This document shows positions 1-64,000 of a stretch of DNA of 64,000 nucleotides, piece after piece (position 1 is the stretch's first letter; every line of letters begins with the position of its first letter). The stretch lies in contig NZ_ACJM01000001.1 in NCBI RefSeq assembly GCF_000174415.1, forward strand, positions 124,001 through 188,000. Direction: 5' to 3'. A model generated the notes under the pieces. The model saw only the letters and a program-made list of their open reading frames with translations, did not search any database and was not told the origin of the DNA. A program made the translations under genes and the position numbers. The stretch is from Dethiobacter alkaliphilus AHT 1. Its GTDB lineage: Bacteria; Bacillota; Dethiobacteria; Dethiobacterales; Dethiobacteraceae.

Positions 1-816
1 CTACGTAAGACCTTCAAGGACAACACAGCCCTGAAGAATTTAACATTCGATGTAAGGGCTGGAGAAATTTTTGGGTTTCTTGGTCCAAGTGGGTCGGGGA
101 AGACCACAACCATTAAGATTCTAACTTCACAACTGATGCCATCAAGTGGTGAAGCTAAAATATTTGGAAAGGATGTCTTTCTCCAGCAGAGTAATATCTA
201 TCAAAGTATTGGTGTACTGACAGACACCAGCGGCCTCTATGAGAGACTTTCAGTGAGAGATAATCTAAGTTTATTCGCCGAGATTAATGGGGTAGCCAAG
301 AAGAATATTGATGAAGCTCTAGATAGAGTAGGGCTGTTACCAGCTGCCAGGCAGGAAGCCAAAAAGCTATCACGGGGAATGAAGCAAAGATTGATGATAG
401 CCAGGGCAGTACTTCACAAACCAAAGTTACTATTCTTAGATGAGCCCACCTCTGCCTTAGACCCAGGGACGTCTTTGGACATCCATCGGTTATTACGAAA
501 GCTCAACAAGGAAGGAACGACTATTTTTCTGACCACCCATAACATGGAGGAAGCGGACAAGTTGTGTGATACTGTTGCCTTTCTCAATGACGGTGAGATT
601 GTTGATATAGGGTCTCCCCAACCTTTGAAGTTAAAGTATACCAATAACAAAATCAAGGTTATTTTGAAAGATAATCCAGCTATCACAGTCAATAATGAAA
701 AAGCAGATGCAGCTAAAATCCATAGTTGGATGAATGATGAGCAAATACTTGCCATCCATTCACTTGAACCCAATTTAGAACAGGTCTTTCTAAAGCTAAC
801 TGGGAGGGAATTATAA
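1..816 (+). CDS. ABC transporter ATP-binding protein, 5' end cut by window
   Basis: ATPase subunit of an ABC-2 type exporter; it powers the permease encoded immediately downstream. The reading frame is open from the first base, so the start lies outside the window. Numbering from the first visible codon, Walker A GPSGSGKT is at about 28-35, the signature LSRGM at about 123-127 and Walker B with LDEPTSALD at about 146-154. An H-loop histidine follows in TTHNMEEAD. About 271 residues are visible, close to full length for this family, so few N-terminal residues are missing. The stop overlaps the next start as TAATG, indicating translational coupling. The substrate cannot be read from the sequence. 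Confidence 0.93.
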   Translation, partial: LRKTFKDNTALKNLTFDVRAGEIFGFLGPSGSGKTTTIKILTSQLMPSSGEAKIFGKDVFLQQSNIYQSIGVLTDTSGLYERLSVRDNLSLFAEINGVAKKNIDEALDRVGLLPAARQEAKKLSRGMKQRLMIARAVLHKPKLLFLDEPTSALDPGTSLDIHRLLRKLNKEGTTIFLTTHNMEEADKLCDTVAFLNDGEIVDIGSPQPLKLKYTNNKIKVILKDNPAITVNNEKADAAKIHSWMNDEQILAIHSLEPNLEQVFLKLTGREL

Positions 817-1535
817 TGGTAGCTTCAATAACAAGAATAAAAGCGCTAGTAAAAAAGGAATCAAAAGACTTAGTTAGAAATCCATATGTTTTATTACCCT
901 GTCTCTTGCCAGTTGCCCTTGTCTTGATGCTTTCAAATTCCCTTGGGAACGTGCAAGGCGATGTTCCTAATTTTGAACTGCTAAAGATGGGGATAGATTT
1001 CAACCTGATTTTCATATCCGTTTTTGCTATCTCCATGCTTATCGCTGAAGAGAAGGAAAAAAATACACTGCGGACTTTAATGTTATCCGCCGTATCACCA
1101 TTGGAGTTCCTGGCGGGAAAAGCCGTTGTAATCGCAGTGCTCACCACCATTGCCAATATTATTATGTACCTGTTCGTCGGTATGGACATACAGTTTCTGC
1201 CTCACTTCTTTGTCTGGTCATCATTAGTCACTGTGGTGATGATTTTACTTGGGTCGATAATAGGATTGCTAGCACAGAATCAGGTAGCTACCAGCGTTCT
1301 GGGGACCCCTGTAATCGTGGCCTTTCTCATTGTACCCATGCTTGCTGTAGACAGTGATTTAGCTGGTAGATTTGCACTTTTGCTACCCAATCATAATCTT
1401 GAGTTGATCATCGTCCAATTACAAAGCGGTGGAGGCTATGCTAATCTAGGTTCTAACATATTTACTATTCTCGCCTGGATAATCGTATCATCCCTAGCCT
1501 TTTGTTATGTCTATAATACGAAGAGATTGGATTAA
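816..1535 (+). CDS. ABC-2 family transporter permease
   Basis: Membrane permease of the exporter whose ATPase is just upstream; the two genes share one base in TAATG. The 239-residue product has about six hydrophobic segments and the usual ABC-2 layout: a first helix near residues 24-42, then a cytoplasmic EEKEKNT motif after the second helix, followed by further helices to the C-terminus. Such permeases export drugs, bacteriocins, polysaccharide precursors or sodium; which one applies here is not visible. A strong terminator follows directly, so this gene ends the transcription unit. Confidence 0.85.
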   Translation: MVASITRIKALVKKESKDLVRNPYVLLPCLLPVALVLMLSNSLGNVQGDVPNFELLKMGIDFNLIFISVFAISMLIAEEKEKNTLRTLMLSAVSPLEFLAGKAVVIAVLTTIANIIMYLFVGMDIQFLPHFFVWSSLVTVVMILLGSIIGLLAQNQVATSVLGTPVIVAFLIVPMLAVDSDLAGRFALLLPNHNLELIIVQLQSGGGYANLGSNIFTILAWIIVSSLAFCYVYNTKRLD

Positions 1536-1545
1536 TAATTTAGTG

Positions 1546-1577
1546 AAGCCTTAATCCCTGGGATTAAGGCTTCTTTC
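1546..1577 (+). terminator. Rho-independent terminator after ABC-2 exporter
   Basis: Perfect 14-bp inverted repeat (arms 1546-1559 and 1561-1574) followed by a short T run. It sits 10 bases after the permease stop. Confidence 0.85.
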
Positions 1578-1620
1578 ATAAATGCAGCATTTACCTTTTT
1601 ATTTTTTTATGCTTTCCTTT

Positions 1621-1664
1621 GTTCAGAGCATGTTCAGTTTTTGTTTAACTTGGAACGTTATGCT
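1621..1664 (+). promoter_or_regulatory. GTTCAG direct-repeat operator and promoter
   Basis: Three hexamers, GTTCAG at 1621, GTTCAG at 1632 and GTTTAA at 1643, repeat with an exact 11-bp period. The last is followed after 10 bases by TATGCT (1659-1664), a plausible -10. Direct hexamers one helical turn apart over a poor -35 are typical of OmpR/PhoP-type response-regulator boxes (family knowledge). The same arrangement occurs at 15479 and 16908. Confidence 0.55.
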
Positions 1665-1737
1665 TATTATAAGGTGAGCTAATGTAGTTAATCCCTTTTC
1701 CAATTATTAATATGCTGTTGTGAGGTGATTATGTTCG

Positions 1738-2769
1738 ATGAAGAATGTTATCGAAATGCTTGAAAAGCACCCGGCGGTTAGGTTCGGGCTTCCGGTGGTA
1801 GCGGTAGTCGGTTGTACTTTGCTTTTCCTGTTTGGGATCAGTTATTTGGGCAGTAGTTATACTTTTATAGCGATAGGTGTCCTTCTTCTGTTAGCGGGGT
1901 ATTTTTGCGGGTGGAAAGTGTTGGGAGGCATCGTGACGCTGTCTTTGGCCCTCATCCTTGTTGCCGGCCCATATTTAGTTGTGCCGCGTGTTCAGTGGGC
2001 AGGAGCGGCCGGGGCGCCGAGTCAGTTGCTGTACCATAGACCGGACGATCCGGGTCCGGCTCAGCTACGCGCCGAGTACAGCTTAGACGATGTGACCAGA
2101 GGTATTGAAGATGAGTTTGAGCGGGTTGCGGCCCTGGCGGGGTGGGTCAACAGCAGATGGAGCCATTCGGGCTCCAACATGCCTTTGTCGTCAAACCCTC
2201 TCGACATTCTCAGGGAGGCGGATGAAGGAGCCAGTTTCCGCTGTGTGGAGTACAGCGTGGTCATGGTTGGTGCGTCTCAGGCCATGGGTATGCCGGCGCG
2301 GGTGATGGGCCTCAAGACCAGCCATGCAGCCACAGCACGTTTGGGTGCGGGGCACGTGGTAGCTGAAGTCTGGCTGGACGATTACCAGAAGTGGGTGGTT
2401 GCCGACCCTCAACTCGGCTATGTCTTCCGTGCCGATGGTGTTCCGCTAAGTGCGGTAGAGCTGGGGGAAGCTCTGGCCCGCGGGCCGGGCACCGTAGAGG
2501 TCCTGTCGGCTGAAGGCCCGGTAGGCTGGCTGCAGAAGACTCCCTACCTGCTGTTTATGGGTCCGTATCTCTTCCATTTCGACACGCAGTATGACCAGCG
2601 AGTTTTCCTCCCCGAGGATGAGAGGAAGAAAGGTGGGTTGATGTTGGTTCCAGAGGGTGCCCCCGATCTCAAAAAGTTCCAGGGACAGCCTTTGTTTAAC
2701 AATTTCGACTACACATCGTCAGTTGATACCTTCTACGTTGCGCCGGAGATTGCCTTGACAGACCTCTAA
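1738..2769 (+). CDS. Membrane-anchored transglutaminase-like protein
   Basis: Transglutaminase-core superfamily protein of 343 residues. Two or three hydrophobic segments (about 17-37, 41-57, 63-83) anchor it, and the catalytic domain probably faces outward. The core triad is visible: Cys169 in FRCVEYS, His206 in GHVVAEVW and Asp223 in VADPQ. Members of this fold act as proteases, amidases or cross-linkers; the substrate is unknown. An AGGTGAT ribosome site 8 bases upstream supports the ATG at 1738 rather than the out-of-frame ATG at 1731. It opens a run that continues with an M50-type protease and a rhomboid protease, so a role in envelope protein processing is a reasonable inference. Confidence 0.82.
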   Translation: MKNVIEMLEKHPAVRFGLPVVAVVGCTLLFLFGISYLGSSYTFIAIGVLLLLAGYFCGWKVLGGIVTLSLALILVAGPYLVVPRVQWAGAAGAPSQLLYHRPDDPGPAQLRAEYSLDDVTRGIEDEFERVAALAGWVNSRWSHSGSNMPLSSNPLDILREADEGASFRCVEYSVVMVGASQAMGMPARVMGLKTSHAATARLGAGHVVAEVWLDDYQKWVVADPQLGYVFRADGVPLSAVELGEALARGPGTVEVLSAEGPVGWLQKTPYLLFMGPYLFHFDTQYDQRVFLPEDERKKGGLMLVPEGAPDLKKFQGQPLFNNFDYTSSVDTFYVAPEIALTDL

Positions 2770-2787
2770 GCTAAGGAGTGAAAATGC

Positions 2788-3504
2788 TTGTCAAATATAT
2801 TGCCTGTGGTGCTTATGGCTATTCCCAGTTACTTTGTGGTGGTTACGATTCATGAACTAGGGCATATCCTCACCGGTTTATTCCACGGTTTTAAGTTTCA
2901 CCTCTTTGTGATAGGCCCAATTGGTCTAAAGCGTAACGAACAGGACAAAGTGGTTTTTTATTTCGAGAAGAATCCATCTCTGTGGGGCGGAGTGGGTGGA
3001 GCCGTGCCCAAAACCGAGGATTCTGTAAACTTCATGGCTTTTGCCCGCGTCTTAATTGCCGGTCCGCTGGTTTCCCTGGTATTTGGAGGGATAATGCTTT
3101 ACCTGTTTATTCTGATTGACCACCCATTTTTGCTGCTCTTGGGAGCTATGTCGGTAGCAATATCTATTGGAACTTTAATACCGTCACGATCTGGAGCGTT
3201 CTACTCAGATGGGGGTAGATGGCTGAGGATTGTCAGAAATACCAAGGCCAGGGCTGTAGAGTTAGCGCTATTTAACTTAATTCAATCGGCAATCATCCAC
3301 CAGTGCTATGCCCACATAAACATAGCAGACACCCAACCCCTGATAGATTATGAAGACCATCGGGAGCAATATTTTGGTCATCTCTATGCCATGAACTATT
3401 ACAAAGAACACGGCGATAACAGAATGGCAGAGAAACATGGACTGGAACTAAAGACTTTAGAATCCAAAGTCCCCAAGAGTTTTATTAAACTAATGGGCGA
3501 ATAA
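2788..3504 (+). CDS. M50 (site-2 protease)-like intramembrane metalloprotease
   Basis: Polytopic 238-residue protein with the zinc motif HELGH at residues 22-26 in the first helix. A second motif, IPSRSGAFYSDGG (about 131-143), matches the NxxP...DG signature that supplies the third zinc ligand (Asp141) in M50 proteases. A GP-rich hydrophobic stretch lies near 91-110. The start is TTG at 2788, with AAGGAG nine bases upstream. An ATG four bases earlier (2784) is out of frame and closes quickly. The C-terminal 90 residues are soluble and not recognised. It sits between transglutaminase-like and rhomboid genes, suggesting a membrane proteolysis unit. Cleavage targets are unknown. Confidence 0.72.
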   Translation: MSNILPVVLMAIPSYFVVVTIHELGHILTGLFHGFKFHLFVIGPIGLKRNEQDKVVFYFEKNPSLWGGVGGAVPKTEDSVNFMAFARVLIAGPLVSLVFGGIMLYLFILIDHPFLLLLGAMSVAISIGTLIPSRSGAFYSDGGRWLRIVRNTKARAVELALFNLIQSAIIHQCYAHINIADTQPLIDYEDHREQYFGHLYAMNYYKEHGDNRMAEKHGLELKTLESKVPKSFIKLMGE

Positions 3505-3514
3505 CACTGCAATC

Positions 3515-3703
3515 TTGCTCAAAATTTCAGCGTACGATGACCGACCCGGCAGAGGAATTATTGCAAAAGAAGCTGCAAAACAGGACGGGTTGGAAAAGTC
3601 ATACTATTATTGGTCCCTAACGATTAACAAGGCCTTAAAAGAAATAAAGGCTGAGATCGAGTGGGCAGAAGAGACCATTGAAGAATTAAAGAACAGGAGT
3701 TGA
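3515..3703 (+). CDS. Small charged hypothetical protein
   Basis: Possible 62-residue product rich in Lys and Glu, with a helical, coiled-coil-like C-terminal half. The only available start is TTG at 3515, without a convincing ribosome site. The frame closes upstream at 3491, so it may be the tail of a decayed gene rather than an intact one. It fits exactly between the M50-like and rhomboid genes, and its end carries the AGGAG used by the rhomboid gene. I do not recognise the family. Confidence 0.35.
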   Translation: MLKISAYDDRPGRGIIAKEAAKQDGLEKSYYYWSLTINKALKEIKAEIEWAEETIEELKNRS

Positions 3704-3710
3704 AAATTCA

Positions 3711-4289
3711 ATGTCGGAAATTATAGATATCAAAAAGAATCCAGTTAGTTTATTGATTTTTATCATGGCTGCCGGCATCTTTTTTGTGGCAAGGGGAACA
3801 GACCCGGAAAACATAAGGTTTCTGGCTTTCGACTATGAAGCATTACCCCAAAGATGGTATGCAATCCTGACCTATGGTTTTGTTCATGTGGATTGGAATC
3901 ACATCATCATTAATATGGGACTGCTTATATGGATAGGAATTTGGGTAGAGAGGTTAATTGGTTCAAACAGATATATTGTACTTGTTATCGGTGGAATCCT
4001 GGCAGGAGGGTTAACCTTGCTGTTGAGAGAAACGGCGGGCATTGGATTTAGTGCCGGAGCTGCCGCCATTGTATTCTATTATCATTTTGCATTTCCCATG
4101 AAAAGAGAACTGCCATTTGGGCTTCCCAATGTTGTGCTCCCTGTAGTATTGTTGATTGTTTCAGTAGGAGCCATAATCTTTGGATGGTTACCGGCAGTGG
4201 GTCATTATCCTCACATCGCAGGAGCATTGGTCGGCATTGTTTTACTTGGAATCTTCCGTAAGCATCACAAGCCTATTGATGAAGACTAA
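3711..4289 (+). CDS. Rhomboid family intramembrane serine protease
   Basis: A 192-residue protein with about six hydrophobic segments. Rhomboid landmarks are present: a HxxxN-type stretch in WNHIIINMG (about 62-70), the catalytic serine in GFSAG (Ser114), and the catalytic histidine in PHIAGALVG (His168), aligned to the AHIAG motif of GlpG (family knowledge). Rhomboids cut transmembrane helices near the outer face of the membrane. AGGAG at the end of the preceding small ORF supports ATG 3711. Its neighbours are an M50-like protease and a transglutaminase-like protein, so it is probably the last gene of that operon. Confidence 0.88.
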   Translation: MSEIIDIKKNPVSLLIFIMAAGIFFVARGTDPENIRFLAFDYEALPQRWYAILTYGFVHVDWNHIIINMGLLIWIGIWVERLIGSNRYIVLVIGGILAGGLTLLLRETAGIGFSAGAAAIVFYYHFAFPMKRELPFGLPNVVLPVVLLIVSVGAIIFGWLPAVGHYPHIAGALVGIVLLGIFRKHHKPIDED

Positions 4290-4399
4290 AAGGCGGATCC
4301 TTAGAATATAAAGGGTTTTATGGCACTCACACAGAATTTAATTACCTCATAATACATGACAAGTCTTTAACCGGGTCTTTGTAGATTAGGGGGTTTTTG

Positions 4400-6448
4400 A
4401 TGTCTGAAACAAAGCGGTTTTTTATTGCTGTAGTAATCCTATTTATGTTATTGATCTTAAATCCTGCTTTATCCCCGCTGTCGGGCGGCTCCCCGGTATC
4501 GGCTTCAAACCAGAGCGAGGAAATTTTTTTTACCATATTACATACAAATGATGAACACTCTGCATTAATTCCCCATTCTCCAGCCGCAGATTTCCATCCT
4601 GATCTGCCCAATCCCACGGTGGGGGGATTTGCCCGACTGTCCACTGCGGTAAAAGAAATCAGGGAGAACAAAGATGCAGAGGGTGAGCCGGTGCTGTTGT
4701 TGTCTGCCGGCGACTATATTGGAGGGTCTCCATACAGCTGGCTGATTCCCCGTGGTTTAGCTCCCGAGCTGGCCCTGATGCAGGAAATCGGCTATGATGC
4801 GGTAATTATCGGCAACCACGAATTTGACTACGGCCCCGACAATTTAGCTCGCTACTACCAGGCAGCGGGATACCCGGAAGCCCACGAAGGGACAGTTGTA
4901 CTGGCCAGCAATACTGTGGCACCTGCCGATCATCCGCTGTCCGGGGATCTTTATCGCCGAACCCATGTGATGAAGCTGGATAACGGCCTTAGTGTGGGAC
5001 TGTTTGGCTTAATCGGCGAGGACGCCGTCAGCGTGACCAGTGACCCATATCCCATTACTTTTTTGGAGCAAACGGATGCAGCCAGGGACGCTGTGGCAGA
5101 ACTGCAGTCCCAGGGCGCAGATGTGATCATTGCCGTTACCCATGCAGGGGTTGATGAGGACCGGGCCCTCGCCAGGGAGGTGTCCGGAATCGATGTTATT
5201 GTGGGCGGACATTGCCATACGGCTCTGTATGAACCGCTACTGGAAAACGGTGTGATTATTGCCCAGGGAGGATCGCTTTTGGCGTATCTGGGTCAGCTGG
5301 AGCTGGCTTACAATCCGGATACCGGTTCAGTGAGGCTGCGAAACGAACAGCTAAGCAATCCTTACCTGCTGCCTGTGGACTACCGTTATGCTCCCGATCC
5401 TGAAATTGATGCCCTGTTGGAACAGTTCACGCAGGAGTTAAATGCACTGATTTCACAACAAACGGGAGGACGTTTCAGTGATGTCATGGGAGCCGTGGCA
5501 GTCTCCTCTTTTCAATTGCCCAATACTCCCCGACTACAGGAATCCCCTTTCGGAAATTTCACAGCAGATGCCATGCGTATCATTACATCGCAGAGGACCG
5601 GAAAAAAAGTGGATATTGCTATCCAGGCCAACGGTTCTATCCGCGGCGGCATTACACCGGGGACACTTGAACATTCATCGGGTCAGATAGTATTCTATGA
5701 TTTGGCTGAACTGGTGGGCCTTGGCATAGGACCGGATGGAAATGCCGGTTATCCGATAGTTTCCGTTTACCTTACGGGAGAAGAGGTGCGCCGTGTTCTG
5801 GAAGTGGCGGCTCTTTTACGGGAGATGCTTGGCGATACTTACTTCCTTCAGTTTTCCGGCCTGCGCTATGACTACAATCCGGGAAATGCCGTTTTGTTTA
5901 ACATGCCGGTGCTTAATCAGCCGATTCCTTCCGCTGTACTTCCCGGTTCATGGGGAGCGGTAACCCGTGCTGAGCTGTATACGGGCAATGGTTTTCAGGG
6001 AATGGGGGATGAAGGGTTTGTATCAATTGAGAGGGGAGACGAAGAGCTTTACCATCTGGTGACCGACTCTTATATACTGTCATTTTTGCCTATGGTGGGT
6101 GAGATGCTGCCTATGCTAAATATTGAGCTAAAAGATAGCGACGGCAATATTGTGCCTGAAGAGCACCTGGACGACCTTATTGTCAGGGTCGACGGTGAAG
6201 AGCTCAAAGTGTGGCAGACTGTCTTGGAATATGCTGCGTCACAGCCTGTTAACGCCGACGGTATTCCTGAAATCGACTCATATTACGCCGCTACAGCAGG
6301 CCGGATTAACCCGGTGGGAGCTTTCCCCCTTGTTGCTTTGCCGGCTATTGTCTTACTGTTACCCGCTATCGCGGCATTTCTTGCCGTACGCGGTATCCTC
6401 CGCCGGCGGGCTGCAAAATTAAGCACAATAAGGTCCAATCTTCGCTGA
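4400..6448 (+). CDS. 5'-nucleotidase / 2',3'-cyclic phosphodiesterase family, membrane-anchored
   Basis: UshA/YfkN-type enzyme of 682 residues that hydrolyses extracellular nucleotides (family knowledge). A signal peptide or anchor covers about residues 5-21. The calcineurin-like metallophosphatase domain follows: HTNDEHS at about 48-54, GDYIGGSPYS near 104, NHEFDYG at 139-145 and GGHCHT near 270. The 5'-nucleotidase C-terminal domain occupies about 340-560. A C-terminal hydrophobic helix then a basic tail resembles a sortase-like anchor but lacks LPXTG. ATG 4400 is chosen over the TTG one codon earlier because TAGGGGG lies at the right distance. It may be transcribed separately from the protease cluster, with a 110-base gap. 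Confidence 0.9.
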   Translation: MSETKRFFIAVVILFMLLILNPALSPLSGGSPVSASNQSEEIFFTILHTNDEHSALIPHSPAADFHPDLPNPTVGGFARLSTAVKEIRENKDAEGEPVLLLSAGDYIGGSPYSWLIPRGLAPELALMQEIGYDAVIIGNHEFDYGPDNLARYYQAAGYPEAHEGTVVLASNTVAPADHPLSGDLYRRTHVMKLDNGLSVGLFGLIGEDAVSVTSDPYPITFLEQTDAARDAVAELQSQGADVIIAVTHAGVDEDRALAREVSGIDVIVGGHCHTALYEPLLENGVIIAQGGSLLAYLGQLELAYNPDTGSVRLRNEQLSNPYLLPVDYRYAPDPEIDALLEQFTQELNALISQQTGGRFSDVMGAVAVSSFQLPNTPRLQESPFGNFTADAMRIITSQRTGKKVDIAIQANGSIRGGITPGTLEHSSGQIVFYDLAELVGLGIGPDGNAGYPIVSVYLTGEEVRRVLEVAALLREMLGDTYFLQFSGLRYDYNPGNAVLFNMPVLNQPIPSAVLPGSWGAVTRAELYTGNGFQGMGDEGFVSIERGDEELYHLVTDSYILSFLPMVGEMLPMLNIELKDSDGNIVPEEHLDDLIVRVDGEELKVWQTVLEYAASQPVNADGIPEIDSYYAATAGRINPVGAFPLVALPAIVLLLPAIAAFLAVRGILRRRAAKLSTIRSNLR

Positions 6449-6559
6449 GAATAAAACTTCAGGGTTATTTCTATTAGTAACCGGCCCGAACGGTTTGTTG
6501 GGTTTCATAACAGTTCGCCGGCATTCTATGCAGCCATGGGATTTAGTGGCTTGACTAGA

Positions 6560-7309
6560 TTACAAAGAAAATATCTCATCGACCATAATCTGTAAACCCT
6601 TAAAGAAGTAAGACTCTAACACATCGCCGGACTTATAAGTCGTATATTCATCCACTTCAAAATTATCAAACCCATAGACCAGTACAAAATGTTTATCCGG
6701 ATCCACAAGCCAGAATTCTCTGACGCCCGATAGCATAAAGGTATTGAGCTTATCCACCATATCCTTTGAGCGGGTACTCTTTGACAGTATTTCAATGCAA
6801 AGTGTCGGTGTCCCCATGTAACGCCCTTTTTCATTGACCGCCTCATCCACATCACAGGCAATCAGCAAATCAGGCTGCATCACATCGGGCGTATTCAGAT
6901 CCTTTTTGAAAAAATGAACATCAAATGGCGCAAAGAACACTTTGCATTTCTTATTCTTTAGGTATTCCCGCAGTTGTACGTGCAGATTACCGGCTATATT
7001 TTGGTGAAACGTATCCGGTGAACCCAAAAGCACAATCTCACCGTTGATATACTCCATCCTTAGCTCACTATTCTCATAAATCTCCATAAACTCTTCATAG
7101 GACACTTTTTTGCCGCCGTACTGGTAATCCAGTGCTTTTTCCTTTACCGTAAAATACCGTTCAATTTGGGTAATATAAGGTGTGAGCCGCACCGCCTTCG
7201 TACCGTTTTTTGTAATCACAACTTCATTGTCCTCCATCACATAATCAATGTATTTCCCCAGGTTTGTTTTAAATTCCGTGGCCGTAATTACTTTTGTGGT
7301 ATCAGTCAT
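6560..7309 (-). CDS. Phd/YefM-type antitoxin domain fused to Uma2-family endonuclease domain
   Basis: Two recognisable parts. Residues about 5-45 (ITATEFKTNLGKYIDYV, then VVITKNGTKAVRL) match the Phd/YefM antitoxin DNA-binding fold. Residues about 70-249 match the Uma2/DUF820 PD-(D/E)xK nuclease-like fold, with GEIVLLGSP, the MQPDLL aspartate, IEILSKST and EFWLVDPD. Uma2 proteins are abundant but poorly characterised. The start at 7309 is preferred because GAGG lies eight bases upstream; in-frame GTG and ATG starts sit up to three codons earlier. Three TCGTNCGA palindromes upstream probably serve as its own operator. The fusion order suggests that the N-terminal part autoregulates the gene. 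Confidence 0.82.
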   Translation of the reverse strand: MTDTTKVITATEFKTNLGKYIDYVMEDNEVVITKNGTKAVRLTPYITQIERYFTVKEKALDYQYGGKKVSYEEFMEIYENSELRMEYINGEIVLLGSPDTFHQNIAGNLHVQLREYLKNKKCKVFFAPFDVHFFKKDLNTPDVMQPDLLIACDVDEAVNEKGRYMGTPTLCIEILSKSTRSKDMVDKLNTFMLSGVREFWLVDPDKHFVLVYGFDNFEVDEYTTYKSGDVLESYFFKGLQIMVDEIFSL

Positions 7310-7319
7310 CTTCATCACC

Positions 7320-7369
7320 TCGTACGACTATTGTAGCACATCGTTCGATGGCGGGCAATTATCGTGCGA
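7320..7369 (-). promoter_or_regulatory. Triple TCGTNCGA operator
   Basis: TCGTACGA (7320-7327), TCGTTCGA (7341-7348) and TCGTGCGA (7362-7369) recur at exactly 21-bp spacing, two helical turns. They run from the ribosome site of the Phd-Uma2 gene outward. The pattern suits cooperative binding of dimers on one DNA face, as in Phd-type autoregulation (family knowledge). Confidence 0.6.
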
Positions 7370-7475
7370 TATATTCGTTCCCCGGAAAAGCGCACCGGAT
7401 TGAAAACAAAAAAAGGAATTTTGATGGAAAAGAAGAAAAAATGAAGAAAAGTAATACAAAACATAGGGGATAATT

Positions 7476-8195
7476 ATGGATAGAATAAATGCGCAAAAAC
7501 ATACCCAAGACTGCATGATTTGTGGCTTAGAATTAAATTATTTTGAAGAGTACAAGAAACTTGAATGTGCATATTGCCATAAAAGTTTTAGATCCAATGT
7601 GACATGTGCAAATGGTCATTATGTTTGCGACATATGCCATTCAATGGACGCAATTACACTTATAGAGAATTACTGTAAAGAAACAGAAAAAGTAAACCCC
7701 ATAGAAATGGCTATTGAATTAATGAAAAACCCTGCAATAAATATGCATGGGCCAGAACATCATTTTTTAGTCCCAGCTGTACTCTTAACAGCGTTTTATA
7801 ATATTAAAGGTGATAAAAGCACAAAAGTTAAAAAGCTTCAAGTTGCCAAGATGAGAGCCAAAGAGGTAAAGGGAGGGTTCTGTGGCTTTTATGGCAACTG
7901 TGGTGCAGCAGTTGGTACAGGCATATGCATTAGTCTAATTACAGAAGCTACTCCGCTAACAAAGGAAAGTTGGGGTCTTGCAAACCTAATGACAGGTAGA
8001 GCTCTAATATCATTAGCAAAGACAGGCGGTCCAAGGTGTTGTAAAAGAAACTTATTTACCAGTATAAAGGAAGCCACAGAATTTATAGAGGAACATTTTG
8101 GAGTTAAGATGTATGATGATGAAAAATATGATCATATATGTAGCTTTAAAGAAAGAAATAAAGAATGTCTGTTACATGAATGTCCGTATTATTAA
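7476..8195 (+). CDS. DUF5714 cysteine-rich protein
   Basis: A 239-residue soluble protein with many cysteines. An N-terminal zinc-ribbon-like part has CMICG, CAYCH, CANGH and CDICH pairs (residues about 14-60). The core has HGPEHHFLVPAVLL and a GFCGFYGNCGAAVGTG motif, characteristic of DUF5714. A GPRCCKRN motif and a terminal HECPYY follow. The conserved Cys/His groups suggest metal or Fe-S binding, but the reaction is unknown. It is divergent from the Phd-Uma2 gene and followed by a G/C-rich hairpin. Confidence 0.75.
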   Translation: MDRINAQKHTQDCMICGLELNYFEEYKKLECAYCHKSFRSNVTCANGHYVCDICHSMDAITLIENYCKETEKVNPIEMAIELMKNPAINMHGPEHHFLVPAVLLTAFYNIKGDKSTKVKKLQVAKMRAKEVKGGFCGFYGNCGAAVGTGICISLITEATPLTKESWGLANLMTGRALISLAKTGGPRCCKRNLFTSIKEATEFIEEHFGVKMYDDEKYDHICSFKERNKECLLHECPYY

Positions 8196-8268
8196 GGGGC
8201 AGTAAACTGTCTTGAAATTAAAGTAGATCTGAGTAAGTAATTAAAGATGTTAAAAGGTAGACCAGCCA

Positions 8269-8300
8269 AAGCCCCCTTGATTTCAAGGGGGGCTTACCTT
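8269..8300 (+). terminator. Terminator-like hairpin after DUF5714 gene
   Basis: Inverted repeat AGCCCCCTTGA / TCAAGGGGGGCT, 74 bases after the stop. The T tract behind it is weak, so termination efficiency is uncertain. Confidence 0.5.
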
Positions 8301-8386
8301 ATGTTGACGTGTGTAAAATCGAGTTAGGTAACAAAATAGACAGACTGGTTTATTTGTAGGCAAAATAGATTTTAAAAGGTGACTGT

Positions 8387-8546
8387 ATGGATACTACCAA
8401 AGGGAAACAAACAAAAGAAAAGCAAGATGACGCCACCCTAATGCCATCTGCTTTCGTAGAACGGGGTATGTCAAAGCTTTTTTGAAAAAACAGCTGAAGG
8501 TCGCAATTGGGAAGAGTGGCTATTAAAAAGCTGCAAAATGATGTAA
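8387..8546 (+). pseudogene. Short frameshifted ORF, unknown family
   Basis: An ATG at 8387 with AAAGGTGA upstream opens a 32-codon frame that ends in TGA at 8483-8485, right after a run of six T. Shifting one base there continues the protein for about 20 more residues to a TAA at 8544 (FEKTAEGRNWEEWLL...). The pieces read as one small acidic/basic protein of about 53 residues broken by a homopolymer indel. I do not recognise it. It could be decay, a sequencing error or, least likely, programmed shifting. Confidence 0.3.
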
Positions 8547-8606
8547 CTGACATTGTTTTGAAATAGCTGGCTAGATATTGGGAGAAGAAAATGGAGGCCG
8601 ATTTTC

Positions 8607-9368
8607 ATGAAAGATAAGATTAGGGAATTTGTTTTAGGTATGGGAGTTGACGATGTAGGCTTTGCAAAAATATCAGATTATAACAGCCCCAGATCACCTA
8701 AAATTGAGTCAATCTTTCCAAAGGCTCAATCTATTATTGTTTTAGCTTATAAGGAACTTTCCACTTGCGAAAGTCCTAATATGCAGGTTGCCATGAACGG
8801 CAGATTGGATGTGATGGAATTTTCACGTTCCTGTAATTACAAACTGGCAAAGTTTATTGAAAAAGAACTTCATGCCAAAGCTATGACAATTTCTGTATCT
8901 TACCCTCTGGAGATGAGTCACAAAACCTCAGGAGCTATAGGTGATGTTTCCCTGCGCCACGCTGCTGTGGCGGCTGGTTTAGGTGTATTTGGGCGACACA
9001 ATCTTGTAATTCACCCCGAGCTGGGAACCCGGGTATTATTTACAGCTGTTCTTACTAACTTAGAATTGCCAACGGATCCTCCTATTACAGATAATTTTTG
9101 TATTGAATGTAATATTTGTGTTGAAAATTGCCCTGGAGGAGCTTTAGATGAGAAAAGCAAGACACATGTGGGTAAGTGCTTAAAAAATTCACAGCCCTAC
9201 GGACTTGGGGCAGATATGGCATTTAGAAAAAAATTAGTAGATAGTACATCTGACGAGCAGAAGGCAATGCTAAAAGATGAGCATTATTGGCGTTTGTATC
9301 AAGCCGGATTTATCGGTTTTCAATATTCCTGCTTCAATTGTTTAAAATCCTGTCCCATCGCTCAGTAA
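8607..9368 (+). CDS. QueG-like 4Fe-4S double-cluster protein (COG1600 relative)
   Basis: A 253-residue protein related to epoxyqueuosine reductase but shorter and divergent. Two ferredoxin-type cysteine sets are visible: CIECNICVENCPGG (about 166-179) and a C-terminal CFNCLKSCP (about 242-250) that supplies a second cluster. The segment RHAAVAAGLGVFGRHNLVIHPELG matches the conserved core of the QueG superfamily. Many clostridial paralogues are single-copy redox proteins of unknown substrate, so queuosine synthesis should not be assumed. There are no queuosine genes nearby. ATG 8607 follows a weak purine-rich site. Confidence 0.78.
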   Translation: MKDKIREFVLGMGVDDVGFAKISDYNSPRSPKIESIFPKAQSIIVLAYKELSTCESPNMQVAMNGRLDVMEFSRSCNYKLAKFIEKELHAKAMTISVSYPLEMSHKTSGAIGDVSLRHAAVAAGLGVFGRHNLVIHPELGTRVLFTAVLTNLELPTDPPITDNFCIECNICVENCPGGALDEKSKTHVGKCLKNSQPYGLGADMAFRKKLVDSTSDEQKAMLKDEHYWRLYQAGFIGFQYSCFNCLKSCPIAQ

Positions 9369-9480
9369 TTAAATCCAGTACGTGGTTTTTAAATATGGCA
9401 ATAATATTCGGCGGTTCTCAGTTATTGGCCGTTTGAACAAGTTTGTTTTTGTTCAGGGAGATTATAGAGGGGGGTTTATC

Positions 9481-9837
9481 ATGACTAAACATAAAATCTA
9501 TACAATGAGTGTTGCAAGTGTTTATCCCCATTATGTTGCCAAGGCGGAGAAAAAAGGGCGGACGAAAACTGAAGTCGATCAAATTGTCCGTTGGTTAACC
9601 GGATATAGCCAGGAAGAGTTAGAAGCGCAGCTGAAAAACCAGACAGACTTTGAGACCTTCTTTGCAGAAGCACCTCAACTTAATCCATCACGTGCTATGA
9701 TTAAAGGTGTAATCTGTGGTGTACGGGTAGAGGAAATTGAAGAACCAATTATGCAGGAAATCCGCTATTTGGACAAGCTAATCGATGAGCTGGCAAAAGG
9801 AAAAGCCATGGAAAAGATTTTGCGCAACTTAAAGTGA
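9481..9837 (+). CDS. DUF2200 family protein
   Basis: A 118-residue protein matching DUF2200: [17 protein letters not shown] at the N-terminus, then [18 protein letters not shown] and [18 protein letters not shown]. The function is unknown. The frame is open from 9382, but AGAGGGGGG just before 9481 marks the start. It reads as a free-standing gene, with a consensus promoter for the next transporter shortly after it. Confidence 0.85.
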
Positions 9838-9889
9838 TTGTGCTGGAGTTCTTTAATAAAGCGGAAGAGCCGGTTGGCTCCCTGTAGGT

Positions 9890-9918
9890 TTGACAACGTG
9901 AAAAAAAGCCAATATAAT
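9890..9918 (+). promoter_or_regulatory. Consensus sigma-A promoter for the OFA-type transporter
   Basis: TTGACA (9890-9895), 17 bases, TATAAT (9913-9918): a perfect match to the housekeeping consensus. Transcription should begin near 9925 and leave a leader of about 205 bases before the transporter. Confidence 0.8.
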
Positions 9919-9924
9919 TAAATT

Positions 9925-10130
9925 AAATATTCAGAAAATTGAAACAATTTAAGGCTTAAGGGGGCTGTAATAAGAGGATGCTATCGCAAAAGTAATAAGA
10001 TGGTGGAGTCATACAGGTAGGCAGATATGACAATTCCTATGGAAGAGCCCCGCTTCCGGGGGAAACGTTGGCTGGGTTCCGTTACCTAAAGAAGATTTCT
10101 TAGCAAGACAAAATTTGGAGGGATGTCTGA
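9925..10130 (+). other. Long untranslated leader, possible structured RNA
   Basis: The region between the consensus promoter and the transporter start has no plausible gene. It can form alternative hairpins around 10039-10063: GGAAG/CTTCC, or GCCCC/GGGGG sharing the same loop bases. AAGAAG/CTTCTT-like pairing lies near 10090-10102. No known riboswitch consensus was recognised. A regulatory role is inference only. Confidence 0.3.
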
Positions 10131-11381
10131 GTGTCCGAACAGAAACTTATGAACCGTTGGCTAGTTGTTGTAGGGACATTATTGATTATTCCATGTATAG
10201 GTGCGGTTTATGCTTGGAGTATTTATAGGCAGCCTTTAGCTGAAATCCTTGCAGCTTATCAGGGAGTGTCTCCTGATTCGCTAACGATTCCGCTTAATTT
10301 TGTATTTTCCCTTGTGATTTTATTTTTTGCTTTTGGAGCAATTCCAGGCGGGCTTATCCAAGATAAAATAGGCCCCAAAAAAGTGACAATTGCCGGAGGA
10401 GCCATGCTTGGGCTAGGGCTGATCCTTTCAAGCTTTGCAACAAGCGTAATGCACCTCTATATTTTTTATGGCGTTTTGGGGGGCATTGGTATTGGGTTTG
10501 CCTATATTACGCCGCTGGCAACCTGCAATAAATGGTTTCCTGATAAAAGGGGTACTATCAGCGGTGTTGCAGTGGCGGGAATGGGTCTGGGCACCATTGT
10601 TTTCAGCCCTATCGGCCAGATGTTAATCGAAAGCATCGGTCCATTAATTGCTATGCGCGTGTTAGGAGTTGCTTATTTTGTGCTTGTTGCCATCGGAGCT
10701 CAGTGGATGGTGCTGCCTCCTGAGGGCTATAGGCCAAAAGGCTGGGAACCCACTGGGACTCAAAAAAATGTTATTCACTTTAATCAAAAAGAAATGGTTT
10801 CAACTCTAGCGTTTTATAAAATTTGGATTTCGTTCATGGTTGGAACCGCTTCGGGCTTAATGATGATTGGAATTGCATCACCTGTGGGTCAGCAAATTGC
10901 CGGACTCACTGTGACAGAAGCTGCGGCTATTGTAGGTATGCTTGGGTTATTTAACGGCGGTGGACGAATTTTCTGGGGTGCCGCCTCCGACAAACTTGGA
11001 CGCACTAGGACAATTGCTATATATTCACTGATAACAGCAGTGGTTATGCTAACCTTTGGCTTTATCAATTCAAGCATTACCTTCGCCATTGCTCTTTTTA
11101 CTATCGCGGCATGCTTTGGCGGTTTTATGGCAGTTTTCCCGTCTTTAACCGCCGACTTTTACGGTACGAGGGATTATGGCGGTAACTATGGTATTATTTA
11201 TCTAGCTTACGGGTTTGGTGCGCCGCTGGGCGGTTGGATCGGTTCCGCGTTTCCGCTAAACCAGGCATTTAATATCGCTGCTTTCTGCGCGTTCATTTCT
11301 TTCTTACTGATGCTGAACACAAAGCGCCCCGAGAAAAAAGCTGTTCTAACCAGCACTGCCGATACAGTTCCTAAACTATAA
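10131..11381 (+). CDS. MFS transporter, oxalate:formate antiporter (OFA) family
   Basis: A 416-residue protein with 12 hydrophobic segments. The N-terminal segment RWLVVVGTLLIIPCIGAVYAWSIY is typical of OFA carriers. The MFS loop motif appears as GGLIQDKIGPKK after helix 2 and again as WGAASDKLGRTR after helix 8. OFA members exchange small carboxylates such as oxalate, formate or lactate (family knowledge); the substrate here is not visible. The GTG start at 10131 is supported by GGAGGG eight bases upstream. The ATG at 10123 is out of frame and short. No decarboxylase or CoA-transferase genes adjoin it. Confidence 0.85.
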   Translation: MSEQKLMNRWLVVVGTLLIIPCIGAVYAWSIYRQPLAEILAAYQGVSPDSLTIPLNFVFSLVILFFAFGAIPGGLIQDKIGPKKVTIAGGAMLGLGLILSSFATSVMHLYIFYGVLGGIGIGFAYITPLATCNKWFPDKRGTISGVAVAGMGLGTIVFSPIGQMLIESIGPLIAMRVLGVAYFVLVAIGAQWMVLPPEGYRPKGWEPTGTQKNVIHFNQKEMVSTLAFYKIWISFMVGTASGLMMIGIASPVGQQIAGLTVTEAAAIVGMLGLFNGGGRIFWGAASDKLGRTRTIAIYSLITAVVMLTFGFINSSITFAIALFTIAACFGGFMAVFPSLTADFYGTRDYGGNYGIIYLAYGFGAPLGGWIGSAFPLNQAFNIAAFCAFISFLLMLNTKRPEKKAVLTSTADTVPKL

Positions 11382-11421
11382 GAAGGATGGAAATATGAGG
11401 ATCAATTAATAAAGGAACTGA

Positions 11422-11616
11422 ATGATGCCTAAGAAAGGTATTACACCCCCTGGTTATTTTGAATACACAGTATATCCATTAGAAGGAATATGGGATTTGA
11501 CAGAGGAAGGAAGAACAGCAGATACATTTGATAAAAGTCAGCTCGTTTACAAAATCATGATCAGACATCCTGATTTTGTGACTGATGATGATTATTTCTA
11601 CGATACAAGCAGATAA
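11422..11616 (+). pseudogene. Truncated GyrI-like domain protein (5' fragment)
   Basis: A 64-codon frame whose product PKKGITPPGYFEYTVYPLEG...FDKSQLVYKIMIRHPDFVTDD matches the first third of GyrI-like small-molecule-binding proteins, which are normally about 200 residues. After FVTDD the similarity stops and a stop follows within nine codons. The sequence then continues, in another frame, as a flavodoxin C-terminal fragment. This looks like the 5' remnant of a gene joined by deletion to another gene. Confidence 0.6.
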
Positions 11617-11884
11617 TTTTTCAGAAAATGAGCTAATCGATATTCCTTTCTTTTATTTTCAAAGTGGGATGAATTATGAAAAAATGAGTCTGTCTGATAA
11701 AACAATAATGAAAGTTTATAGTAAATTCCTGGAGCTTAAAAATAATAAATCAGACATAGAAGATGGGACCAGTAAAGCTATTCTAAATTCTTACGACCAT
11801 TCTAGTAGCGACTATATTAAGCCCATGGTTAATTGCTTAAAGGAATTTCTCACAAAGGATGGGGGAACTCATATAATTGGTTAA
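11585..11884 (+). pseudogene. Flavodoxin-domain protein, 3' fragment
   Basis: The frame overlapping the GyrI fragment encodes about 99 residues. ENELIDIPFFYFQSGMNYEKMS, then SYDHSSSDYIKPMVNCL, resembles the C-terminal half of flavodoxin-domain (HemG-like) proteins. The FMN-binding N-terminus is absent. The nominal ATG at 11585 lies in the GyrI-derived part and has no ribosome site, so the fragment is unlikely to be made as such. It supports a deletion joining two formerly separate genes near 11590-11605. Confidence 0.55.
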
Positions 11885-12333
11885 TGTAAGGACTTACCCT
11901 CTAATTCTTGAACCTTGCTTGAGAACCATGATGTATGGAAATCTTCATCAATTAAATTTGACCAAAGAATATTAAAAATTTCTTGGTCACTAACTTTTAA
12001 AAGCAAATTCTTATAGTCACTCATTGCTTTTCTTTCTATAAGAATATTGGCCTTTAACATAGGCACAAGACCGGTTAACGAGGTTAAATTCCCGCCAATT
12101 TTTCCTAGAACAGGGGATATTACATCACCTAAGGCAGTAGGTTTGCTACCTAGTTCTTTGATTATTTCAGTTATATTATCAACATGTTGTTGCTCTACAT
12201 AGGATGCACGTTCTAGGGCTTTGCGGATATATATGTCATCTATTTGATTGCTTTGAGCCATATATAAATCAACCTGATTGAGTTCGAGACTATAAAACCA
12301 ATTGAGTTTGTGTATTAGTTCTTTACTGTCCAA
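11881..12333 (-). CDS. Ferritin-like diiron-fold protein
   Basis: A 150-residue helical protein. Glu and ExxH motifs are spaced as in ferritin-like diiron proteins: YSLELNQ (about Glu17), VEQQH (Glu47/His50), LIERKAMSDY (about Glu102) and DEDFHTSW (Glu/His near 130). Relatives act in oxidative stress or hydroxylation; the role here is not known. The frame is open far upstream to 12663, but those codons look random. TTG at 12333, preceded by GGAGAGG nine bases away, is the best start. The gene overlaps the end of the flavodoxin fragment by four bases on the opposite strand. Confidence 0.65.
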   Translation of the reverse strand: MDSKELIHKLNWFYSLELNQVDLYMAQSNQIDDIYIRKALERASYVEQQHVDNITEIIKELGSKPTALGDVISPVLGKIGGNLTSLTGLVPMLKANILIERKAMSDYKNLLLKVSDQEIFNILWSNLIDEDFHTSWFSSKVQELEGKSLH

Positions 12334-12762
12334 TTCTTTCAAACCTCTCCGTTCTTTTTGTATACTTATTGTATCGACAATTACTAAGTTTATACTCAAG
12401 CAATAACAATTGGTGAGCCAATTTGAAGCATTATTAATTAAGGGTGAAAACCTAACGCAGATGCAATGATCGGGAAGTGACCGCATTGAACTAAAAATGG
12501 CTGTTGCAACGATAAGTTCGTTGCAGCAGCTATTTTTTTTCAGGTACTTTAATTTTTTCTTGAGGCATGATGCTTTTGATATTAATGGGAGAATCTCGCT
12601 TGTTACGGGTCCGCACCGTAGGCGCTTTTTACTCATAAAATAAGGTGGGGATATGTTTGTCATTATTTAACGGTACAAATGGCGGGCCGGACAGGTGGGA
12701 TCGATTATGGCCATTGGGTTTTGCTTTATTATTAAATGGGACTAGAAACTGGAGGAATGATT
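12334..12762. other. Intergenic stretch without a convincing gene
   Basis: An open minus-strand frame (up to 12663) has no ribosome site and non-coding-like composition. The only structure seen is a terminator-like hairpin at 12500-12540. The stretch may be residue of the rearrangement seen at 11.5 kb. Confidence 0.4.
12500..12540 (+). terminator. Orphan terminator-like hairpin
   Basis: GCTGTTGCAACGA pairs with TCGTTGCAGCAGC (one mismatch) and is followed by eight T on the plus strand. No intact plus-strand gene precedes it, so its parent gene may have been lost. Confidence 0.55.
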
Positions 12763-13890
12763 ATGAATAAGGTAACAAAAAGAATCTCCGTTTTTATTAC
12801 ATTGGCGCTGCTCTTTGCTGTGCTTTCAGGCTGCAGAGTTAATGGCCCGGATCCTGACCCGGAGCCAATCGGTGACAATGATATACCACCGCCGCCTGCC
12901 GTTTCTGAAGAGTTGGCGGGTTTATTGCCGCAACAAGAAGGTTTTGAATGGCACTACAGTGGTTTTGCAGAATACGGACATACAATGAGCCTGGATTCTG
13001 TAACAGAGATGGAGGGCCAGCGTAAATACCATATCTCCGGAGAAGTATATGACGCTTCCGACGGTGAATCACAACTGGAATTTTCTCTTTTAATTTCATA
13101 TATTGTGGATGAGGACAGTATGGTGCAGGTCAAAACGGAAGAAGCCATGCTGGATTCCAAGTTTGACCGGCTGACACTGATAAAAACACCGTTGGCAGCC
13201 GGGACATCCTGGCAGGAGCAGGTAACGGATAAGGAGGGCAATGAAGCGGCAATTACAGGAATGATTACAGGAGTAAATATTGAAGATGGGATAAAGGTAT
13301 ATACAGTGCGCCACGAGGAGCAAAACAGCCAATACTGGGAAGAGCGGGTAATAAAAGAAGGCGCTGGGATCCAGTCCTTTGAACGCTTGATGGATTTTGG
13401 TGACGACCCCTTTACCGCGGGTTACTATATCTTTATTCCAGCTACCGACCCAAATCCCGAACCGAATCGGGAACCGTTTGAGTATAGCCTGAATCTGTAT
13501 TTTTTCCTCCCAGATGGCAGTGGTGTTCGCCTTGAGAGACGTGTTGTGACAATGACTGACTTAGGAGTTGCCAGAAGAGCTATGAATGAGCTGATTGCCG
13601 GGCCCCAATCTGAGTATCTTGGCCGTTCTGTCCCCCAGGAAACGAGGTTGCTTGGCATTCGTATTGAAGATGGTATTTGCTATGTGGACTTTTCCAGTGA
13701 ATTGCGGGATAACCACCCGGGAGGTAGCCTCGGTGAATTGTTGACTATTGCTTCTATCGTTAACACACTGACAGAGTTCTCAAGCATAGATCAGGTGCAA
13801 ATATTAATCGAAGGCCAGATAGGTGAATCGATTGGAGGACATGTGGAGTTATACGAGCCGATTGGCCGAATGGAGCATAATATTAATTGA
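12763..13890 (+). CDS. GerMN-domain lipoprotein
   Basis: A 375-residue secreted lipoprotein. The signal peptide ends in the lipobox LSGC, with Cys24 as the lipidated residue, followed by a Pro/Asp-rich linker. The middle (about 60-230) is an unrecognised beta-rich domain. The C-terminal 130 residues form a GerMN domain (SLNLYFFLPDG, AMNELIAGP, YVDFSSEL, LTEFSSIDQVQILIEGQ), shared with the germination protein GerM and with LpqB-type lipoproteins. ATG 12763 has GGAGGA six bases upstream and is preferred over an upstream in-frame ATG at 12736. A role in spore envelope or germination is plausible but not shown. Confidence 0.85.
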   Translation: MNKVTKRISVFITLALLFAVLSGCRVNGPDPDPEPIGDNDIPPPPAVSEELAGLLPQQEGFEWHYSGFAEYGHTMSLDSVTEMEGQRKYHISGEVYDASDGESQLEFSLLISYIVDEDSMVQVKTEEAMLDSKFDRLTLIKTPLAAGTSWQEQVTDKEGNEAAITGMITGVNIEDGIKVYTVRHEEQNSQYWEERVIKEGAGIQSFERLMDFGDDPFTAGYYIFIPATDPNPEPNREPFEYSLNLYFFLPDGSGVRLERRVVTMTDLGVARRAMNELIAGPQSEYLGRSVPQETRLLGIRIEDGICYVDFSSELRDNHPGGSLGELLTIASIVNTLTEFSSIDQVQILIEGQIGESIGGHVELYEPIGRMEHNIN

Positions 13891-13970
13891 CACTCCACAC
13901 GGCTAAAACCGTGTCTTGGGTCAAAGAGCAAAATAATCTATCATTATATGAAAAGAAAAAATGTATGGAA

Positions 13971-14020
13971 AGAAGCAGCCTTCATCCTGTGATTTAAACC
14001 ACGGGATGAAGGCTGCTTCT
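13971..14020. terminator. Strong hairpin between convergent genes
   Basis: A 21-bp stem with one G-T pair (arms 13971-13991 and 14000-14020), lying between the convergent GerMN lipoprotein and guaA genes. T-rich flanks occur on both sides, so it can serve both strands. Confidence 0.75.
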
Positions 14021-14053
14021 GTAATCTATTTATGTGGTAGAAACTTCTTTTGT

Positions 14054-15361
14054 TTACTCCCACTCAATGGTGGCACAGGGCTTTGGACTTAAGTCATAGC
14101 AGACACGGTTTACGTGGGGGACTTCATTTAGAATTCGGTCGGTAATTTTCAAGAGGACAGGCCAGTCTACCTGTTCAATGCTGGCTGTCATGGCATCGAT
14201 GGTGTTTACGGCTCTAAGAATAACAGGGTATTCAAAGGAGCGGGTATGATTTTTTACTCCAACAGACTTAAAGTCGGGCACAACGGTAAAGTATTGCCAG
14301 ACCTTTTTATCCAAGCCGGCCTTTGCAAACTCTTCCTGTAAGATTGCATCGGATTCTCTTACTGCTTCCAGGCGGTCTTTGGTGATGGCACCGAGGCAGC
14401 GTACCCCAAGCCCGGGCCCGGGAAATGGCTGCCTGTAAACCATATCTTCCGGCAGGCCCAGTTCGATACCGCAGGCTCGTACCTCATCCTTAAAGAGATG
14501 GTAAAGGGGCTCTACCAATGAAAACTGCAGATCTTCAGGCAGGCCACCTACGTTATGATGTGATTTTACAACGCTGGCGGTCTTTGTGCCGCTTTCTACG
14601 ATATCGGGATAAATGGTGCCCTGAGCAAGAAAATCTATGCCTTCCAGTTTCCTTGCCTCTTCTTCAAACACCCGGATAAATTCAGTACCGATAACTTTTC
14701 TTTTTTCCTCGGGATCAGATACGTTTGCCAGTTTATTGAGGAAACGTTCGCTGGCATCAACGTAGATAAGGTTGGCATCAAGTTGATTCTTGAAAACTTC
14801 AACCACGGCTTCCGATTCATTCTTGCGCATCAGGCCGTGATTAACATGGACGCACACCAATTGCTTTCCAATGGCTTTAATGAGTAGTGCCGCAACCACT
14901 GAACTGTCCACTCCACCGGATAAGGCAAGTAAGACCTTTTTGTCTCCTACCTGCTTTCTTACCAGTTCAACCTGGTCTTCAACGAAATTTTTCATGTTCC
15001 AATTTGGAGTGGCCTGGCAGGTATTAAAGACGAACTCTTTTAACACTTCTTTTATTTCTGCTTCCGTTTCAGGCCAGCGTTCTCTTTTGTTCTCACACGT
15101 TGCCGCTTCATGTTCGACCGCCATGACGGGATAGCCCGCTTTATAAAGATCTGCGCTGACATCAATTCTTACACCGTCAATCAGATTATTGTTGCCCCCG
15201 TTTATGATAATGCCTTTAACATTTGACAGCTGCGAAAGTTCGTCTACAGTAATATCATGGGGGTGGATTTCACTATAAACGCCAAGCTCTCTTACTAATC
15301 TGGCTATGGCTGTATTTTCCCGGCTTCCCAGATCCAAAATAACGATCATGTCCTGTTTCAT
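14054..15361 (-). CDS. guaA: GMP synthase with degenerate, truncated glutaminase domain
   Basis: Converts XMP to GMP. The ATP-pyrophosphatase part is intact, with the PP-loop SGGVDSS at 148-154, the QGTIYPDIVES motif, the PFPGPGLGVR region and the complete dimerisation domain ending ATIEWE. Typical GuaA has about 510 residues; this has 435. The N-terminal amidotransferase domain is reduced to about 115 residues. The nucleophile motif GICYG is replaced around GYPVMAVEHE, and the FHPE catalytic His/Glu segment is absent. The enzyme is therefore expected to use free ammonia or a separate glutaminase. Neither alternative is encoded nearby. The ribosome site AGGAGG lies just upstream of the ATG. 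Confidence 0.92.
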   Translation of the reverse strand: MKQDMIVILDLGSRENTAIARLVRELGVYSEIHPHDITVDELSQLSNVKGIIINGGNNNLIDGVRIDVSADLYKAGYPVMAVEHEAATCENKRERWPETEAEIKEVLKEFVFNTCQATPNWNMKNFVEDQVELVRKQVGDKKVLLALSGGVDSSVVAALLIKAIGKQLVCVHVNHGLMRKNESEAVVEVFKNQLDANLIYVDASERFLNKLANVSDPEEKRKVIGTEFIRVFEEEARKLEGIDFLAQGTIYPDIVESGTKTASVVKSHHNVGGLPEDLQFSLVEPLYHLFKDEVRACGIELGLPEDMVYRQPFPGPGLGVRCLGAITKDRLEAVRESDAILQEEFAKAGLDKKVWQYFTVVPDFKSVGVKNHTRSFEYPVILRAVNTIDAMTASIEQVDWPVLLKITDRILNEVPHVNRVCYDLSPKPCATIEWE

Positions 15362-15478
15362 CTTGTCCTCCTAAAAGTTACTTATTGCCTAAGATTATAG
15401 CACTACAGCGTTAAGCTCACAAGAAATATCAGGCAAGAAAACTGATATTTCGCAACTTAACACACATCATGGGTGAAT

Positions 15479-15511
15479 GTTCAGTCTTTGTTCAGAATGT
15501 TAGGTTATATT
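15479..15511 (+). promoter_or_regulatory. GTTCAG direct-repeat operator and promoter
   Basis: GTTCAG at 15479 and 15490, period 11 bp. After a further 10 bases comes TATATT (15506-15511) as -10. Distances match those at 1621 and 16908. It would drive the tandem flavodoxin-fold gene. Confidence 0.55.
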
Positions 15512-15611
15512 AGGTATAGCCAATCATCTGAAATTAATGGGGATAGGCAGGCACAGTGTATATCTAAACATAAAGATAGTGCCTGCGAAAATCCCTGAAA
15601 GGGAGATAGAA

Positions 15612-16805
15612 ATGAAAACAGTGTTTGATTTAAGAGATAAACAAGATGATGAAATTTACCATGCTATCCAAGGACTTTATAATGAACCTTTGCAGGTTGT
15701 CAAATTAGTTGGGGAGTCAATAACGGCATGTATTGGCTGTTGGAGTTGTTGGCTAAAGACCCCGGGCAGATGTGCGATGAAAGATGAAATGGTTAAATCA
15801 TATCCACGCTATGTAAACAGTGATACTGTAATTTTACTGATGGATACAGCTCAGGGATTTATCAACCACAAAGCCAAAGCTTTTTTTGACAGGACTATTC
15901 CCCACTACCATCCCTACATAGAAATGGTAGGCGGAGAATGCCATCATGTGGCCAGATACAAGAGCTATCCTGACATGGTATTTCTGTTTGATACTGACGG
16001 ATTAACTAAAAAAGAGGAACAGGTTATTGAGGATTATTTGTATCGTACAGCCTACCATTTTAAAGCTAAAGCGTACCGCATTGTAAAAGAAGGCAGTCTT
16101 AAGCTGCGTACGTTGGAAGAAAGAAAAGCAAAAAGGCAAAGTGTGCCCTTTGCTTCATCTAAACCGGCAGAAAAACTGGTGATCTATAACGGTTCCCCCA
16201 GAAGAGGTGGTGGCAATTCTGCACTTATTCTGAAAAAAGTGGTTGAAGCCCTTGGGGACAGGGTAGAGGTACGTGATTTAAAGGAAAGTGGAAAATGGGA
16301 GGAGTGGGCAGAGTCTTTTCAAAGAGAGAAAGATGTAATGTTTTTTATGCCCCTCTATGTCCACGCAATGCCTTCACATGTAATGGGGTTTATGGAGAAA
16401 CTGCCAGCCTCTGAAGGGAGCATAAGCTTTTTTGTCCAGTCTGGTTTTCCTGAAAGCAGTCAATCGCACTATCTTGAAGCATACTTTGAGCAATTGGCTC
16501 TCAGGCTGGGAAGGGCTTATCTTGGTACAGCCATTAAAGGCGGGGTGGAAAGCTTGCGCATGAGGCCGGTTCAGGCCCAGGATCAAATGATTGCACCATT
16601 GGTAAAGGCCATCGAGAACGTAGTGCATGAAGGGAGTTTTAACTCAACTGACATTGACCGTTTGGCCAGACCAATACGGTATGGAAAAGGCATGGGAATT
16701 CTTTTTAACTTAGTTGGCAAGAAAATAATAAACTTTTTCTGGGATCAACAGTTAAAAGCAAATGATGCATATAAACAAAGCTTTGACATGCCTTATTTTT
16801 CTTAA
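15612..16805 (+). CDS. Tandem flavodoxin-fold (NADPH-dependent FMN reductase-like) protein
   Basis: A 397-residue protein with two flavodoxin-like halves. The first carries CIGCWSCW followed by GRCAMKDEM, the cysteine pattern of iron-sulfur flavoprotein/WrbA-like reductases, and SDTVILLMDT. The second starts near residue 190 with an FMN phosphate-binding loop, YNGSPRRGGGNS, and has FFMPLYVHAMPSHV. Duplication with one degenerate flavin site is likely: the first half lacks a clear phosphate loop. ATG 15612 with AAAGGGAGA upstream is preferred over an in-frame ATG at 15537, which lacks a ribosome site. The leader holds an inverted repeat (15547-15554 / 15579-15586) and the GTTCAG-type promoter. 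The electron acceptor is unknown. Confidence 0.72.
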   Translation: MKTVFDLRDKQDDEIYHAIQGLYNEPLQVVKLVGESITACIGCWSCWLKTPGRCAMKDEMVKSYPRYVNSDTVILLMDTAQGFINHKAKAFFDRTIPHYHPYIEMVGGECHHVARYKSYPDMVFLFDTDGLTKKEEQVIEDYLYRTAYHFKAKAYRIVKEGSLKLRTLEERKAKRQSVPFASSKPAEKLVIYNGSPRRGGGNSALILKKVVEALGDRVEVRDLKESGKWEEWAESFQREKDVMFFMPLYVHAMPSHVMGFMEKLPASEGSISFFVQSGFPESSQSHYLEAYFEQLALRLGRAYLGTAIKGGVESLRMRPVQAQDQMIAPLVKAIENVVHEGSFNSTDIDRLARPIRYGKGMGILFNLVGKKIINFFWDQQLKANDAYKQSFDMPYFS

Positions 16806-16907
16806 TGGTTGAGAGGTTTATTTGTACAATTTGCCATGATTTAACAAAACAGACGTCTGCACATATCCCTCTTACCATAGCGTAGGAGGGATTTTTTAGA
16901 TGTAAAT

Positions 16908-16951
16908 GTTTAGAAATGGTTTTGTTTTTGTTCAGTACCCCAGCCTATAAT
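16908..16951 (+). promoter_or_regulatory. GTTCAG direct-repeat operator and promoter
   Basis: GTTTAG (16908), GTTTTG (16919) and GTTCAG (16930) at 11-bp period, then 10 bases, then TATAAT (16946-16951). This is the same geometry as at 1621 and 15479. It lies 29 bases upstream of the serine hydrolase start. Confidence 0.6.
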
Positions 16952-16979
16952 TAAAATTGAAAGTGAGGGAGTGGAATAA

Positions 16980-18944
16980 ATGAATAAATTAAAAAGAATG
17001 TTATGCTATGCTTTGATTGTGAGTATTCTGTTGCTTCCCGGTGTAAGTGTGAAAGCGGCCTCAGCTTCGGCCGTAGGCCTGGATGCCGCAGAGGTAGAAG
17101 CGTTTTTGGACACAATTATAGGTCAGCAAATGGATGAATTTAATATTCCAAACTTAACAGTTTCAGTTGTCTATAACGGCGAAATCCTTTTAGCTAAGGG
17201 CTACGGGTATGCAGATTATGAAAACAGAAAACCTGTAGATCCGAAAAAATCTCTTTTTAGAATCGGGTCTACCGCGAAGTTGTTTACCTGGACAGCGATA
17301 ATGCAGCTGGTGGAGCAAGGGAAACTGGACTTAGATACCGATGTTAACCAGTATTTAGACTTTGAGATTCCTAATGTCATTGAATACAAACAGGGTGGCA
17401 CTGAGGCTGAACCCATTACCATCAGGCACCTAATGTCACATACACCAGGCTTTGAAGATTATATGATGGAGGTTTTCTCCCTTTCTGAGGATAGTTTAAT
17501 TCCTCTTGAGCAGTACGTGCGTGAACATAGGCCTGTCAGGGTTTTTGCACCGGGTGAGGTTAGTGCGTACTCAAATTACGGAGTTTCCCTGGCAGGCTAT
17601 ATTGTGGAGGCCGTGTCAGGAGTTCCCTTTGTACAGTATGTGGAGGAAAATATTTATCAGCCGCTGGGTATGGAATACAGTACCTTTCGTCAGCCAATAC
17701 CGGAGAGTTTAGCTGATAATATGTCAAAACCCTATCGCTATGTGGATGGGGAGTTTGTGGAAGCCAAGTTTGAATTTGTCTCCGAGCCGGCAGGCAGTAT
17801 GAGCAGCAGCGCCGAAGATATGGCGAAGTTTATGTTGGCTTATCTTCAGGGAGGGCAGCTTGATGAAGCCAGTATCTTAAAAGAGGAAACTGTGCACAAC
17901 ATGTTTGCTGAGCAATATACCCATCATCCGCGTTTGGATGGTATGGCCCATGGATTTATTAAGTCCACCTTTAATAACAGAGAAACATTTCACCATCCCG
18001 GAGGAACTTTGCTTTATGATACAGGACTGTTTTTGGTGCCTGAAGAGGATGTAGGCTTCTTTATCTCTCAAAGTGGTGGAAATTTTCTTGTAAACATGGA
18101 AATATTCCAGGGTTTTATGGACCGCTATTTTCCCTCAGAAGAAGTGGTTGCCCCTGAACCTGCCGCAGGTATGGAAACCAGGTCTTTGGAATTTGTGGGC
18201 GAGTATTATCAAAATAGACGATCATTTACCACCATGGATGCGCTTTTGAGTTTAATGATAGGGGTAGTTCAGGTTGAAGCTGACGACGAGGGCTATTTAT
18301 TAGTCAGCCATCTTGGGGAAACAAGCCGCTTTGTAGAAGTAGAGCCGGGAGTTTATCAAAATTTGCGTGAAGGTAGAAGCAACGATCATGGCGGAGCCTT
18401 CAGTAGCATAGTTTTTGGAACAGATAGTCTGGGCAAATCAATGCTGATGACCGATGGTCCCATGAGCTACTCCAGGGCTTCTTGGTATGAGACCAGCGGG
18501 CTAACTCTCTTAATGCTTCTTTCTTCTGCATTGTTTATTATCGGCAGCCTGTTTTATTGGGGAATTAAGGGGCTGGTTGTTAAAATACGCAAAAAGAATG
18601 TTCAAGGCTTAGAACTGCAAAATGGTTCTATATTGGCGAAAAGAACAGCAGTTTTTCAAGGCTTGCTCACCCTGATCTTTGTAGGCGGTTTTCTGGCCGG
18701 GAGTGAACCGGATCCCGTGTACGGCTTGCCGGCAGCGGCATTTACTCCGCCTTCTACACTTACTTCATTGATAGACTTAATAGTGCCGTATGCCATGGTT
18801 TTTGTGACATTAGCAGTATTAACATTTGCGGTAATTGCATGGATTAAGGGTAACTGGAAGCTTGCCGGAAGAATTCACTATACTTTCTTCGCATTGTTTT
18901 CGGCAGCTTTGTCGTGGATCTTCTATTTCTGGAATGTAATATAA
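16980..18944 (+). CDS. Beta-lactamase/PBP-fold serine hydrolase with C-terminal membrane helices
   Basis: A 654-residue exported protein. The signal peptide covers about residues 7-27. The serine hydrolase domain (class C beta-lactamase / AmpH / FmtA fold) shows SxxK as STAK (97-100), YSN (197-199) and HHPGGT near 340 in place of KTG. A lipocalin-like beta region follows. The C-terminal 140 residues hold about four transmembrane helices. Such proteins hydrolyse D-amino-acid peptides or esters at the cell surface; resistance is not implied. ATG 16980 follows GAGGGAG. It shares a GTTCAG-type promoter with the transglutaminase and flavodoxin-fold genes. Confidence 0.85.
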   Translation: MNKLKRMLCYALIVSILLLPGVSVKAASASAVGLDAAEVEAFLDTIIGQQMDEFNIPNLTVSVVYNGEILLAKGYGYADYENRKPVDPKKSLFRIGSTAKLFTWTAIMQLVEQGKLDLDTDVNQYLDFEIPNVIEYKQGGTEAEPITIRHLMSHTPGFEDYMMEVFSLSEDSLIPLEQYVREHRPVRVFAPGEVSAYSNYGVSLAGYIVEAVSGVPFVQYVEENIYQPLGMEYSTFRQPIPESLADNMSKPYRYVDGEFVEAKFEFVSEPAGSMSSSAEDMAKFMLAYLQGGQLDEASILKEETVHNMFAEQYTHHPRLDGMAHGFIKSTFNNRETFHHPGGTLLYDTGLFLVPEEDVGFFISQSGGNFLVNMEIFQGFMDRYFPSEEVVAPEPAAGMETRSLEFVGEYYQNRRSFTTMDALLSLMIGVVQVEADDEGYLLVSHLGETSRFVEVEPGVYQNLREGRSNDHGGAFSSIVFGTDSLGKSMLMTDGPMSYSRASWYETSGLTLLMLLSSALFIIGSLFYWGIKGLVVKIRKKNVQGLELQNGSILAKRTAVFQGLLTLIFVGGFLAGSEPDPVYGLPAAAFTPPSTLTSLIDLIVPYAMVFVTLAVLTFAVIAWIKGNWKLAGRIHYTFFALFSAALSWIFYFWNVI

Positions 18945-19029
18945 AAGCGCCTGCAGGTCAATCTGGTATGTCACTGTACTGGATACTGTGTAGTAGGTTA
19001 TTAATGATTTAATGAAGAGAGGGACGCTC

Positions 19030-19830
19030 ATGTATTACGAAAATGACAGGGGAAGAGTATATTACGAGTTGCACGGCGAAGAAAACAATGCACCGGTCTT
19101 AGTCTTTTCTCATGGCATATGTATGGATCACAAGACATTCTTCCCGCAGGCTGATGCACTTAAAGACCGGTACCGGGTATTAATCTGGGATATGCCCTCT
19201 CACGGGTTATCCTCTTCTATGGACTACAAGTCATCTTTCACCGACACTGCTGCCGATTTTATTGTGGAGTTATTGGACCACACGGGAACAGATAAAGCTA
19301 TTCTGGTTGGCCAGTCCCTGGGTAGTTTCGTTACCCAGAAGGTGGCCTACAGGCATCCTGAAAGAGTAGAAGCCACCGTCCATATCGGAGGGTGGTCACT
19401 GTACCCCGGTTATACACCGCTTTTACAATTATTCAATCCCCTGATCGCACTTTTCATCAGCCTCTATCCCAAGAAGTCGGTCTTTAAAACATTTGCCAGC
19501 CACCGCGCATTAAAGCCGGAAACCAGGGCTTATATGGAACAGACCGCTGCAAGAACAGGAAAAAAGGTGATGTCTCATATTACCCGTGAACTGCTAAGGG
19601 ATATGATTAAAGGTCTTCCGGAGCCTGCAAAAGAGCCCATGCTTCTTCTCCACGGTGACCATGAAGCGCCTTTTGTAAAAAATAACATGCAAAAAATGCA
19701 TGAAAACAACCCCAACAGCCAACTCACCGTGATAAAGGATGCGCACCACATAGCCAATCAGGATAACCCAGAAGAACTAAACAGAATCCTTCTGGCATTT
19801 TTGGAAGAACTTCAGGCAAGCGGCCAATAG
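19030..19830 (+). CDS. Alpha/beta hydrolase
   Basis: A 266-residue cytosolic hydrolase of the alpha/beta fold. It has an oxyanion HG (28-29), nucleophile elbow GQSLGS with Ser97, an acidic residue in LLHGDHEAP and catalytic His in DAHHIANQDNPEE. The substrate is unknown. ATG 19030 has AGAGGG six bases upstream; an in-frame ATG at 19012 has no ribosome site. It follows the serine hydrolase by 85 bases and may be co-transcribed, since no terminator was seen between them. Confidence 0.85.
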   Translation: MYYENDRGRVYYELHGEENNAPVLVFSHGICMDHKTFFPQADALKDRYRVLIWDMPSHGLSSSMDYKSSFTDTAADFIVELLDHTGTDKAILVGQSLGSFVTQKVAYRHPERVEATVHIGGWSLYPGYTPLLQLFNPLIALFISLYPKKSVFKTFASHRALKPETRAYMEQTAARTGKKVMSHITRELLRDMIKGLPEPAKEPMLLLHGDHEAPFVKNNMQKMHENNPNSQLTVIKDAHHIANQDNPEELNRILLAFLEELQASGQ

Positions 19831-19874
19831 ACATGTGACTTTACTTTTTCTGTTTAATGGTCTAGAATATAATA

Positions 19875-20150
19875 AAATTGAATTGTGTAAAAGCTATGAA
19901 GGGAAAAAGTAAGGTCGGATACATCTTTTCAGAGAGCAGCCGGATGGTGAGAGGCTGCAGATGTGCTGATTTGAATACATCCTGGAGCTGCTGCCTGAAT
20001 TGATAGTAGGGCTTGCCGGGTACGCCCGAAACAGCGTGTGAGTGTTTTTACACTCGCTGAGGGGGATTCCGTGAGGAATTCCCGTTTCAGAGGTGGTACC
20101 GCAATCTTTTGCCCTCTGTTCCAATTGGAGCAGAGGGCATATTTATTTGT
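19875..20150 (+). ncRNA. T-box riboswitch, tyrosine specifier
   Basis: Leader upstream of tyrS. The conserved T-box sequence AGGTGGTACCGC is at 20091-20102, followed by a terminator stem GCCCTCTG/CAGAGGGC (20111-20138) and a T-rich run. In the stem I region the internal loop reads GAATACATC, giving the Tyr codon TAC at 19976-19978 as specifier. Uncharged tRNA-Tyr would stabilise the antiterminator and allow tyrS transcription (established T-box mechanism). A TATAAT at 19868-19873 may be the -10. An extra GAGTG/CACTC hairpin lies near 20038-20056. Confidence 0.9.
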
Positions 20151-20175
20151 TATTCAAATTAAAGGAGTTGTAATT

Positions 20176-21399
20176 ATGAAAATCTATGACGAGCTGATAG
20201 CCCGTGGCCTGATAGCCCAGGTTACCGACGAAGAAGAAATTAAGGAACTGGTCAACAGTGGACAAGCAATATTCTACATTGGTTTTGATCCAACTGCGGA
20301 TTCATTACATGTTGGACACTTTATGGCTCTTAGCCTGATGAAACGTTTGCAGATGGCAGGCAACAAGCCTATAGTTCTGTTAGGCGGTGGAACTGCCTAT
20401 ATCGGAGATCCTTCCGGCCGTACCGACCTGCGTAATATGATGACTCCGGAAATAATCCAGCATAATAGTGAGTGTTTTAAAAAACAGATGGAAAAGTTCA
20501 TCGAATTCGGTGACGACAAGGCCATCATGGTAAACAATGCCGACTGGCTTTTGGAGTTAAACTACATTGATATGCTGCGGGAAGTAGGGCCTCACTTTTC
20601 TGTAAACAATATGCTGCGTGCAGAGTGTTATAAGCAGAGAATGGAAAAAGGCCTGTCCTTTTTAGAGTTCAATTATATGATCATGCAGTCTTACGACTTC
20701 TTCTACCTGTATCAGAAATACGGATGCAATATGCAGTTTGGCGGCGATGACCAGTGGTCTAATATGCTGGGCGGCACGGAACTGATTCGCCGCAAGTTAG
20801 GCGAAGATGCTTATGCTATGACAATTACACTGTTAATGACTTCCGAAGGAAATAAAATGGGCAAGACTGCAAAGGGTGCAGTTTGGCTTGATCCCAATAA
20901 AACGCCGCCCTTTGAGTTCTTCCAGTATTGGCGCAATGTTGCCGACGCTGATGTCCTAAAATGCATCCGTATGCTCACTTTCCTGCCGCTTGAAGAAATT
21001 GAAGCCATGGATAAGTGGGAAGGCAGCCAGCTAAACGAAGCCAAGGAAATCCTGGCCTATGAACTGACTAAGCTGATTCATGGGGAAGAGGAGGCAAAAA
21101 AAGCAAAGAGCGCATCTCATGCACTATTTGCAGGGGGCACCGATGATTCTAATATGCCTACTACTGAAATTACCACAGAGCAGTTAACCGATGGTGCTAT
21201 CGGTATCTTGGACTTGCTGCTGGCATGCGGCCTGACGCCTTCGAAAAGTGAAGCAAGGCGGTTGGTTCAACAGGGAGGCGTATTTGTTGAAGATGAGAAG
21301 GTTGAAAGCATAGATACTAATATAACTGCAGAACAATTAAAAAACGGTATAAAAATTCGTAAAGGTAAGAAAACATACCACAAGGCTTGGATAAAGTAA
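20176..21399 (+). CDS. tyrS: Tyrosyl-tRNA synthetase
   Basis: Class I synthetase that charges tRNA-Tyr; 407 residues, normal for bacterial TyrRS. It has the HIGH motif as HVGH (45-48), the [12 protein letters not shown] region and the KMSKS motif as KMGKT. It ends in an S4 RNA-binding domain ([17 protein letters not shown]). ATG 20176 follows AAAGGAGTTG; an open extension back to 20038 runs through the T-box and is not coding. The gene is regulated by the tyrosine T-box just upstream. Confidence 0.97.
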
Positions 21400-21405
21400 A
21401 GGATT

Positions 21406-21443
21406 AGGCCCCCCTACAAAATAAGTAGGGGGGCCTGACTGTT
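21406..21443 (+). terminator. tyrS terminator
   Basis: Perfect 12-bp stem AGGCCCCCCTAC/GTAGGGGGGCCT. It ends the T-box/tyrS unit. Confidence 0.8.
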
Positions 21444-21517
21444 TATAATGTAAATTATTATGGATACATTATTAATAGCATCTGACTTCAACGTCTTTAC
21501 ACTAGGAGGTGTATAAC

Positions 21518-21718
21518 ATGAAGCGCAGGCCGGATGAACCGGGGTACGAATATCGTGAACCAGAAACGCAAAAAAGCCTTCATCGGCCCCAAGGCAGCCC
21601 ACAACCCAGGGAGGTCCAGTCTCAGCAGGCACAATTAAAAAGTATACATAAACATGGTACCAATAAAGCCCTGAAAGCCAATATGTTTAAGAAAAAAGAC
21701 CTGAAATATGATAAGTAG
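21518..21718 (+). CDS. Small basic hypothetical protein
   Basis: A 66-residue hydrophilic product, rich in Lys, Arg, Gln and Pro, with no membrane segment and no recognised domain. AGGAGGT (21504-21510) is an excellent ribosome site for ATG 21518, and a terminator follows directly, so the gene is probably real. The composition is like small intrinsically disordered proteins of spore formers; no function is assigned. Confidence 0.65.
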   Translation: MKRRPDEPGYEYREPETQKSLHRPQGSPQPREVQSQQAQLKSIHKHGTNKALKANMFKKKDLKYDK

Positions 21719-21722
21719 TTCA

Positions 21723-21756
21723 AAGTAGCGTTCTCCATAAAGGAAACGCTACTTTT
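21723..21756 (+). terminator. Terminator after small basic protein gene
   Basis: AAGTAGCGTT / AACGCTACTT arms with a five-T tail, immediately after the stop. Confidence 0.8.
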
Positions 21757-21949
21757 TGTGTCTGGGGCACCTAAAGTCCCAAAAGAACATTAGTCAAGTT
21801 ATATAAGCTAAAGTAGACTGTAGTCCCGGGCATACAGCAAACTCAAGTGGACACTTAACTCAAAATTTCTACAGGTGCTAAGCCGCGAGGTGTTTGATTT
21901 TAAATACATATGGATTGCTGTGTGTGTACGGGGTGTTATAGCAAGACAA

Positions 21950-21985
21950 GCACAAAAAGATATTGAAAAACATATGGTGGGAGTG
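21950..21985 (+). promoter_or_regulatory. Candidate mother-cell sporulation (sigma-K/E-like) promoter
   Basis: GCAC at 21950-21953, 17 bases, then CATATGGT (21971-21978), fitting the sigma-K pattern AC-n16/17-CATAnnnT (established for Bacillus; extension to this organism is inference). It precedes the first YheC/YheD gene by about 50 bases. An identical layout occurs at 25677. Confidence 0.45.
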
Positions 21986-22030
21986 TGGTAGCAAATACTG
22001 TTTAATCTGCCAGGGGAGGCGAGCAACTCT

Positions 22031-23164
22031 ATGGACAAGGAAAATCTTATTGGCATCGTCTTACCTGTTAATCAATATAATCATCTCTCTAAACCTGGCC
22101 CAAAATTAAAAGCGATTTTATCATTTTACGAAAAGGCCGCCAGAATGAATGACTTATCTATATGCTATTTTCGTTTCAAGGACCTTAAAAGCACTAAAGA
22201 GCCCTTTATGGCGTATGTAAAAAGGGAGAATAGCTATGTGTTATGGGAGGTTGCTAAACCGTGGGTTATTTATAAGCGTACGGGACACCGAAGTAGTATT
22301 AATCCACTGATTGAATCTTTAATGAACGAGGGTATAAGAGTCTTCAACTCTTATAGAAATAATAATAAATATAAAATTTATAAAATGGTCAGGGACAATG
22401 AAGAGCTTAATAAACACCAACCGGAAACGAAAATAGCTTCACCGAGAACAATTAATGAAATGATGAGTCAATTTAATAGCCTTATGATCAAACCAGATAA
22501 CGGGGAAGTTGGAAGAGGGATTATGAAGTTAGAAAAAATGCAGGGTGACATTTGGTGTTTGTATGAAAAATCAAAGGAAAGAAAAAAAGGTCTTTGGAAA
22601 CAGACTTTCTTTGAGGATGAACTGCCGACAACCTTGTTGACAAAAATAAAAAATAGGCGATATTTGGTGCAGCAAACAATTGACCTGGCAACATTTTCAG
22701 GCAATCCGTTCGACATGAGGGTGTCAACACAAAGAAACCACCTGGGAGAGTGGCAGGTATCGGCAATTATAGTGAAGGTGGCAACGGACGGGCAATTTTT
22801 AACCAATGTTGGTCAAGGCGGCACCACCACAACTATTGAATATATATTAGCGGATCACCCCGTTTTTAATTTGGAGAAAGTAAAAATGGATATTTGTGAT
22901 TTAGCTTTAAAGCTAGCCAACCATATTAGTTTATATAAAAAAGATATGGCGGACTTCGGTTTTGATATCGGACTATCTAAAGATGGCATTCCTTACCTAA
23001 TCGAAGTTAACCACGTTTCTGATTATGGCACCTTGGCACTGAAAAATGGTAAGCTAATCGCCAATGAATGGAAGGATGTATTTACTACACCTATTAATTA
23101 TGCCCGGTTTTTATTGGCAGAAGTAAAAAGGGTTGAAGAAAAAGGTAGGAGCGATGACAGCTAA
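22031..23164 (+). CDS. YheC/YheD-family ATP-grasp protein 1
   Basis: A 377-residue member of the YheC/YheD ATP-grasp family (spore-coat-associated in Bacillus). The ATP-grasp landmarks are intact: nucleotide loop KPDNGEVGRGI (154-164), YLVQQTIDL, FDMRVSTQRN, FLTNVGQGG, and the metal-binding end FGFDIGL...YLIEVNH. This indicates an active carboxylate-amine ligase. It lacks the long N-terminal beta domain of the YheD-type members downstream. ATG 22031 follows GGGGAGGCG. It is the first gene of the cluster, behind a sporulation-like promoter, and its stop overlaps the next start (TAATG). Confidence 0.85.
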   Translation: MDKENLIGIVLPVNQYNHLSKPGPKLKAILSFYEKAARMNDLSICYFRFKDLKSTKEPFMAYVKRENSYVLWEVAKPWVIYKRTGHRSSINPLIESLMNEGIRVFNSYRNNNKYKIYKMVRDNEELNKHQPETKIASPRTINEMMSQFNSLMIKPDNGEVGRGIMKLEKMQGDIWCLYEKSKERKKGLWKQTFFEDELPTTLLTKIKNRRYLVQQTIDLATFSGNPFDMRVSTQRNHLGEWQVSAIIVKVATDGQFLTNVGQGGTTTTIEYILADHPVFNLEKVKMDICDLALKLANHISLYKKDMADFGFDIGLSKDGIPYLIEVNHVSDYGTLALKNGKLIANEWKDVFTTPINYARFLLAEVKRVEEKGRSDDS

Positions 23165-24246
23165 TGATGCACAGAGAAGAGAATTTGGGGGTTTTAGTTG
23201 ATAAATTAGTTTATTGGGGGATTCCATTTGGCAGAACGGGTTATGAAAATATAGCTTTTTATGAGGACGCTGCCAAGAAACACAACATTGCTCTTTCTTT
23301 CTTTCAGTTAAGTGATATTGACCTAACAAAAGGCCAGGTTCAAGCTTATGTAAAAAACGATGCAGGCAGTTACCGTAAGACCATAATTCCTGTACCAAAA
23401 GTAATTCATAATCGGGGGTTATATTTTTCAAAGAAGTCCAAAGCAAAAGTTGATGCACTATTGGCAGACGGAAAAATACTTTATAATCCCTGGAACCGCT
23501 TCCTAAAGCTAGAGATTCATAATTTGCTCTGGCAGGATCCTCAGCTGCGCCCCTACCTTCCTGAAACGTACAGGGCAACAAAGGAAACCATCAACGCCAT
23601 GCTGGAAAAATATAAACTTATTATCCTTAAGCCAAATGGAGGAAGCCTTGGGCATGGGTTAATGAAGCTAGAAAGAACAGGAGAAGAATTTCTGCTAACT
23701 CACTATAGTAATCGGGAAAAAGAGTGGAAGCAGTCTTCTTTCAGCGCAGAATTTCCTCAGGTACTGCTAAAGAATATCTCGGGTAGAAGTTATGCTGTGC
23801 AGGAGTTTATTCCTTTAGCAAAATATAAAGGTTGTGTTTATAACTTGCGTGTTGCGTATCAGAAAAACGGCACAGCACAATGGCAAGTCACCGGAGTGGT
23901 GGGGAAACTTGCTCATGACACCAATTTTGTCACCAATATAGCAAAGGGCGGAAAAGCATATTCGCTTGACGTTCTCCTGGAGAATAAGTTTAATGAGGCA
24001 AAGCTGCTCCAAGAGATTGAAATGTTTTGTTTCCAAGCGGCAAAGGCGCTGGAAAATGAGTATCCTGGGCTGGCTGATTTAGGTATCGATCTGGGTGTAA
24101 CCAAAGATGGGAATCTGAAGTTAATCGAATGTAATGGCAGGGGCTTACGCCTTTCGTTTAAAGATGCTCAGTTATATGAGGCATGGAGAGCAGCTTTTGA
24201 AACACCAATTCTCTATGGAAAGTATTTATTAGCTAAGGAGGATTAA
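23164..24246 (+). CDS. YheC/YheD-family ATP-grasp protein 2
   Basis: A 360-residue paralogue of protein 1, with the same domain order. The active-site pattern is intact: KPNGGSLGHGL (nucleotide loop), YAVQEFIPL, YNLRVAYQKN, FVTNIAKGG, then LGIDLGV...LKLIECNG with the Glu/Asn metal ligands. Translation is coupled to the upstream gene through a one-base TAATG overlap, and the MurF-like gene starts one base after its stop. Two closely related short ATP-grasp ligases placed directly before a Mur ligase suggest successive peptide-bond-forming steps. Confidence 0.85.
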   Translation: MMHREENLGVLVDKLVYWGIPFGRTGYENIAFYEDAAKKHNIALSFFQLSDIDLTKGQVQAYVKNDAGSYRKTIIPVPKVIHNRGLYFSKKSKAKVDALLADGKILYNPWNRFLKLEIHNLLWQDPQLRPYLPETYRATKETINAMLEKYKLIILKPNGGSLGHGLMKLERTGEEFLLTHYSNREKEWKQSSFSAEFPQVLLKNISGRSYAVQEFIPLAKYKGCVYNLRVAYQKNGTAQWQVTGVVGKLAHDTNFVTNIAKGGKAYSLDVLLENKFNEAKLLQEIEMFCFQAAKALENEYPGLADLGIDLGVTKDGNLKLIECNGRGLRLSFKDAQLYEAWRAAFETPILYGKYLLAKED

Positions 24247-24247
24247 A

Positions 24248-25645
24248 TTGAAGGCATTACCCTTAAAGGAAATTCTTGCTGTAATAGATGGTGAAGTTAT
24301 CGCCGGTTCCTCAGAGTTTGAGATAATTGACGTTAAAACATCTTCACCGGGGTTAAGAAACGGCACCTTATTTTTTCATACCAAAAAAGGACTTACCATC
24401 GACCAGAACTTTAATAGATATAAAAAAAGAGTAGCAATTGTAACGGATAAAAAGATTGATCTTGATCAATTAAATGATAATGTTACCTTGATAACAGTAG
24501 ACAATAGCGTTAATGCTTTAGCTAGCTTTACCTCTTATTACCGTGGATTATTTACTATTCCTGTAGTTGGGATCACCGGCACTGCCGGGAAAACCACCAC
24601 TAAAGAAATGCTTGCCCATATTTTACGAGGAGAGCAAAATGTGCAATGCACTTATAAAAGTATGAATGGCATTGTGCTAAATTTAAAATACTTGCTGGGG
24701 ATTAATGAGGATACAGACGTTGCTGTGTTTGAAATGGGTGTTTCTTATCCGGGAAACATCAGAAAAAGTGGCGCCGTTTTTAAACCAAGCATTGGAATGA
24801 TTACAAACATTGGTACTGCCCATTTAGAAACTTGCAAAACACTTGAACGGTATATTGGCGCTAAGGGTGAAATGCTTGAGGCACTAGATTATAAAGGCCA
24901 GTTACTGCTAAATAGCGATGATGAAAATATAAAAAAGATTGATCTACATCCCTTTAAAGGGCAGGTATACTATTTTGGACAGAAAAGTGAATGTGCTTAC
25001 CGTATCTCGCAAATAGAGTATGCAGCAGAAAAAATGGTGTTTCAGCTACACGTTAAGGGCCATAGTTCAAAGAGAGTTTATGTGCCGGGTCTGGGTGAGC
25101 AATGTGTCTATAATGCTGCCGCCGCCATTGCCGCCGCTCATCTAACGGGTATGGACCTGTCAAGTTGTATTGAACGGATAGGAAGTTTCAAACAAATGGA
25201 GAGACACGTTAGCGTGGAGCGCGGGCTAAATCGTGCCACCATCATTGATGATACCTGGAACTCAAATCCATCTTCTGCTTATGCCGCATTAAAAGTGCTT
25301 CAAAAAATTGCTGAGAATAAGAAGTCTGTAGCAGTTTTTGGCAAGCTGCAACGTTTAGGTGCAAAGCAACATGAGGAACACGTAAAGCTGGGAGCAAGAA
25401 TGAAAGAGCTTGGAATTAGCTGTTTGATTACCATTGGCAAAGATGCCCAAGATATTGGAGATGCAGCAATTCAGGCAGGGATTGCACAGGCAAATGTGTT
25501 TAACGTCTTATCAGCGGAGGAACTGCAGGAAAAATTATTATCAATAACAGATGAGAATACGGTTGTATTATTAAAAATGTCTCTTGATAAAATGGACCAA
25601 TCATATCGAAGGCAAATTATGACCATCAAATCCACTGAAAATTGA
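24248..25645 (+). CDS. MurF-like Mur ligase
   Basis: A 465-residue Mur ligase family protein. The N-terminal MurF-type domain (about 1-100) is followed by the ATP loop GITGTAGKTTTK (108-119). Next come VFEMGVSYPGNI, MITNIGTAHLE (central-domain His and Glu), and the C-terminal DDTWNSNPSSAYAAL equivalent of the MurF DDSYNANP motif. MurF joins D-Ala-D-Ala to UDP-MurNAc-tripeptide. Position inside an ATP-grasp cluster, away from other peptidoglycan genes, argues for a dedicated paralogue with another acceptor or dipeptide. The start is TTG 24248, with AAGGAGG six bases upstream. It is probably co-transcribed with the two upstream ligases. Confidence 0.85.
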   Translation: MKALPLKEILAVIDGEVIAGSSEFEIIDVKTSSPGLRNGTLFFHTKKGLTIDQNFNRYKKRVAIVTDKKIDLDQLNDNVTLITVDNSVNALASFTSYYRGLFTIPVVGITGTAGKTTTKEMLAHILRGEQNVQCTYKSMNGIVLNLKYLLGINEDTDVAVFEMGVSYPGNIRKSGAVFKPSIGMITNIGTAHLETCKTLERYIGAKGEMLEALDYKGQLLLNSDDENIKKIDLHPFKGQVYYFGQKSECAYRISQIEYAAEKMVFQLHVKGHSSKRVYVPGLGEQCVYNAAAAIAAAHLTGMDLSSCIERIGSFKQMERHVSVERGLNRATIIDDTWNSNPSSAYAALKVLQKIAENKKSVAVFGKLQRLGAKQHEEHVKLGARMKELGISCLITIGKDAQDIGDAAIQAGIAQANVFNVLSAEELQEKLLSITDENTVVLLKMSLDKMDQSYRRQIMTIKSTEN

Positions 25646-25676
25646 AGGCCTTGCAAAAGAGGTCCTTTTCTTTTCC

Positions 25677-25706
25677 GCACAGAGTTTATCTCTGCATCAT
25701 ACTCTA
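25677..25706 (+). promoter_or_regulatory. Candidate internal sporulation (sigma-K/E-like) promoter
   Basis: GCAC (25677-25680), 17 bases, CATACTCTA (25698-25706), the same spacing as at 21950. It lies 38 bases before the pseudo-ATP-grasp gene and would start the second half of the cluster. Confidence 0.45.
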
Positions 25707-25743
25707 AAACAGGGCTTAGAATTTTATCGACGGGGCGATAAAT

Positions 25744-26964
25744 TTGAATGAGGAACTTAAAAATATTTTCCGGGTCTTTGACGAGCAAAATAATGAGCTG
25801 CAACGAAAACTTCAGCAAGATTTGACTGCGGTAATTGAGCTTCTGAAAACTGAGAGCAAAGACGAACCATGTACGGATTTAAAGACGGAAAAACCAACTG
25901 TAGAAGCTCATGAGTTAAAAACAGTTGATATCGGTCTTATAGTGCATGCAAGCAGGCACCATTGGTTTATTGCAATGAAGCAGATTATGCAAGAGGTTGC
26001 CAGGAAGTACAAGAAGAGAATGGTGTTATTTACTGTTAACGACATTGATTTAGATAAAAGCAAAATAGATAACGCAGTTTTACTTGACGGGAGCAAAGAA
26101 GAGGTGGTTAACAGTCAAATTCCACCGCTAATTTTTAATTTTGTTCTTCACTCTAAGACCTCCAGCGTCTCCAAGATGCGCAAGTTGCGAATGGCCAAAC
26201 ACATTAAAGTTATAAATCCCATCAATAAGTTTTATCAAAACGTCTTATTTGATATGATTAGCGGAATTACGCAAACAAATGATTTTCTGCTGCCCTACAT
26301 TATGCTTACCGCTACTTCATTAAAGACGTTTTCCAAAAAGCATGACCGCTTCTATGTACTACCCCAGCGGGCAAAGAAAAAATGTCGCGCAATCGTAATA
26401 AAAAAAGTTAATAGCAATGAGGACAGTGAGCAATATGAAATAAAGCTCGGCAATTTCAGGCAGGTAGTTGTGGGGGAGAAGCTGTATAAATCACTAAAAA
26501 AACTAGTAAGAGACAAGAAATGTATGCTTGTTAAGGACCCCTTGCCGGTAAATTGGAATTATTCACCTCTGGAAATAAGAGGGTATGTGCAAAAAAACAT
26601 CAACGGTCAGTGGGAACTGCTGGACTTAATAGCCAAAAAAGAGATCTTTGCAAAAGACTCCATCTACGATGGTTCCACAGGCGAATTGGCAGAAATCCTA
26701 CTGGAAATTTTTCCGGATCAACTTAGCAATTTAAAGAAAAAAATACATGATGCTGCTATAGACGCCAGCCTAATTTTAGATTTCTATATCCCTAATATAG
26801 GAAGCTGCTATTTTGACTTTATTGTTGACCTAGATGCCAACCCTTACCTGCTGCGTGTGGGAGGCGCAGAACAAGAGAACTTTCTATATGAACATTCTCT
26901 CACTTGGCATAAGTACATTTTAAACATTGGCTTGTATTTGATTTTTCTTAGCAATAAGGATTAA
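25744..26964 (+). CDS. Divergent YheC/YheD-like protein, probable inactive ATP-grasp
   Basis: A 406-residue protein that aligns with the family by order and overall fold, for example RGYVQKNINGQWELLDLIAKKE against the paralogues' RIxxQKN...W region. The catalytic signature is lost. Where the others have KP.xGxxGxGI it reads LPQRAKKKCRAIVI, and the terminal metal-binding IEVN/IECN is LLRVGG. A charged, coiled N-terminal segment (about 1-55) is unique to it. It is therefore likely a scaffold or regulatory pseudoenzyme. The start is TTG 25744 with a weak GGGGCGAT site. Confidence 0.62.
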   Translation: MNEELKNIFRVFDEQNNELQRKLQQDLTAVIELLKTESKDEPCTDLKTEKPTVEAHELKTVDIGLIVHASRHHWFIAMKQIMQEVARKYKKRMVLFTVNDIDLDKSKIDNAVLLDGSKEEVVNSQIPPLIFNFVLHSKTSSVSKMRKLRMAKHIKVINPINKFYQNVLFDMISGITQTNDFLLPYIMLTATSLKTFSKKHDRFYVLPQRAKKKCRAIVIKKVNSNEDSEQYEIKLGNFRQVVVGEKLYKSLKKLVRDKKCMLVKDPLPVNWNYSPLEIRGYVQKNINGQWELLDLIAKKEIFAKDSIYDGSTGELAEILLEIFPDQLSNLKKKIHDAAIDASLILDFYIPNIGSCYFDFIVDLDANPYLLRVGGAEQENFLYEHSLTWHKYILNIGLYLIFLSNKD

Positions 26965-26975
26965 AGGTGGTATTC

Positions 26976-28337
26976 ATGAGATGGATAAGCATAGAGAAAA
27001 TGACGGAGGAGCACGAAGGTCCGGCCAAGACGATTTGCATTCCTGGCACCGATTTGCAGTTTGATGAGGTGACGCTGGTCTATGGTGCCAAAAGAATTAC
27101 AGCGCAAGTTAAGAAGAATGGCATTAGTATGATAAAGCAGGACGGAGAGATCGACAATGGCATAACCTATTTGTCTAAAGCACTGATAGAGGAATTGTGT
27201 CTTGTGACAACGCAACCCTATCAGTTAAAGATAACAGAAAGCACGATAGAGCTAGGCCCGGTAATTGGTTTATTGTTAGGAGAACAGCAATATTATTACC
27301 ATCATAATACTATGCAGGAATATACCGATGCGATGGTAAGGGCAGAAGAATTTGGAGGCCTTGTTGTGGCTTTTAAACTATGTTCAATTGATTGGCGCTC
27401 AGAGAGTGTGTACGGACTGTACTTCGATGTTAAACAAAAGAAGTGGCGCTACGGAAAATGCCCAATTCCATCAGTTATTTATCGGAGAGCGTTCAATCAT
27501 GAGGATAAAGATGTGGAACTATTAAAAAAGACGGTGGGAAGTACTTTGTTTAATGACAGAAAACTGGATAAACTGCAGATGTATCAGAGGCTGCAAGGTT
27601 TTCCTTCTTTTAAACGTTACCTCCCTGAAACGGCTAAATTGACAATAGATGTTTTTCACAGATTTTTAGACCGCTATGACAAAATCATTTTAAAACCTGC
27701 TGATTTGTCCAGGGGGAGAGGTATCTGTGTTCTCCAACAGGACGGCGATAAATTATCTATTGTAGATTCTTTGGCAGAAGCTATTCCCATCAGAATCAAA
27801 CTGAGCAGAGAAAAGGCGGTTGACTATATTTCAGAAAGAGGGTACCTGACAAAAAATTATCTGGTGCAACCCTTTTTGGCCTTTTCAAAGATTAATGGTT
27901 CTCCCTGGGATATTCGTATCATTATGCAAAAAAATGATAATTTGCGCTGGCAATGCAACGGCATCGAATGTCGTCTTGCCGGAGCCAATAGCTATTTGAC
28001 AAATATTTCCCGTGGGGGAAGAGCTCTTACCATCAACCAAGCCATTAAACTCACCTACGGACCGCAGACTAACGTCAAATTGATAAAAAAACAGATAATA
28101 AGTGTAGCCACAGAGTTTTGCACCGTGATGGATGACGGAGATGGGCATTTTGCTGAATTCGGGTTAGACTTTGCGCTTGATGAGCAGCAAAACATCTGGT
28201 TTATTGAAGCCAATGTCAGACCCACATTTAATGGTTTTAAAAGGCTGGAGTACAAAAATTACTTGCATATCAGTTCGGCCCCCCTTTTTTATGCTGTTAA
28301 GCTGTCAGGTTTTAAGAGGAGTAAAAAGCATGAATAA
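26976..28337 (+). CDS. YheC/YheD-family ATP-grasp protein 3 (long, YheD-type)
   Basis: A 453-residue protein. The N-terminal beta-rich domain (about 1-110) ends in LGPVIGLLLG, characteristic of YheD-type members. The ATP-grasp part has KPADLSRGRGI, YLVQPFLAF, WDIRIIMQKN, YLTNISRGG and FGLDFAL...WFIEANVRP, so catalysis is expected to be intact. ATG 26976 follows AAAGGTGG; an in-frame GTG at 26967 is part of that site. The stop overlaps the next start by eight bases. The presumed role is a spore-surface or cortex-related ligase; the substrate is unknown. Confidence 0.83.
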   Translation: MRWISIEKMTEEHEGPAKTICIPGTDLQFDEVTLVYGAKRITAQVKKNGISMIKQDGEIDNGITYLSKALIEELCLVTTQPYQLKITESTIELGPVIGLLLGEQQYYYHHNTMQEYTDAMVRAEEFGGLVVAFKLCSIDWRSESVYGLYFDVKQKKWRYGKCPIPSVIYRRAFNHEDKDVELLKKTVGSTLFNDRKLDKLQMYQRLQGFPSFKRYLPETAKLTIDVFHRFLDRYDKIILKPADLSRGRGICVLQQDGDKLSIVDSLAEAIPIRIKLSREKAVDYISERGYLTKNYLVQPFLAFSKINGSPWDIRIIMQKNDNLRWQCNGIECRLAGANSYLTNISRGGRALTINQAIKLTYGPQTNVKLIKKQIISVATEFCTVMDDGDGHFAEFGLDFALDEQQNIWFIEANVRPTFNGFKRLEYKNYLHISSAPLFYAVKLSGFKRSKKHE

Positions 28338-29661
28338 CTTAATAAAAATATTACCTGATGAACAGTTTCAAAATAGAATTACGCTAAGTTCCCGCTTAGT
28401 TGGCCAAGAACGAAAAATCACTTATGTGAGGTTTGGGAGTAGATGCTGTGAGGTTAGTGTGTACGTTTCCCCTGAACTTGCAAAGAATGAGGCCTTACTG
28501 TCAAGTAATGTTATTCGGGCACTACAGGTTCCACTTCAGCCTCTGTATATGTTGAAAATACGCCAATATGAAATGGAGTTTGGGCCCTATATTGGGTTGT
28601 TGGCTTTTAGGAAGAAGGCAAACTTAGACGAATACATCTCTAACCTGACTAATTATCTTTATGACTACCAAAGCATAGGCGGCGCTGTTTTAGCCTTTTC
28701 GGCAGAAGGCGTAGACACAGAGAAGCAATTAATTGACGGCTATATTTATAATCCAGATCTAAATGAATGGGAGCAAGGACTTTACCCGTTTCCCGCATCT
28801 TTATTTAAACGAGCGGGAATGAGAAAATCTCTTCGCGACCACTTTCATTCTTTGCTTGGGCAACGAATCTTTAATAGCTATATTTTTAATAAGTGGGAAA
28901 TGCACACTTGGCTGTCCAATTTTGAGACAACAAAACCTTATTTGCCGGAGACAATCTTGTATGAAACGGCCAAAGATGCTTTGTGGTTTTTAAAAACCTA
29001 CAATGAAGCATTCATTAAACCTATTTCTGGCAGTCAGGGGGAAGGAATCTTAACGGCTAAAAAAATCGGGAATCATTATGTTTTTAAGTTTAGGGAAGAA
29101 GGAAATATCCAGAAAAAAATAATTGAAACCCAAGAAGAAGCCATGGCATTTATGAAACGGCTATTACGCAAAGACGCATATATTATTCAGCAGCCACTGT
29201 CCTTACTAAAACATGAGGATAGAGTCATAGACTTTAGAATGTTATTGGTTAAGGACCAGAACGGCAAGTGGGAAGATTTTAATCTTATTACCCGCTTTGG
29301 CAAAAGTGGCAGCTATGTGAGCAATATTTCCGATGGGGGTAGTGCTGAGTTAGCTATGAGTACCTTTACAGGAATTTTCAGTTTATCTGCCGAGAGGGCC
29401 TATAAATTCCGCCAGGAGATAGCTCAAGTTTGTATCGATGCCGCGTTGAACCTGGAGAAATGTGGCATCCACGTAGGAAATCTAGGTATCGACGTGGCCA
29501 TCGATCAGGATTTTAAGATTTGGATCATAGAAATCAACAATAAAGATCCCAACCACACTATCTCCATTGATGCCAACGACCGGCAAACTTTTTACCAGAT
29601 CAAGAAAGCTAATATGCTTTATGCCAAGTTTCTGGCGGGCTTTGGAGAGGAGCAAGTATGA
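28330..29661 (+). CDS. YheC/YheD-family ATP-grasp protein 4 (long, YheD-type)
   Basis: A 443-residue paralogue of protein 3, with the FGPYIGLLAF end of the N-terminal domain. The ATP-grasp signature is KPISGSQGEGIL, YIIQQPLSL, IDFRMLLVKD, YVSNISDGG and LGIDVAI...WIIEINNKDP. Start ATG 28330 (GAGGAG upstream) lies inside the last codons of the previous gene; the longer in-frame extension back to 28171 overlaps that gene and is rejected. It is coupled to the next gene by an ATGA overlap. Intact metal ligands suggest an active ligase. Confidence 0.83.
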   Translation: MNNLIKILPDEQFQNRITLSSRLVGQERKITYVRFGSRCCEVSVYVSPELAKNEALLSSNVIRALQVPLQPLYMLKIRQYEMEFGPYIGLLAFRKKANLDEYISNLTNYLYDYQSIGGAVLAFSAEGVDTEKQLIDGYIYNPDLNEWEQGLYPFPASLFKRAGMRKSLRDHFHSLLGQRIFNSYIFNKWEMHTWLSNFETTKPYLPETILYETAKDALWFLKTYNEAFIKPISGSQGEGILTAKKIGNHYVFKFREEGNIQKKIIETQEEAMAFMKRLLRKDAYIIQQPLSLLKHEDRVIDFRMLLVKDQNGKWEDFNLITRFGKSGSYVSNISDGGSAELAMSTFTGIFSLSAERAYKFRQEIAQVCIDAALNLEKCGIHVGNLGIDVAIDQDFKIWIIEINNKDPNHTISIDANDRQTFYQIKKANMLYAKFLAGFGEEQV

Positions 29662-30974
29662 AGATAGTTAGTCAAAGCAAGTTGAAGAGAACGCAAATTA
29701 TGTTGTCACCCGATGTTTTCAAGGAATCTGATGTGCTGCCAAGAAAAGTGATTTTTCACTTCGGACAGTGGAAGAAAGAAGTAAATATTGTTCTGGAACC
29801 TACACTAGCACCTTACCAGATTGGCCTGTCAGAGCATCTGCTGCAAGAATATACTCTGCCGGATTGTTATGATTATGACATGCAGTGGGATGGCAGAAAT
29901 CTTAAAATAGGACCGGTGATAGCTTTTTTAACGATTCACAGTACGGAGAAGCTGGAGCAAAAATTAGACATTTTTGAAGGTTACTTTGCAGCCTACCCAC
30001 ACTTTCAGGGACTGATTTATATTTGTGCCATAGACGGAATCGATACCAAAGAAAAAAAGATAGATGGTTTTTACTATGACCCAACTCATGGTGCTGAGAA
30101 CAAGTGGAAGAAAGGCACTTTTCCATATCCCGGTGCCATGTATCGCAAGACAGGGTTTAGTGCCCGGCTCTATGATCAGATTATTAATGAACTGGGAGAT
30201 AAGCTGTTTAATACCTACTTCTTCAATAAGTGGGAATTGTGGGCCTGGCTATCACCTAATGAAGATTGTGAGAAATATTTGCCCCATACCAGGAGGGTTA
30301 CAGGCTTTCAAGACATCAAGGAAATGTTGGATTTGTACGGTGAGGTATATTTAAAGAAAGTAAATAGTCATAAAGCAAAAGGAATTATTAAGGTAGTACG
30401 GACAGGGACTGAATATAGTTTTATCTATCGACTTAGAGGAACAAAAAAATATACCGACCCTGAACAAATTGAGCATTTTATCAATGAAATCAACCAGAAA
30501 AAAGATTACCTTGTACAGCAGGCCATTCCCGTTAAAACTCACGAAGAGCGACACTTTGATTTTAGAGTGATTATGCAAAAAAACAGGTTGGGAAAGTGGG
30601 TTTGTAGTGGTAATATCGCCAGGTTCGGAAAAAAGGACAGCATAGCCACAAACTTTTTGTTAGCAGGATATGCTCTTTCAGGTAATGAAGCACTAAAAAC
30701 TGTGTTCAAATATAATGAGAGAGACGCTTTTATAAAAGAGCAGGAAATAATTCAGGCTTGTACCCTCATCTGTGAAAAGCTGGATCTTTGCTGTGGTAAC
30801 TATGGTGATCTGGGGGTAGACGTTATTGTTGACGAAAATCAAAAAGTGTGGGTTTTAGAGGTAAATAAGCTCCAAGATCATAAATACCCTGTTTATGCCC
30901 TAAATGATGAACAGATGTATTATAAAGTGACAACCACACTCTTTGAATATGCCGCTTTTTTAGCAGGGTTTTAA
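29658..30974 (+). CDS. YheC/YheD-family ATP-grasp protein 5 (long, YheD-type)
   Basis: A 438-residue last member of the cluster. It has the N-terminal domain with IGPVIAFL and YLVQQAIPV, FDFRVIMQKN and LGVDVIV...WVLEVNKL. The nucleotide loop is altered: KKVNSHKAKGII replaces the KPxxGxxGxGI of its paralogues, so ATP binding may be weakened or specialised. It shares ATGA with the preceding gene, and a 14-bp-stem terminator follows, closing the operon. Confidence 0.8.
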   Translation: MKIVSQSKLKRTQIMLSPDVFKESDVLPRKVIFHFGQWKKEVNIVLEPTLAPYQIGLSEHLLQEYTLPDCYDYDMQWDGRNLKIGPVIAFLTIHSTEKLEQKLDIFEGYFAAYPHFQGLIYICAIDGIDTKEKKIDGFYYDPTHGAENKWKKGTFPYPGAMYRKTGFSARLYDQIINELGDKLFNTYFFNKWELWAWLSPNEDCEKYLPHTRRVTGFQDIKEMLDLYGEVYLKKVNSHKAKGIIKVVRTGTEYSFIYRLRGTKKYTDPEQIEHFINEINQKKDYLVQQAIPVKTHEERHFDFRVIMQKNRLGKWVCSGNIARFGKKDSIATNFLLAGYALSGNEALKTVFKYNERDAFIKEQEIIQACTLICEKLDLCCGNYGDLGVDVIVDENQKVWVLEVNKLQDHKYPVYALNDEQMYYKVTTTLFEYAAFLAGF

Positions 30975-30980
30975 CCCAAT

Positions 30981-31020
30981 TAAGAGACCGCCGGTCATAT
31001 CTTTCCGGCGGTCTCTTATG
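30981..31020 (+). terminator. Terminator of the YheC/YheD-Mur ligase cluster
   Basis: Perfect 14-bp stem TAAGAGACCGCCGG/CCGGCGGTCTCTTA, seven bases after the last stop. Confidence 0.8.
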
Positions 31021-31133
31021 TTACTAACGCCTAAATATTCCTCTGCCATAAAACGGATGGTCCTACCCATATTGTCGTAGGTTATGGTTTGCTGTAAAAT
31101 TAACAGTAGTAGTAGATTAGGAGGAATAAACCT

Positions 31134-31622
31134 TTGGCCCAAAAGAAAACTTCTCGCTGGGAAAAAATTAAAAAGCGGTTTTATGACATAATACAGAAAC
31201 AGATTAAGCAGGACAAGCCTCAAAAAGTTGCCCTGGGGTGTTCTCTGGGCGTAGGGATAAACTTTTTTCCTACTATGGGGTTTGGCTTCGTTTTTGCTTA
31301 TTTGCTTGCGGTTCTTTTCAGAGTAAATCGTACCAGTGCAACTGGTACCAGCATTATCACCGGGCCTGTAATTCCTTTTATGTATGCTTTAAACCTGGTG
31401 ATTGGAGGATTAATCCTGTCTCCAATTGCAGGGAGTGAAAACATAGGGGAGTTTATCATCGATCAGTACACCACTATTTTGCAGTTGGGCAATCTTCAGG
31501 ATAGAATATCAAGCGCCTTAGAGTTTTTCGGCTCTACTTTCATGGTCGGAGCTCTTGTTAACGCTTCTGTTTTTGGCTTTGCATTTTATCTTCTGGTCAG
31601 CAATAAGTTGAAAAATATGTAA
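31134..31622 (+). CDS. DUF2062 membrane protein
   Basis: A 162-residue inner membrane protein with three to four hydrophobic segments. The DUF2062 hallmark KVALGCSLGVGINFFPTMGFG is split around residue 35, followed by ITGPVIPFMYALNLVIGG. The function is unknown; relatives often adjoin glycosyltransferases, but none are here. The start is TTG 31134, with AGGAGG nine bases upstream. Two hairpins follow the gene. Confidence 0.82.
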   Translation: MAQKKTSRWEKIKKRFYDIIQKQIKQDKPQKVALGCSLGVGINFFPTMGFGFVFAYLLAVLFRVNRTSATGTSIITGPVIPFMYALNLVIGGLILSPIAGSENIGEFIIDQYTTILQLGNLQDRISSALEFFGSTFMVGALVNASVFGFAFYLLVSNKLKNM

Positions 31623-31659
31623 CTAGGCTAGAGTAAACAGAAATCTCCTAAAAGCATGG

Positions 31660-31706
31660 AAAACAAGCCAACGGTGAGCGGAAAGGCTCTCTCGTTGGCT
31701 TGTTTC
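31660..31706 (+). terminator. Hairpin after DUF2062 gene
   Basis: AAACAAGCCAACG / CGTTGGCTTGTTT, 13-bp perfect outer stem, ending in TTT. Confidence 0.7.
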
Positions 31707-31712
31707 ATGGAA

Positions 31713-31738
31713 AAGGTAGTGTGCTCGCACACTACCTT
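31713..31738. terminator. Perfect hairpin between convergent genes
   Basis: AAGGTAGTGTGC / GCACACTACCTT, 12 bp with two central bases. It lies 34 bases beyond the CBS-domain gene stop and may end that minus-strand transcript. Confidence 0.55.
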
Positions 31739-31772
31739 AAATATTTGTTAGATTAAACTGCCTGCTGGTTAG

Positions 31773-32213
31773 CTATTGCTCCAGCTGCTCCGGCTTAGCC
31801 GGAGTGGAGATATTACTTAATGCTTCTCCGGCTTCGTTTTTGTAAATACTTTCTTCGGCCAGGTCGCCTATTGCCACCATGCCTACCAGCTGGTTGTTCT
31901 CAACTACCGGTAAACGGCGAATCTGATGCTGGGACATTAAGTTTGCCACTTCGTGAACATCCATGTTGGAAGTTGCAAACTTTACATCGGTGGACATACA
32001 TTGAGACACCGGTGTATTTGCATTTACTCCACCGGCTGTGGACCGGATGGTGATGTCACGGTCGGTAACAATCCCTTTTAGCTGCCCATTATCCACAACA
32101 GGAATAACGCCAATATTGTGCTGTTTCATTAATTGAGCAGCTTCCTGCACAGTTTGCTGAGAAGAAACGGAAACAACATTTTTAGTCATGATTTGACCTA
32201 TAGTTTGAGTCAA
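31773..32213 (-). CDS. CBS-domain pair protein
   Basis: A 146-residue stand-alone two-CBS protein: IMTKNVVSVSSQQTVQEAAQLM...HNIGVIPVVD forms the first repeat and CMSTDVKFATSNMDVHEVANLM...QIRRLPVVEN the second. Such pairs bind adenine nucleotides and sense energy state (family knowledge). AAAGGAGG lies upstream of the ATG. The partner is unknown. Confidence 0.92.
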   Translation of the reverse strand: MTQTIGQIMTKNVVSVSSQQTVQEAAQLMKQHNIGVIPVVDNGQLKGIVTDRDITIRSTAGGVNANTPVSQCMSTDVKFATSNMDVHEVANLMSQHQIRRLPVVENNQLVGMVAIGDLAEESIYKNEAGEALSNISTPAKPEQLEQ

Positions 32214-32360
32214 AACAAATCCCTCCTTTACTTTATCTTCTGAAAATAGACAAGTAAATATTCGCGTTCATCAGTAAGTCAGTAAAAAAAACTGTATGAA
32301 AATATTAATGTCTATAGAGAAAATATAGTCTATCATAGTGGACAAGGAGGTGAACAACAC

Positions 32361-32516
32361 ATGACTGACAAAAAAATTATGTGCGAAGTCAAGGATTGTA
32401 ATTATTGGCAGGACATGAACTGTACTGCTGAACAGGTAAAGGTGGCCAAGAACGGAACCGAAGACTGTGGTCCTGACATGACCTTCTGTGGAACATTCAA
32501 GTCCGACAAATGTTAA
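32361..32516 (+). CDS. DUF1540 small cysteine-rich protein
   Basis: A 51-residue protein with six cysteines in the DUF1540 spacing, including CEVKDCNYWQDMNCTAEQV and a terminal CGTF...C. The metal-binding-looking pattern is common in Clostridia and Bacilli. AAGGAGGTG ends eight bases before ATG 32361, an excellent site. The function is unknown; zinc or Fe binding is inferred from the cysteines. Confidence 0.85.
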   Translation: MTDKKIMCEVKDCNYWQDMNCTAEQVKVAKNGTEDCGPDMTFCGTFKSDKC

Positions 32517-32654
32517 GGATGCGGTAAACATCTGTAAAAGGCTTGGGCGTTTGTCGTCCTGGTCTTTTTTTTGTGTTTTAAAAAAATTGAGGTGGAAATC
32601 TGATTATATTTCTTATAAGATACTTGTTAGTAGATAATTGTAGGAGTGGTTGTA

Positions 32655-33308
32655 ATGAAGCAAGTTTTTGCCCCCGGCTGTGCTCTTGTACTTTATAAGC
32701 CTGAGCTTGCCAAAAAAGCATTAAGATATATATATGAAACTCTGGGAGACACCCCTGAACACCTGATTTGTTGCAGACATGCCTCTAATCTGGAACCCGG
32801 CACCACGGTTATTAACACATGCCCGGGTTGTCAAAGCAGATATAAGAAAGAGCATGGCGGCATTTCCACCATCTCATTATGGGAAATCCTGGCGGAGAGC
32901 AAAACATTTCCATTCCCTGATTATAAAGGGGCAAAAATGACTATTCACGATGCCTGTTCTACCCGAGCTGAGAAGAAAACCCATTCTATCATTAGAAAGC
33001 TCTTGCAAAAGATGAACATTGAGACTATAGAACCTGAAAAAACAGCTATTAATTCTATTTGCTGTGGAGATAGTTTTTATGGTTCTTTGCCTATTGATAA
33101 GGTCAAAGAACAAATGAAAAAACGCGCCAACGAAATGCCTGCTGAAAATGTGGTAGTTTATTGCGTATCCTGCATCAACGCAATGCAGATTGGCGGCAAA
33201 ATGCCACGGCATATTATTGATTTGCTCTTTGGACAGGAAACTGTTGCAGAAAGCTATGAACCTGCTGTCTGGCATGACAAATTACAGAAATACATTGACA
33301 AGCATTGA
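32655..33308 (+). CDS. CCG-domain Fe-S oxidoreductase-like protein
   Basis: A 217-residue protein with two cysteine-rich CCG-type domains, as in heterodisulfide reductase subunit B and glycolate oxidase subunit GlcF. The first shows FAPGCA, ICCRHA and NTCPGC; the second shows IHDACSTR, SICCGDS and VYCVSC. Such domains bind a 4Fe-4S or non-cubane cluster and handle thiol/disulfide redox (family knowledge). AGGAG eight bases before ATG 32655 fixes the start. It stands alone, with no HdrA/C partner nearby. Confidence 0.8.
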   Translation: MKQVFAPGCALVLYKPELAKKALRYIYETLGDTPEHLICCRHASNLEPGTTVINTCPGCQSRYKKEHGGISTISLWEILAESKTFPFPDYKGAKMTIHDACSTRAEKKTHSIIRKLLQKMNIETIEPEKTAINSICCGDSFYGSLPIDKVKEQMKKRANEMPAENVVVYCVSCINAMQIGGKMPRHIIDLLFGQETVAESYEPAVWHDKLQKYIDKH

Positions 33309-33356
33309 TGTGCGCTTTTATAAATGTATAGCCTGTAAACTTTATAATTTCTATCT

Positions 33357-33392
33357 AAACCATAAGGTCGGTCATTGACTTTGTGGTTTTTT
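33357..33392 (+). terminator. Terminator after CCG-domain gene
   Basis: Imperfect stem AAACCATAAG / CTTTGTGGTTT ending in six T. Confidence 0.65.
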
Positions 33393-33480
33393 AAATGATT
33401 AAAATAAGAAAAACTTCATGATTTTTGTTTTTGTATATGTTTAAACTAAAATTGAAATAGTTTTTTAGGAAGGAGACACT

Positions 33481-34944
33481 ATGACACAAGAAAAAGCAGG
33501 ATGGAATTTTGATAACAGCTTTGCCCGGCTGTCGGAATCATTATTTTCCATCCTTAACCCAATCCCTGTACCCTCACCAAAACTTATTATCCTTAATAAA
33601 GAGCTGGCAAAAGCTTTGGGGTTGAATGCTGTGGAGCTGCAAAAAGATGAGGGCATAGCGGTTTTTGCGGGAAATCGCATTCCTGAAGGAGCTTTGCCTC
33701 TTGCCCAGGCCTATGCTGGTCACCAATTCGGCCATTTTACCATGTTAGGAGATGGTCGTGCTATTTTGCTTGGTGAGCAAATTACCCCTGCAGGAGAACG
33801 GTTCGATATCCAGCTTAAGGGTTCAGGCAGAACACCATACTCCCGCTTGGGAGATGGTCGTGCGACTCTGGGACCGATGCTGCGCGAATATATCATCAGC
33901 GAAGCAATGCACGGGCTTGGTATTCCTACAACCCGCAGCCTGGCGGTGGTGACCACCGGAGAGCCGGTATCCCGCGAAACAGAGCTGCCCGGTGCAATTC
34001 TGACCCGTGTGGCTTCCAGCCATCTCCGTGTTGGTACCTTTCAATACGTTTCAGAATGGGGTTCTACTGAAGATCTCCGGTCTCTGGCTGATTATACGTT
34101 GCAGAGGCACTTTCCCGGTTATGATGATGCCCCTAATCGCTATCTGTTTTTACTTCAGGAAGTGGTGAAACGTCAGGCTTCTCTGATTGCTAAATGGCAG
34201 TTGGCCGGCTTTATTCACGGAGTAATGAACACCGACAATATGGCTCTTAGTGGTGAAACCATTGATTATGGGCCCTGCGCCTTCATGGATACTTATGACC
34301 CGGCAACTGTGTTCAGTTCCATTGACGCCCACGGCCGCTATGCTTATGGTAATCAACCCAGTATTGGCGGGTGGAATCTGGCCAGGTTTGCGGAAACTCT
34401 GTTGCCGCTTTTGCATGAGAACCAGGACCGGGCCGTCAAACTGGCCCAGGAAGTTGTTTCAGGTTATTCTGAGTTATATCGTTGCAATTGGCTGGCGGGA
34501 ATGAGAGCGAAACTGGGAATATTCAATGAAGAGCAGGGTGATGAATCCCTGATTGAAGAGCTACTCGATTTAATGGAGAAGTATGGTGCCGACTATACAA
34601 ATACCTTCCGGGCTTTAACCTTAGATGTGTTTGAGGATACGGATTTGTATGACAGCACAGAATTTGCAGAGTGGCGCAAGCTATGGCAGGCCAGACTGGA
34701 AAGGCAGGAGGATTCAAAAGAATCCTCCCGGCAATTGATGCGAAAGTCCAATCCGGCCATAATCCCCCGTAACCATCGGGTTGAAGAAGCTCTGCAGGCA
34801 GCAGTTCAGAAAGAGGATTATAGCGTCATGGAGAGACTATTGGCTGTTTTGTCAAACCCCTATGCCCACTCCCCTCAACAGGCTGAGTACACAACACTGC
34901 CTGAACCTTCAGGACGTCCATACCGAACATTTTGCGGGACCTGA
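33481..34944 (+). CDS. selO: SelO/YdiU family protein adenylyltransferase
   Basis: A 487-residue pseudokinase-fold enzyme that transfers AMP to protein Ser/Thr/Tyr (SelO, established). Conserved landmarks: [10 protein letters not shown] at the start, GHQFGHF...[50 protein letters not shown] with DYGPCAFMD, and the C-terminal RPYRTFCGT. The C-terminal cysteine context matches the redox cysteine or selenocysteine position of the family; here it is followed by GT and a normal stop. GGAAGGAG precedes ATG 33481. It is a single-gene unit between two terminators. Confidence 0.94.
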
Positions 34945-34954
34945 TCAATTTTTA

Positions 34955-34990
34955 GCCGCCGGTCTATTATTCTTGACCGGCGGTCTTTTA
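34955..34990 (+). terminator. selO terminator
   Basis: GCCGCCGGTC / GACCGGCGGT stem then TCTTTT. Confidence 0.8.
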
Positions 34991-35010
34991 ATGTCTGTTG
35001 TGAACCTGTC

Positions 35011-35040
35011 GGTTATAAAAACAGATGTGCTTCATATATT
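35011..35040 (+). promoter_or_regulatory. Candidate sigma-E-like promoter for prkA block
   Basis: GTTATAAA (from about 35012), 13 bases, CATATATT (about 35033), a partial match to the Bacillus sigma-E consensus GKMATATT-n-CATACAnT. In B. subtilis prkA, yhbH and spoVR are sigma-E genes (established). The leader of about 170 bases is long, so this is tentative. Confidence 0.3.
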
Positions 35041-35212
35041 TAGAGTACAAACTCACGCGTTATCTGGAGAATAAAAAGTACCCAAATGTTGGTAATGTTT
35101 AGCTAAACCTACTGTAATTGTGAGATTTATTATTTTCTTGTTGTTAAGCTGGGCATGGTGGCTTGTTTCCGGAGTAAGAGGTATATTCAATTATTGTGAG
35201 GTGGTATACAAA

Positions 35213-37135
35213 ATGACACAGCTTGAAGACCTCATTAATAAAGACCGGCAGGAAAGAAAGAAAGAAATGTTTGAAGGGACGCTTCTGGATTACCTGGCGC
35301 TTCTCCAGGCCGATAAGTCCCTTTGTATGCTGGCACATCAGCGGATGCATGAATTGATTGTCAATCGGGGGGTAGAGGTTGTTAACACGGAAGACCATCC
35401 CCGGCTAAGAAGAATCTATGGCCACACAGTACTGAAGAAGTACAATTTCTTTAAAGATGAGTTTTTTGGTATCGATAAAACATTGATGAAAATCGTCAGT
35501 TATTTTCATGCTGCGGCAATGAGAGGAGAGGAAGCACGTCAGGTCCTCTATCTGGTGGGTCCTGTAGGGGCTGGGAAATCTTCCATTATGGAGGCCTTAA
35601 AGAAAGCTTTGGAGATAAGCCCGCCCATTTATGCCCTTAAGGGATGTCCCATGAGGGAAGAACCACTCCATTTAATACCCAAACATCTGCGAGCGGAATT
35701 TGAAGAGCTTTTACAAGTACAAATAGAAGGCGATTTATGCCCGGTATGCAGGTATCGACTAAAAGAGGAATACAATAACGAATACGAACATTTTCCTGTA
35801 GAAACGGTAGATTTCAGCATCCGTTCCAGAAAAGGAGTAGGAGTTGTCCCCCCCGTTGATCCCAATAACCAGGACACCTCTGTTTTAATCGGCTCGGTAG
35901 ATATATCCAAGATAGATTTATATTCTGAAGATGACCCCAGAGTGTTATCTTTAAATGGCGCTTTTAATGTGGGCAACAGAGGGATTGTGGAATTTATTGA
36001 GGTCTTTAAGAATGAAGTGGAATATCTTCACACAATGATTACCGCCACACAGGAGAAGTCTGTCCCTGCTCCAGGCAAGGGCTCCATGATCTATTTTGAC
36101 GGTATTATTCTGGCCCACTCCAATGAGGCGGAATGGAACAAGTTTAAAGCTGACCATACCAACGAGGCTATACTGGACAGAATCGTTAAAATAGAAGTGC
36201 CCTACTGTTTGGAGCTAAATGAAGAAATAAAAATCTACAATAAAATTATCAACAAGAGTCAGTTTAAAACACATATTGCCCCGCATACCATTCAAGTTGC
36301 TTCTATGTTTGCAATCCTTACCCGCCTGACGCCTTCACCTAAAGTCGATCCTTTAACAAAACTGAAGATCTACAACGGAGAAGAAATTGTTGAGAAGGGC
36401 GCAACAAAAAAAGTTGATATTTTAGAATTACGTGAGGAAGCACAACGTGAAGGGATGTCCGGCATCTCCACCCGTTTTATTATGAAAGCGCTGGATTCTG
36501 CCATGACTGAATCCGAGCATGGTTGCATCAATCCCATCTCTGTCTTAGAGACCCTTGTTAAATCGGTTAAAGAACTAACCATTGGGGATGCGGATAAGAA
36601 AAGGTATCTGAATTTTTTACAGGATACAATTAAAAAAGAATACCATAATATTCTGGAAAAAGAAGTAACCAAGGCCTTTATCCATGGATACAGGGAACAG
36701 GCGGAAGAGTTATTTAACAATTATCTGGATCATGCCGAAGCCTATGTAAACAAAACAAAAATCAAAGACAGTAATACCGGTGAGGAACTGGAACCCGATG
36801 AGTCGTTTATGAGGTCCATCGAAGAACAGATTAATATCACCCAGTCTGCTGCCGGCGGTTTTCGTCAGGACATAACATCCTATATGTTTTTTGTAATGCG
36901 CGGCGGCGGGAAAATAGATTATGAAAGCTATGAGCCTCTAAAAGAAGCCATCGAGAAAAAGTTAACCACATCTGTTAAGGAATTGAGCCGTGTAATAACC
37001 CGCTCCAAAGTAAGGGATAAGGAGCAGAATGTAAAGTACGGCGCAATGGTGGAAGAAATGAAAAAGAACGGTTACTGCGAACATTGCTGTAATGTAATTC
37101 TGAAATATGCTGCCAATAATCTGTGGAAGGATTAA
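35213..37135 (+). CDS. prkA: PrkA AAA+ serine protein kinase
   Basis: A 640-residue PrkA family protein. The N-terminal AAA+ module has Walker A GPVGAGKSS near residue 117, a zinc-like CPVCRYRL insertion and IYFDGIILAHSNEAEW. The C-terminal PrkA kinase domain ends CEHCCNVILKYA. It takes part in sporulation or stress signalling; later work describes related proteins as ATP-dependent proteases (family knowledge). ATG 35213 follows GAGGTGG. The open extension to 35120 is hydrophobic and not supported. It is first of the conserved prkA-yhbH-spoVR triad. Confidence 0.94.
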   Translation: MTQLEDLINKDRQERKKEMFEGTLLDYLALLQADKSLCMLAHQRMHELIVNRGVEVVNTEDHPRLRRIYGHTVLKKYNFFKDEFFGIDKTLMKIVSYFHAAAMRGEEARQVLYLVGPVGAGKSSIMEALKKALEISPPIYALKGCPMREEPLHLIPKHLRAEFEELLQVQIEGDLCPVCRYRLKEEYNNEYEHFPVETVDFSIRSRKGVGVVPPVDPNNQDTSVLIGSVDISKIDLYSEDDPRVLSLNGAFNVGNRGIVEFIEVFKNEVEYLHTMITATQEKSVPAPGKGSMIYFDGIILAHSNEAEWNKFKADHTNEAILDRIVKIEVPYCLELNEEIKIYNKIINKSQFKTHIAPHTIQVASMFAILTRLTPSPKVDPLTKLKIYNGEEIVEKGATKKVDILELREEAQREGMSGISTRFIMKALDSAMTESEHGCINPISVLETLVKSVKELTIGDADKKRYLNFLQDTIKKEYHNILEKEVTKAFIHGYREQAEELFNNYLDHAEAYVNKTKIKDSNTGEELEPDESFMRSIEEQINITQSAAGGFRQDITSYMFFVMRGGGKIDYESYEPLKEAIEKKLTTSVKELSRVITRSKVRDKEQNVKYGAMVEEMKKNGYCEHCCNVILKYAANNLWKD

Positions 37136-37161
37136 ACACATGCTAAATGGTGGTGATAAAC

Positions 37162-38334
37162 ATGGCCATTTTCAGAGAGTTTGACAACAGGGGGCGGGAC
37201 CGCTCTGGAGAAGACAGAAGAAGGCATCAGGAACTGGTGGAAGATGCCATTAAGCGCAATATTAAAGATATTGTTGCCGAGGAGAGCATCATCGGCCAAA
37301 GCAAAAACAAAAAAATTAAGATTCCCATTCGCGGCCTAAAAGAATACCAATTTATCTACGGGAGAAACAAACCCGGTGTAGGGACGGGAAAAGGCGATGA
37401 AAAAAGGGGCGATAAGATAGGTCAGGATCAGGTGGATGAGGGCCAGGGCCACGGCGAAGCAGGTAATTCCGAAGGTGAGGATATCTACGAAACAGAAATT
37501 ACCATCGAGGAACTGATGAATTACCTGTTTGAGGATTTGGATCTGCCTTTTATGGAGAGAAAGAAATTCAGTGAACTTGAATCGGAAAAAATATTCAAGA
37601 AGCTGGGTTATCAGAGAAAGGGGATTCCCCCGCGACTGGCCAAAAAGAGGTCGGTCATTGAGAAGATAAAAAGAAAGAAGGCATCGCAAAGGGGTAAGCC
37701 TAAACCTTCAGTGCCGGAACCTGAGGAAGAAACGGAGCGTTTTCCCTTTAAAGAAGACGATTTAAGATACTATCGACTACGCCCGGAAATACGACGGGAG
37801 TCAAACGCAGTGGTGATCTGTATCATGGATACTTCCGGCTCCATGTACAGTACAAAAAAGTATTTGGCCCGCAGCTTTTATTTTCTTCTTTATCAGTTTA
37901 TAAGAACCAAGTATGTTAATGTTGAGATCGTCTTTGTTGCCCATACAACGGTTGGCAAGGAAGTTTCAGAAGATGATTTCTTCCATAAAGGGGAATCGGG
38001 CGGAACGTACATAAGCAGCGGTTATGAAAAAGCTCTGGAAATAATTGAAGAAAGATACGACCCGTCCATCTGGAACATTTATGCTTTCCATTGCAGTGAC
38101 GGTGATAATTGGCAGGAAGATGATGCCAAGGCAGTGGAGATGGCCAAAAAACTGTGTAGCATCTGTAATCTGTTTGGTTATGGAGAGATTATGCAGCGCT
38201 TCAGTACGATAAAAACGCAGTTTGCTACTAAAATAGATTATCCCAACTTTACGATTGTTACCATGTCAAAGAAGGAGGATATTATTCCTGCGCTTCGCAA
38301 GTTATTAGCCAAAGAGCGAGCGCTAATGGAGTAA
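37162..38334 (+). CDS. yhbH: YhbH/YeaH family VWA-like sporulation protein
   Basis: A 390-residue DUF444 protein. The N-terminus FREFDNRGRDRSGEDRRRHQ is family-typical, followed by a Gly/Asp/Glu-rich linker, a basic region and a VWA-like domain with MIDAS-type DTSGSM near residue 222. YhbH is required for efficient sporulation in Bacillus; E. coli YeaH works with YeaG (PrkA) in nitrogen starvation (established). GGTGGTG upstream favours ATG 37162 over the in-frame ATG at 37147. It is 26 bases behind prkA and 8 ahead of spoVR. Confidence 0.93.
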   Translation: MAIFREFDNRGRDRSGEDRRRHQELVEDAIKRNIKDIVAEESIIGQSKNKKIKIPIRGLKEYQFIYGRNKPGVGTGKGDEKRGDKIGQDQVDEGQGHGEAGNSEGEDIYETEITIEELMNYLFEDLDLPFMERKKFSELESEKIFKKLGYQRKGIPPRLAKKRSVIEKIKRKKASQRGKPKPSVPEPEEETERFPFKEDDLRYYRLRPEIRRESNAVVICIMDTSGSMYSTKKYLARSFYFLLYQFIRTKYVNVEIVFVAHTTVGKEVSEDDFFHKGESGGTYISSGYEKALEIIEERYDPSIWNIYAFHCSDGDNWQEDDAKAVEMAKKLCSICNLFGYGEIMQRFSTIKTQFATKIDYPNFTIVTMSKKEDIIPALRKLLAKERALME

Positions 38335-38342
38335 TAAATCAT

Positions 38343-39728
38343 ATGGGAGAATATACCCTTCAACAACTGGAGCAATGGAATGATAAGATTGAAGCTATTG
38401 CCCGCCAAGAGGGCCTGGATTATTATGAGCAGGAATTTGAAATCTGCAGCTATGAGGATATGCTTTGTTATGAAGCTTACGTAGGTATGCCGGCCCATTA
38501 TTCGCATTGGAGCTACGGAAAAGTATATGAAAAAAAGAAAACACTCTACAGATATAATTTAGTTGGCTTGCCCTACGAAATGGTTATTAACTCAAATCCC
38601 TGCATCGCTTATCTTATGAAAGATAATACACTCCTTTTGCAAATTTTGACCATTGCCCATGTTTATGGACATAATGATTTTTTCAAAAATAACAGATTAT
38701 TCGCCCAGGGTACCCGGGCTGAGATAACAGTGGAAATGTTTAAAAATCATGCCGACAGAATCAGGAGTTATATACAGGATCCCAGTATTGGCTATGAGAA
38801 GGTTGAACGTATTCTGGACGCTGCTCATGCATTAAGGTTTCAGATAAGCAGGGTGGTGGGGGAAAAACCTCTTTCAGATGCGGAAAAAAAAGACAGAATG
38901 CTCCAGCAGTACTATGAAGACATCAAAATAAACAGTCCGCTGGAGCAAAAAAAAGAAATTTCCTACCCCGATATGAACCGTATTCCGCTGCAACCAACCG
39001 ATGATCTCGTCCAGTTTCTCATTGATTATGGCCGCCTGGAAGACTGGGAAAAGGATATTTTACAAATTGTAAGAAAAGAAACAAACTATTTCATTCCGCA
39101 AATCGAGACAAAAATTATGAATGAAGGCTGGGCAAGTTTCTGGCATTACAGGATTTTAAATCAATTGGAACTACCTCAACAGCTGCACATAGAATTTCTG
39201 AACCGGCATAACCAGGTTATCCGGCCTTTCTATGGTAGTCTTAATCCATACTACGTAGGCTTTAAAATATTTGAAGATATTGAAAAAAGATATGGGCGGG
39301 ATAAAATTTTTGAAGTCCGTGGTATGGAGCGGGATGCATCCTTTATCCGCAAATATCTAACCGAAGAAATTTGCCGGGAACTGAATTTATTTGAGTACGC
39401 CAAAAAAGGAAGCTTCTATATTATTGAGGAAATTGCTGACGATAAAGGATGGAAATCCATTAGAGATACCATTGCCAATAGTGTGGGGATGTCTTCAATG
39501 CCCTCTATTCAGGTTGTGGAAATGTCGCAGCGGGACCGCACCCTGAAATTGAATCATGATTTTGACGGCAGGGAATTGGAACTAAGATACGCCTATGAAA
39601 CCTTAAAACACCTTGCTACCCTGTGGGATGGCAAAATACAATTGACAACTATTATAAACAATGCAGAGAAAGTGATAGTGTGTGACGAAAATAAAAAAGT
39701 CACCATGACCGGTGTGCTGATAACTTAA
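38343..39728 (+). CDS. spoVR: SpoVR family protein
   Basis: A 461-residue SpoVR/YcgB family protein, full length for the family. Family features include LEQWNDKIEAIARQEGLDYYEQEFE at the N-terminus, a HVYGHNDFFKNN histidine motif, NEGWASFWHYRIL, and FYGSLNPYYVGFKIFEDIE. SpoVR is needed for normal spore cortex formation in Bacillus (established). Co-transcription with prkA and yhbH is expected from the tight spacing, and a terminator follows. Confidence 0.95.
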   Translation: MGEYTLQQLEQWNDKIEAIARQEGLDYYEQEFEICSYEDMLCYEAYVGMPAHYSHWSYGKVYEKKKTLYRYNLVGLPYEMVINSNPCIAYLMKDNTLLLQILTIAHVYGHNDFFKNNRLFAQGTRAEITVEMFKNHADRIRSYIQDPSIGYEKVERILDAAHALRFQISRVVGEKPLSDAEKKDRMLQQYYEDIKINSPLEQKKEISYPDMNRIPLQPTDDLVQFLIDYGRLEDWEKDILQIVRKETNYFIPQIETKIMNEGWASFWHYRILNQLELPQQLHIEFLNRHNQVIRPFYGSLNPYYVGFKIFEDIEKRYGRDKIFEVRGMERDASFIRKYLTEEICRELNLFEYAKKGSFYIIEEIADDKGWKSIRDTIANSVGMSSMPSIQVVEMSQRDRTLKLNHDFDGRELELRYAYETLKHLATLWDGKIQLTTIINNAEKVIVCDENKKVTMTGVLIT

Positions 39729-39758
39729 TCCCTTTATGCATCTTTTGGATTAATTCAA

Positions 39759-39795
39759 AATAACTCCCTCAGATTAATGAGGGAGTTATTTGTTC
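39759..39795 (+). terminator. Terminator of prkA-yhbH-spoVR block
   Basis: Perfect 13-bp stem AATAACTCCCTCA / TGAGGGAGTTATT followed by TGTT. Confidence 0.8.
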
Positions 39796-39902
39796 TACTC
39801 CAGATTCAGTCGGTTGCTTAAGATGTAATTGGTTATCAGGAAGTATCCTAATGCAGGGAGAGCGGTGGTTAAAATTATCACCCACATTACAAGGTGAATC
39901 AT
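39795..39902 (-). pseudogene. Small membrane-segment ORF, possible remnant
   Basis: A 35-residue minus-strand frame (MIHLVMWVIILTTALPALGY...) forms one clear hydrophobic helix and a polar tail. The frame stays open and protein-like upstream to 39986 (FQFSINISSFETFQAVEP) but contains no ATG, GTG or TTG there. It therefore looks like a gene fragment or one with an unusual start. No family recognised. The remaining intergenic stretch to 40165 holds nothing else convincing. Confidence 0.3.
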
Positions 39903-40165
39903 GGGTTCAACTGCCTGAAATGTTTCAAAGCTGCTTATATTTATACTAAACTGGAAAACAGCTCCTGCCAGCGCAACCGCTGGGATTTAACTTATGACCC
40001 TTAGAAATTCTGTAGTCGCTGGTCTGGTTGCATCTAAAGTATGTATGGTAGAATAAGTTGTAGCAAAAAAAGATGCTCCCCCTGCGGTTCAGTGGCATCA
40101 TTGTATCTATGGGAGCTCTCGGTCTGATTAATTTATAGAAACGATTATCTGAAAGGGGAAAGAAA

Positions 40166-40816
40166 GTGGAAAACACAGGTAATTATAGTCCTGCTGAAGA
40201 AATGGCCAATGCCATAACACACGGAATAGGTACAGTACTTGCCATTGCCGCACTTGCAGTGCTGGTTGTATTTGCAGCACTAAGGGGGAGTGTGTGGCAT
40301 ATCGTAACATTTAGCGTTTATGGAACTACGCTAATCGTTCTCTACCTGTTTTCAACACTCTATCACAGCTTTACAAACCAGAAGCTCAAGGCAATCTTTA
40401 AAGTCATGGACCATTCCGCAATATATCTGCTCATTGCAGGCACTTACACTCCGTTTACGCTGATAGCTTTGCGTGGTCCTCTGGGTTGGACCATCTTCGG
40501 CTTTATCTGGGGCCTGGCCATAGTGGGAATAATACTTAAGGTGTTTTTTGTGAAGAGGTTCAAAGTTATCTCAACATTGACCTATGTTTTGATGGGTTGG
40601 GCAATTGTGGTGGCTTTTAATCCGTTACTTGCAAACCTTTCTGGCCAGGGTATTAGATGGTTGGTAAGCGGTGGTATTCTCTATTCTGCCGGCGCCATTT
40701 TTTATCTGTTTAAAAGGATTCCATACAACCATGCCATTTTTCACTTATTTGTGATTGGCGGCAGTGTGTGCCATTTTCTCTCTATCTTGCTGTATGTATT
40801 GCCTATAACAGGTTAG
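40166..40816 (+). CDS. Hemolysin III / YqfA family (PAQR-like) membrane protein
   Basis: A 216-residue protein with seven hydrophobic segments. It has the family N-terminus EEMANAITHGIG and metal-site residues in STLYHSF and in the C-terminal NHAIFHLFVIGGSVCHF. Despite the name, most members are not hemolysins; PAQR relatives act as lipid hydrolases or receptors. The GTG start at 40166 is preceded by AAAGGGGA. It is a monocistronic unit with a terminator behind it. Confidence 0.88.
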   Translation: MENTGNYSPAEEMANAITHGIGTVLAIAALAVLVVFAALRGSVWHIVTFSVYGTTLIVLYLFSTLYHSFTNQKLKAIFKVMDHSAIYLLIAGTYTPFTLIALRGPLGWTIFGFIWGLAIVGIILKVFFVKRFKVISTLTYVLMGWAIVVAFNPLLANLSGQGIRWLVSGGILYSAGAIFYLFKRIPYNHAIFHLFVIGGSVCHFLSILLYVLPITG

Positions 40817-40839
40817 TACATAAGCGAGGCCCCGGTTAT

Positions 40840-40885
40840 AACCCCCTTGTGCGGATTTTGTACTGTGCAAGGGGGTTTGTTTGTG
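40840..40885 (+). terminator. Terminator after hemolysin III family gene
   Basis: AACCCCCTTG / CAAGGGGGTT perfect 10-bp stem plus GC extension, with a T-rich tail. Confidence 0.75.
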
Positions 40886-40938
40886 TTACAATACTTAAAT
40901 GTGCGTTTGTGCAAAACTTTCAATAAAGGCGGGACAAC

Positions 40939-42524
40939 GTGATAACAGTTAGTAATATTGGATTGCGCTTTGGCGAGCGCAAGCTCTTTGAAGATGTGAA
41001 CTTAAAGTTTACCCCTGGCAATTGTTATGGAGTTATTGGGGCAAACGGAGCGGGAAAGAGTACTTTTCTAAAGATCCTGGCCGGTGAAATTGAACCGGAT
41101 AGTGGTGAAGTGGTAATAGCAAGTGGGATACGGATGTCCATTTTAAAACAGGACCATTACCAATACGATCAGTGTGTGGTACTGGATACGGTTATTATGG
41201 GTAACCAACGACTGCATGAAATTATAAAAGAGAAGGAAGAGCTCTACAGTAAGCCGGATTTCAGTGATGATGACGGAATGAAAGTGGCAGAACTTGAGTC
41301 GGAGTTTGCTGAAATGAACGGCTGGGAAGCGGAATCAGAAGCTTCCACTTTGCTGCAAGGATTGGGTATTGGGACTGATTTACACGATAAGCTTATGTCT
41401 GAGTTACAAGGGGCAGAAAAGGTGAAAGTACTGCTGGCTCAGGCACTCTTTGGTAACCCTGGCATTCTCATTCTAGACGAACCTACAAACCATCTGGATT
41501 TTAAGTCCATTACCTGGCTGGAAGAGTTTTTGATTGCTTTTCAGGGTATCGTTATTGTGGTGACTCACGATCGTCACTTTGTTAATAAAATCTGCACTCA
41601 CATGGCCGATGTGGATTTCGGCAAAATCAAGCTCTATGTGGGCAACTATGATTTCTGGTATGAGTCCAGTTAGCACTGCAGATGATGCGTGACCAGAACA
41701 AGAAAAAAGAAGAGAAGGTAAAGCAGCTGCAGGAGTTTGTGGCCCGCTTTAGTGCCAATGCTTCCAAATCCAAGCAAGCCACCTCCCGTAAGAAAATGCT
41801 GGAAAAGATCGATTTGGATGATATTGAACCCTCCAGCCGTAAGTACCCCTATGTGGCGTTTAAGCCGGAGCGGGAAGTGGGTAACGATATCCTTACTGTG
41901 GTGGATTTATGTAAGACCATTGACGGGGAAAAAGTCCTGGACAATGTTAGCTTTACCATGGCCAAAGAGGATAAGATTGCTCTGGTTGGCACCAATGAGG
42001 TGGCCTATACCACACTTCTTAAAATACTAAGCGGTGAAATGGAGCCAGACAGCGGCCACTATAAATGGGGTGTGACTGTAACAAACGCCCATTTCCCCAA
42101 AGATAGTTCTCCCTATTTTCAGGACGAAGAGCTGAATTTGGTGGATTGGTTGCGTCAGTTTTCTACAGATAAAGCTGATTCTTATGTCAGAGGGTTTCTT
42201 GGCAAAATGCTCTTTTCCGGGGAAGAGGCCCTTAAATCACTGAAGGTCCTTTCCGGTGGAGAGCGGGTACGCTGCATGCTGGCTAAAATGATGCTTTGTC
42301 ATGCCAATGTCTTGCTGTTAGACCAACCTACAAACCATTTGGATTTAGAGTCAATCACAGCATTAAACAACGGTCTGCGGGATTTTAACGGCAACATCAT
42401 TTTTACCTCCCATGACCGTCAATTTGTCCAAACCATTGCTACCCGCATCATGGAATTTACACCTTCGGGAATTGTGGATTTGCGTGTTAGCTATGATGAG
42501 TATTTGGAACGGACTGCCGTTTAG
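40939..42524 (+). pseudogene. ABC-F ATPase (YbiT-type), split by a one-base frameshift
   Basis: Two adjacent frames together make one ABC-F protein of about 528 residues. The first (40939-41673, GTG start) has Walker A IGANGAGKST, a degenerate LQGAEKVKVLLA signature and LDEPTNHLD, ending NYDFWYESS. The second (41682-42524) begins in the linker (MMRDQNKKKEEK, SKQATSRKKML) and contains the second nucleotide domain with LSGGERVR and LDQPTNHLD. The frames differ by -1 at about 41665-41672, where restoring one C in GAGTCCAG rejoins them through ESQLALQMM. The second Walker A is also degenerate (VGTNEVAYTT). ABC-F proteins act on the ribosome. Confidence 0.8.
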
Positions 42525-42537
42525 TTAAAAACATCCT

Positions 42538-42577
42538 GAAGCTGCGAAACGTGTGGGCGTTACGCAGCTTTCTTTTT
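42538..42577 (+). terminator. Terminator after ABC-F gene
   Basis: AAGCTGCG / CGCAGCTT with inner AACG/CGTT pairing, followed by TTTCTTTTTT. Confidence 0.8.
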
Positions 42578-42655
42578 TCCCACTTTTGGAGTTGTCTAAT
42601 ATTGGTTCGTTCTGGCATACTAAAGATTAGATTTAAGAAGAAAGAGGTAGCTTAC

Positions 42656-43930
42656 ATGACCAAAGATTTTGCTTCATTAGGAATAAGAGGAGAATTACAT
42701 AAAACATTGGCAGAGTTAGGAATTAGCGTGCCAACCCCTGTGCAGACGCAGGCAATCCCGGCTTTACTGTCTGGTAAGGATATTGTGGCTCAAGCCCAAA
42801 CCGGCACGGGAAAGACCCTGGCTTTTTTGCTGCCCATTTTGGAGAAAGTTAAGGTAGATAAACCATTTATCCAGGCGCTGATTATTACTCCCACCCGAGA
42901 GCTTGCTCTGCAGATTACAGCTGAACTAAACAAGTTAGCAAGTACAGTTGGTGCAAATTCATTGGCAGTATATGGTGGACAGGATGTGGAGCGGCAGATT
43001 AAGAAGCTAAAAGGTGCAATTCATATCGTGGTGGGAACTCCGGGAAGGATATTAGATCATATGCGGCGGGGGACTATTAGCTTTAGCGGTGTGCAAATGT
43101 TAGTTCTCGATGAAGCAGACCAGATGCTGCACATGGGATTTTTACCGGAAGTTGACCAAATCATCGGGCAAACCTCCCCAAAGCGCCAAACCATGCTCTT
43201 TTCAGCCACCATGCCAGGCAGCATCCGCAATCTGGCCAAGCGTTACATGAAGACTCCGGTGGATATTAAAATAGAGAGTAAAAAAGTTACTTTGGATGAA
43301 ATAAGCCAGCTGGTGGTGTCTACCACAGACCGGGCAAAGCAGGATACTTTATTTAAGTTGATAGATCAGTATCGTCCGTTTCTGGCGTTAATTTTTTGCC
43401 GGACAAAAAGAAGGGCTGCCAAACTAAACCAAGCACTGCTTGAGCATGGCTATTCTGCAGATGAATTACACGGAGACCTGTCGCAGGCTAAGCGCGAGCA
43501 GGTCATGAAACGTTTTCGCCAAGCACATATACAACTTCTGGTGGCAACGGATGTAGCGGCAAGGGGTTTGGACGTGGAAGGGATTACCCATGTGTTCAAT
43601 TATGACATCCCTCAAGACTTGGAGAGCTACATTCACCGCATCGGCCGCACCGGTCGGGCGGGAGAAAAGGGCCTGGCCCTCACACTTGTGGCGCCCAAAG
43701 ACAGCCCGATGCTTCAGGCAATAGAAAAAGGCCTGGGCTACTCTATTGATAACTTAAATGCGCCAAAGAATAGTGAGAAGCAGCGTAGAATTCAACCGGA
43801 ACGCCAGGACAAAAAGTCAGTATCATCCCAAAACAGGCAACATCAGCCCAGTAAATTTAGTAAACGAACAGGCAAGCATGGGACAAAAAAGAATAGTGGA
43901 AAGGATATGTGCGTGGGCAGAAAGAAATAA
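42656..43930 (+). CDS. DEAD-box RNA helicase
   Basis: A 424-residue ATP-dependent RNA helicase. Motifs in order: Q motif with [10 protein letters not shown], motif I AQTGTGKT, Ia [28 protein letters not shown], then domain 2 with [17 protein letters not shown] and [12 protein letters not shown]. The C-terminal tail (about 370-424) is short and Lys/Gln-rich, likely RNA-binding. ATG 42656 has AAAGAGGT upstream; the longer frame from 42551 is not supported. It probably acts in cold-shock or ribosome assembly, as do other small DEAD proteins. Confidence 0.95.
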
Positions 43931-44009
43931 GATAAGATCAGGACTTTGAAGGTCTTGGAAATTACGTCTGTACAGACTCGGGGAAAGAAGCTTATCTTAA
44001 AAAAATAAG

Positions 44010-44043
44010 AAAACCGTTGGGTTTAAGATGACCCAACGGTTTT
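44010..44043. terminator. Bidirectional terminator
   Basis: AAAACCGTTGGGT / ACCCAACGGTTTT, 13-bp perfect stem between the convergent helicase and nitroreductase genes, with A and T runs on both sides. Confidence 0.85.
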
Positions 44044-44047
44044 GTTC

Positions 44048-44581
44048 TTACATCCAGTTGTGAGTTTCGAAGCTGACTGTTTCCTCCAAGGGCTTGCGTT
44101 TGCCCTGTCCCGGACTGGGGGGAGCGTCGCTTGCCGCATAGCCGATGCCCAGTACATTAACAGGAACAATGTGTTCCGGCAGGTTAAATTCATTACGCAA
44201 AACTTCCGGATTAAAGTAGCAGACCCAAAGGGTGCCCAAATCCAGGCGTGTTGCTTCCAGCATCATGTAGGTGGTAACAATACTGACATCGATGTCTGCA
44301 CTGTCCATGTTATCAAAAGGACGCTTCCAGGACTGCTGCAGGTCGGCGCAGGTAACAATGGCCAAAGGGGCGCCATAGACTTTGGCCGACTTATCCAGTT
44401 TGGCCAGGCTGTCTTTTTCCTGCAGAACCAGCAGCTTGTGAGGTTGCAAATTCTTTGCTGTGGGAGCCAGTCGGCCAAACTCCAAAATGCTTTTCACTTT
44501 TTCCTTTTCTACCGGCTTGGAGTCAAACTTGCGGACAGAATATCGCTTTTGCGCAAGCTCCAGTAGTTCCATGTAGTTCAC
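44048..44581 (-). CDS. Nitroreductase family protein
   Basis: A 177-residue FMN-dependent nitroreductase-fold protein. It has the FMN phosphate-binding RYSVRKFDSKPV near the N-terminus, the conserved FGRLAPTAKNLQPHKLLV segment and a C-terminal GYAASDAPPSPGQGKRKPLEE. It reduces nitro compounds, quinones or flavins with NAD(P)H; the native substrate is unknown. AAAGGGTG precedes the ATG. Confidence 0.92.
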   Translation of the reverse strand: MNYMELLELAQKRYSVRKFDSKPVEKEKVKSILEFGRLAPTAKNLQPHKLLVLQEKDSLAKLDKSAKVYGAPLAIVTCADLQQSWKRPFDNMDSADIDVSIVTTYMMLEATRLDLGTLWVCYFNPEVLRNEFNLPEHIVPVNVLGIGYAASDAPPSPGQGKRKPLEETVSFETHNWM

Positions 44582-44773
44582 CCTTTCCTTAATTGCTATA
44601 TTTAAACTTCAGCCAAAATTGGCAGATTTCCTTTTTGCCAGTAAAGTAAGCTGGGTTTTATAAGGTCTTATTAATGTTTTCCGCTTTAAACTGAAGGTAT
44701 GCGCATAATCCTTTGACAGAAGAATGGTTGATATTTAACTGAGTTATGTGCAGTGGATAAAAGAGGTGTAATT

Positions 44774-46183
44774 GTGACAGTACCGGATAAACGAACTGCC
44801 ATGCTTAGGGAAGGTAATGTACAAAAAACTCTTCTGGCCCTGGCTATTCCCTCCATTATCGGAATGGTAGTAAATGGAGTCTATAATATCGCAGATACTA
44901 TTTTTGTGGGCCGCATCAGCACCAGTGCCATCGGAGCTGTGTCGGTGGTGTTCCCGTTTTTTATATTGATTGCCGCCATCGGCATTGCTGTGGGTATGGG
45001 TGCCGCGTCATATATCTCCCGCTCACTTGGCCGTGATAATAAAGAGGAGGCGGAGCACACCGCTGCCACCGCTGTTGGTATGGTAATGCTGATGGGTGTG
45101 ATTTTTGCTGTTTTGGGACAATACTGGTTGGAGCCGTTATTGGGCATGTTTGGCGCCACCGAGACCATTTTGCCACATGCTGTGGCTTATGCGCAGGCAC
45201 TGGTAATTGGTTCGCCCATTATTATGCTGAAAATGACTTTAAATAATATTCTGCGGGCTGAAGGCAGTGCCCATGCCAGTATGACTGCATTGGTAATGGG
45301 AGCAGTGCTAAATATTATTTTAGATCCGCTCTTAATTTTTACATTTAATATGGGGGTGCTGGGAGCATCGGTGGCCACCGTACTTAGCCAGGTAGTGGCG
45401 GTGGGTTACCAATTGTGGTACTTTTATTCCGGACGAAGCTATATCAGGCTTTCTGTTGCAATGTTTAAGCCCTCCAAAGTGATAGTGACGCAGATTATCA
45501 AAGTAGGTTTTCCCATGTTTTTGACCCAGTGCTTAAATAGCGTGGCTATGGCTATGATTAACACCGCTGCCATGCCCTACGGGGATTCAGCTGTGGCGGC
45601 CTTGGGAATTGTGAAGCGGGTGATGTCTTTGGGGATGTTTGCGGTATTTGGATATGGTCAGGGATTTCAGCCCTTTGCCGGCTTTAGTTATGGAGCCAAG
45701 AAGTTTGAGCGTCTGACGGAAGCCATTCGCTTCTCCGTTAAAGTTACCACAGGCTTTACTGTGGGGTTGGCAGTTTTGTTGATACTTTTTTCAGAACTTG
45801 TTATCTCCTGGTTTAGCAATGATCCCCAAGTTCTGCAGATTGGTTCCCATGCGCTAATGGCCTATAGTATCCCCTTTCCGCTACTGGGTTTCCAGCTTGT
45901 CTACTTTTCTTTATTCCAGGCTTTGGGAAAAGCCGTCCCTGCAGGGATACTTTCCGTATCCCGTCAAGGACTGTTATTAATTCCCTTTGTAATATTACTT
46001 CCCCGCTATATTGGCCTTGATGGGGTAATTTATGCTCAGCCGTTGGCTGACGGGCTTACTGTGGTGATGACTCTCCTTTTGTCGGTGTTAATAAACCGGG
46101 AAATACGCCGGGAGATGGATGAGCACCAAAGACAGGAAGAAAGGGAGTTGCTCCAGACTAAAACTGCACAAAAGCTAACCTAA
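44774..46183 (+). CDS. MATE family efflux transporter
   Basis: A 469-residue membrane protein with 12 hydrophobic segments in two repeats. MATE features include SIIGMVVNGVYNIADTIFVGRIS in helix 1 and GMGAASYISRSLGR after helix 2. Members export cationic compounds in exchange for sodium or protons. GTG 44774 is preferred since AAGAGGTG lies just before it; an in-frame GTG at 44753 has no site. A palindromic terminator follows. Confidence 0.92.
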   Translation: MTVPDKRTAMLREGNVQKTLLALAIPSIIGMVVNGVYNIADTIFVGRISTSAIGAVSVVFPFFILIAAIGIAVGMGAASYISRSLGRDNKEEAEHTAATAVGMVMLMGVIFAVLGQYWLEPLLGMFGATETILPHAVAYAQALVIGSPIIMLKMTLNNILRAEGSAHASMTALVMGAVLNIILDPLLIFTFNMGVLGASVATVLSQVVAVGYQLWYFYSGRSYIRLSVAMFKPSKVIVTQIIKVGFPMFLTQCLNSVAMAMINTAAMPYGDSAVAALGIVKRVMSLGMFAVFGYGQGFQPFAGFSYGAKKFERLTEAIRFSVKVTTGFTVGLAVLLILFSELVISWFSNDPQVLQIGSHALMAYSIPFPLLGFQLVYFSLFQALGKAVPAGILSVSRQGLLLIPFVILLPRYIGLDGVIYAQPLADGLTVVMTLLLSVLINREIRREMDEHQRQEERELLQTKTAQKLT

Positions 46184-46187
46184 AACA

Positions 46188-46225
46188 AACAGGTGGTAGA
46201 GCTAACGCTAGCTCCACCACCTGTT
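46188..46225. terminator. Bidirectional terminator
   Basis: AACAGGTGGT-GAGCT / AGCTC-ACCACCTGTT with one mismatch, between the convergent MATE and hydrolase genes. Confidence 0.8.
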
Positions 46226-46226
46226 A

Positions 46227-48431
46227 CTATTTTAGAGAGAATCCTAAAGAGTCTATCATAACCTTGCCGGGGCCGGAGGAGAAATGCAGGGTAACACTGG
46301 CAATTTTTTCGGCCTGTAAATCAGGGTTTTGCTCTTTAAAAACCTGCAACGGAAGCTCATAAGTCTGGAACACCGGTTCCGCTGCTTCCTCGTATTTGCC
46401 ACTTCTCATCAAGCTGTCAAACCAGCTCATTTTCCCGTATTGAATATAAATTTGCTCTGCAAATGGCATGAATTGATCAAGGGGAAGGCGCACGGCAATA
46501 TTGTCTGTGGTTTGCAGTTCAACTTCAATGACAGGGGCAAAGAGGGGGAAGGTGTAGTCCTTTGCTATCTCCCTTTCCAGATTAGCCATGGAGACAATCA
46601 CGCTCTGGGGCTGGCCAGACAGTTGTGCGCGGTAAGCATCGGTTAGAATTGTACTATAGCGACCTTCATCCTCCCAGGCCAGAGTAACACCATAAAAACC
46701 TTTATTTCTACGACGTCGGTCCAGGGCTTCTTGGATTTCCCATAGTGAGAACCCCTCAGCTTCCACTTCCACATCGTATTCAAATGCGGTCTGATCACTG
46801 TTTCTTTCAAACTCCGTCATGGGCACAATCTGCCCGTCGGCAAACCTGCTTATATATTTAGCATCAGGAAGCCAGTTTGCGCCAAAGCGATAGTCTTTGA
46901 ATAAGGGGATAAACTGCTGGTTGCCACGGAGGGCAGTTTCCAAAAATGCGGCAATGTAGACTTGGGTTACCTTTTGCTGTTCCTGGGGTTCCATAATATC
47001 TCTTAGATTAAGAAATAACCCGCGGGGAGGTGAGCTGTCCATTCGGCCCCAGTCGCTGTTAAACTGGCTGTGGTTAGCTTCCCCGATATAGACGGAGGCT
47101 TTAAACCTCCGGGAGCCCTGTTCAAAATCAGTGCGGGCATATTGGCGGTCACCCACAAAAGAATTTACATCACCGTCTTGAGCTCCGTGCAAAACAAGGT
47201 AGAAGGTATCATTTAAATTAGCAGCGCGGCCGTTAATCCGGCGATCGGTGGGGGCTATCCCCACCACTGCCTGGATTCCCAGGTCTTCCATGCCTGAAAC
47301 GGTGGGGTCATCAGTAAACCAGGTCGTGTAGTCTGCCACCATGGCCGCCGCCTGGCCTCCTCTGGAATGGCCGATCAAAGCAATATTTTGCAGATCAACC
47401 TGCCGGTAAAAGGGTGTATCCGGCATTCTCTGAAAATCTTCAATTTGTAATAGGTGCTGCATCAGTATCCAGGCCCGCAGTTTCATGTCCTCTTTAGGGA
47501 TGCCCGACCAGCCTGAATAGTTTAAAAAGTTCTGGTCCACAGAAATGGCAATAAAGCCCCGACTGGCCAAGAGTTTCCCCAGGTAGCCATAGCCGTCATC
47601 GGAAAAATGCTCCATTCTGTGGTTTCCGTGCACAATTAGAACCAGGGGAAATGGCCCTTCGCCCTCTGGCATCCATACGCGGCCGTTTAAAGGAATGCTG
47701 GTTTCATCAAATCCCCAGAAAAAGTTCCGTACCCAGGGCCACTCATCAATATAATGGGATGCATCCACAGAGGTGGACAGCAGTTCTGCACCTGAATTAA
47801 ACTCCGGACGGTGTTTGTCCCCACCGCTACCGTAGGTAAAATAGTGATATGGATATCCTCCTGGTGTGGCCGGACTGTTACCCGACAGGGGGACAATCTG
47901 GCCGGCATCGGGGGAAAACCCGGGATGCGCGGTATCACCACCTGGGGGCCAGAAAAGGAAGATTAGATAAAAGGCCACAGGGAGCATAACAAAAGCTGTT
48001 TTTTGTTTTAAGCTTATTTTTCTGCTGGTGAGAAAAAAAATAAACAGTCCCAGCAGAAATCCCGCCACGGCATAGGTAACCCCAATTATGGCGGAGAACA
48101 GAATTCCCAGCTTATCAAGATATAAAATATAGTAAGTTAAGAAACCTGTACACAGCAAACTACTTACAAATAAACGTGGAACCGGTAAATGCATAAGTGA
48201 GAGCAAAAAGGCCGTCACTCTGGTTAACAAAAAGAAACCAATAATATGTAGGGTGAAATAGATGATTAGATCAGGGATTAGCCCCAAACCGGTGGGGTTC
48301 CCCAGTCCTGCTATGATTACTGCCAGGCCTGCCGCTATCCATAAACCTTTAGCTGTTACAAGCCAAAAGTGGCTGTCATATTCTGTTGTTTGCACTGCTC
48401 TTTTTTTCAGCCAGGTTAAGAATGTCTTCAC
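46227..48431 (-). CDS. Membrane-anchored alpha/beta hydrolase (PAF-acetylhydrolase/chlorophyllase-like)
   Basis: A 734-residue protein. About five N-terminal hydrophobic segments (residues about 24-175) precede an extracellular alpha/beta hydrolase domain. FPLVLIVHGNHRMEHFSDDGYGYLG gives the oxyanion region, and nucleophile elbow GHSRGG is near residue 358. A catalytic His is likely in GEANHSQFNSDWG. The C-terminal 200 residues resemble a beta-rich carbohydrate-binding-like module and are not identified. It lies 19 bases downstream of the HTH gene on the same strand, so the two are likely one unit. Confidence 0.8.
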   Translation of the reverse strand: MKTFLTWLKKRAVQTTEYDSHFWLVTAKGLWIAAGLAVIIAGLGNPTGLGLIPDLIIYFTLHIIGFFLLTRVTAFLLSLMHLPVPRLFVSSLLCTGFLTYYILYLDKLGILFSAIIGVTYAVAGFLLGLFIFFLTSRKISLKQKTAFVMLPVAFYLIFLFWPPGGDTAHPGFSPDAGQIVPLSGNSPATPGGYPYHYFTYGSGGDKHRPEFNSGAELLSTSVDASHYIDEWPWVRNFFWGFDETSIPLNGRVWMPEGEGPFPLVLIVHGNHRMEHFSDDGYGYLGKLLASRGFIAISVDQNFLNYSGWSGIPKEDMKLRAWILMQHLLQIEDFQRMPDTPFYRQVDLQNIALIGHSRGGQAAAMVADYTTWFTDDPTVSGMEDLGIQAVVGIAPTDRRINGRAANLNDTFYLVLHGAQDGDVNSFVGDRQYARTDFEQGSRRFKASVYIGEANHSQFNSDWGRMDSSPPRGLFLNLRDIMEPQEQQKVTQVYIAAFLETALRGNQQFIPLFKDYRFGANWLPDAKYISRFADGQIVPMTEFERNSDQTAFEYDVEVEAEGFSLWEIQEALDRRRRNKGFYGVTLAWEDEGRYSTILTDAYRAQLSGQPQSVIVSMANLEREIAKDYTFPLFAPVIEVELQTTDNIAVRLPLDQFMPFAEQIYIQYGKMSWFDSLMRSGKYEEAAEPVFQTYELPLQVFKEQNPDLQAEKIASVTLHFSSGPGKVMIDSLGFSLK

Positions 48432-48450
48432 TATTAAAGTATCCTTTCTA

Positions 48451-48957
48451 CTATTCCAAAGCTCCTGCTAAAGGCTTTAGGCTAAAATAGTCTAAAGCCT
48501 GATTTATACTATGTAGGTCATAAATCCTTTTTTCCAGGCAGAATTGGATTACCAAATCAAAAGTGTCGCTCTCAGACAGAGAATAGCCGGCAGCACTGAG
48601 GAGCTTGTCAGCTTCTTTTTTATTTAGTTCCAATGCCATGGCCAGGGAGATAACAGAATTTTTACCCGGGCGGTACTCCGGGTTGGAGCGTATTTTGGAA
48701 AAGTGTCTGCGGTCAAGCCCGGCTTTTTTGTAAACTTCTGTGTCTCTGGCGCCGGTTTTATCAATGAAACTGAACAACACCTGGTTAAATGTTGGCTGAC
48801 GTGTGGTTTTGATAAAATCATCCAGTTCGTTCTGTGGTATGTTCTCAGAAATTTCTTTTTCTGTATACAGCGGAGTCTCGCAACGGACAAAGTTAGAACA
48901 TTCCAGGTGATTGTCAACGTACTCCTGTAATGCTGTCAGCATTTTTTTATTAAGCAT
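48451..48957 (-). CDS. XRE-like helix-turn-helix protein of the macro/VWA-associated type
   Basis: A 168-residue protein. The N-terminal half is unrecognised. The C-terminal half (TFNQVLFSFIDKTGARDTEVYKKAGLD, RRHFSKIRSNPEYRPGKNSVISLAMALEL, ADKLLSAAGYSLS) matches a helix-turn-helix module I have seen described fused to macro-domain proteins or beside VWA genes (recall, not searched). It is divergent from a VWA gene, with about 100 bases between, and upstream of the hydrolase on its own strand. It is a likely local regulator. Confidence 0.65.
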   Translation of the reverse strand: MLNKKMLTALQEYVDNHLECSNFVRCETPLYTEKEISENIPQNELDDFIKTTRQPTFNQVLFSFIDKTGARDTEVYKKAGLDRRHFSKIRSNPEYRPGKNSVISLAMALELNKKEADKLLSAAGYSLSESDTFDLVIQFCLEKRIYDLHSINQALDYFSLKPLAGALE

Positions 48958-49054
48958 ATCCGGATTACCTCCAAAATGTCGCTAGCCAGGCGACCAGGTC
49001 ATGGTTGAATTCAGCTATTATTATAACATGAATTAAAATGAAAGGATGGTAATT

Positions 49055-49651
49055 ATGGATACTAACTTAACGGAAATTATTTTCCTGCTGGACAGGAGCG
49101 GTTCCATGGGAGGGCTTGAAACTGATACCATTGGGGGATTTAATGCTTTCATTGAGAAGCAGCGGCAGTTAGAGGGTAATATCATTGTTTCAGCAATACT
49201 TTTTGATGACAGGTACGAAATGTTGTGGAATGGCATCAAAGCGGAAAAGGCAGTGCTAACGGAGAATGAATATTATGTCAGAGGGTCTACCGCTCTGCTG
49301 GATGCGGTGGGAAGAACCATACTCGATGTAGGTTACAGGCTGGCAAGAACAAATGAGCAAAAAAAGCCGGGTAAAGTAATCTTTGTTATTACAACAGACG
49401 GATTGGAAAATGCCAGCCGGGAGTTTACTTATGAAAAAGTTAAGGAGCTTATAAAGCATCAGCAAAAGAAATATAACTGGGAGTTTATCTTCCTGGGGGC
49501 CAACATTGACGCTGCCAGAGAAGCGGATAGCATAGGTATCGCCACGGAAAACGCCTTTAACTTTGAAGCTACAAAGAGCGGAGTGGAAAGTATGTACTGC
49601 ATGGTCTCCGAAGCAGTATCAGAAAAAAGAAAAGCCAAAACAACCAAGTAA
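49055..49651 (+). CDS. VWA-domain protein (TerY-like)
   Basis: A 198-residue stand-alone VWA domain. The MIDAS motif DRSGSM lies at residues about 12-17 with threonine and aspartate contributions from RGSTALLDAVG and TTDGLENAS, so a metal site should form. It resembles TerY-like proteins of tellurite/stress loci, but no TerD or phosphatase partner is near. ATG 49055 follows AAAGGATGG; the frame also has an ATG at 49046. It is divergently paired with the HTH gene. Confidence 0.8.
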   Translation: MDTNLTEIIFLLDRSGSMGGLETDTIGGFNAFIEKQRQLEGNIIVSAILFDDRYEMLWNGIKAEKAVLTENEYYVRGSTALLDAVGRTILDVGYRLARTNEQKKPGKVIFVITTDGLENASREFTYEKVKELIKHQQKKYNWEFIFLGANIDAAREADSIGIATENAFNFEATKSGVESMYCMVSEAVSEKRKAKTTK

Positions 49652-49654
49652 CAT

Positions 49655-49689
49655 AAAAAGTCCACCCTCAAAAAGAGAGTGGACTTTTA
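49655..49689. terminator. Bidirectional terminator
   Basis: AAAAGTCCAC...GTGGACTTTT with inner CTC/GAG pairing, between the convergent VWA and DUF302 genes. Confidence 0.8.
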
Positions 49690-49696
49690 ATATGGC

Positions 49697-50245
49697 TTAC
49701 TTAATAAGGTCTTGGACCATTGCTTCTGTTTCTTCAGCAACCGCTTCCATGACTTCTGCCACAACTCCTCCAAACGGAGCAGCCATTACACCGGAATTCA
49801 GGCGGGCGATATAGGTGTTGCCATTGCTTTTTTCATAGATGGCAATGGTGCAGGGCATTAAGGGAGATACCATGCGCTCATGGTCACCTTGCAAGATTTG
49901 AGCGGAGTATTCGCCTGAGCACAGGGCAATGATCTCAATATCGAGAATGTCGTAACCTTTTTCCGCTAAAATTTCCTTGTAATCATAAACTCCCACCACT
50001 GACCAGCCGGCATCCTCAACATTTTGCTTAAAACGCTCTACTGTTTCTGTAAAATCATACTTGCTTTCATTTTCCAGAACCATTTGCATCGGTTCCTGTT
50101 GTTCTTGCTCTGTTACGCCAAACGGATCCGCGTTTCCTCTCCATTCTGCCGGATACCCAAATGCAGCTGGTGCTTGGAGAAAGAAGCCCAGGAGAAATAC
50201 CAACAACAACGCACTAACACCAAAAACTTTTAAATCTTTTCTCAT
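49697..50245 (-). CDS. Exported DUF302 protein
   Basis: A 182-residue protein with a signal peptide (about 1-30). The DUF302 fold follows: DFTETVERFKQNVEDAGWSVVGVYDY, then a CSG...MPCTIAIYE region and RLNSGVMA. DUF302 proteins are common near sulfur and metal metabolism genes, but the function is unknown. It follows the Crp/Fnr gene on the same strand by about 100 bases, with a Crp-type palindrome in between. Confidence 0.85.
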   Translation of the reverse strand: MRKDLKVFGVSALLLVFLLGFFLQAPAAFGYPAEWRGNADPFGVTEQEQQEPMQMVLENESKYDFTETVERFKQNVEDAGWSVVGVYDYKEILAEKGYDILDIEIIALCSGEYSAQILQGDHERMVSPLMPCTIAIYEKSNGNTYIARLNSGVMAAPFGGVVAEVMEAVAEETEAMVQDLIK

Positions 50246-50336
50246 TATGTTTCTCTCCTTATTGTATCATATTTAGTGTGCTCCGGAGCAACACCGTAAA
50301 CTGTAACTAAATAATACAATACAGAGAGGTTTAATA

Positions 50337-50354
50337 CCGTGACTAAGTCACAGT
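50337..50354 (-). promoter_or_regulatory. Candidate Crp/Fnr-type operator
   Basis: GTGAC-TTA-GTCAC, a perfect 13-bp palindrome on the minus strand that overlaps the stop codon of the Crp/Fnr gene and precedes the DUF302 gene. It resembles TGTGA-N-TCACA sites, though one base shorter in the spacer. Confidence 0.45.
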
Positions 50355-51037
50355 AGAATTATTTTTTTTAAAGATTCCAGGGATAAGATCTGAATCCGAC
50401 CTCGGGAAAGCTGCACAGCCCCTTCTTCTTCCAGGTTTTTCAGTGTTCGGCTGATAACCTCCCGGGATGAACCGATCTCTAATGCGATTTGCTCGTGTGT
50501 AATCTTTAGCTTATCGCTGGAGCGCTCATTTGCCAGCATAATCAGGAACTTGGCCAGGCGCTGTTTTATGCCGGTGAAGGTGATGTTCTCCAAGACCCCG
50601 ATCACATCTTTTAGCCTGTTTAAAGAGCTGGCAAAAATAAAACTCTGCAGTTGCGGATTTTCCTGTAAGATTTGTTTGAAAACCTTGGCCGGCAGGGCAA
50701 TAACTTCGGTTTGCTCTTCCACCTGAGCAATGGCCGGAAAGTCGGTGTCGGTCATAATACTGTAGGCCGTCATCAGGCAGAAGTCGCCCCGGTGGATTCT
50801 GTATAAGACAACCTCCCGACCTTCTTCGGAAATCCTGGAGATCCGAATGGAGCCGTCTAAGATGAAAAAGATATTATTGCAGCTGAAACCGTCCTCCATC
50901 AGCACACTTCCCGGCGTAAACTGACGGCTGAACATACCCTCAATAAATAATTCTTCCTGTTTTGGGCTGAAGTACTCCATAAAAGAATACAGTGATTTCA
51001 TCTTGTCATAAATAAGCTTCTTATCCAAACTGCTCAC
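50348..51037 (-). CDS. Crp/Fnr family transcription regulator
   Basis: A 229-residue regulator. An N-terminal cyclic-nucleotide-binding-type sensor domain (GSVLMEDGFSCNNIFFILDGSIRI, YRIHRGDFCLM) joins a C-terminal winged helix with ITHEQIALEIGSSREVISRTLKNLEEEG, which gives the E..SR DNA-contact pattern. There is no CxxC...C set typical of Fe-S FNR, so the effector is unknown. The likely target is the DUF302 gene behind it. TGTGA half-sites also lie upstream near 51131 and 51146, suggesting autoregulation. Confidence 0.92.
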   Translation of the reverse strand: MSSLDKKLIYDKMKSLYSFMEYFSPKQEELFIEGMFSRQFTPGSVLMEDGFSCNNIFFILDGSIRISRISEEGREVVLYRIHRGDFCLMTAYSIMTDTDFPAIAQVEEQTEVIALPAKVFKQILQENPQLQSFIFASSLNRLKDVIGVLENITFTGIKQRLAKFLIMLANERSSDKLKITHEQIALEIGSSREVISRTLKNLEEEGAVQLSRGRIQILSLESLKKIILL

Positions 51038-51284
51038 ATCTCTTTCCCATTAAAGTCTCTGGTGTCGGGAAGCTATCTGTCTGCTTTGATGCTAAGTTAA
51101 CTGTCCTATGGGAATTTCATTTATTCTTAATCACAGTTAATTATATCACAGAATTGGGCCACTTCAACCAAGCCGTCTTGATAGCTTCTGGGGAGGAATT
51201 GTAATATTGGTGCTGTTTTAGTAGGAATTACCATTGCCGGTGACGAAAGGTTAGGAAGATAAATATGCTAAGGGAGAATGGTAC

Positions 51285-52505
51285 ATGGACAGAAGAACAG
51301 AAAAGGCTTTATCCGATATGGTAGGAAAAGAAAGCGGCCATATCCGAGAGCTACAGGAGAAGAAAGAAAAGCGTTTTTGGCGAAATGTTGATACTTCAGG
51401 CAGCCTTTCCGAGGCCATTGAGGGGTTAACCAAAGATGAAATGGACAAAATCAGGAAGAACCTGAGCCTGAAGGGTTTAAGCTCCCTGACCAAAGCAGAC
51501 TTGGCCGCCGAGCTCGTTAAAGTGATTCCTGCTGAATTTGAGACGCTTCTTTATAGTCTGGATAGGGAAAGATATGAGCTGATAAAAGCTGTTGCCGCCA
51601 ATTCAGGTTCCTTAGACAACGTAGACATTTCGATGAAGAAGGCATCGGCTCTGATGGGATACGGCCTTGCTTTTGCCGGGATGAAGCAGGGGAAGAAAGT
51701 ACTGTTTTTGCCGTCAGAGCTTGTGGAGTTGTTTGTCCGGACAGATGGAGACAAGCTGGAAAAAACAGTAGAACGCAATACGCAGTGGCTGCGTTTAACC
51801 TCCGGCATGATCTATTATTACGGGGTTATGGATGTAGAACTGATTACTGAGAAGATTAGCGAACTGACAGGCAGGGATGTCAATCCTTCCGAGTTTTTAG
51901 AAGTAATATTACATGCTTTTGGTTACTATGGTGAGATGAGATATTCCCAATACAGTATTTATGACCATCGGGTTGCTGACCCCGGAAAAATAGTGGATGA
52001 GCAGAAAACCAAATCAGGCCTTAATTACTATCCGTTTACCACAGAAGAGTTTTTAAAAGCCGGGGAGCCGGGCTATATTGACAGGACTCCGGCTATGGAC
52101 AAGTTTATTAATCTGCTTTTAAAATATTATAAGTTAAAAGATGAAGAGACAAATGAAATCGCCTGGCAGTTAATAAAAAGTATTAATCAAGGCGCCAAAC
52201 CGGAAGAGTTGCTTCAGTACTTACAAACACAGGTGGAGATCCCATCATTTGATTTTGCCCAACTGCTGACAGCGGAAATAATGAACTTATATAATAATAC
52301 CCGACAATGGGCACTCAAAGGGTATACCCCTAATGAGTTATCCCAAAAAAACAAGAAGCCTTTAACACCGTTAGGCACCCCGCCGTCAACAGCTGCACAA
52401 AAAGAATCAAACGTTATCGACCTGAAAACCCGCAAAAAAATTGGCCGCAACGAACCATGTCCCTGCGGTAGCATGAAAAAGTATAAAAAATGTTGTGGTA
52501 AGTAA
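51285..52505 (+). CDS. SEC-C motif zinc-binding protein
   Basis: A 406-residue soluble protein. Its end is a canonical SEC-C motif, GRNEPCPCGSMKKYKKCCGK, which binds zinc as in SecA. The remainder (about 1-360) is helical and unrecognised; a Rho-N-like segment appears near residues 45-75 (LTKDEMDKIRKNLSLKGLSSLTKADLAAEL). ATG 51285 has GGGAGAA upstream. A role in nucleic acid or protein quality control is only a guess. Confidence 0.82.
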   Translation: MDRRTEKALSDMVGKESGHIRELQEKKEKRFWRNVDTSGSLSEAIEGLTKDEMDKIRKNLSLKGLSSLTKADLAAELVKVIPAEFETLLYSLDRERYELIKAVAANSGSLDNVDISMKKASALMGYGLAFAGMKQGKKVLFLPSELVELFVRTDGDKLEKTVERNTQWLRLTSGMIYYYGVMDVELITEKISELTGRDVNPSEFLEVILHAFGYYGEMRYSQYSIYDHRVADPGKIVDEQKTKSGLNYYPFTTEEFLKAGEPGYIDRTPAMDKFINLLLKYYKLKDEETNEIAWQLIKSINQGAKPEELLQYLQTQVEIPSFDFAQLLTAEIMNLYNNTRQWALKGYTPNELSQKNKKPLTPLGTPPSTAAQKESNVIDLKTRKKIGRNEPCPCGSMKKYKKCCGK

Positions 52506-52629
52506 TATTTCGTTACTTGTTATATTAGATTAACCAATAACCCTACTCTAACATGGTAACATTAACTTAGCTATTCCTGCCCATGGTATGTCTGGAAGAA
52601 AAGAGCCCTACAGAATAAATATATAATAT

Positions 52630-52690
52630 CAATGCAGGCTATATCAGGCATTGCAGGTGGGAGCGCCCGAATACGGACGTTCCCTTTTAA
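52630..52690 (+). promoter_or_regulatory. Leader hairpins with terminator-like stem before isochorismatase-like gene
   Basis: CAATGC/GCATTG (52630-52653), then GGGAGCG...CGTTCCC with an inner CCG/CGG stem (52659-52684), followed by TTTT and ending about 28 bases before the gene. It could be an attenuator or simply the terminator of the SEC-C gene. A TATAAT is at 52622-52627. Confidence 0.4.
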
Positions 52691-52716
52691 ATTATCTGAA
52701 ATATAGGGATGATTTT

Positions 52717-53238
52717 ATGCTGTTTATTATAGATATGCAAAACGATTTTGTAGATCCGAAGAGGGGGAGCATGGCTGTAAAAGGGGCTGAGATGCTGATT
52801 CCCGGGATTTTGGAGCGGATTAAAATATATGAAGAAAAGGGAGATTTAATATTTTATACGCTCAACATCCATGATATGGTGCCGGAAGATATGCGTAGCA
52901 AAGAGGAAATAAAATGGGGACAGGCTATTTACCCTCTACTTAAGGAAAATCTTAAAAAACACCATGCACTGGAAAAAAAGTATCATGCTATTTCACCTTT
53001 AGAGTTTGAAGCCTTCAGGCAAAAGTGTGCAGATAAAACACAATATATTAAAGAAATCGAACTGGTGGGAGTAGAAACCAACGTTTGTGTTTTGGCAAAT
53101 GCCGTCGTCATTAAAAACATGTTTCCAACCTCGGATGTAATTATTAACAGCTCACTTTGCCTCAGTTCTGATCCTGATTTGCACAAAAAGGCGTTAGACA
53201 TAATGGCTGGCATGAAAATGAAGGTGAGGAGTTACTAA
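52717..53238 (+). CDS. Isochorismatase/nicotinamidase-family cysteine hydrolase
   Basis: A 173-residue hydrolase of the isochorismatase superfamily. The catalytic Asp is in IDMQNDFVD (about residue 6) and the nucleophile Cys in VGVETNVCVL (about 133). The partner nadE starts on its last base (TAATG). Nicotinamidase would yield nicotinate, feeding NAD synthesis, so the pairing supports a pyridine-nucleotide salvage role. ATG 52717 follows AGGGATG; the upstream frame to 52651 covers a hairpin and is rejected. Confidence 0.82.
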   Translation: MLFIIDMQNDFVDPKRGSMAVKGAEMLIPGILERIKIYEEKGDLIFYTLNIHDMVPEDMRSKEEIKWGQAIYPLLKENLKKHHALEKKYHAISPLEFEAFRQKCADKTQYIKEIELVGVETNVCVLANAVVIKNMFPTSDVIINSSLCLSSDPDLHKKALDIMAGMKMKVRSY

Positions 53239-54050
53239 TGAAATTGCAGCAGGAGAAGTTAAATGATATTACTGCAAAACTTATCAACTGGATAAAAAAT
53301 ATTATGCAAATCAACGGTGGAAGCAAGGCTGTGATTGGAATTTCCGGAGGGAAAGACAGTTCTGTTACTGCTGCTTTATGTGTGGAAGCACTGGGCAATA
53401 AAAATGTGTATGGTGTTTTAATGCCGGACGGTATACAAAAAGACATCGGGTATGCCTATGAAATATGCACTCATCTAGATATTCCCCATGCAGTTATGCA
53501 AATTAATCCCGTGACGGAAGCTTTTTTCTCTGCTTTAGAAGGGTTAAGGGGTCATCTTATCCCGTCAGTATCGGATAAGACAAAAATAAACCTGCCTCCC
53601 AGGGTGCGCATGACCGCACTATATGCAATTTCGCAGTCTATACCGGGAAGCAGGGTGCTAAATACCAGCAATCTCTCCGAGGATTGGATAGGATATACCA
53701 CATTATATGGCGATACGGCGGGAGCTCTTTCCCCATTGGCAATGCTCACCTCAGATGAGGTTATTCAGGTTGGCAGGAAGTTGGGCGTTCCGGAAAAATT
53801 CCTTATCAAGCCCCCGGAAGACGGGCTTACAGGAAAAACAGATGAGGAAGTGCTGGGATTTACCTATGACACATTAAATCGCTATATAAGGGAAGGTATT
53901 ATTGAAGACACTAAATTAAAGGAAAAAATAGACCTCCTGCATAAATATAACCGTTTTAAATTTACACCGATACCCATGTTCCCGGCAAATTTGCCTATTA
54001 AAGCAGAGGATACCACCGGCATCTATGAACAAGACGGTAAATGCTCTTAA
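53238..54050 (+). CDS. nadE: Ammonia-dependent NAD+ synthetase
   Basis: A 270-residue NadE that converts nicotinate adenine dinucleotide to NAD+ with ATP and ammonia. It has PP-loop SGGKDSS near residues 36-42, TSNLSEDWIGYTTLYGD and PLAMLTSDEV, ending in the lid PPEDGLTGKTDEEVLG. There is no amidotransferase domain, as usual for the short NadE. Together with the short GuaA in this window, both ATP-pyrophosphatases seem to rely on free ammonia. It is coupled to the preceding hydrolase. Confidence 0.95.
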   Translation: MKLQQEKLNDITAKLINWIKNIMQINGGSKAVIGISGGKDSSVTAALCVEALGNKNVYGVLMPDGIQKDIGYAYEICTHLDIPHAVMQINPVTEAFFSALEGLRGHLIPSVSDKTKINLPPRVRMTALYAISQSIPGSRVLNTSNLSEDWIGYTTLYGDTAGALSPLAMLTSDEVIQVGRKLGVPEKFLIKPPEDGLTGKTDEEVLGFTYDTLNRYIREGIIEDTKLKEKIDLLHKYNRFKFTPIPMFPANLPIKAEDTTGIYEQDGKCS

Positions 54051-54068
54051 ATGAGAGGAGAGGACCTA

Positions 54069-54482
54069 ATGCTAAAAAAGTTTCAACTAAGCACCAACAA
54101 TCGCTCCCAGATGTTAAACATAACCCAGAAAGTGCAGGAAGCCATCGGTGAGGCGGGAGCAAAGGAAGGCCTGGTCACCATTTACTGCCCCCATACAACA
54201 GGGGGGATCACAATCAATGAAGGGGCAGACCCCGATGTGGTACGGGATATTCTCCTTCATCTGGATAAACTATATCCCTGGGACAGCCCTGACTTTCGGC
54301 ATGCCGAAGGTAACTCCGCCGCCCATCTTAAAGCCAGCACTGTGGGCCCCTCACAAACAATCCCAATCACAAACGGAGAAATGGTGCTGGGAACCTGGCA
54401 ATCAATCTATTTCTGCGAATTTGACGGCCCCCGCACCAGAACATTTTTTGTAAAAGTACTTGTGGACAGAGGGACAGGTTAA
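54069..54482 (+). CDS. yjbQ: YjbQ family (UPF0047) protein
   Basis: A 137-residue protein of the YjbQ family, with the conserved PHTTGGITINEGADPDV and HAEGNSAAHLKAS motifs and GTWQSIYFCEFDGPR. E. coli YjbQ has thiamine-phosphate-synthase side activity (family knowledge); the true role is unclear. ATG 54069 has AGGAGAGG upstream and is favoured over the ATG at 54051. It is probably the third gene of the nadE operon. Confidence 0.93.
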   Translation: MLKKFQLSTNNRSQMLNITQKVQEAIGEAGAKEGLVTIYCPHTTGGITINEGADPDVVRDILLHLDKLYPWDSPDFRHAEGNSAAHLKASTVGPSQTIPITNGEMVLGTWQSIYFCEFDGPRTRTFFVKVLVDRGTG

Positions 54483-54499
54483 TTTGTCCACAAACCTCT

Positions 54500-54531
54500 G
54501 TAGCACGCACTGGTGTGTGTGCTATTTTTTT
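54500..54531 (+). terminator. Terminator of nadE-yjbQ operon
   Basis: TAGCACGCAC / GTGTGTGCTA stem followed by seven T. Confidence 0.8.
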
Positions 54532-54584
54532 ACTGCTAAATTATAACGCTTCGCAGATAGCGAAGCTGCTAAGGTAAGCAGTAC

Positions 54585-54642
54585 AAAAGCGCGCGCTGAG
54601 GAAACCGAAAGAGCGCGCCTTTCTTGTGCCTTTTTTTTGCAG
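54585..54642 (+). other. GC-rich hairpin with T tract
   Basis: AAAAGCGCGCGCT / AGAGCGCGCCTTT arms, with TTTTTTTT at about 54631-54638. It is a second terminator-like element before the ferritin-like gene, with no gene between the two. Confidence 0.45.
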
Positions 54643-54702
54643 AATATGTCGCTTAACATACTGGAATAATTAAAATGATTGAAAAACGAAAGGAGACTAC
54701 TT

Positions 54703-55971
54703 ATGTTTAACCCTTTTCATGAAAAACCAATGCTGCTTGGCGATGCCATAACCGACTGGAACGGTATTTACCCCAAGCCGTACTCAAAAATGGAAGTTGA
54801 CCCCTACACCAAGATCCGGATCATTTTGATGAACGGTATCGAAGTGGAAGCGGCCATGTTCTCCCATCAATTCCACCGTAACTGTACCAACAATGAACTG
54901 CGCCGCGATCTTGCCTTTTCACGCCGCATTGAGCAGCAGCAGCAAAAGCGAATCAATTGGCTCTCACCAATTGGTGAAACACCGCTGGAAACCACCATCG
55001 GCTACGAGCATGTGGCGGTGGATCTGACCGCCTGGCTTGCGCAAAATGAACCTGATCCTTATGTAAAACAAGCTCTGGATTTTGCTCTCCTGGAGGATTT
55101 TGATCATCTATACCGCTATGCCAACTTGCTGGATCTGGATAAAAACATTCCTTCTCAGAAATTGGTTAAGGATTATGTTGAGATTACTCCGGGACGTCCC
55201 ACCATTGCCGAACACCGGCATCCCAATGATTCGGTAAAAGGACCAATCGATTTTAAAACTGCCGATATCCAGACCAAGCTAAACATACACATTATCACAG
55301 CCGGTGAGCAGCAAACCATGAATTTCTACAATAACATAGGCAACACTTACTACAATGACCTGGGCCGACAGCTGTATCAGGAAATTGCTATGATTGAAGA
55401 GCAGCACGTCTCTCATTACGGGTCACTGATGGACCCCAACTGCACGTGGCTTGAAAACCTGCTGATGCATGAGTACACAGAATGCTACCTCTATTATTCC
55501 TTCTATATGGACGAGGTTGACCCCAATGTGAAATCAATCTGGGAAATGCATCTGCATCAGGAAATAGCTCATCTGGAAAGAGCAGCAGCTCTCTTGCAGC
55601 AATATGAAAACAAACACTGGGAGCAGGTCATCCCCAATGGCGGAGCCTTCCCCAAACTGCTGCAGTTCCACGATACCAGGGACTATGTACGCAAAATCCT
55701 TGCACAGCAAATCGAATTAACATCTGACAGAGAAAATTACAGGAATGTCAATGACCTGCCGGATTACCATACCTTCTTCTGGTATCAGAATCAAGTGAAT
55801 CACGATGTTCAGGCAGTCCCCAGCCATAAAGCAGTTTACAACCATCAGCAGATGAAGGGTCAGGATTACCGCTCAGAGGTACAGCCCAATGCTGTGCCAG
55901 CTTTGCAAGACCGTAAAAAAGATAACACCACCATCGCCAGAACAAAACAGCGGCAGCCGGCCGGAGTCTAG
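54703..55971 (+). CDS. Large ferritin-like domain protein, uncharacterised
   Basis: A 422-residue protein, far longer than a simple ferritin. His/Glu pairs of the diiron type recur: LLEDFDHLYRY (about 130), EIAMIEEQHVSHY (about 230), MHEYTECYLYY and MHLHQEIAHLERAA (about 270-290). This suggests two four-helix units or one elaborated unit. The tail is Gln/Lys-rich and disordered. I cannot name the family beyond ferritin-like; relatives seem confined to clostridial spore formers (recall, not searched). AAAGGAG precedes ATG 54703. It is a single-gene unit. Confidence 0.6.
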   Translation: MFNPFHEKPMLLGDAITDWNGIYPKPYSKMEVDPYTKIRIILMNGIEVEAAMFSHQFHRNCTNNELRRDLAFSRRIEQQQQKRINWLSPIGETPLETTIGYEHVAVDLTAWLAQNEPDPYVKQALDFALLEDFDHLYRYANLLDLDKNIPSQKLVKDYVEITPGRPTIAEHRHPNDSVKGPIDFKTADIQTKLNIHIITAGEQQTMNFYNNIGNTYYNDLGRQLYQEIAMIEEQHVSHYGSLMDPNCTWLENLLMHEYTECYLYYSFYMDEVDPNVKSIWEMHLHQEIAHLERAAALLQQYENKHWEQVIPNGGAFPKLLQFHDTRDYVRKILAQQIELTSDRENYRNVNDLPDYHTFFWYQNQVNHDVQAVPSHKAVYNHQQMKGQDYRSEVQPNAVPALQDRKKDNTTIARTKQRQPAGV

Positions 55972-55991
55972 CGTTATCTAGAAATAAAAAA

Positions 55992-56036
55992 AAGGTGGTT
56001 AGGGCAGAAATGCCTAATCACCTTCTACTTTTTTTC
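55992..56036 (+). terminator. Terminator after ferritin-like gene
   Basis: AAGGTGGTTAGGGCA / TGCCTAATCACCTT stem, then CTACTTTTTTT. Confidence 0.75.
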
Positions 56037-56207
56037 TCTGCGACACGCCAGTCGCCTCCAGCTTTAACATATATCAGCTGCTAGCTATTATCAACTTTTA
56101 TCAACCTAAACAAACAGATCTGTCTTCGCTTTTTCACTAAAAGTGCATCAACATTTACGAAAATAAACGCTCTTTAGGGGAATGCTATCTTCAAGGAGTG
56201 TTTCTTT

Positions 56208-57236
56208 ATGACTAATAATACATGCTTTGCTCCACAGCGGGTCTTGTTTGAAGAACGGGCCCTGGATTATCCATTAGGGCGTTCCCTGTGGGAGAGATTT
56301 CGAAAAGAAGATAAAGAAGTTCGGGTAATTGGCAGCCATAACCGGGTTACCGGACTGCCCGGCAAAGATCCCGCCGAAAAGTTTAAAGAAGCCAAGCGCA
56401 CCTTGGTGGTGGGAGTAAAAAAGGATGGGGAATTTGCCAAGTGCCGTCCGTCTGCTGATTTTCAGCTGGTTCTTTCCACCAGCTGCCCCGGCATGTGTGA
56501 ATACTGCTATCTGCACACCACCCTGGGCCGCCAGCCGGTGGTGCGGCTCTATGTAAATGTTGAAGAAATCCTGGAGCGGGCAGAGAAAGTAATTAAAGAA
56601 AGAGCACCAGAGGAAACAGTATTTGAAGGTGCTGCCACCTCAGATCCGCTCCCCCTTGAGCCCTACAGCGGGGCACTGGCTCAAGCCATTACCTTTTTTG
56701 CTAAGCAAGAGCACGCCCGCTTTCGCTTTGTCACCAAATTTACCTGTGTTGACTCGCTGCTGGATTTAAAACACCAAGGAAAAACGGAGTTTCGTTTTTC
56801 GGTCAATACGCCGGAAATTATTAACCGCTTTGAACATGGCACCCCACGCCTGACAGCCAGGTTGCAGGCGGCAGCTAAAGTGTTTCAGGCCGGCTATAAG
56901 CTGGGTTTTCTTGTAGCTCCAATCTTCCTTTATGACGGTTGGCAAAAGTCTTATGAAGAACTGCTCTTAGAAATGAAGGACACCCTGCCTGCCAAAGCGG
57001 CACCATCTTTTGAGCTCATAACCCACCGTTTTACCGCCCGTGGCAAGCAAAACATTGCTGCCATTTTTCCCTCATCTGAGCTTCCCCTAAGCGAAGAGGA
57101 GCGCCGCTTTAAATACGGTCAGTTTGGTTACGGCAAGTATGTCTATACAAAGGAACAATACCAGGAAGCAGAACGATACTTGTCAGAAAAGATTAACGTA
57201 TATTTTCCCAGTGCAGAGATATTATATTTTGTATAA
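56208..57236 (+). CDS. splB: Spore photoproduct lyase homologue
   Basis: A 342-residue radical SAM protein of the SplB family. The 4Fe-4S motif is CxxxCxxC (Cys93, Cys97, Cys100 in CPGMCEYCYLHTTLG). The family segments FVTKFTCVDSLLDLKHQGKT, RFSVNTPEIINRFE and the C-terminal FKYGQFGYGKYVY are present. SplB reverses the UV-induced thymine dimer of spores during germination. At the place of the conserved H-donor cysteine (FEGACTSD in B. subtilis, Cys141, from recall) this protein has Ala143 (FEGAATSD), while a cysteine appears in KFTCVD. It may therefore differ in mechanism or function. AAGGAGTG precedes ATG 56208. Confidence 0.85.
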   Translation: MTNNTCFAPQRVLFEERALDYPLGRSLWERFRKEDKEVRVIGSHNRVTGLPGKDPAEKFKEAKRTLVVGVKKDGEFAKCRPSADFQLVLSTSCPGMCEYCYLHTTLGRQPVVRLYVNVEEILERAEKVIKERAPEETVFEGAATSDPLPLEPYSGALAQAITFFAKQEHARFRFVTKFTCVDSLLDLKHQGKTEFRFSVNTPEIINRFEHGTPRLTARLQAAAKVFQAGYKLGFLVAPIFLYDGWQKSYEELLLEMKDTLPAKAAPSFELITHRFTARGKQNIAAIFPSSELPLSEEERRFKYGQFGYGKYVYTKEQYQEAERYLSEKINVYFPSAEILYFV

Positions 57237-57320
57237 CACGCGTTATATTTTGCCTGAAAAGGGTTGACAGGCAAATTATTTTTAAGTAAAATATAACTAA
57301 AGTTATATAACATAAGTTAT
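57233..57320 (+). promoter_or_regulatory. TetR promoter with three ATAAC-N4-GTTAT operators
   Basis: Promoter TTGACA (57264-57269), 17 bases, TAAAAT (57287-57292). Perfect inverted repeats ATAAC-N4-GTTAT lie at 57233-57246, 57293-57306 and 57307-57320. The latter two are tandem over the start site, and the first overlaps the splB stop. This is strong evidence for autorepression by the TetR gene that follows. Confidence 0.8.
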
Positions 57321-57335
57321 TCGAGGAGGAGTTAG

Positions 57336-57911
57336 ATGTCACCTAAAACAAAGTTCAGCAAAGAAGAGATAGTGCACGCTGCTTTTGAAATAGCCAAAGA
57401 AGAAGGGTTTTCCGGAATTACTGCCCGCAGTGTGGCTAAACGGTTGGGCTGTTCCGTGGCGCCAATCTACGTTAATTTTGCAAACATCGATGATTTGACG
57501 GCTGCTGTGGTGGAGCGTGTCTTCGCGCTCTCCAATGAACTGACAGCTGCACAGGATGGGGAAGACATGTTTGCCAAGATCGGCAAAGCCAGCTTGGAAT
57601 TTGCCCGGCAGTATCCGGTGCTGTTTCGTGAGTTGGCGCTGCAGCCTAATCCTTACATGGCTTCCTATGAATCGGTAGAAAAAGCCATGGTTGATGCTAT
57701 GGGTGGGGATGAGAACATGAGAGACTGGAGCGTGGAACAGAGAAAACGTCTGTTTTTAAAATTGAGAGTTTTTCAGACCGGGCTTTCGGCCATGGTGGCT
57801 ACCGGTAACATACCAGCCTGGCTTGATGAGCAGGGGGCAGAAGAGTTGTTACTTGAAGTGGGAGAAGAGCTTTTTAGACTGCAGCAGATGAAACGGGAGG
57901 AAGAGAGATAA
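57336..57911 (+). CDS. TetR/AcrR family regulator
   Basis: A 191-residue repressor. The N-terminal HTH (KEEIVHAAFEIAKEEGFSGITARSVAKRLGCSVAPIYVNFANIDDL, residues about 8-52) is followed by an unrecognised ligand domain. ATG 57336 has CGAGGAGGAG in front. Three ATAAC-N4-GTTAT operators upstream fit self-regulation. It is coupled by TAATG to an FAD oxidoreductase gene, its probable target, so the ligand may be a substrate of that enzyme. Confidence 0.92.
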   Translation: MSPKTKFSKEEIVHAAFEIAKEEGFSGITARSVAKRLGCSVAPIYVNFANIDDLTAAVVERVFALSNELTAAQDGEDMFAKIGKASLEFARQYPVLFRELALQPNPYMASYESVEKAMVDAMGGDENMRDWSVEQRKRLFLKLRVFQTGLSAMVATGNIPAWLDEQGAEELLLEVGEELFRLQQMKREEER

Positions 57912-59407
57912 TGAAAAAGGTTGTTATCATCGGCGGGGGCGTGGCGGGGCTTAGTGCGGGAATCTTTGCCCAAAAAAATGGCTTTGAAAGTGTTATCCTG
58001 GAGAAACATCATACCCTGGGCGGGGAGTGCACCGGCTGGGACCGCCAGGGGTACCATATTGACGGCTGTATTCATTGGCTGGTTGGCACAAAGCAGGGAA
58101 CTCCCATAAACGATTTGTGGAAGACGGTAGGCGCTTTGGACGGTGTGGACGTTTATCAACCAGACAGTTTCCTTACTTTTGAGCATAACGGCACCCAGGT
58201 TAACTTTTACCGTGACTTAGAACGCCTGAAGTCCAGTTGGCTTGAGATTTCCCCGGAGGACGAAGAGGCTATTAATGATTTTTGCCAGGCCATTGAAAAG
58301 TTGCAGTCCTTTGAGATACCCACCGGTAAACCGATGGATATGATGAATGTGTTGGAAAAAGTGAAGTTTATGCTCTCCATGAAGGATGCGGGCATGATTA
58401 TGCAAAAGTACGGCAAAATCAGTCTGCTGGACTATGCCAACAGCTTTAAACATCCCGCCTTGAGTGGGGCTCTTGCCTACTTTGTGCCGGAGGATTTCGG
58501 CGCTTCCGCCAGCTCAATAATTTTTGCCATGGGCTCCTTTACCAAAGGGCAGGCGGGCATCCCTTTGGGAGGTTCCAGAGCTTTAGCTTTGCGCATGAAA
58601 GAACGTTACCTCTCTTTGGGAGGCGTGGTTGAATCCCCATGTGAAGCAACAAGTCTTTCCATTGAGAATAACAAGGTTACCAGTGTGATCTGCAATAACG
58701 GTAAAACTTTCACCGCAGATTATTTTATCGCCGCCTGCGATGCCAAAGTGTTGTTTGAGCGCCTGCTTAAGGGAGAGTATAATGACCCGGAATTTGAAAA
58801 AAGATACAATAACCCCACAGACTATCCTCTGGCTTCAGAGGTGCGTATAGCTTTGGGTTACGCAGGTAAAATGAATGAAATTCCCCGCACCCTGCGTTTT
58901 CCGGTAGCACCCGTTAAGGTTGGCGCCAACGCCGTTGATTATCTTACTTTAACCCATTATGACTACGAGCCTGGCTTTGCACCGGAGGGTCATAGCGTCA
59001 TCACAGTCAGTGTTAATCAGGAAGCGGCCGACTATGAGGTGTGGCAGGCACTGTCCCAGGATAAACAGGCCTACCGTGAGGAGAAAGGGCGCATCGGTGA
59101 GGACGTTCTCCAAGCTATAGTTACCCGTTTGCCGCACATGGAAGGAAAAATTAAGGTTTTGGATGTGGCCACACCGAAAACTTTTGAAAGCTACTGCAAT
59201 GCTTACCGCGGTTCCTTTATGGCTTTCTGGCCGACAGTCCGCAGTAAAGAATTAGCCCACACCGGCCAGATCAAAGGCCTTGATAACATCGTCTTAAGCG
59301 GTCAGTGGCTGCAACCTCCCGGAGGCCTGCCCACCGCACTGATTACCGGAAAAGACACAATTATGCGCATTTGCAAACAGGAGAGAAAGAAGTTTGTGCT
59401 TAATTAG
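57911..59407 (+). CDS. FAD-dependent oxidoreductase, phytoene desaturase/retinol saturase-like
   Basis: A 498-residue flavoprotein. The N-terminal Rossmann motif GGGVAGLSAGIFAQKNG is followed by the LEKHHTLGGECTGWDRQG region of the CrtI/RetSat family. The C-terminal FAD segment is GLDNIVLSGQWLQPPGGLPTALITGKD. The family oxidises or saturates isoprenoid and lipid-like double bonds; carotenoid synthesis genes are absent here, so the substrate is open. It is co-transcribed with TetR (one-base overlap) and thus probably induced by a compound it processes. Confidence 0.87.
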   Translation: MKKVVIIGGGVAGLSAGIFAQKNGFESVILEKHHTLGGECTGWDRQGYHIDGCIHWLVGTKQGTPINDLWKTVGALDGVDVYQPDSFLTFEHNGTQVNFYRDLERLKSSWLEISPEDEEAINDFCQAIEKLQSFEIPTGKPMDMMNVLEKVKFMLSMKDAGMIMQKYGKISLLDYANSFKHPALSGALAYFVPEDFGASASSIIFAMGSFTKGQAGIPLGGSRALALRMKERYLSLGGVVESPCEATSLSIENNKVTSVICNNGKTFTADYFIAACDAKVLFERLLKGEYNDPEFEKRYNNPTDYPLASEVRIALGYAGKMNEIPRTLRFPVAPVKVGANAVDYLTLTHYDYEPGFAPEGHSVITVSVNQEAADYEVWQALSQDKQAYREEKGRIGEDVLQAIVTRLPHMEGKIKVLDVATPKTFESYCNAYRGSFMAFWPTVRSKELAHTGQIKGLDNIVLSGQWLQPPGGLPTALITGKDTIMRICKQERKKFVLN

Positions 59408-59501
59408 TAAAATTAGTAAAAGAGAACTTATGGGTGCGTTAATTAAGATGAATATTACGTAAAATAATGGTATAATTATAGCAGCAGGAAGGAGGGGTTT
59501 T

Positions 59502-59756
59502 GTGCCAATTATTAAACCTATTTCCGACTTAAGAAATTATAATGAAGTGTTGCGTGATATTGCATATGGTGAACCAGTATTTTTAACTAAGAATGGCAGA
59601 GGTAAATTTGTTATCATTGACATTGACGAGTACGAAAAGTTAAAAGCATCCTTAAAACTTCTGTCGCAACTGGCTCAGGGTGAGCAAGTAGCAAAAGAAA
59701 AAGGATGGATGTCTATCGAGGAAGTGGAGGCCGAGCTGGGGATAGACGATGTATGA
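59502..59756 (+). CDS. Type II antitoxin, Phd/YefM family
   Basis: An 84-residue protein: PIIKPISDLRNYNEVLRDI at the N-terminal DNA-binding fold, EPVFLTKNGRGKFVIIDIDEYEKL in the core, and an acidic toxin-binding tail. GTG 59502 has GGAAGGAGG upstream. TATAAT (59471-59476) marks a promoter embedded in an AT-rich near-palindrome, a likely autoregulatory site. It overlaps the toxin start by eight bases. Confidence 0.92.
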   Translation: MPIIKPISDLRNYNEVLRDIAYGEPVFLTKNGRGKFVIIDIDEYEKLKASLKLLSQLAQGEQVAKEKGWMSIEEVEAELGIDDV

Positions 59757-60087
59757 GTTGAAGATTTCTCCGGAGGCGAAAAATGATCTGGCAGAAATTA
59801 AAAAGTACATTTCTGAAGAGTTGTCTAGCCCACAGGCTGCAAAAGGTTTGGTTGCAAAAATAATGAAGAGAATACGTACTTTGGCGGAGTATCCTGAACT
59901 GGGAGCATCACTTTCTACAATAATTGATATGCAGACAGATTATCGGTTTCTTGTTTGTGCAAACCACCTCATTTTCTATAAACTTGAAAACTATACCGTT
60001 TTTATTTCTAGGGTTCTATATGCTAAGCGCGACTACTTGCGGGTTTTGTTTGGTAGTGTTCCTGTGGAAGATGAAAGGCAAGATTAG
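59749..60087 (+). CDS. Type II toxin, RelE/ParE superfamily
   Basis: A 112-residue toxin of the RelE/ParE fold: ELKISPEAKNDLAEIKKYI, LAEYPELGASL, YRFLVCANHLIFYKLENYTVFISRVLYAKRDYLRVLF. The C-terminal Arg/Tyr pattern is typical; whether it cleaves mRNA (RelE) or inhibits gyrase (ParE) cannot be read. The start lies inside the antitoxin gene (eight-base overlap), the usual order for Phd-RelE modules. Confidence 0.93.
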   Translation: MYELKISPEAKNDLAEIKKYISEELSSPQAAKGLVAKIMKRIRTLAEYPELGASLSTIIDMQTDYRFLVCANHLIFYKLENYTVFISRVLYAKRDYLRVLFGSVPVEDERQD

Positions 60088-60157
60088 CCTGGGTGAAAAT
60101 TCGCCTGGGTTTTTTTATTGCTTAATATCTTGTTAAGAGAAATTATGGAAAATGTTC

Positions 60158-60210
60158 TTGACCAGTGTGGTCGAAGCATATTATATTAAAAATAGACCAA
60201 GGTGGTCTAT
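60158..60210 (+). promoter_or_regulatory. TetR promoter with two GACCA-N3-TGGTC operators
   Basis: TTGACC (60158-60163) and TATATT (60182-60187) with 18-base spacing form the promoter. GACCA-GTG-TGGTC (60160-60172) overlaps the -35. A longer perfect copy ATAGACCA-AGG-TGGTCTAT (60192-60210) lies downstream of the -10; the centres are 35 bp apart. These fit repression by the TetR that follows. Confidence 0.75.
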
Positions 60211-60240
60211 TTTGGGGTTGCACGTTAGGGGGGATGCGCT

Positions 60241-60872
60241 ATTACGGATAAGTTTGAGAACCTGGAGCCTGATAAAAAAAGAGGATCTTAGATGCAGCCT
60301 ATCTGGAGTTTGCCCGGCAGGGTTTTGAGCAGGCGTCAACCAACCGGATTGTAAAGGAGGCCGGTATCGGCAAGGGAATGCTTTTCTATTATTTTAAGAG
60401 TAAACAGGAGCTTTTTAACTATTTAGTGGAGTATGGTTTGGAATTTGTTTTGAAAGATTATCTCAGTCAACTCGATACTAACCAGACTGATTTTATTGAG
60501 AGGTATCGATTGGCTGCAGTAAGTAAATTAAAGGCTTACGTAAAAAACCCTCATGTGTTTAATTTTTTCGGCAATCTCTATATGAATAATCTGGAAGGGG
60601 TGCCGCCGGAGTTGGCAGAGCGGGTGAGTAAACTACAAGCCGAAGGCTTTGCCAAATTATTTGAGGACATTGATACCTCATTATTCAGAAAGGATATACC
60701 CTCTGAGCAGATTATCAAGCTGATACAGTGGTCAATGGACGGTTACACCAATGAACTCTTGGCATCACTAAAAGATCACAACCTGACAGAGGTGGACTTT
60801 GACCCTTATTGGGAAGATTTTTTCGAATTTCTGCAAGTCCTGAGACGAATCTACTACGAAAACAACCATTAA
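60241..60872 (+). pseudogene. TetR family regulator with a one-base frameshift
   Basis: The bulk (60282-60872) encodes RILDAAYLEFARQGFEQASTNRIVKEAGIGKGMLFYYFKSK plus a ligand domain, a normal TetR. The start of the protein (ITDKFENLEPDKK) is in another frame beginning at 60241. The two join if one A is added to the A7 run at 60274-60280. No ATG is in the upstream frame; an ATT at 60241 lies behind AGGGGGGAT, and an ATG at 60234 is out of frame. It is either decayed or a sequencing error. Operators upstream and the ABC exporter downstream suggest a repressor-exporter unit. Confidence 0.65.
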
Positions 60873-60916
60873 ACCAAGTGATAAATAAAAACAAAAACAA
60901 GGGAGGTTTGCAAAAG

Positions 60917-61810
60917 ATGACGGTACTTAAGGTTAGCAATCTTACAAAAAAGTTTGGTAAGTTCACTGCACTGGATCAGATTAATCTGGAAGTGAACGAA
61001 GGGGAAGTTTATGGTTTTATCGGGCCCAATGGTGCAGGGAAAACCACTGCAATCCGGGTGCTGCTGGGAATCTTAAAAGCCACCTCAGGCAGTGCCAGCA
61101 TTTTCGGTAAAGATGCCTGGAGAGATGCGGTGGAAATCCACAAACAAATTGCCTATGTACCCGGTGATGTGAACTTGTGGCCCGATCTTACCGGTGGCGA
61201 GGTAATCGACTTGTTTGTTAAATTGCGTGGAACAAACAACAAAAGCCGTCGGGAAGAACTAATTGAGCGGTTTGCTTTGGATCCCAGCAAAAAGTGTAGT
61301 ACATATTCCAAAGGGAATCGGCAAAAGGTGGCTCTGGTTGCGGCATTCTCCTCTGATGCGGACCTCTATATTCTCGATGAGCCCTCCTCCGGACTGGATC
61401 CGTTGATGGAGAGAGTTTTTCAGGACTGTGTGATGGAAGCCAAAGATGCAGGCAAAAGCGTGCTTCTATCCAGTCATATTTTGTCTGAGGTGGAGCGGTT
61501 ATGTAGCAAGGTAAGCATTATCCGCCAAGGCAAAATTATTGAGTCCGGTACTTTAGAAGAGCTGCGCCATTTAACCAGAACCAGCGTGCTGGTGGAGACC
61601 AAGCAGGAAATTACCGGTGTTGAAGAGCTCAAAGGAGTCCATGATATTGAGCAAAAAGATAATAAGCTTACCCTCCAGGTTGACACAGAAGAGCTGGGTA
61701 ATGTGATAAAACATGTGAGCTCCTTTGATATTGTTAAATTAGAAAGTGCTCCACCCACTTTAGAAGACCTCTTTATGCGCCATTATGAAGGAGTCGGGGG
61801 TGAATCGTAA
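60917..61810 (+). CDS. ABC transporter ATP-binding protein
   Basis: A 297-residue ABC ATPase. Walker A GPNGAGKT is near residue 38, the signature is TYSKGNRQKVALV (an altered S-K-G-N form), and Walker B leads into LDEPSSGLDP. The C-terminal 80 residues form an extension typical of exporters paired with ABC-2 permeases. GGGAGG lies ten bases before ATG 60917. The gene ends on the first base of the permease start (TAATG). It is probably under control of the TetR just upstream. Confidence 0.92.
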   Translation: MTVLKVSNLTKKFGKFTALDQINLEVNEGEVYGFIGPNGAGKTTAIRVLLGILKATSGSASIFGKDAWRDAVEIHKQIAYVPGDVNLWPDLTGGEVIDLFVKLRGTNNKSRREELIERFALDPSKKCSTYSKGNRQKVALVAAFSSDADLYILDEPSSGLDPLMERVFQDCVMEAKDAGKSVLLSSHILSEVERLCSKVSIIRQGKIIESGTLEELRHLTRTSVLVETKQEITGVEELKGVHDIEQKDNKLTLQVDTEELGNVIKHVSSFDIVKLESAPPTLEDLFMRHYEGVGGES

Positions 61811-63414
61811 TGGTCAAGCAGCTCTATCAAAATGTGGGAAGGTACGCCAGGCTGATTTTGCGCCGTGACCGTATCCGCATCCCTGTGTGGCTAATTTGTC
61901 TGATAGTAATTACCATCGTAGTGGTGCCGGCTTTTCAGGAAATGTACGGTACACCGCTGGAGAGGCAGGCCATCGCTGAAACCATGAGAAACCCGGCCAT
62001 GATCGCCATGGTGGGGCCCAGTTTCGGTTTAGACAACTATACCATCGGCGCCATGATGGGCCATCAGATGCTGCTTTTTACCGCCATAGCGGTGGCAATT
62101 ATGGCCATCCTGCTTGTAGCCCGCCACACCCGCGCTGATGAAGAAGCGGGCCGCATTGAATTGCTGCGCTCCTTGCCGGTGGGAAGGTTGTCTAATTTAG
62201 CCGCTGTATTGTTGGTATTGTTTTTAACCTATGTTCTTCTCACGGTGCTGACCGGTTTTAGCATGTATTCCTTAGGGGAGGAAAGCATGGATTTGGCCGG
62301 CTCCCTGCTCTACGGTGCCCTTTTGGGTTCTGTCGGGATTTTCTTTGCCGCTGTAACCGCTTTCTTTGCCCAGCTTTCGGAAAGCTCTCGCGGCACCGTC
62401 GGTTTGTCCTTCACATTTTTAGGGGTGGCCTATCTGGTACGTGCCATAGGGGATGTGAGTAATGAAACTTTGTCCATGCTCTCTCCTCTGGGCTGGATCA
62501 TGCATGCACAGGTCTATGTCAACGACTACTGGTGGCCAGTGTTTGCCTTGGTGGGGGCGGCCATAGTAATTGGCGCCATTGCTCTCAAACTTAACTCAAC
62601 CCGTGATTTGGGTGCCGGCTTTATTGCGGCCAAACCAGGCAGAAGTACAGCATCCGCATTTTTGCAGAGTCCCTTAGGGTTAAACCTGAAGCTGCAGCGG
62701 ACCATGATTATCGCCTGGTTAATCGGAATGTTTGTGCTTGGCGCCTCCTACGGCTCTGTTTTTGGCGACTTGGAAGCATTTTTTGCCGAGAGTGAAATGA
62801 TGCAGCAGATACTGCCTCCAGGAGAAGGTTTTACCCTGGCAGAGCAGTTTATGACCATGATTATGTCTATTATGTCCATGGTGGCAGCAATTCCGGCCCT
62901 TTTAATAACCCTTAAGCTACTGGCAGAAGAAAACAAAAACCGCACCGAACATTTATTGGCCCGTGCGGTCTCCCGGGCCAACCTGATGGCCAGTTTCCTC
63001 TCTGTTGCCCTGGTGGTTGGGTTCTTGTCCATGCTGCTAAGCGCCTTCGGAATGTGGGCAGCAGCTGCCGCAGTGATGGAAGATACCATTAGCTTAAACT
63101 CGGCTCTTAGTGCCTCCGCAGTTTACCTGCCGGCAATAGGGGCAATGGTGGGGTTAGCGGCATTTCTGGTAGGCGTTCTCCCTAAAGGAGCAGGGCTTAC
63201 CTGGCTCTATCTGGGTTATTCCTTTATTGTTGTCTACCTGGGAAATCTTCTGCAGTTTCCCGAATGGATGGCTACTCTTTCTCCCTTTGGTAACGTTCCG
63301 CAGGTACCTCTGGAGGATTTTAATCTGACAGCAGTTACAGTATTAAGCATCGTAGCCGTTATGTTATTGGCTGCAGCTTTTAGGGGATATCGACAGCGGG
63401 ATATACACGGTTAA
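61810..63414 (+). CDS. ABC-2 type permease (large, two-module)
   Basis: A 534-residue membrane protein with about 12 hydrophobic segments. The two halves look alike (RTRADEEAGRIELLRSLPVGRLS in the first, NRTEHLLARAVSRANLM in the second), typical of the tetronasin-resistance-like ABC-2 exporters. It forms the translocation pathway for the upstream ATPase and likely exports a hydrophobic compound or antibiotic. A terminator follows at once. Confidence 0.87.
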   Translation: MVKQLYQNVGRYARLILRRDRIRIPVWLICLIVITIVVVPAFQEMYGTPLERQAIAETMRNPAMIAMVGPSFGLDNYTIGAMMGHQMLLFTAIAVAIMAILLVARHTRADEEAGRIELLRSLPVGRLSNLAAVLLVLFLTYVLLTVLTGFSMYSLGEESMDLAGSLLYGALLGSVGIFFAAVTAFFAQLSESSRGTVGLSFTFLGVAYLVRAIGDVSNETLSMLSPLGWIMHAQVYVNDYWWPVFALVGAAIVIGAIALKLNSTRDLGAGFIAAKPGRSTASAFLQSPLGLNLKLQRTMIIAWLIGMFVLGASYGSVFGDLEAFFAESEMMQQILPPGEGFTLAEQFMTMIMSIMSMVAAIPALLITLKLLAEENKNRTEHLLARAVSRANLMASFLSVALVVGFLSMLLSAFGMWAAAAAVMEDTISLNSALSASAVYLPAIGAMVGLAAFLVGVLPKGAGLTWLYLGYSFIVVYLGNLLQFPEWMATLSPFGNVPQVPLEDFNLTAVTVLSIVAVMLLAAAFRGYRQRDIHG

Positions 63415-63417
63415 AAC

Positions 63418-63451
63418 AAAAACCGTCGCAGCTTTATGCTGCGGCGGTTTT
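63418..63451 (+). terminator. Terminator of TetR-ABC exporter unit
   Basis: AAAACCGTCGCAGC / GCTGCGGCGGTTTT stem with a five-T tail. Confidence 0.85.
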
Positions 63452-63492
63452 TAGATAGAGGCCGGAATTAGTTTATCATATCGTCCATGCGA

Positions 63493-63540
63493 CCTAAGGG
63501 TTCGGTTGCTCGCGCCCCTTAGGGCCCTTTTTTAAAAGAA
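63493..63540 (+). other. Second hairpin before a T tract
   Basis: CCTAAGGG / CCCTTAGG arms around a 16-base loop, followed by a GCCC and six T. It lies between convergent genes and may help terminate either transcript. Confidence 0.4.
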
Positions 63541-63567
63541 ATAACCGGCCGCATTGGCCGAATGCAA

Positions 63568-63960
63568 TCAATTATTTATTTCCTCAAGAATCCGTTCATA
63601 AGCAGCTTTTGTTTCCTCAGCTTCTGCCAGGTTGAAAATTACTATTTCCCCGTTACTTAAGAAGATGAAAGGAGGATTGTCTCTGTTGACAAACAGTTTT
63701 TTAGCTCCGAACTCTTCTGAGCTAAAGTTGCCTTTTAAATGGGGGCCAAGTCCAGACCCGTTGGTGCGCCGCAGGCCCGTGGGGAGCGTCTCAATTAGTC
63801 TAACCTCTTCGATACTTTCCCAGGCATATGTTTGGCCATACATGCCATGTATTTGCAGGCCTTCTTCCAAAAAAGAAGCGGAAGTTGGCTGGGAAGAAAA
63901 ATACATTAAGCCAGCGACTCCAAGAAGTGTGACCACGATAATTGCCAGTGGGGCTTTCAC
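63568..63960 (-). CDS. Small membrane-anchored protein, bacterial PH-domain-like
   Basis: A 130-residue product with one N-terminal hydrophobic helix (about 4-22). A beta-rich domain with IHGMYGQTYAWESIEEVRLIETLP, FVNRDNPPFIFLSNGEIVIFNL and a final helix ETKAAYERILEEI resembles the membrane-linked bacterial PH (bPH) domains. The GTG at 63960 has no close ribosome site and the frame stays open to the window edge (64000), so the gene may begin further out and be longer. Function unknown. Confidence 0.6.
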   Translation of the reverse strand: MKAPLAIIVVTLLGVAGLMYFSSQPTSASFLEEGLQIHGMYGQTYAWESIEEVRLIETLPTGLRRTNGSGLGPHLKGNFSSEEFGAKKLFVNRDNPPFIFLSNGEIVIFNLAEAEETKAAYERILEEINN

Positions 63961-64000
63961 TTGTTTACGTGCACCCGGGATCAGGTCTCCACCTGTTTCA

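Follow-up and report, generated by a model that had tools for sequence, protein, structure and literature searches.

Six YheC/YheD-type (YheCD) ATP-grasp ligases and one Mur ligase are encoded together on the plus strand at 22031-30974 of the window, the whole 64,000-nt stretch of Dethiobacter alkaliphilus AHT 1 DNA that was analysed. The cluster contains two modules, A with a YheCD and a MurF-like ligase and B with a pseudo-YheCD and three YheCDs, and each module occurs in the same order in distant spore formers. On sequence grounds, there is an even chance that the cluster encodes a dedicated pathway of non-ribosomal amide (isopeptide) ligation for the spore surface, with an acceptor other than peptidoglycan. 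An earlier sequence-only reading had listed six YheC/YheD genes (two short, three long and one degenerate) and a Mur ligase as a linked set of amide-bond ligases; all seven were recovered by matches to PF14398 and to Mur domains. The features are as follows.

22031..23164, +, Y1s, short YheCD ATP-grasp protein, 377 aa; PF14398 196.6 bits; residues KGGRRNGDSEN, all checked ATP-grasp residues present
23164..24246, +, Y2s, short YheCD ATP-grasp protein of module A, 360 aa; PF14398 220.1 bits
24248..25645, +, MurFl, MurF-like ligase of module A, 465 aa; Mur_ligase_M and Mur_ligase_C domains; model pLDDT 95.5
25646..25743, +, 98-nt gap between modules A and B; weak hairpin with a T-rich tail at 25647-25664, at chance level
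25744..26964, +, Y3deg, YheCD pseudoenzyme of module B, 406 aa; PF14398 44.9 bits; residues LKRRKDGDDRG
26967..28337, +, Y4l, long YheCD directly 3' of Y3deg, 456 aa; PF14398 209.4 bits; clade of 10, SH-aLRT 100
28330..29661, +, Y5l, long YheCD with a probable ATG start, 443 aa; PF14398 233.7 bits; model pLDDT 94.3
29658..30974, +, Y6l, long YheCD, 438 aa; PF14398 228.4 bits; residues KAGRKNGDDEN
30982..31017, no strand assigned, 13-bp GC-rich hairpin past the cluster end without a T-run, read from the sequence; possible terminator

All six YheCDs exceed the PF14398 gathering cut-off of 26.8 bits, five at 197-234 bits and the degenerate copy at 44.9 bits. The 3.11-Mb genome has 13 PF14398 matches: six in the window cluster, six more grouped together on contig C4, and a single one on contig C5. 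With six of the 13 in the window cluster, the clustering is far above chance. The spacing between genes is -17 to 2 nt, and the description as overlapping or closely spaced applies with one exception, the 98-nt gap that divides the cluster into two blocks. The single terminator proposed for the end has a counterpart in the 13-bp hairpin, which lacks a T-run and was missed by the terminator scan. Counts in the sigma-70 and terminator scans equalled the shuffled expectation. For Y5l, the ATG at 28330, with GAGGAG ahead, is most likely the start, rather than the TTG at 28171 called by the program.

The ATP- and metal-binding residues are present in five of the six YheCDs; in Y6l, an alanine replaces one loop glycine. 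Y3deg lacks the ATP-binding lysine, the glycine loop and the metal-binding Glu/Asn. Its orthologues in four other genomes miss the same catalytic residues and share 24 invariant alignment columns, and each is located directly upstream of the equivalent partner of the Y4l type. A decaying pseudogene is ruled out, because the orthologues share the losses yet keep the 24 columns. By these residues, the copy formerly called degenerate is a conserved pseudoenzyme instead. Y3deg may act as a non-catalytic partner or scaffold for Y4l.

MurFl starts with TTG behind a strong AAGGAGG ribosome site. It is like MurF in fold, ATP site and catalytic residues: the model has the full three-domain MurF fold (nearest structure MurF 4qf5, TM 0.85), and T110, G111, G114, K115, E162, H192, K206 and D335 of the catalytic core and ATP site are retained. 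It differs from MurF in its score against NCBIfam murF (TIGR01143; 258.8 bits, under the 288.6-bit cut-off), its position outside the dcw cluster and its tree group. The MurFl group of 49 proteins forms a single branch apart from housekeeping MurF (SH-aLRT 100). The 'DSR' of the MurE/MurF UDP-MurNAc signature is present in 0/49 members of this group versus 45/45 housekeeping MurFs; residues 32-34 of MurFl are S-S-P. Changes affect not just the DSR and DGH positions of the N-terminal part but also R320, E369 and, in the C-terminal part, R446. The true MurF of the genome (C6:24401-25684; 406.2 bits for murF) adjoins MurE, MraY and MurD-type genes in the dcw cluster. This separate copy rules out MurFl as the housekeeping MurF, and the outcome that had been named as fatal to the earlier interpretation, a Mur ligase that is the sole MurF of the genome, does not apply. 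A search for plasmid carriage of MurFl gave no match at E 1e-60.

Retention of the catalytic core without DSR makes stem-peptide synthesis unlikely. The three-domain fold would suit synthesis of a modified stem peptide or peptidoglycan precursor, used in the cortex or in the germ-cell wall, by a Ddl and then a MurF, and a Ddl-like ATP-grasp adjoins the island of the relative G101. Against this, the UDP-MurNAc signature is missing in all 49 members of the group, further MurF-invariant positions are altered in MurFl, and natural fusions carry a Mur part without any UDP-binding domain. The housekeeping MurF resides in the dcw cluster, and none of the seven cluster proteins matches the Ddl family PF07478. 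Since MurFl lacks the signature and the YheCDs are not of the Ddl family, the Ddl-then-MurF branch of the earlier interpretation is not supported, and a peptidoglycan product is very improbable.

The pairing of YheCDs with a Mur ligase, first taken as unusual, is not peculiar to the window; the gene-neighbourhood survey found it widespread in spore formers. In an evenly drawn phylum sample, MurFl-type genes were located near YheCDs in 10 of 14 cases, seven of these 10 from one family. Y2s is the conserved partner immediately 5' of MurFl and groups with the partners from Metabacillus and Lederbergia (SH-aLRT 99). The Y2s-MurFl pair is also present in these two genera, and both trees agree at 99. 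The gene order of module B, Y3deg-Y4l-Y5l(-Y6l), is found again in Neobacillus, in G101 and in one MAG each of Peptococcaceae and Clostridiaceae. YheCD-Mur fusions, in which the Mur part has no UDP-binding N-domain, are encoded by six Bacillaceae genomes, four of them from Lysinibacillus. Close relatives of the window genome mostly miss the MurFl gene. In loci of the Desulfotomaculia type, the Mur gene falls on a different branch of the tree, and it often runs convergent to the YheCDs.

The fusions back the analogy with cyanophycin synthetase that had been drawn from the sequence. CphA1 combines an ATP-grasp G domain with a Mur-like M domain (PMC9427784). The pairing of an ATP-grasp with a Mur-type ligase is shared, and the fusions of the relatives run from ATP-grasp to Mur without the Mur N-domain. 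The window ATP-grasps differ from CphA1 in being YheCDs and not CphA-type, and the ligases are on separate chains. The cluster is not a cyanophycin synthetase: MurFl scores 60.4 bits against TIGR02068 (cut-off 850 bits), and the true CphA1 of the genome is located at C15:53570-56152 (1112.8 bits).

By this analogy, the five catalytic YheCDs and MurFl would each activate a carboxylate as acyl phosphate and couple it to an amine, in sequence. The ATP-grasp enzymes may lengthen a backbone or attach single residues; a side branch or a further unit may be loaded by the Mur enzyme. The acceptor would be something other than a UDP-MurNAc-peptide, and the reactions would take place in the mother cell during sporulation. 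We infer the enzyme activities, the order of steps, the acceptor, the product and this timing from gene content and known ligases. More tentatively, the cluster could represent an undescribed system of spore formers, in which YheCDs, together with an inactive YheCD and a MurF-like ligase put to a new use, assemble a branched or isopeptide-linked non-ribosomal polymer on the spore surface, by the same ATP-grasp-plus-Mur logic as cyanophycin synthetase but independent of it in origin.

The enzymes may instead modify side chains or C-termini of coat or exosporium proteins directly, like TTL/TTLL and RimK, with no free or glycan-linked polymer. Among solved structures, the YheCD profile picks up glutathione synthetase, tubulin tyrosine ligase and the TTLL6 polyglutamylase, and matches of the Y5l model include TTL, ATP-grasp ligases of RiPP pathways and RimK with its protein substrate. 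The TTLL polyglutamylases and RimK are ATP-grasp amino-acid ligases; their profile and fold likeness to YheCD is weak (identity 10-16%). This likeness is generic to ATP-grasp ligases, however, and D-Ala-D-Ala ligases score equally with the Y5l model. No Mur ligase is known to act on proteins. The only candidate for a peptide substrate upstream, a small ORF at 21518-21718 (66 aa), has no homologue among 60 relatives and was rejected. YheD of B. subtilis is located on the spore surface and associates with itself, in line with a protein target (PMC7911427). Taken together, direct protein modification is possible but rather doubtful.

The proposed spore association is borne out indirectly. CotE heads a YheCD quartet in related loci, and the window genome encodes SpoIVA; no CotE was found in it. 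Co-occurrence of YheCD and SpoIVA in the class is only moderate (18/40 vs 3/20, Fisher p 0.025, without relatedness correction). In B. subtilis, yheC/yheD are under sigma-E and SpoIIID control (PMC517825), and YheD encloses the spore as a shell; a spore-coat location is established for this YheD only, and its function was stated as undetermined (PMC7911427). Scans for sigma-E, sigma-G and sigma-K consensus sequences gave no match upstream of the first cluster gene. A sigma-K-like match at 25679 inside the 98-nt gap is unconvincing, because 13 such matches are present across the window.

Related islands also hold CotE, COOH-NH2 ligases, racemases or phosphonate genes. Their mix of ATP-grasp, COOH-NH2, LAL-type and Mur-type ligases with phosphonate genes resembles secondary-metabolite clusters and would agree with a diffusible peptide (a signal, a siderophore-like compound or an antibiotic) without a tie to the spore surface. 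Such a product is unlikely: the cluster has no transporter or resistance gene, its arrangement recurs in spore formers and adjoins CotE, and YheC/D of B. subtilis are tied to the spore (PMC517825; PMC7911427).

YheC and YheD were recognised as spore proteins two decades ago, with no activity assigned since. Conservation of their partners and gene order, and their fusion to a Mur ligase without the UDP-MurNAc signature, provide a concrete, testable biochemical hypothesis, and recurrence across distant spore formers offers a lead on their role. If a surface ligation pathway is encoded, spore surfaces would bear enzyme-built peptide material that gene-sequence-based proteomics misses, with relevance for resistance, adhesion and permeability. 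It would be a second natural case of combined ATP-grasp and Mur ligases and inform how amino-acid polymers arise. A search of the open-access literature found no paper on the YheCD and Mur ligase association; an earlier mention elsewhere is possible. Iyer and co-workers surveyed amidoligases in 2009, reportedly with such ATP-grasp families included.

The window proteins share the family PF14398 with B. subtilis YheC/YheD and differ by six linked paralogues, a conserved pseudoenzyme and a Mur-type ligase; the B. subtilis spore papers cited describe no Mur partner (PMC517825; PMC7911427). COOH-NH2 ligases (PF14395) and LAL-type L-amino acid ligases, both missing from the window cluster, occur in related islands, one of them fused to a YheCD. 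Y2s shares 54% identity with a paralogue from the other YheCD cluster of the genome, on C4.

The cluster at window 22031-30974 comprises seven genes in one direction, named in order Y1s and Y2s (short YheCDs), MurFl (MurF-like ligase), Y3deg (degenerate YheCD) and Y4l, Y5l and Y6l (long YheCDs). Intergenic gaps range from -17 to 2 nt, with a single exception of 98 nt after the Mur gene; the -17 gap turns into -8 if the fifth YheCD begins at ATG 28330. The Pfam analysis confirmed the six YheC/YheD-family genes and the Mur ligase of the sequence-only reading: six of seven proteins match PF14398 (YheC/D-like ATP-grasp), five with 197-234 bits and one with 44.9 bits, and the third gene codes for Mur ligase middle and C-terminal domains. 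Across the 34 contigs (3.11 Mb) of the genome there are 13 matches to PF14398; this cluster and contig C4 account for six each, and C5 for one. The six genes on C4 form a second cluster without a Mur gene, whose flanking genes are of kinase-like and group 1 glycosyltransferase type. For a 66-codon ORF upstream of the cluster (window 21518-21718), a homologue was not found in 60 relatives.

MurFl is not the housekeeping MurF of the genome (that it might be the sole one was a refuting outcome named by the sequence-only reading): a separate MurF with 406 bits is located on C6 within a typical division and cell-wall cluster. MurFl scores 258.8 bits against the murF model, under the cut-off of 288.6. 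Best matches among the 60 family- and class-level relatives have at most 34% identity, and full-length matches with ~37-44% identity occur in Bacillaceae, Paenibacillaceae and Clostridia. In a quick, unrooted tree of 94 proteins, a single branch (SH-aLRT 100) lies between 49 non-housekeeping sequences, MurFl among them, and 45 housekeeping MurFs. Lederbergia (47% identity) and Metabacillus proteins are closest to MurFl. The N-terminal MurE/MurF signature includes a 'DSR' part that established structural work has tied to UDP-MurNAc binding; 45/45 housekeeping MurFs have this part, versus 0/49 sequences of the MurFl group. In the column comparison, MurFl keeps the ATP and catalytic positions T110, G111, G114, K115, E162, H192, K206 and D335. 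It differs at the DSR and DGH positions of the N-terminal part, at R320 and E369, and at R446 in the C-terminal part. The predicted structure (pLDDT 95.5) has MurF as nearest solved fold (TM 0.85). Fold and chemistry are predicted to be Mur-like and acceptor recognition to be different, because these positions are changed while the ATP and catalytic positions and the fold are kept. This speaks against the earlier suggestion of a modified stem peptide.

In 399 genomes drawn evenly across the phylum, 14 genes of the MurFl kind exceeded 200 bits. YheCDs are nearby in 10 of the 14; seven of these ten belong to one family, which limits their independence and makes the binomial value for the linkage only approximate. 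Four Lysinibacillus genomes, Bacillus sp. FJAT-49711 and Peribacillus kribbensis encode a YheCD joined by a linker to Mur middle and C-terminal domains. The P-loop directly follows the linker and the Mur N-domain is absent. This G-M layout is that of cyanophycin synthetase (PMC9427784), but the ATP-grasp part is from a different family. The cluster is not the cyanophycin synthetase of the genome, since the true one is located on C15 (53570-56152; TIGR02068, 1112.8 bits). On C7 (113533-118700), proteins of ~950 amino acids have CphA-type ATP-grasp domains, an apparent acylphosphatase-like segment and no Mur domain.

Two modules recur. Module A, Y2s followed by MurFl, is also present in Metabacillus and Lederbergia, and both protein trees group the same species (support 99). 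Module B, Y3deg-Y4l-Y5l(-Y6l), has the same order in Neobacillus (L121), a Peptococcaceae MAG (L122), a Clostridiaceae MAG (L123) and genome G101 (L106). In L121 and L122, MurFl and module B share one island with phosphonate-type genes in between, a label resting on the Pfam assignment of homologous genes in L105. PEP mutase, phosphonopyruvate decarboxylase-like and nucleotidyltransferase/aminotransferase genes lie beside MurFl in L121, L122, L105 and L132; an aminophosphonate may thus be a building block of certain versions of the system. At two loci, L079 of Brevibacillus and L134 of G022 (a genome of the same class), Asp/Glu racemase genes adjoin YheCD and MurFl, a sign that certain versions may involve D-amino acids. 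Neither racemase nor phosphonate genes are present in the window cluster. On G101 C3 (L106, L129), at least a dozen YheCDs surround one MurFl, and the island adjoins a Ddl-like ATP-grasp gene and a lysine 2,3-aminomutase family gene. An L-amino acid ligase-type ATP-grasp gene, assigned by Pfam in L083 (6649-7860) and by sequence likeness in L125 (9529-10752) and L126 (9819-11078), adjoins MurFl/YheCD islands there. In G022, three ORFs resembling an IS66-type transposon (L135:9492-11829) separate a YheCD from a MurFl gene without N-terminal part.

The degenerate YheCD of the sequence-only reading is indeed degenerate, and its conservation characterises it as a putative conserved pseudoenzyme. 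At 11 ATP-grasp positions, active YheCDs read near KGGRKNGDDEN and Y3deg LKRRKDGDDRG. In the orthologues from L121, L122, L123 and L106 (two copies), the glycines of the Gly loop and the Glu that binds metal are missing throughout, and the Lys is missing from all but the L123 copy. Together with Y3deg these orthologues form one clade (SH-aLRT 99) with 24 invariant columns of their own, and a Y4l orthologue is immediately downstream of each. Y4l orthologues of Metabacillus (L125) and Lederbergia (L127) carry an N-terminal extension of similar size to Y3deg. A fusion origin is only suggested, because the extension did not group with Y3deg in the tree.

The component families were already known; the Mur group with its altered positions, the conservation of the pseudoenzyme, the arrangement in modules and the YheCD-Mur fusions are new as far as could be checked. 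A YheCD-Mur ligase link was not found in the openly accessible literature searched.

ATP-grasp and Mur superfamilies both form acyl phosphates and then couple amines to them. In the best-supported model, for which we infer activity, expression and product, five active YheCDs and MurFl would carry out successive ligations on a carboxylate acceptor other than UDP-MurNAc-peptide, and Y3deg would serve as the partner of Y4l. The acceptor may be a free peptide, a glycan or a coat protein, the resemblance of YheCDs to TTL/TTLL, RimK, Ddl and glutathione synthetase being weak and roughly equal.

Several observations link the system indirectly to spores. The window genome encodes SpoIVA. Among the 60 relatives, strong YheCD matches occurred in 18/40 SpoIVA-positive versus 3/20 SpoIVA-negative genomes (Fisher p 0.025, relatedness ignored), the latter three being fragmented or incomplete assemblies. 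In several Desulfotomaculia-type loci, an outer-coat CotE-domain protein precedes a YheCD quartet, followed by a COOH-NH2 ligase. The CotE domain has 93 bits in L112 (275-904), and L108, L110, L113 and L115 have similar sequences. CotE was described as not conserved in Clostridia (PMC8745062), yet the domain is present in these genomes. The PrkA, DUF444 and SpoVR trio is located 4 kb downstream of the cluster (window 35120-39728).
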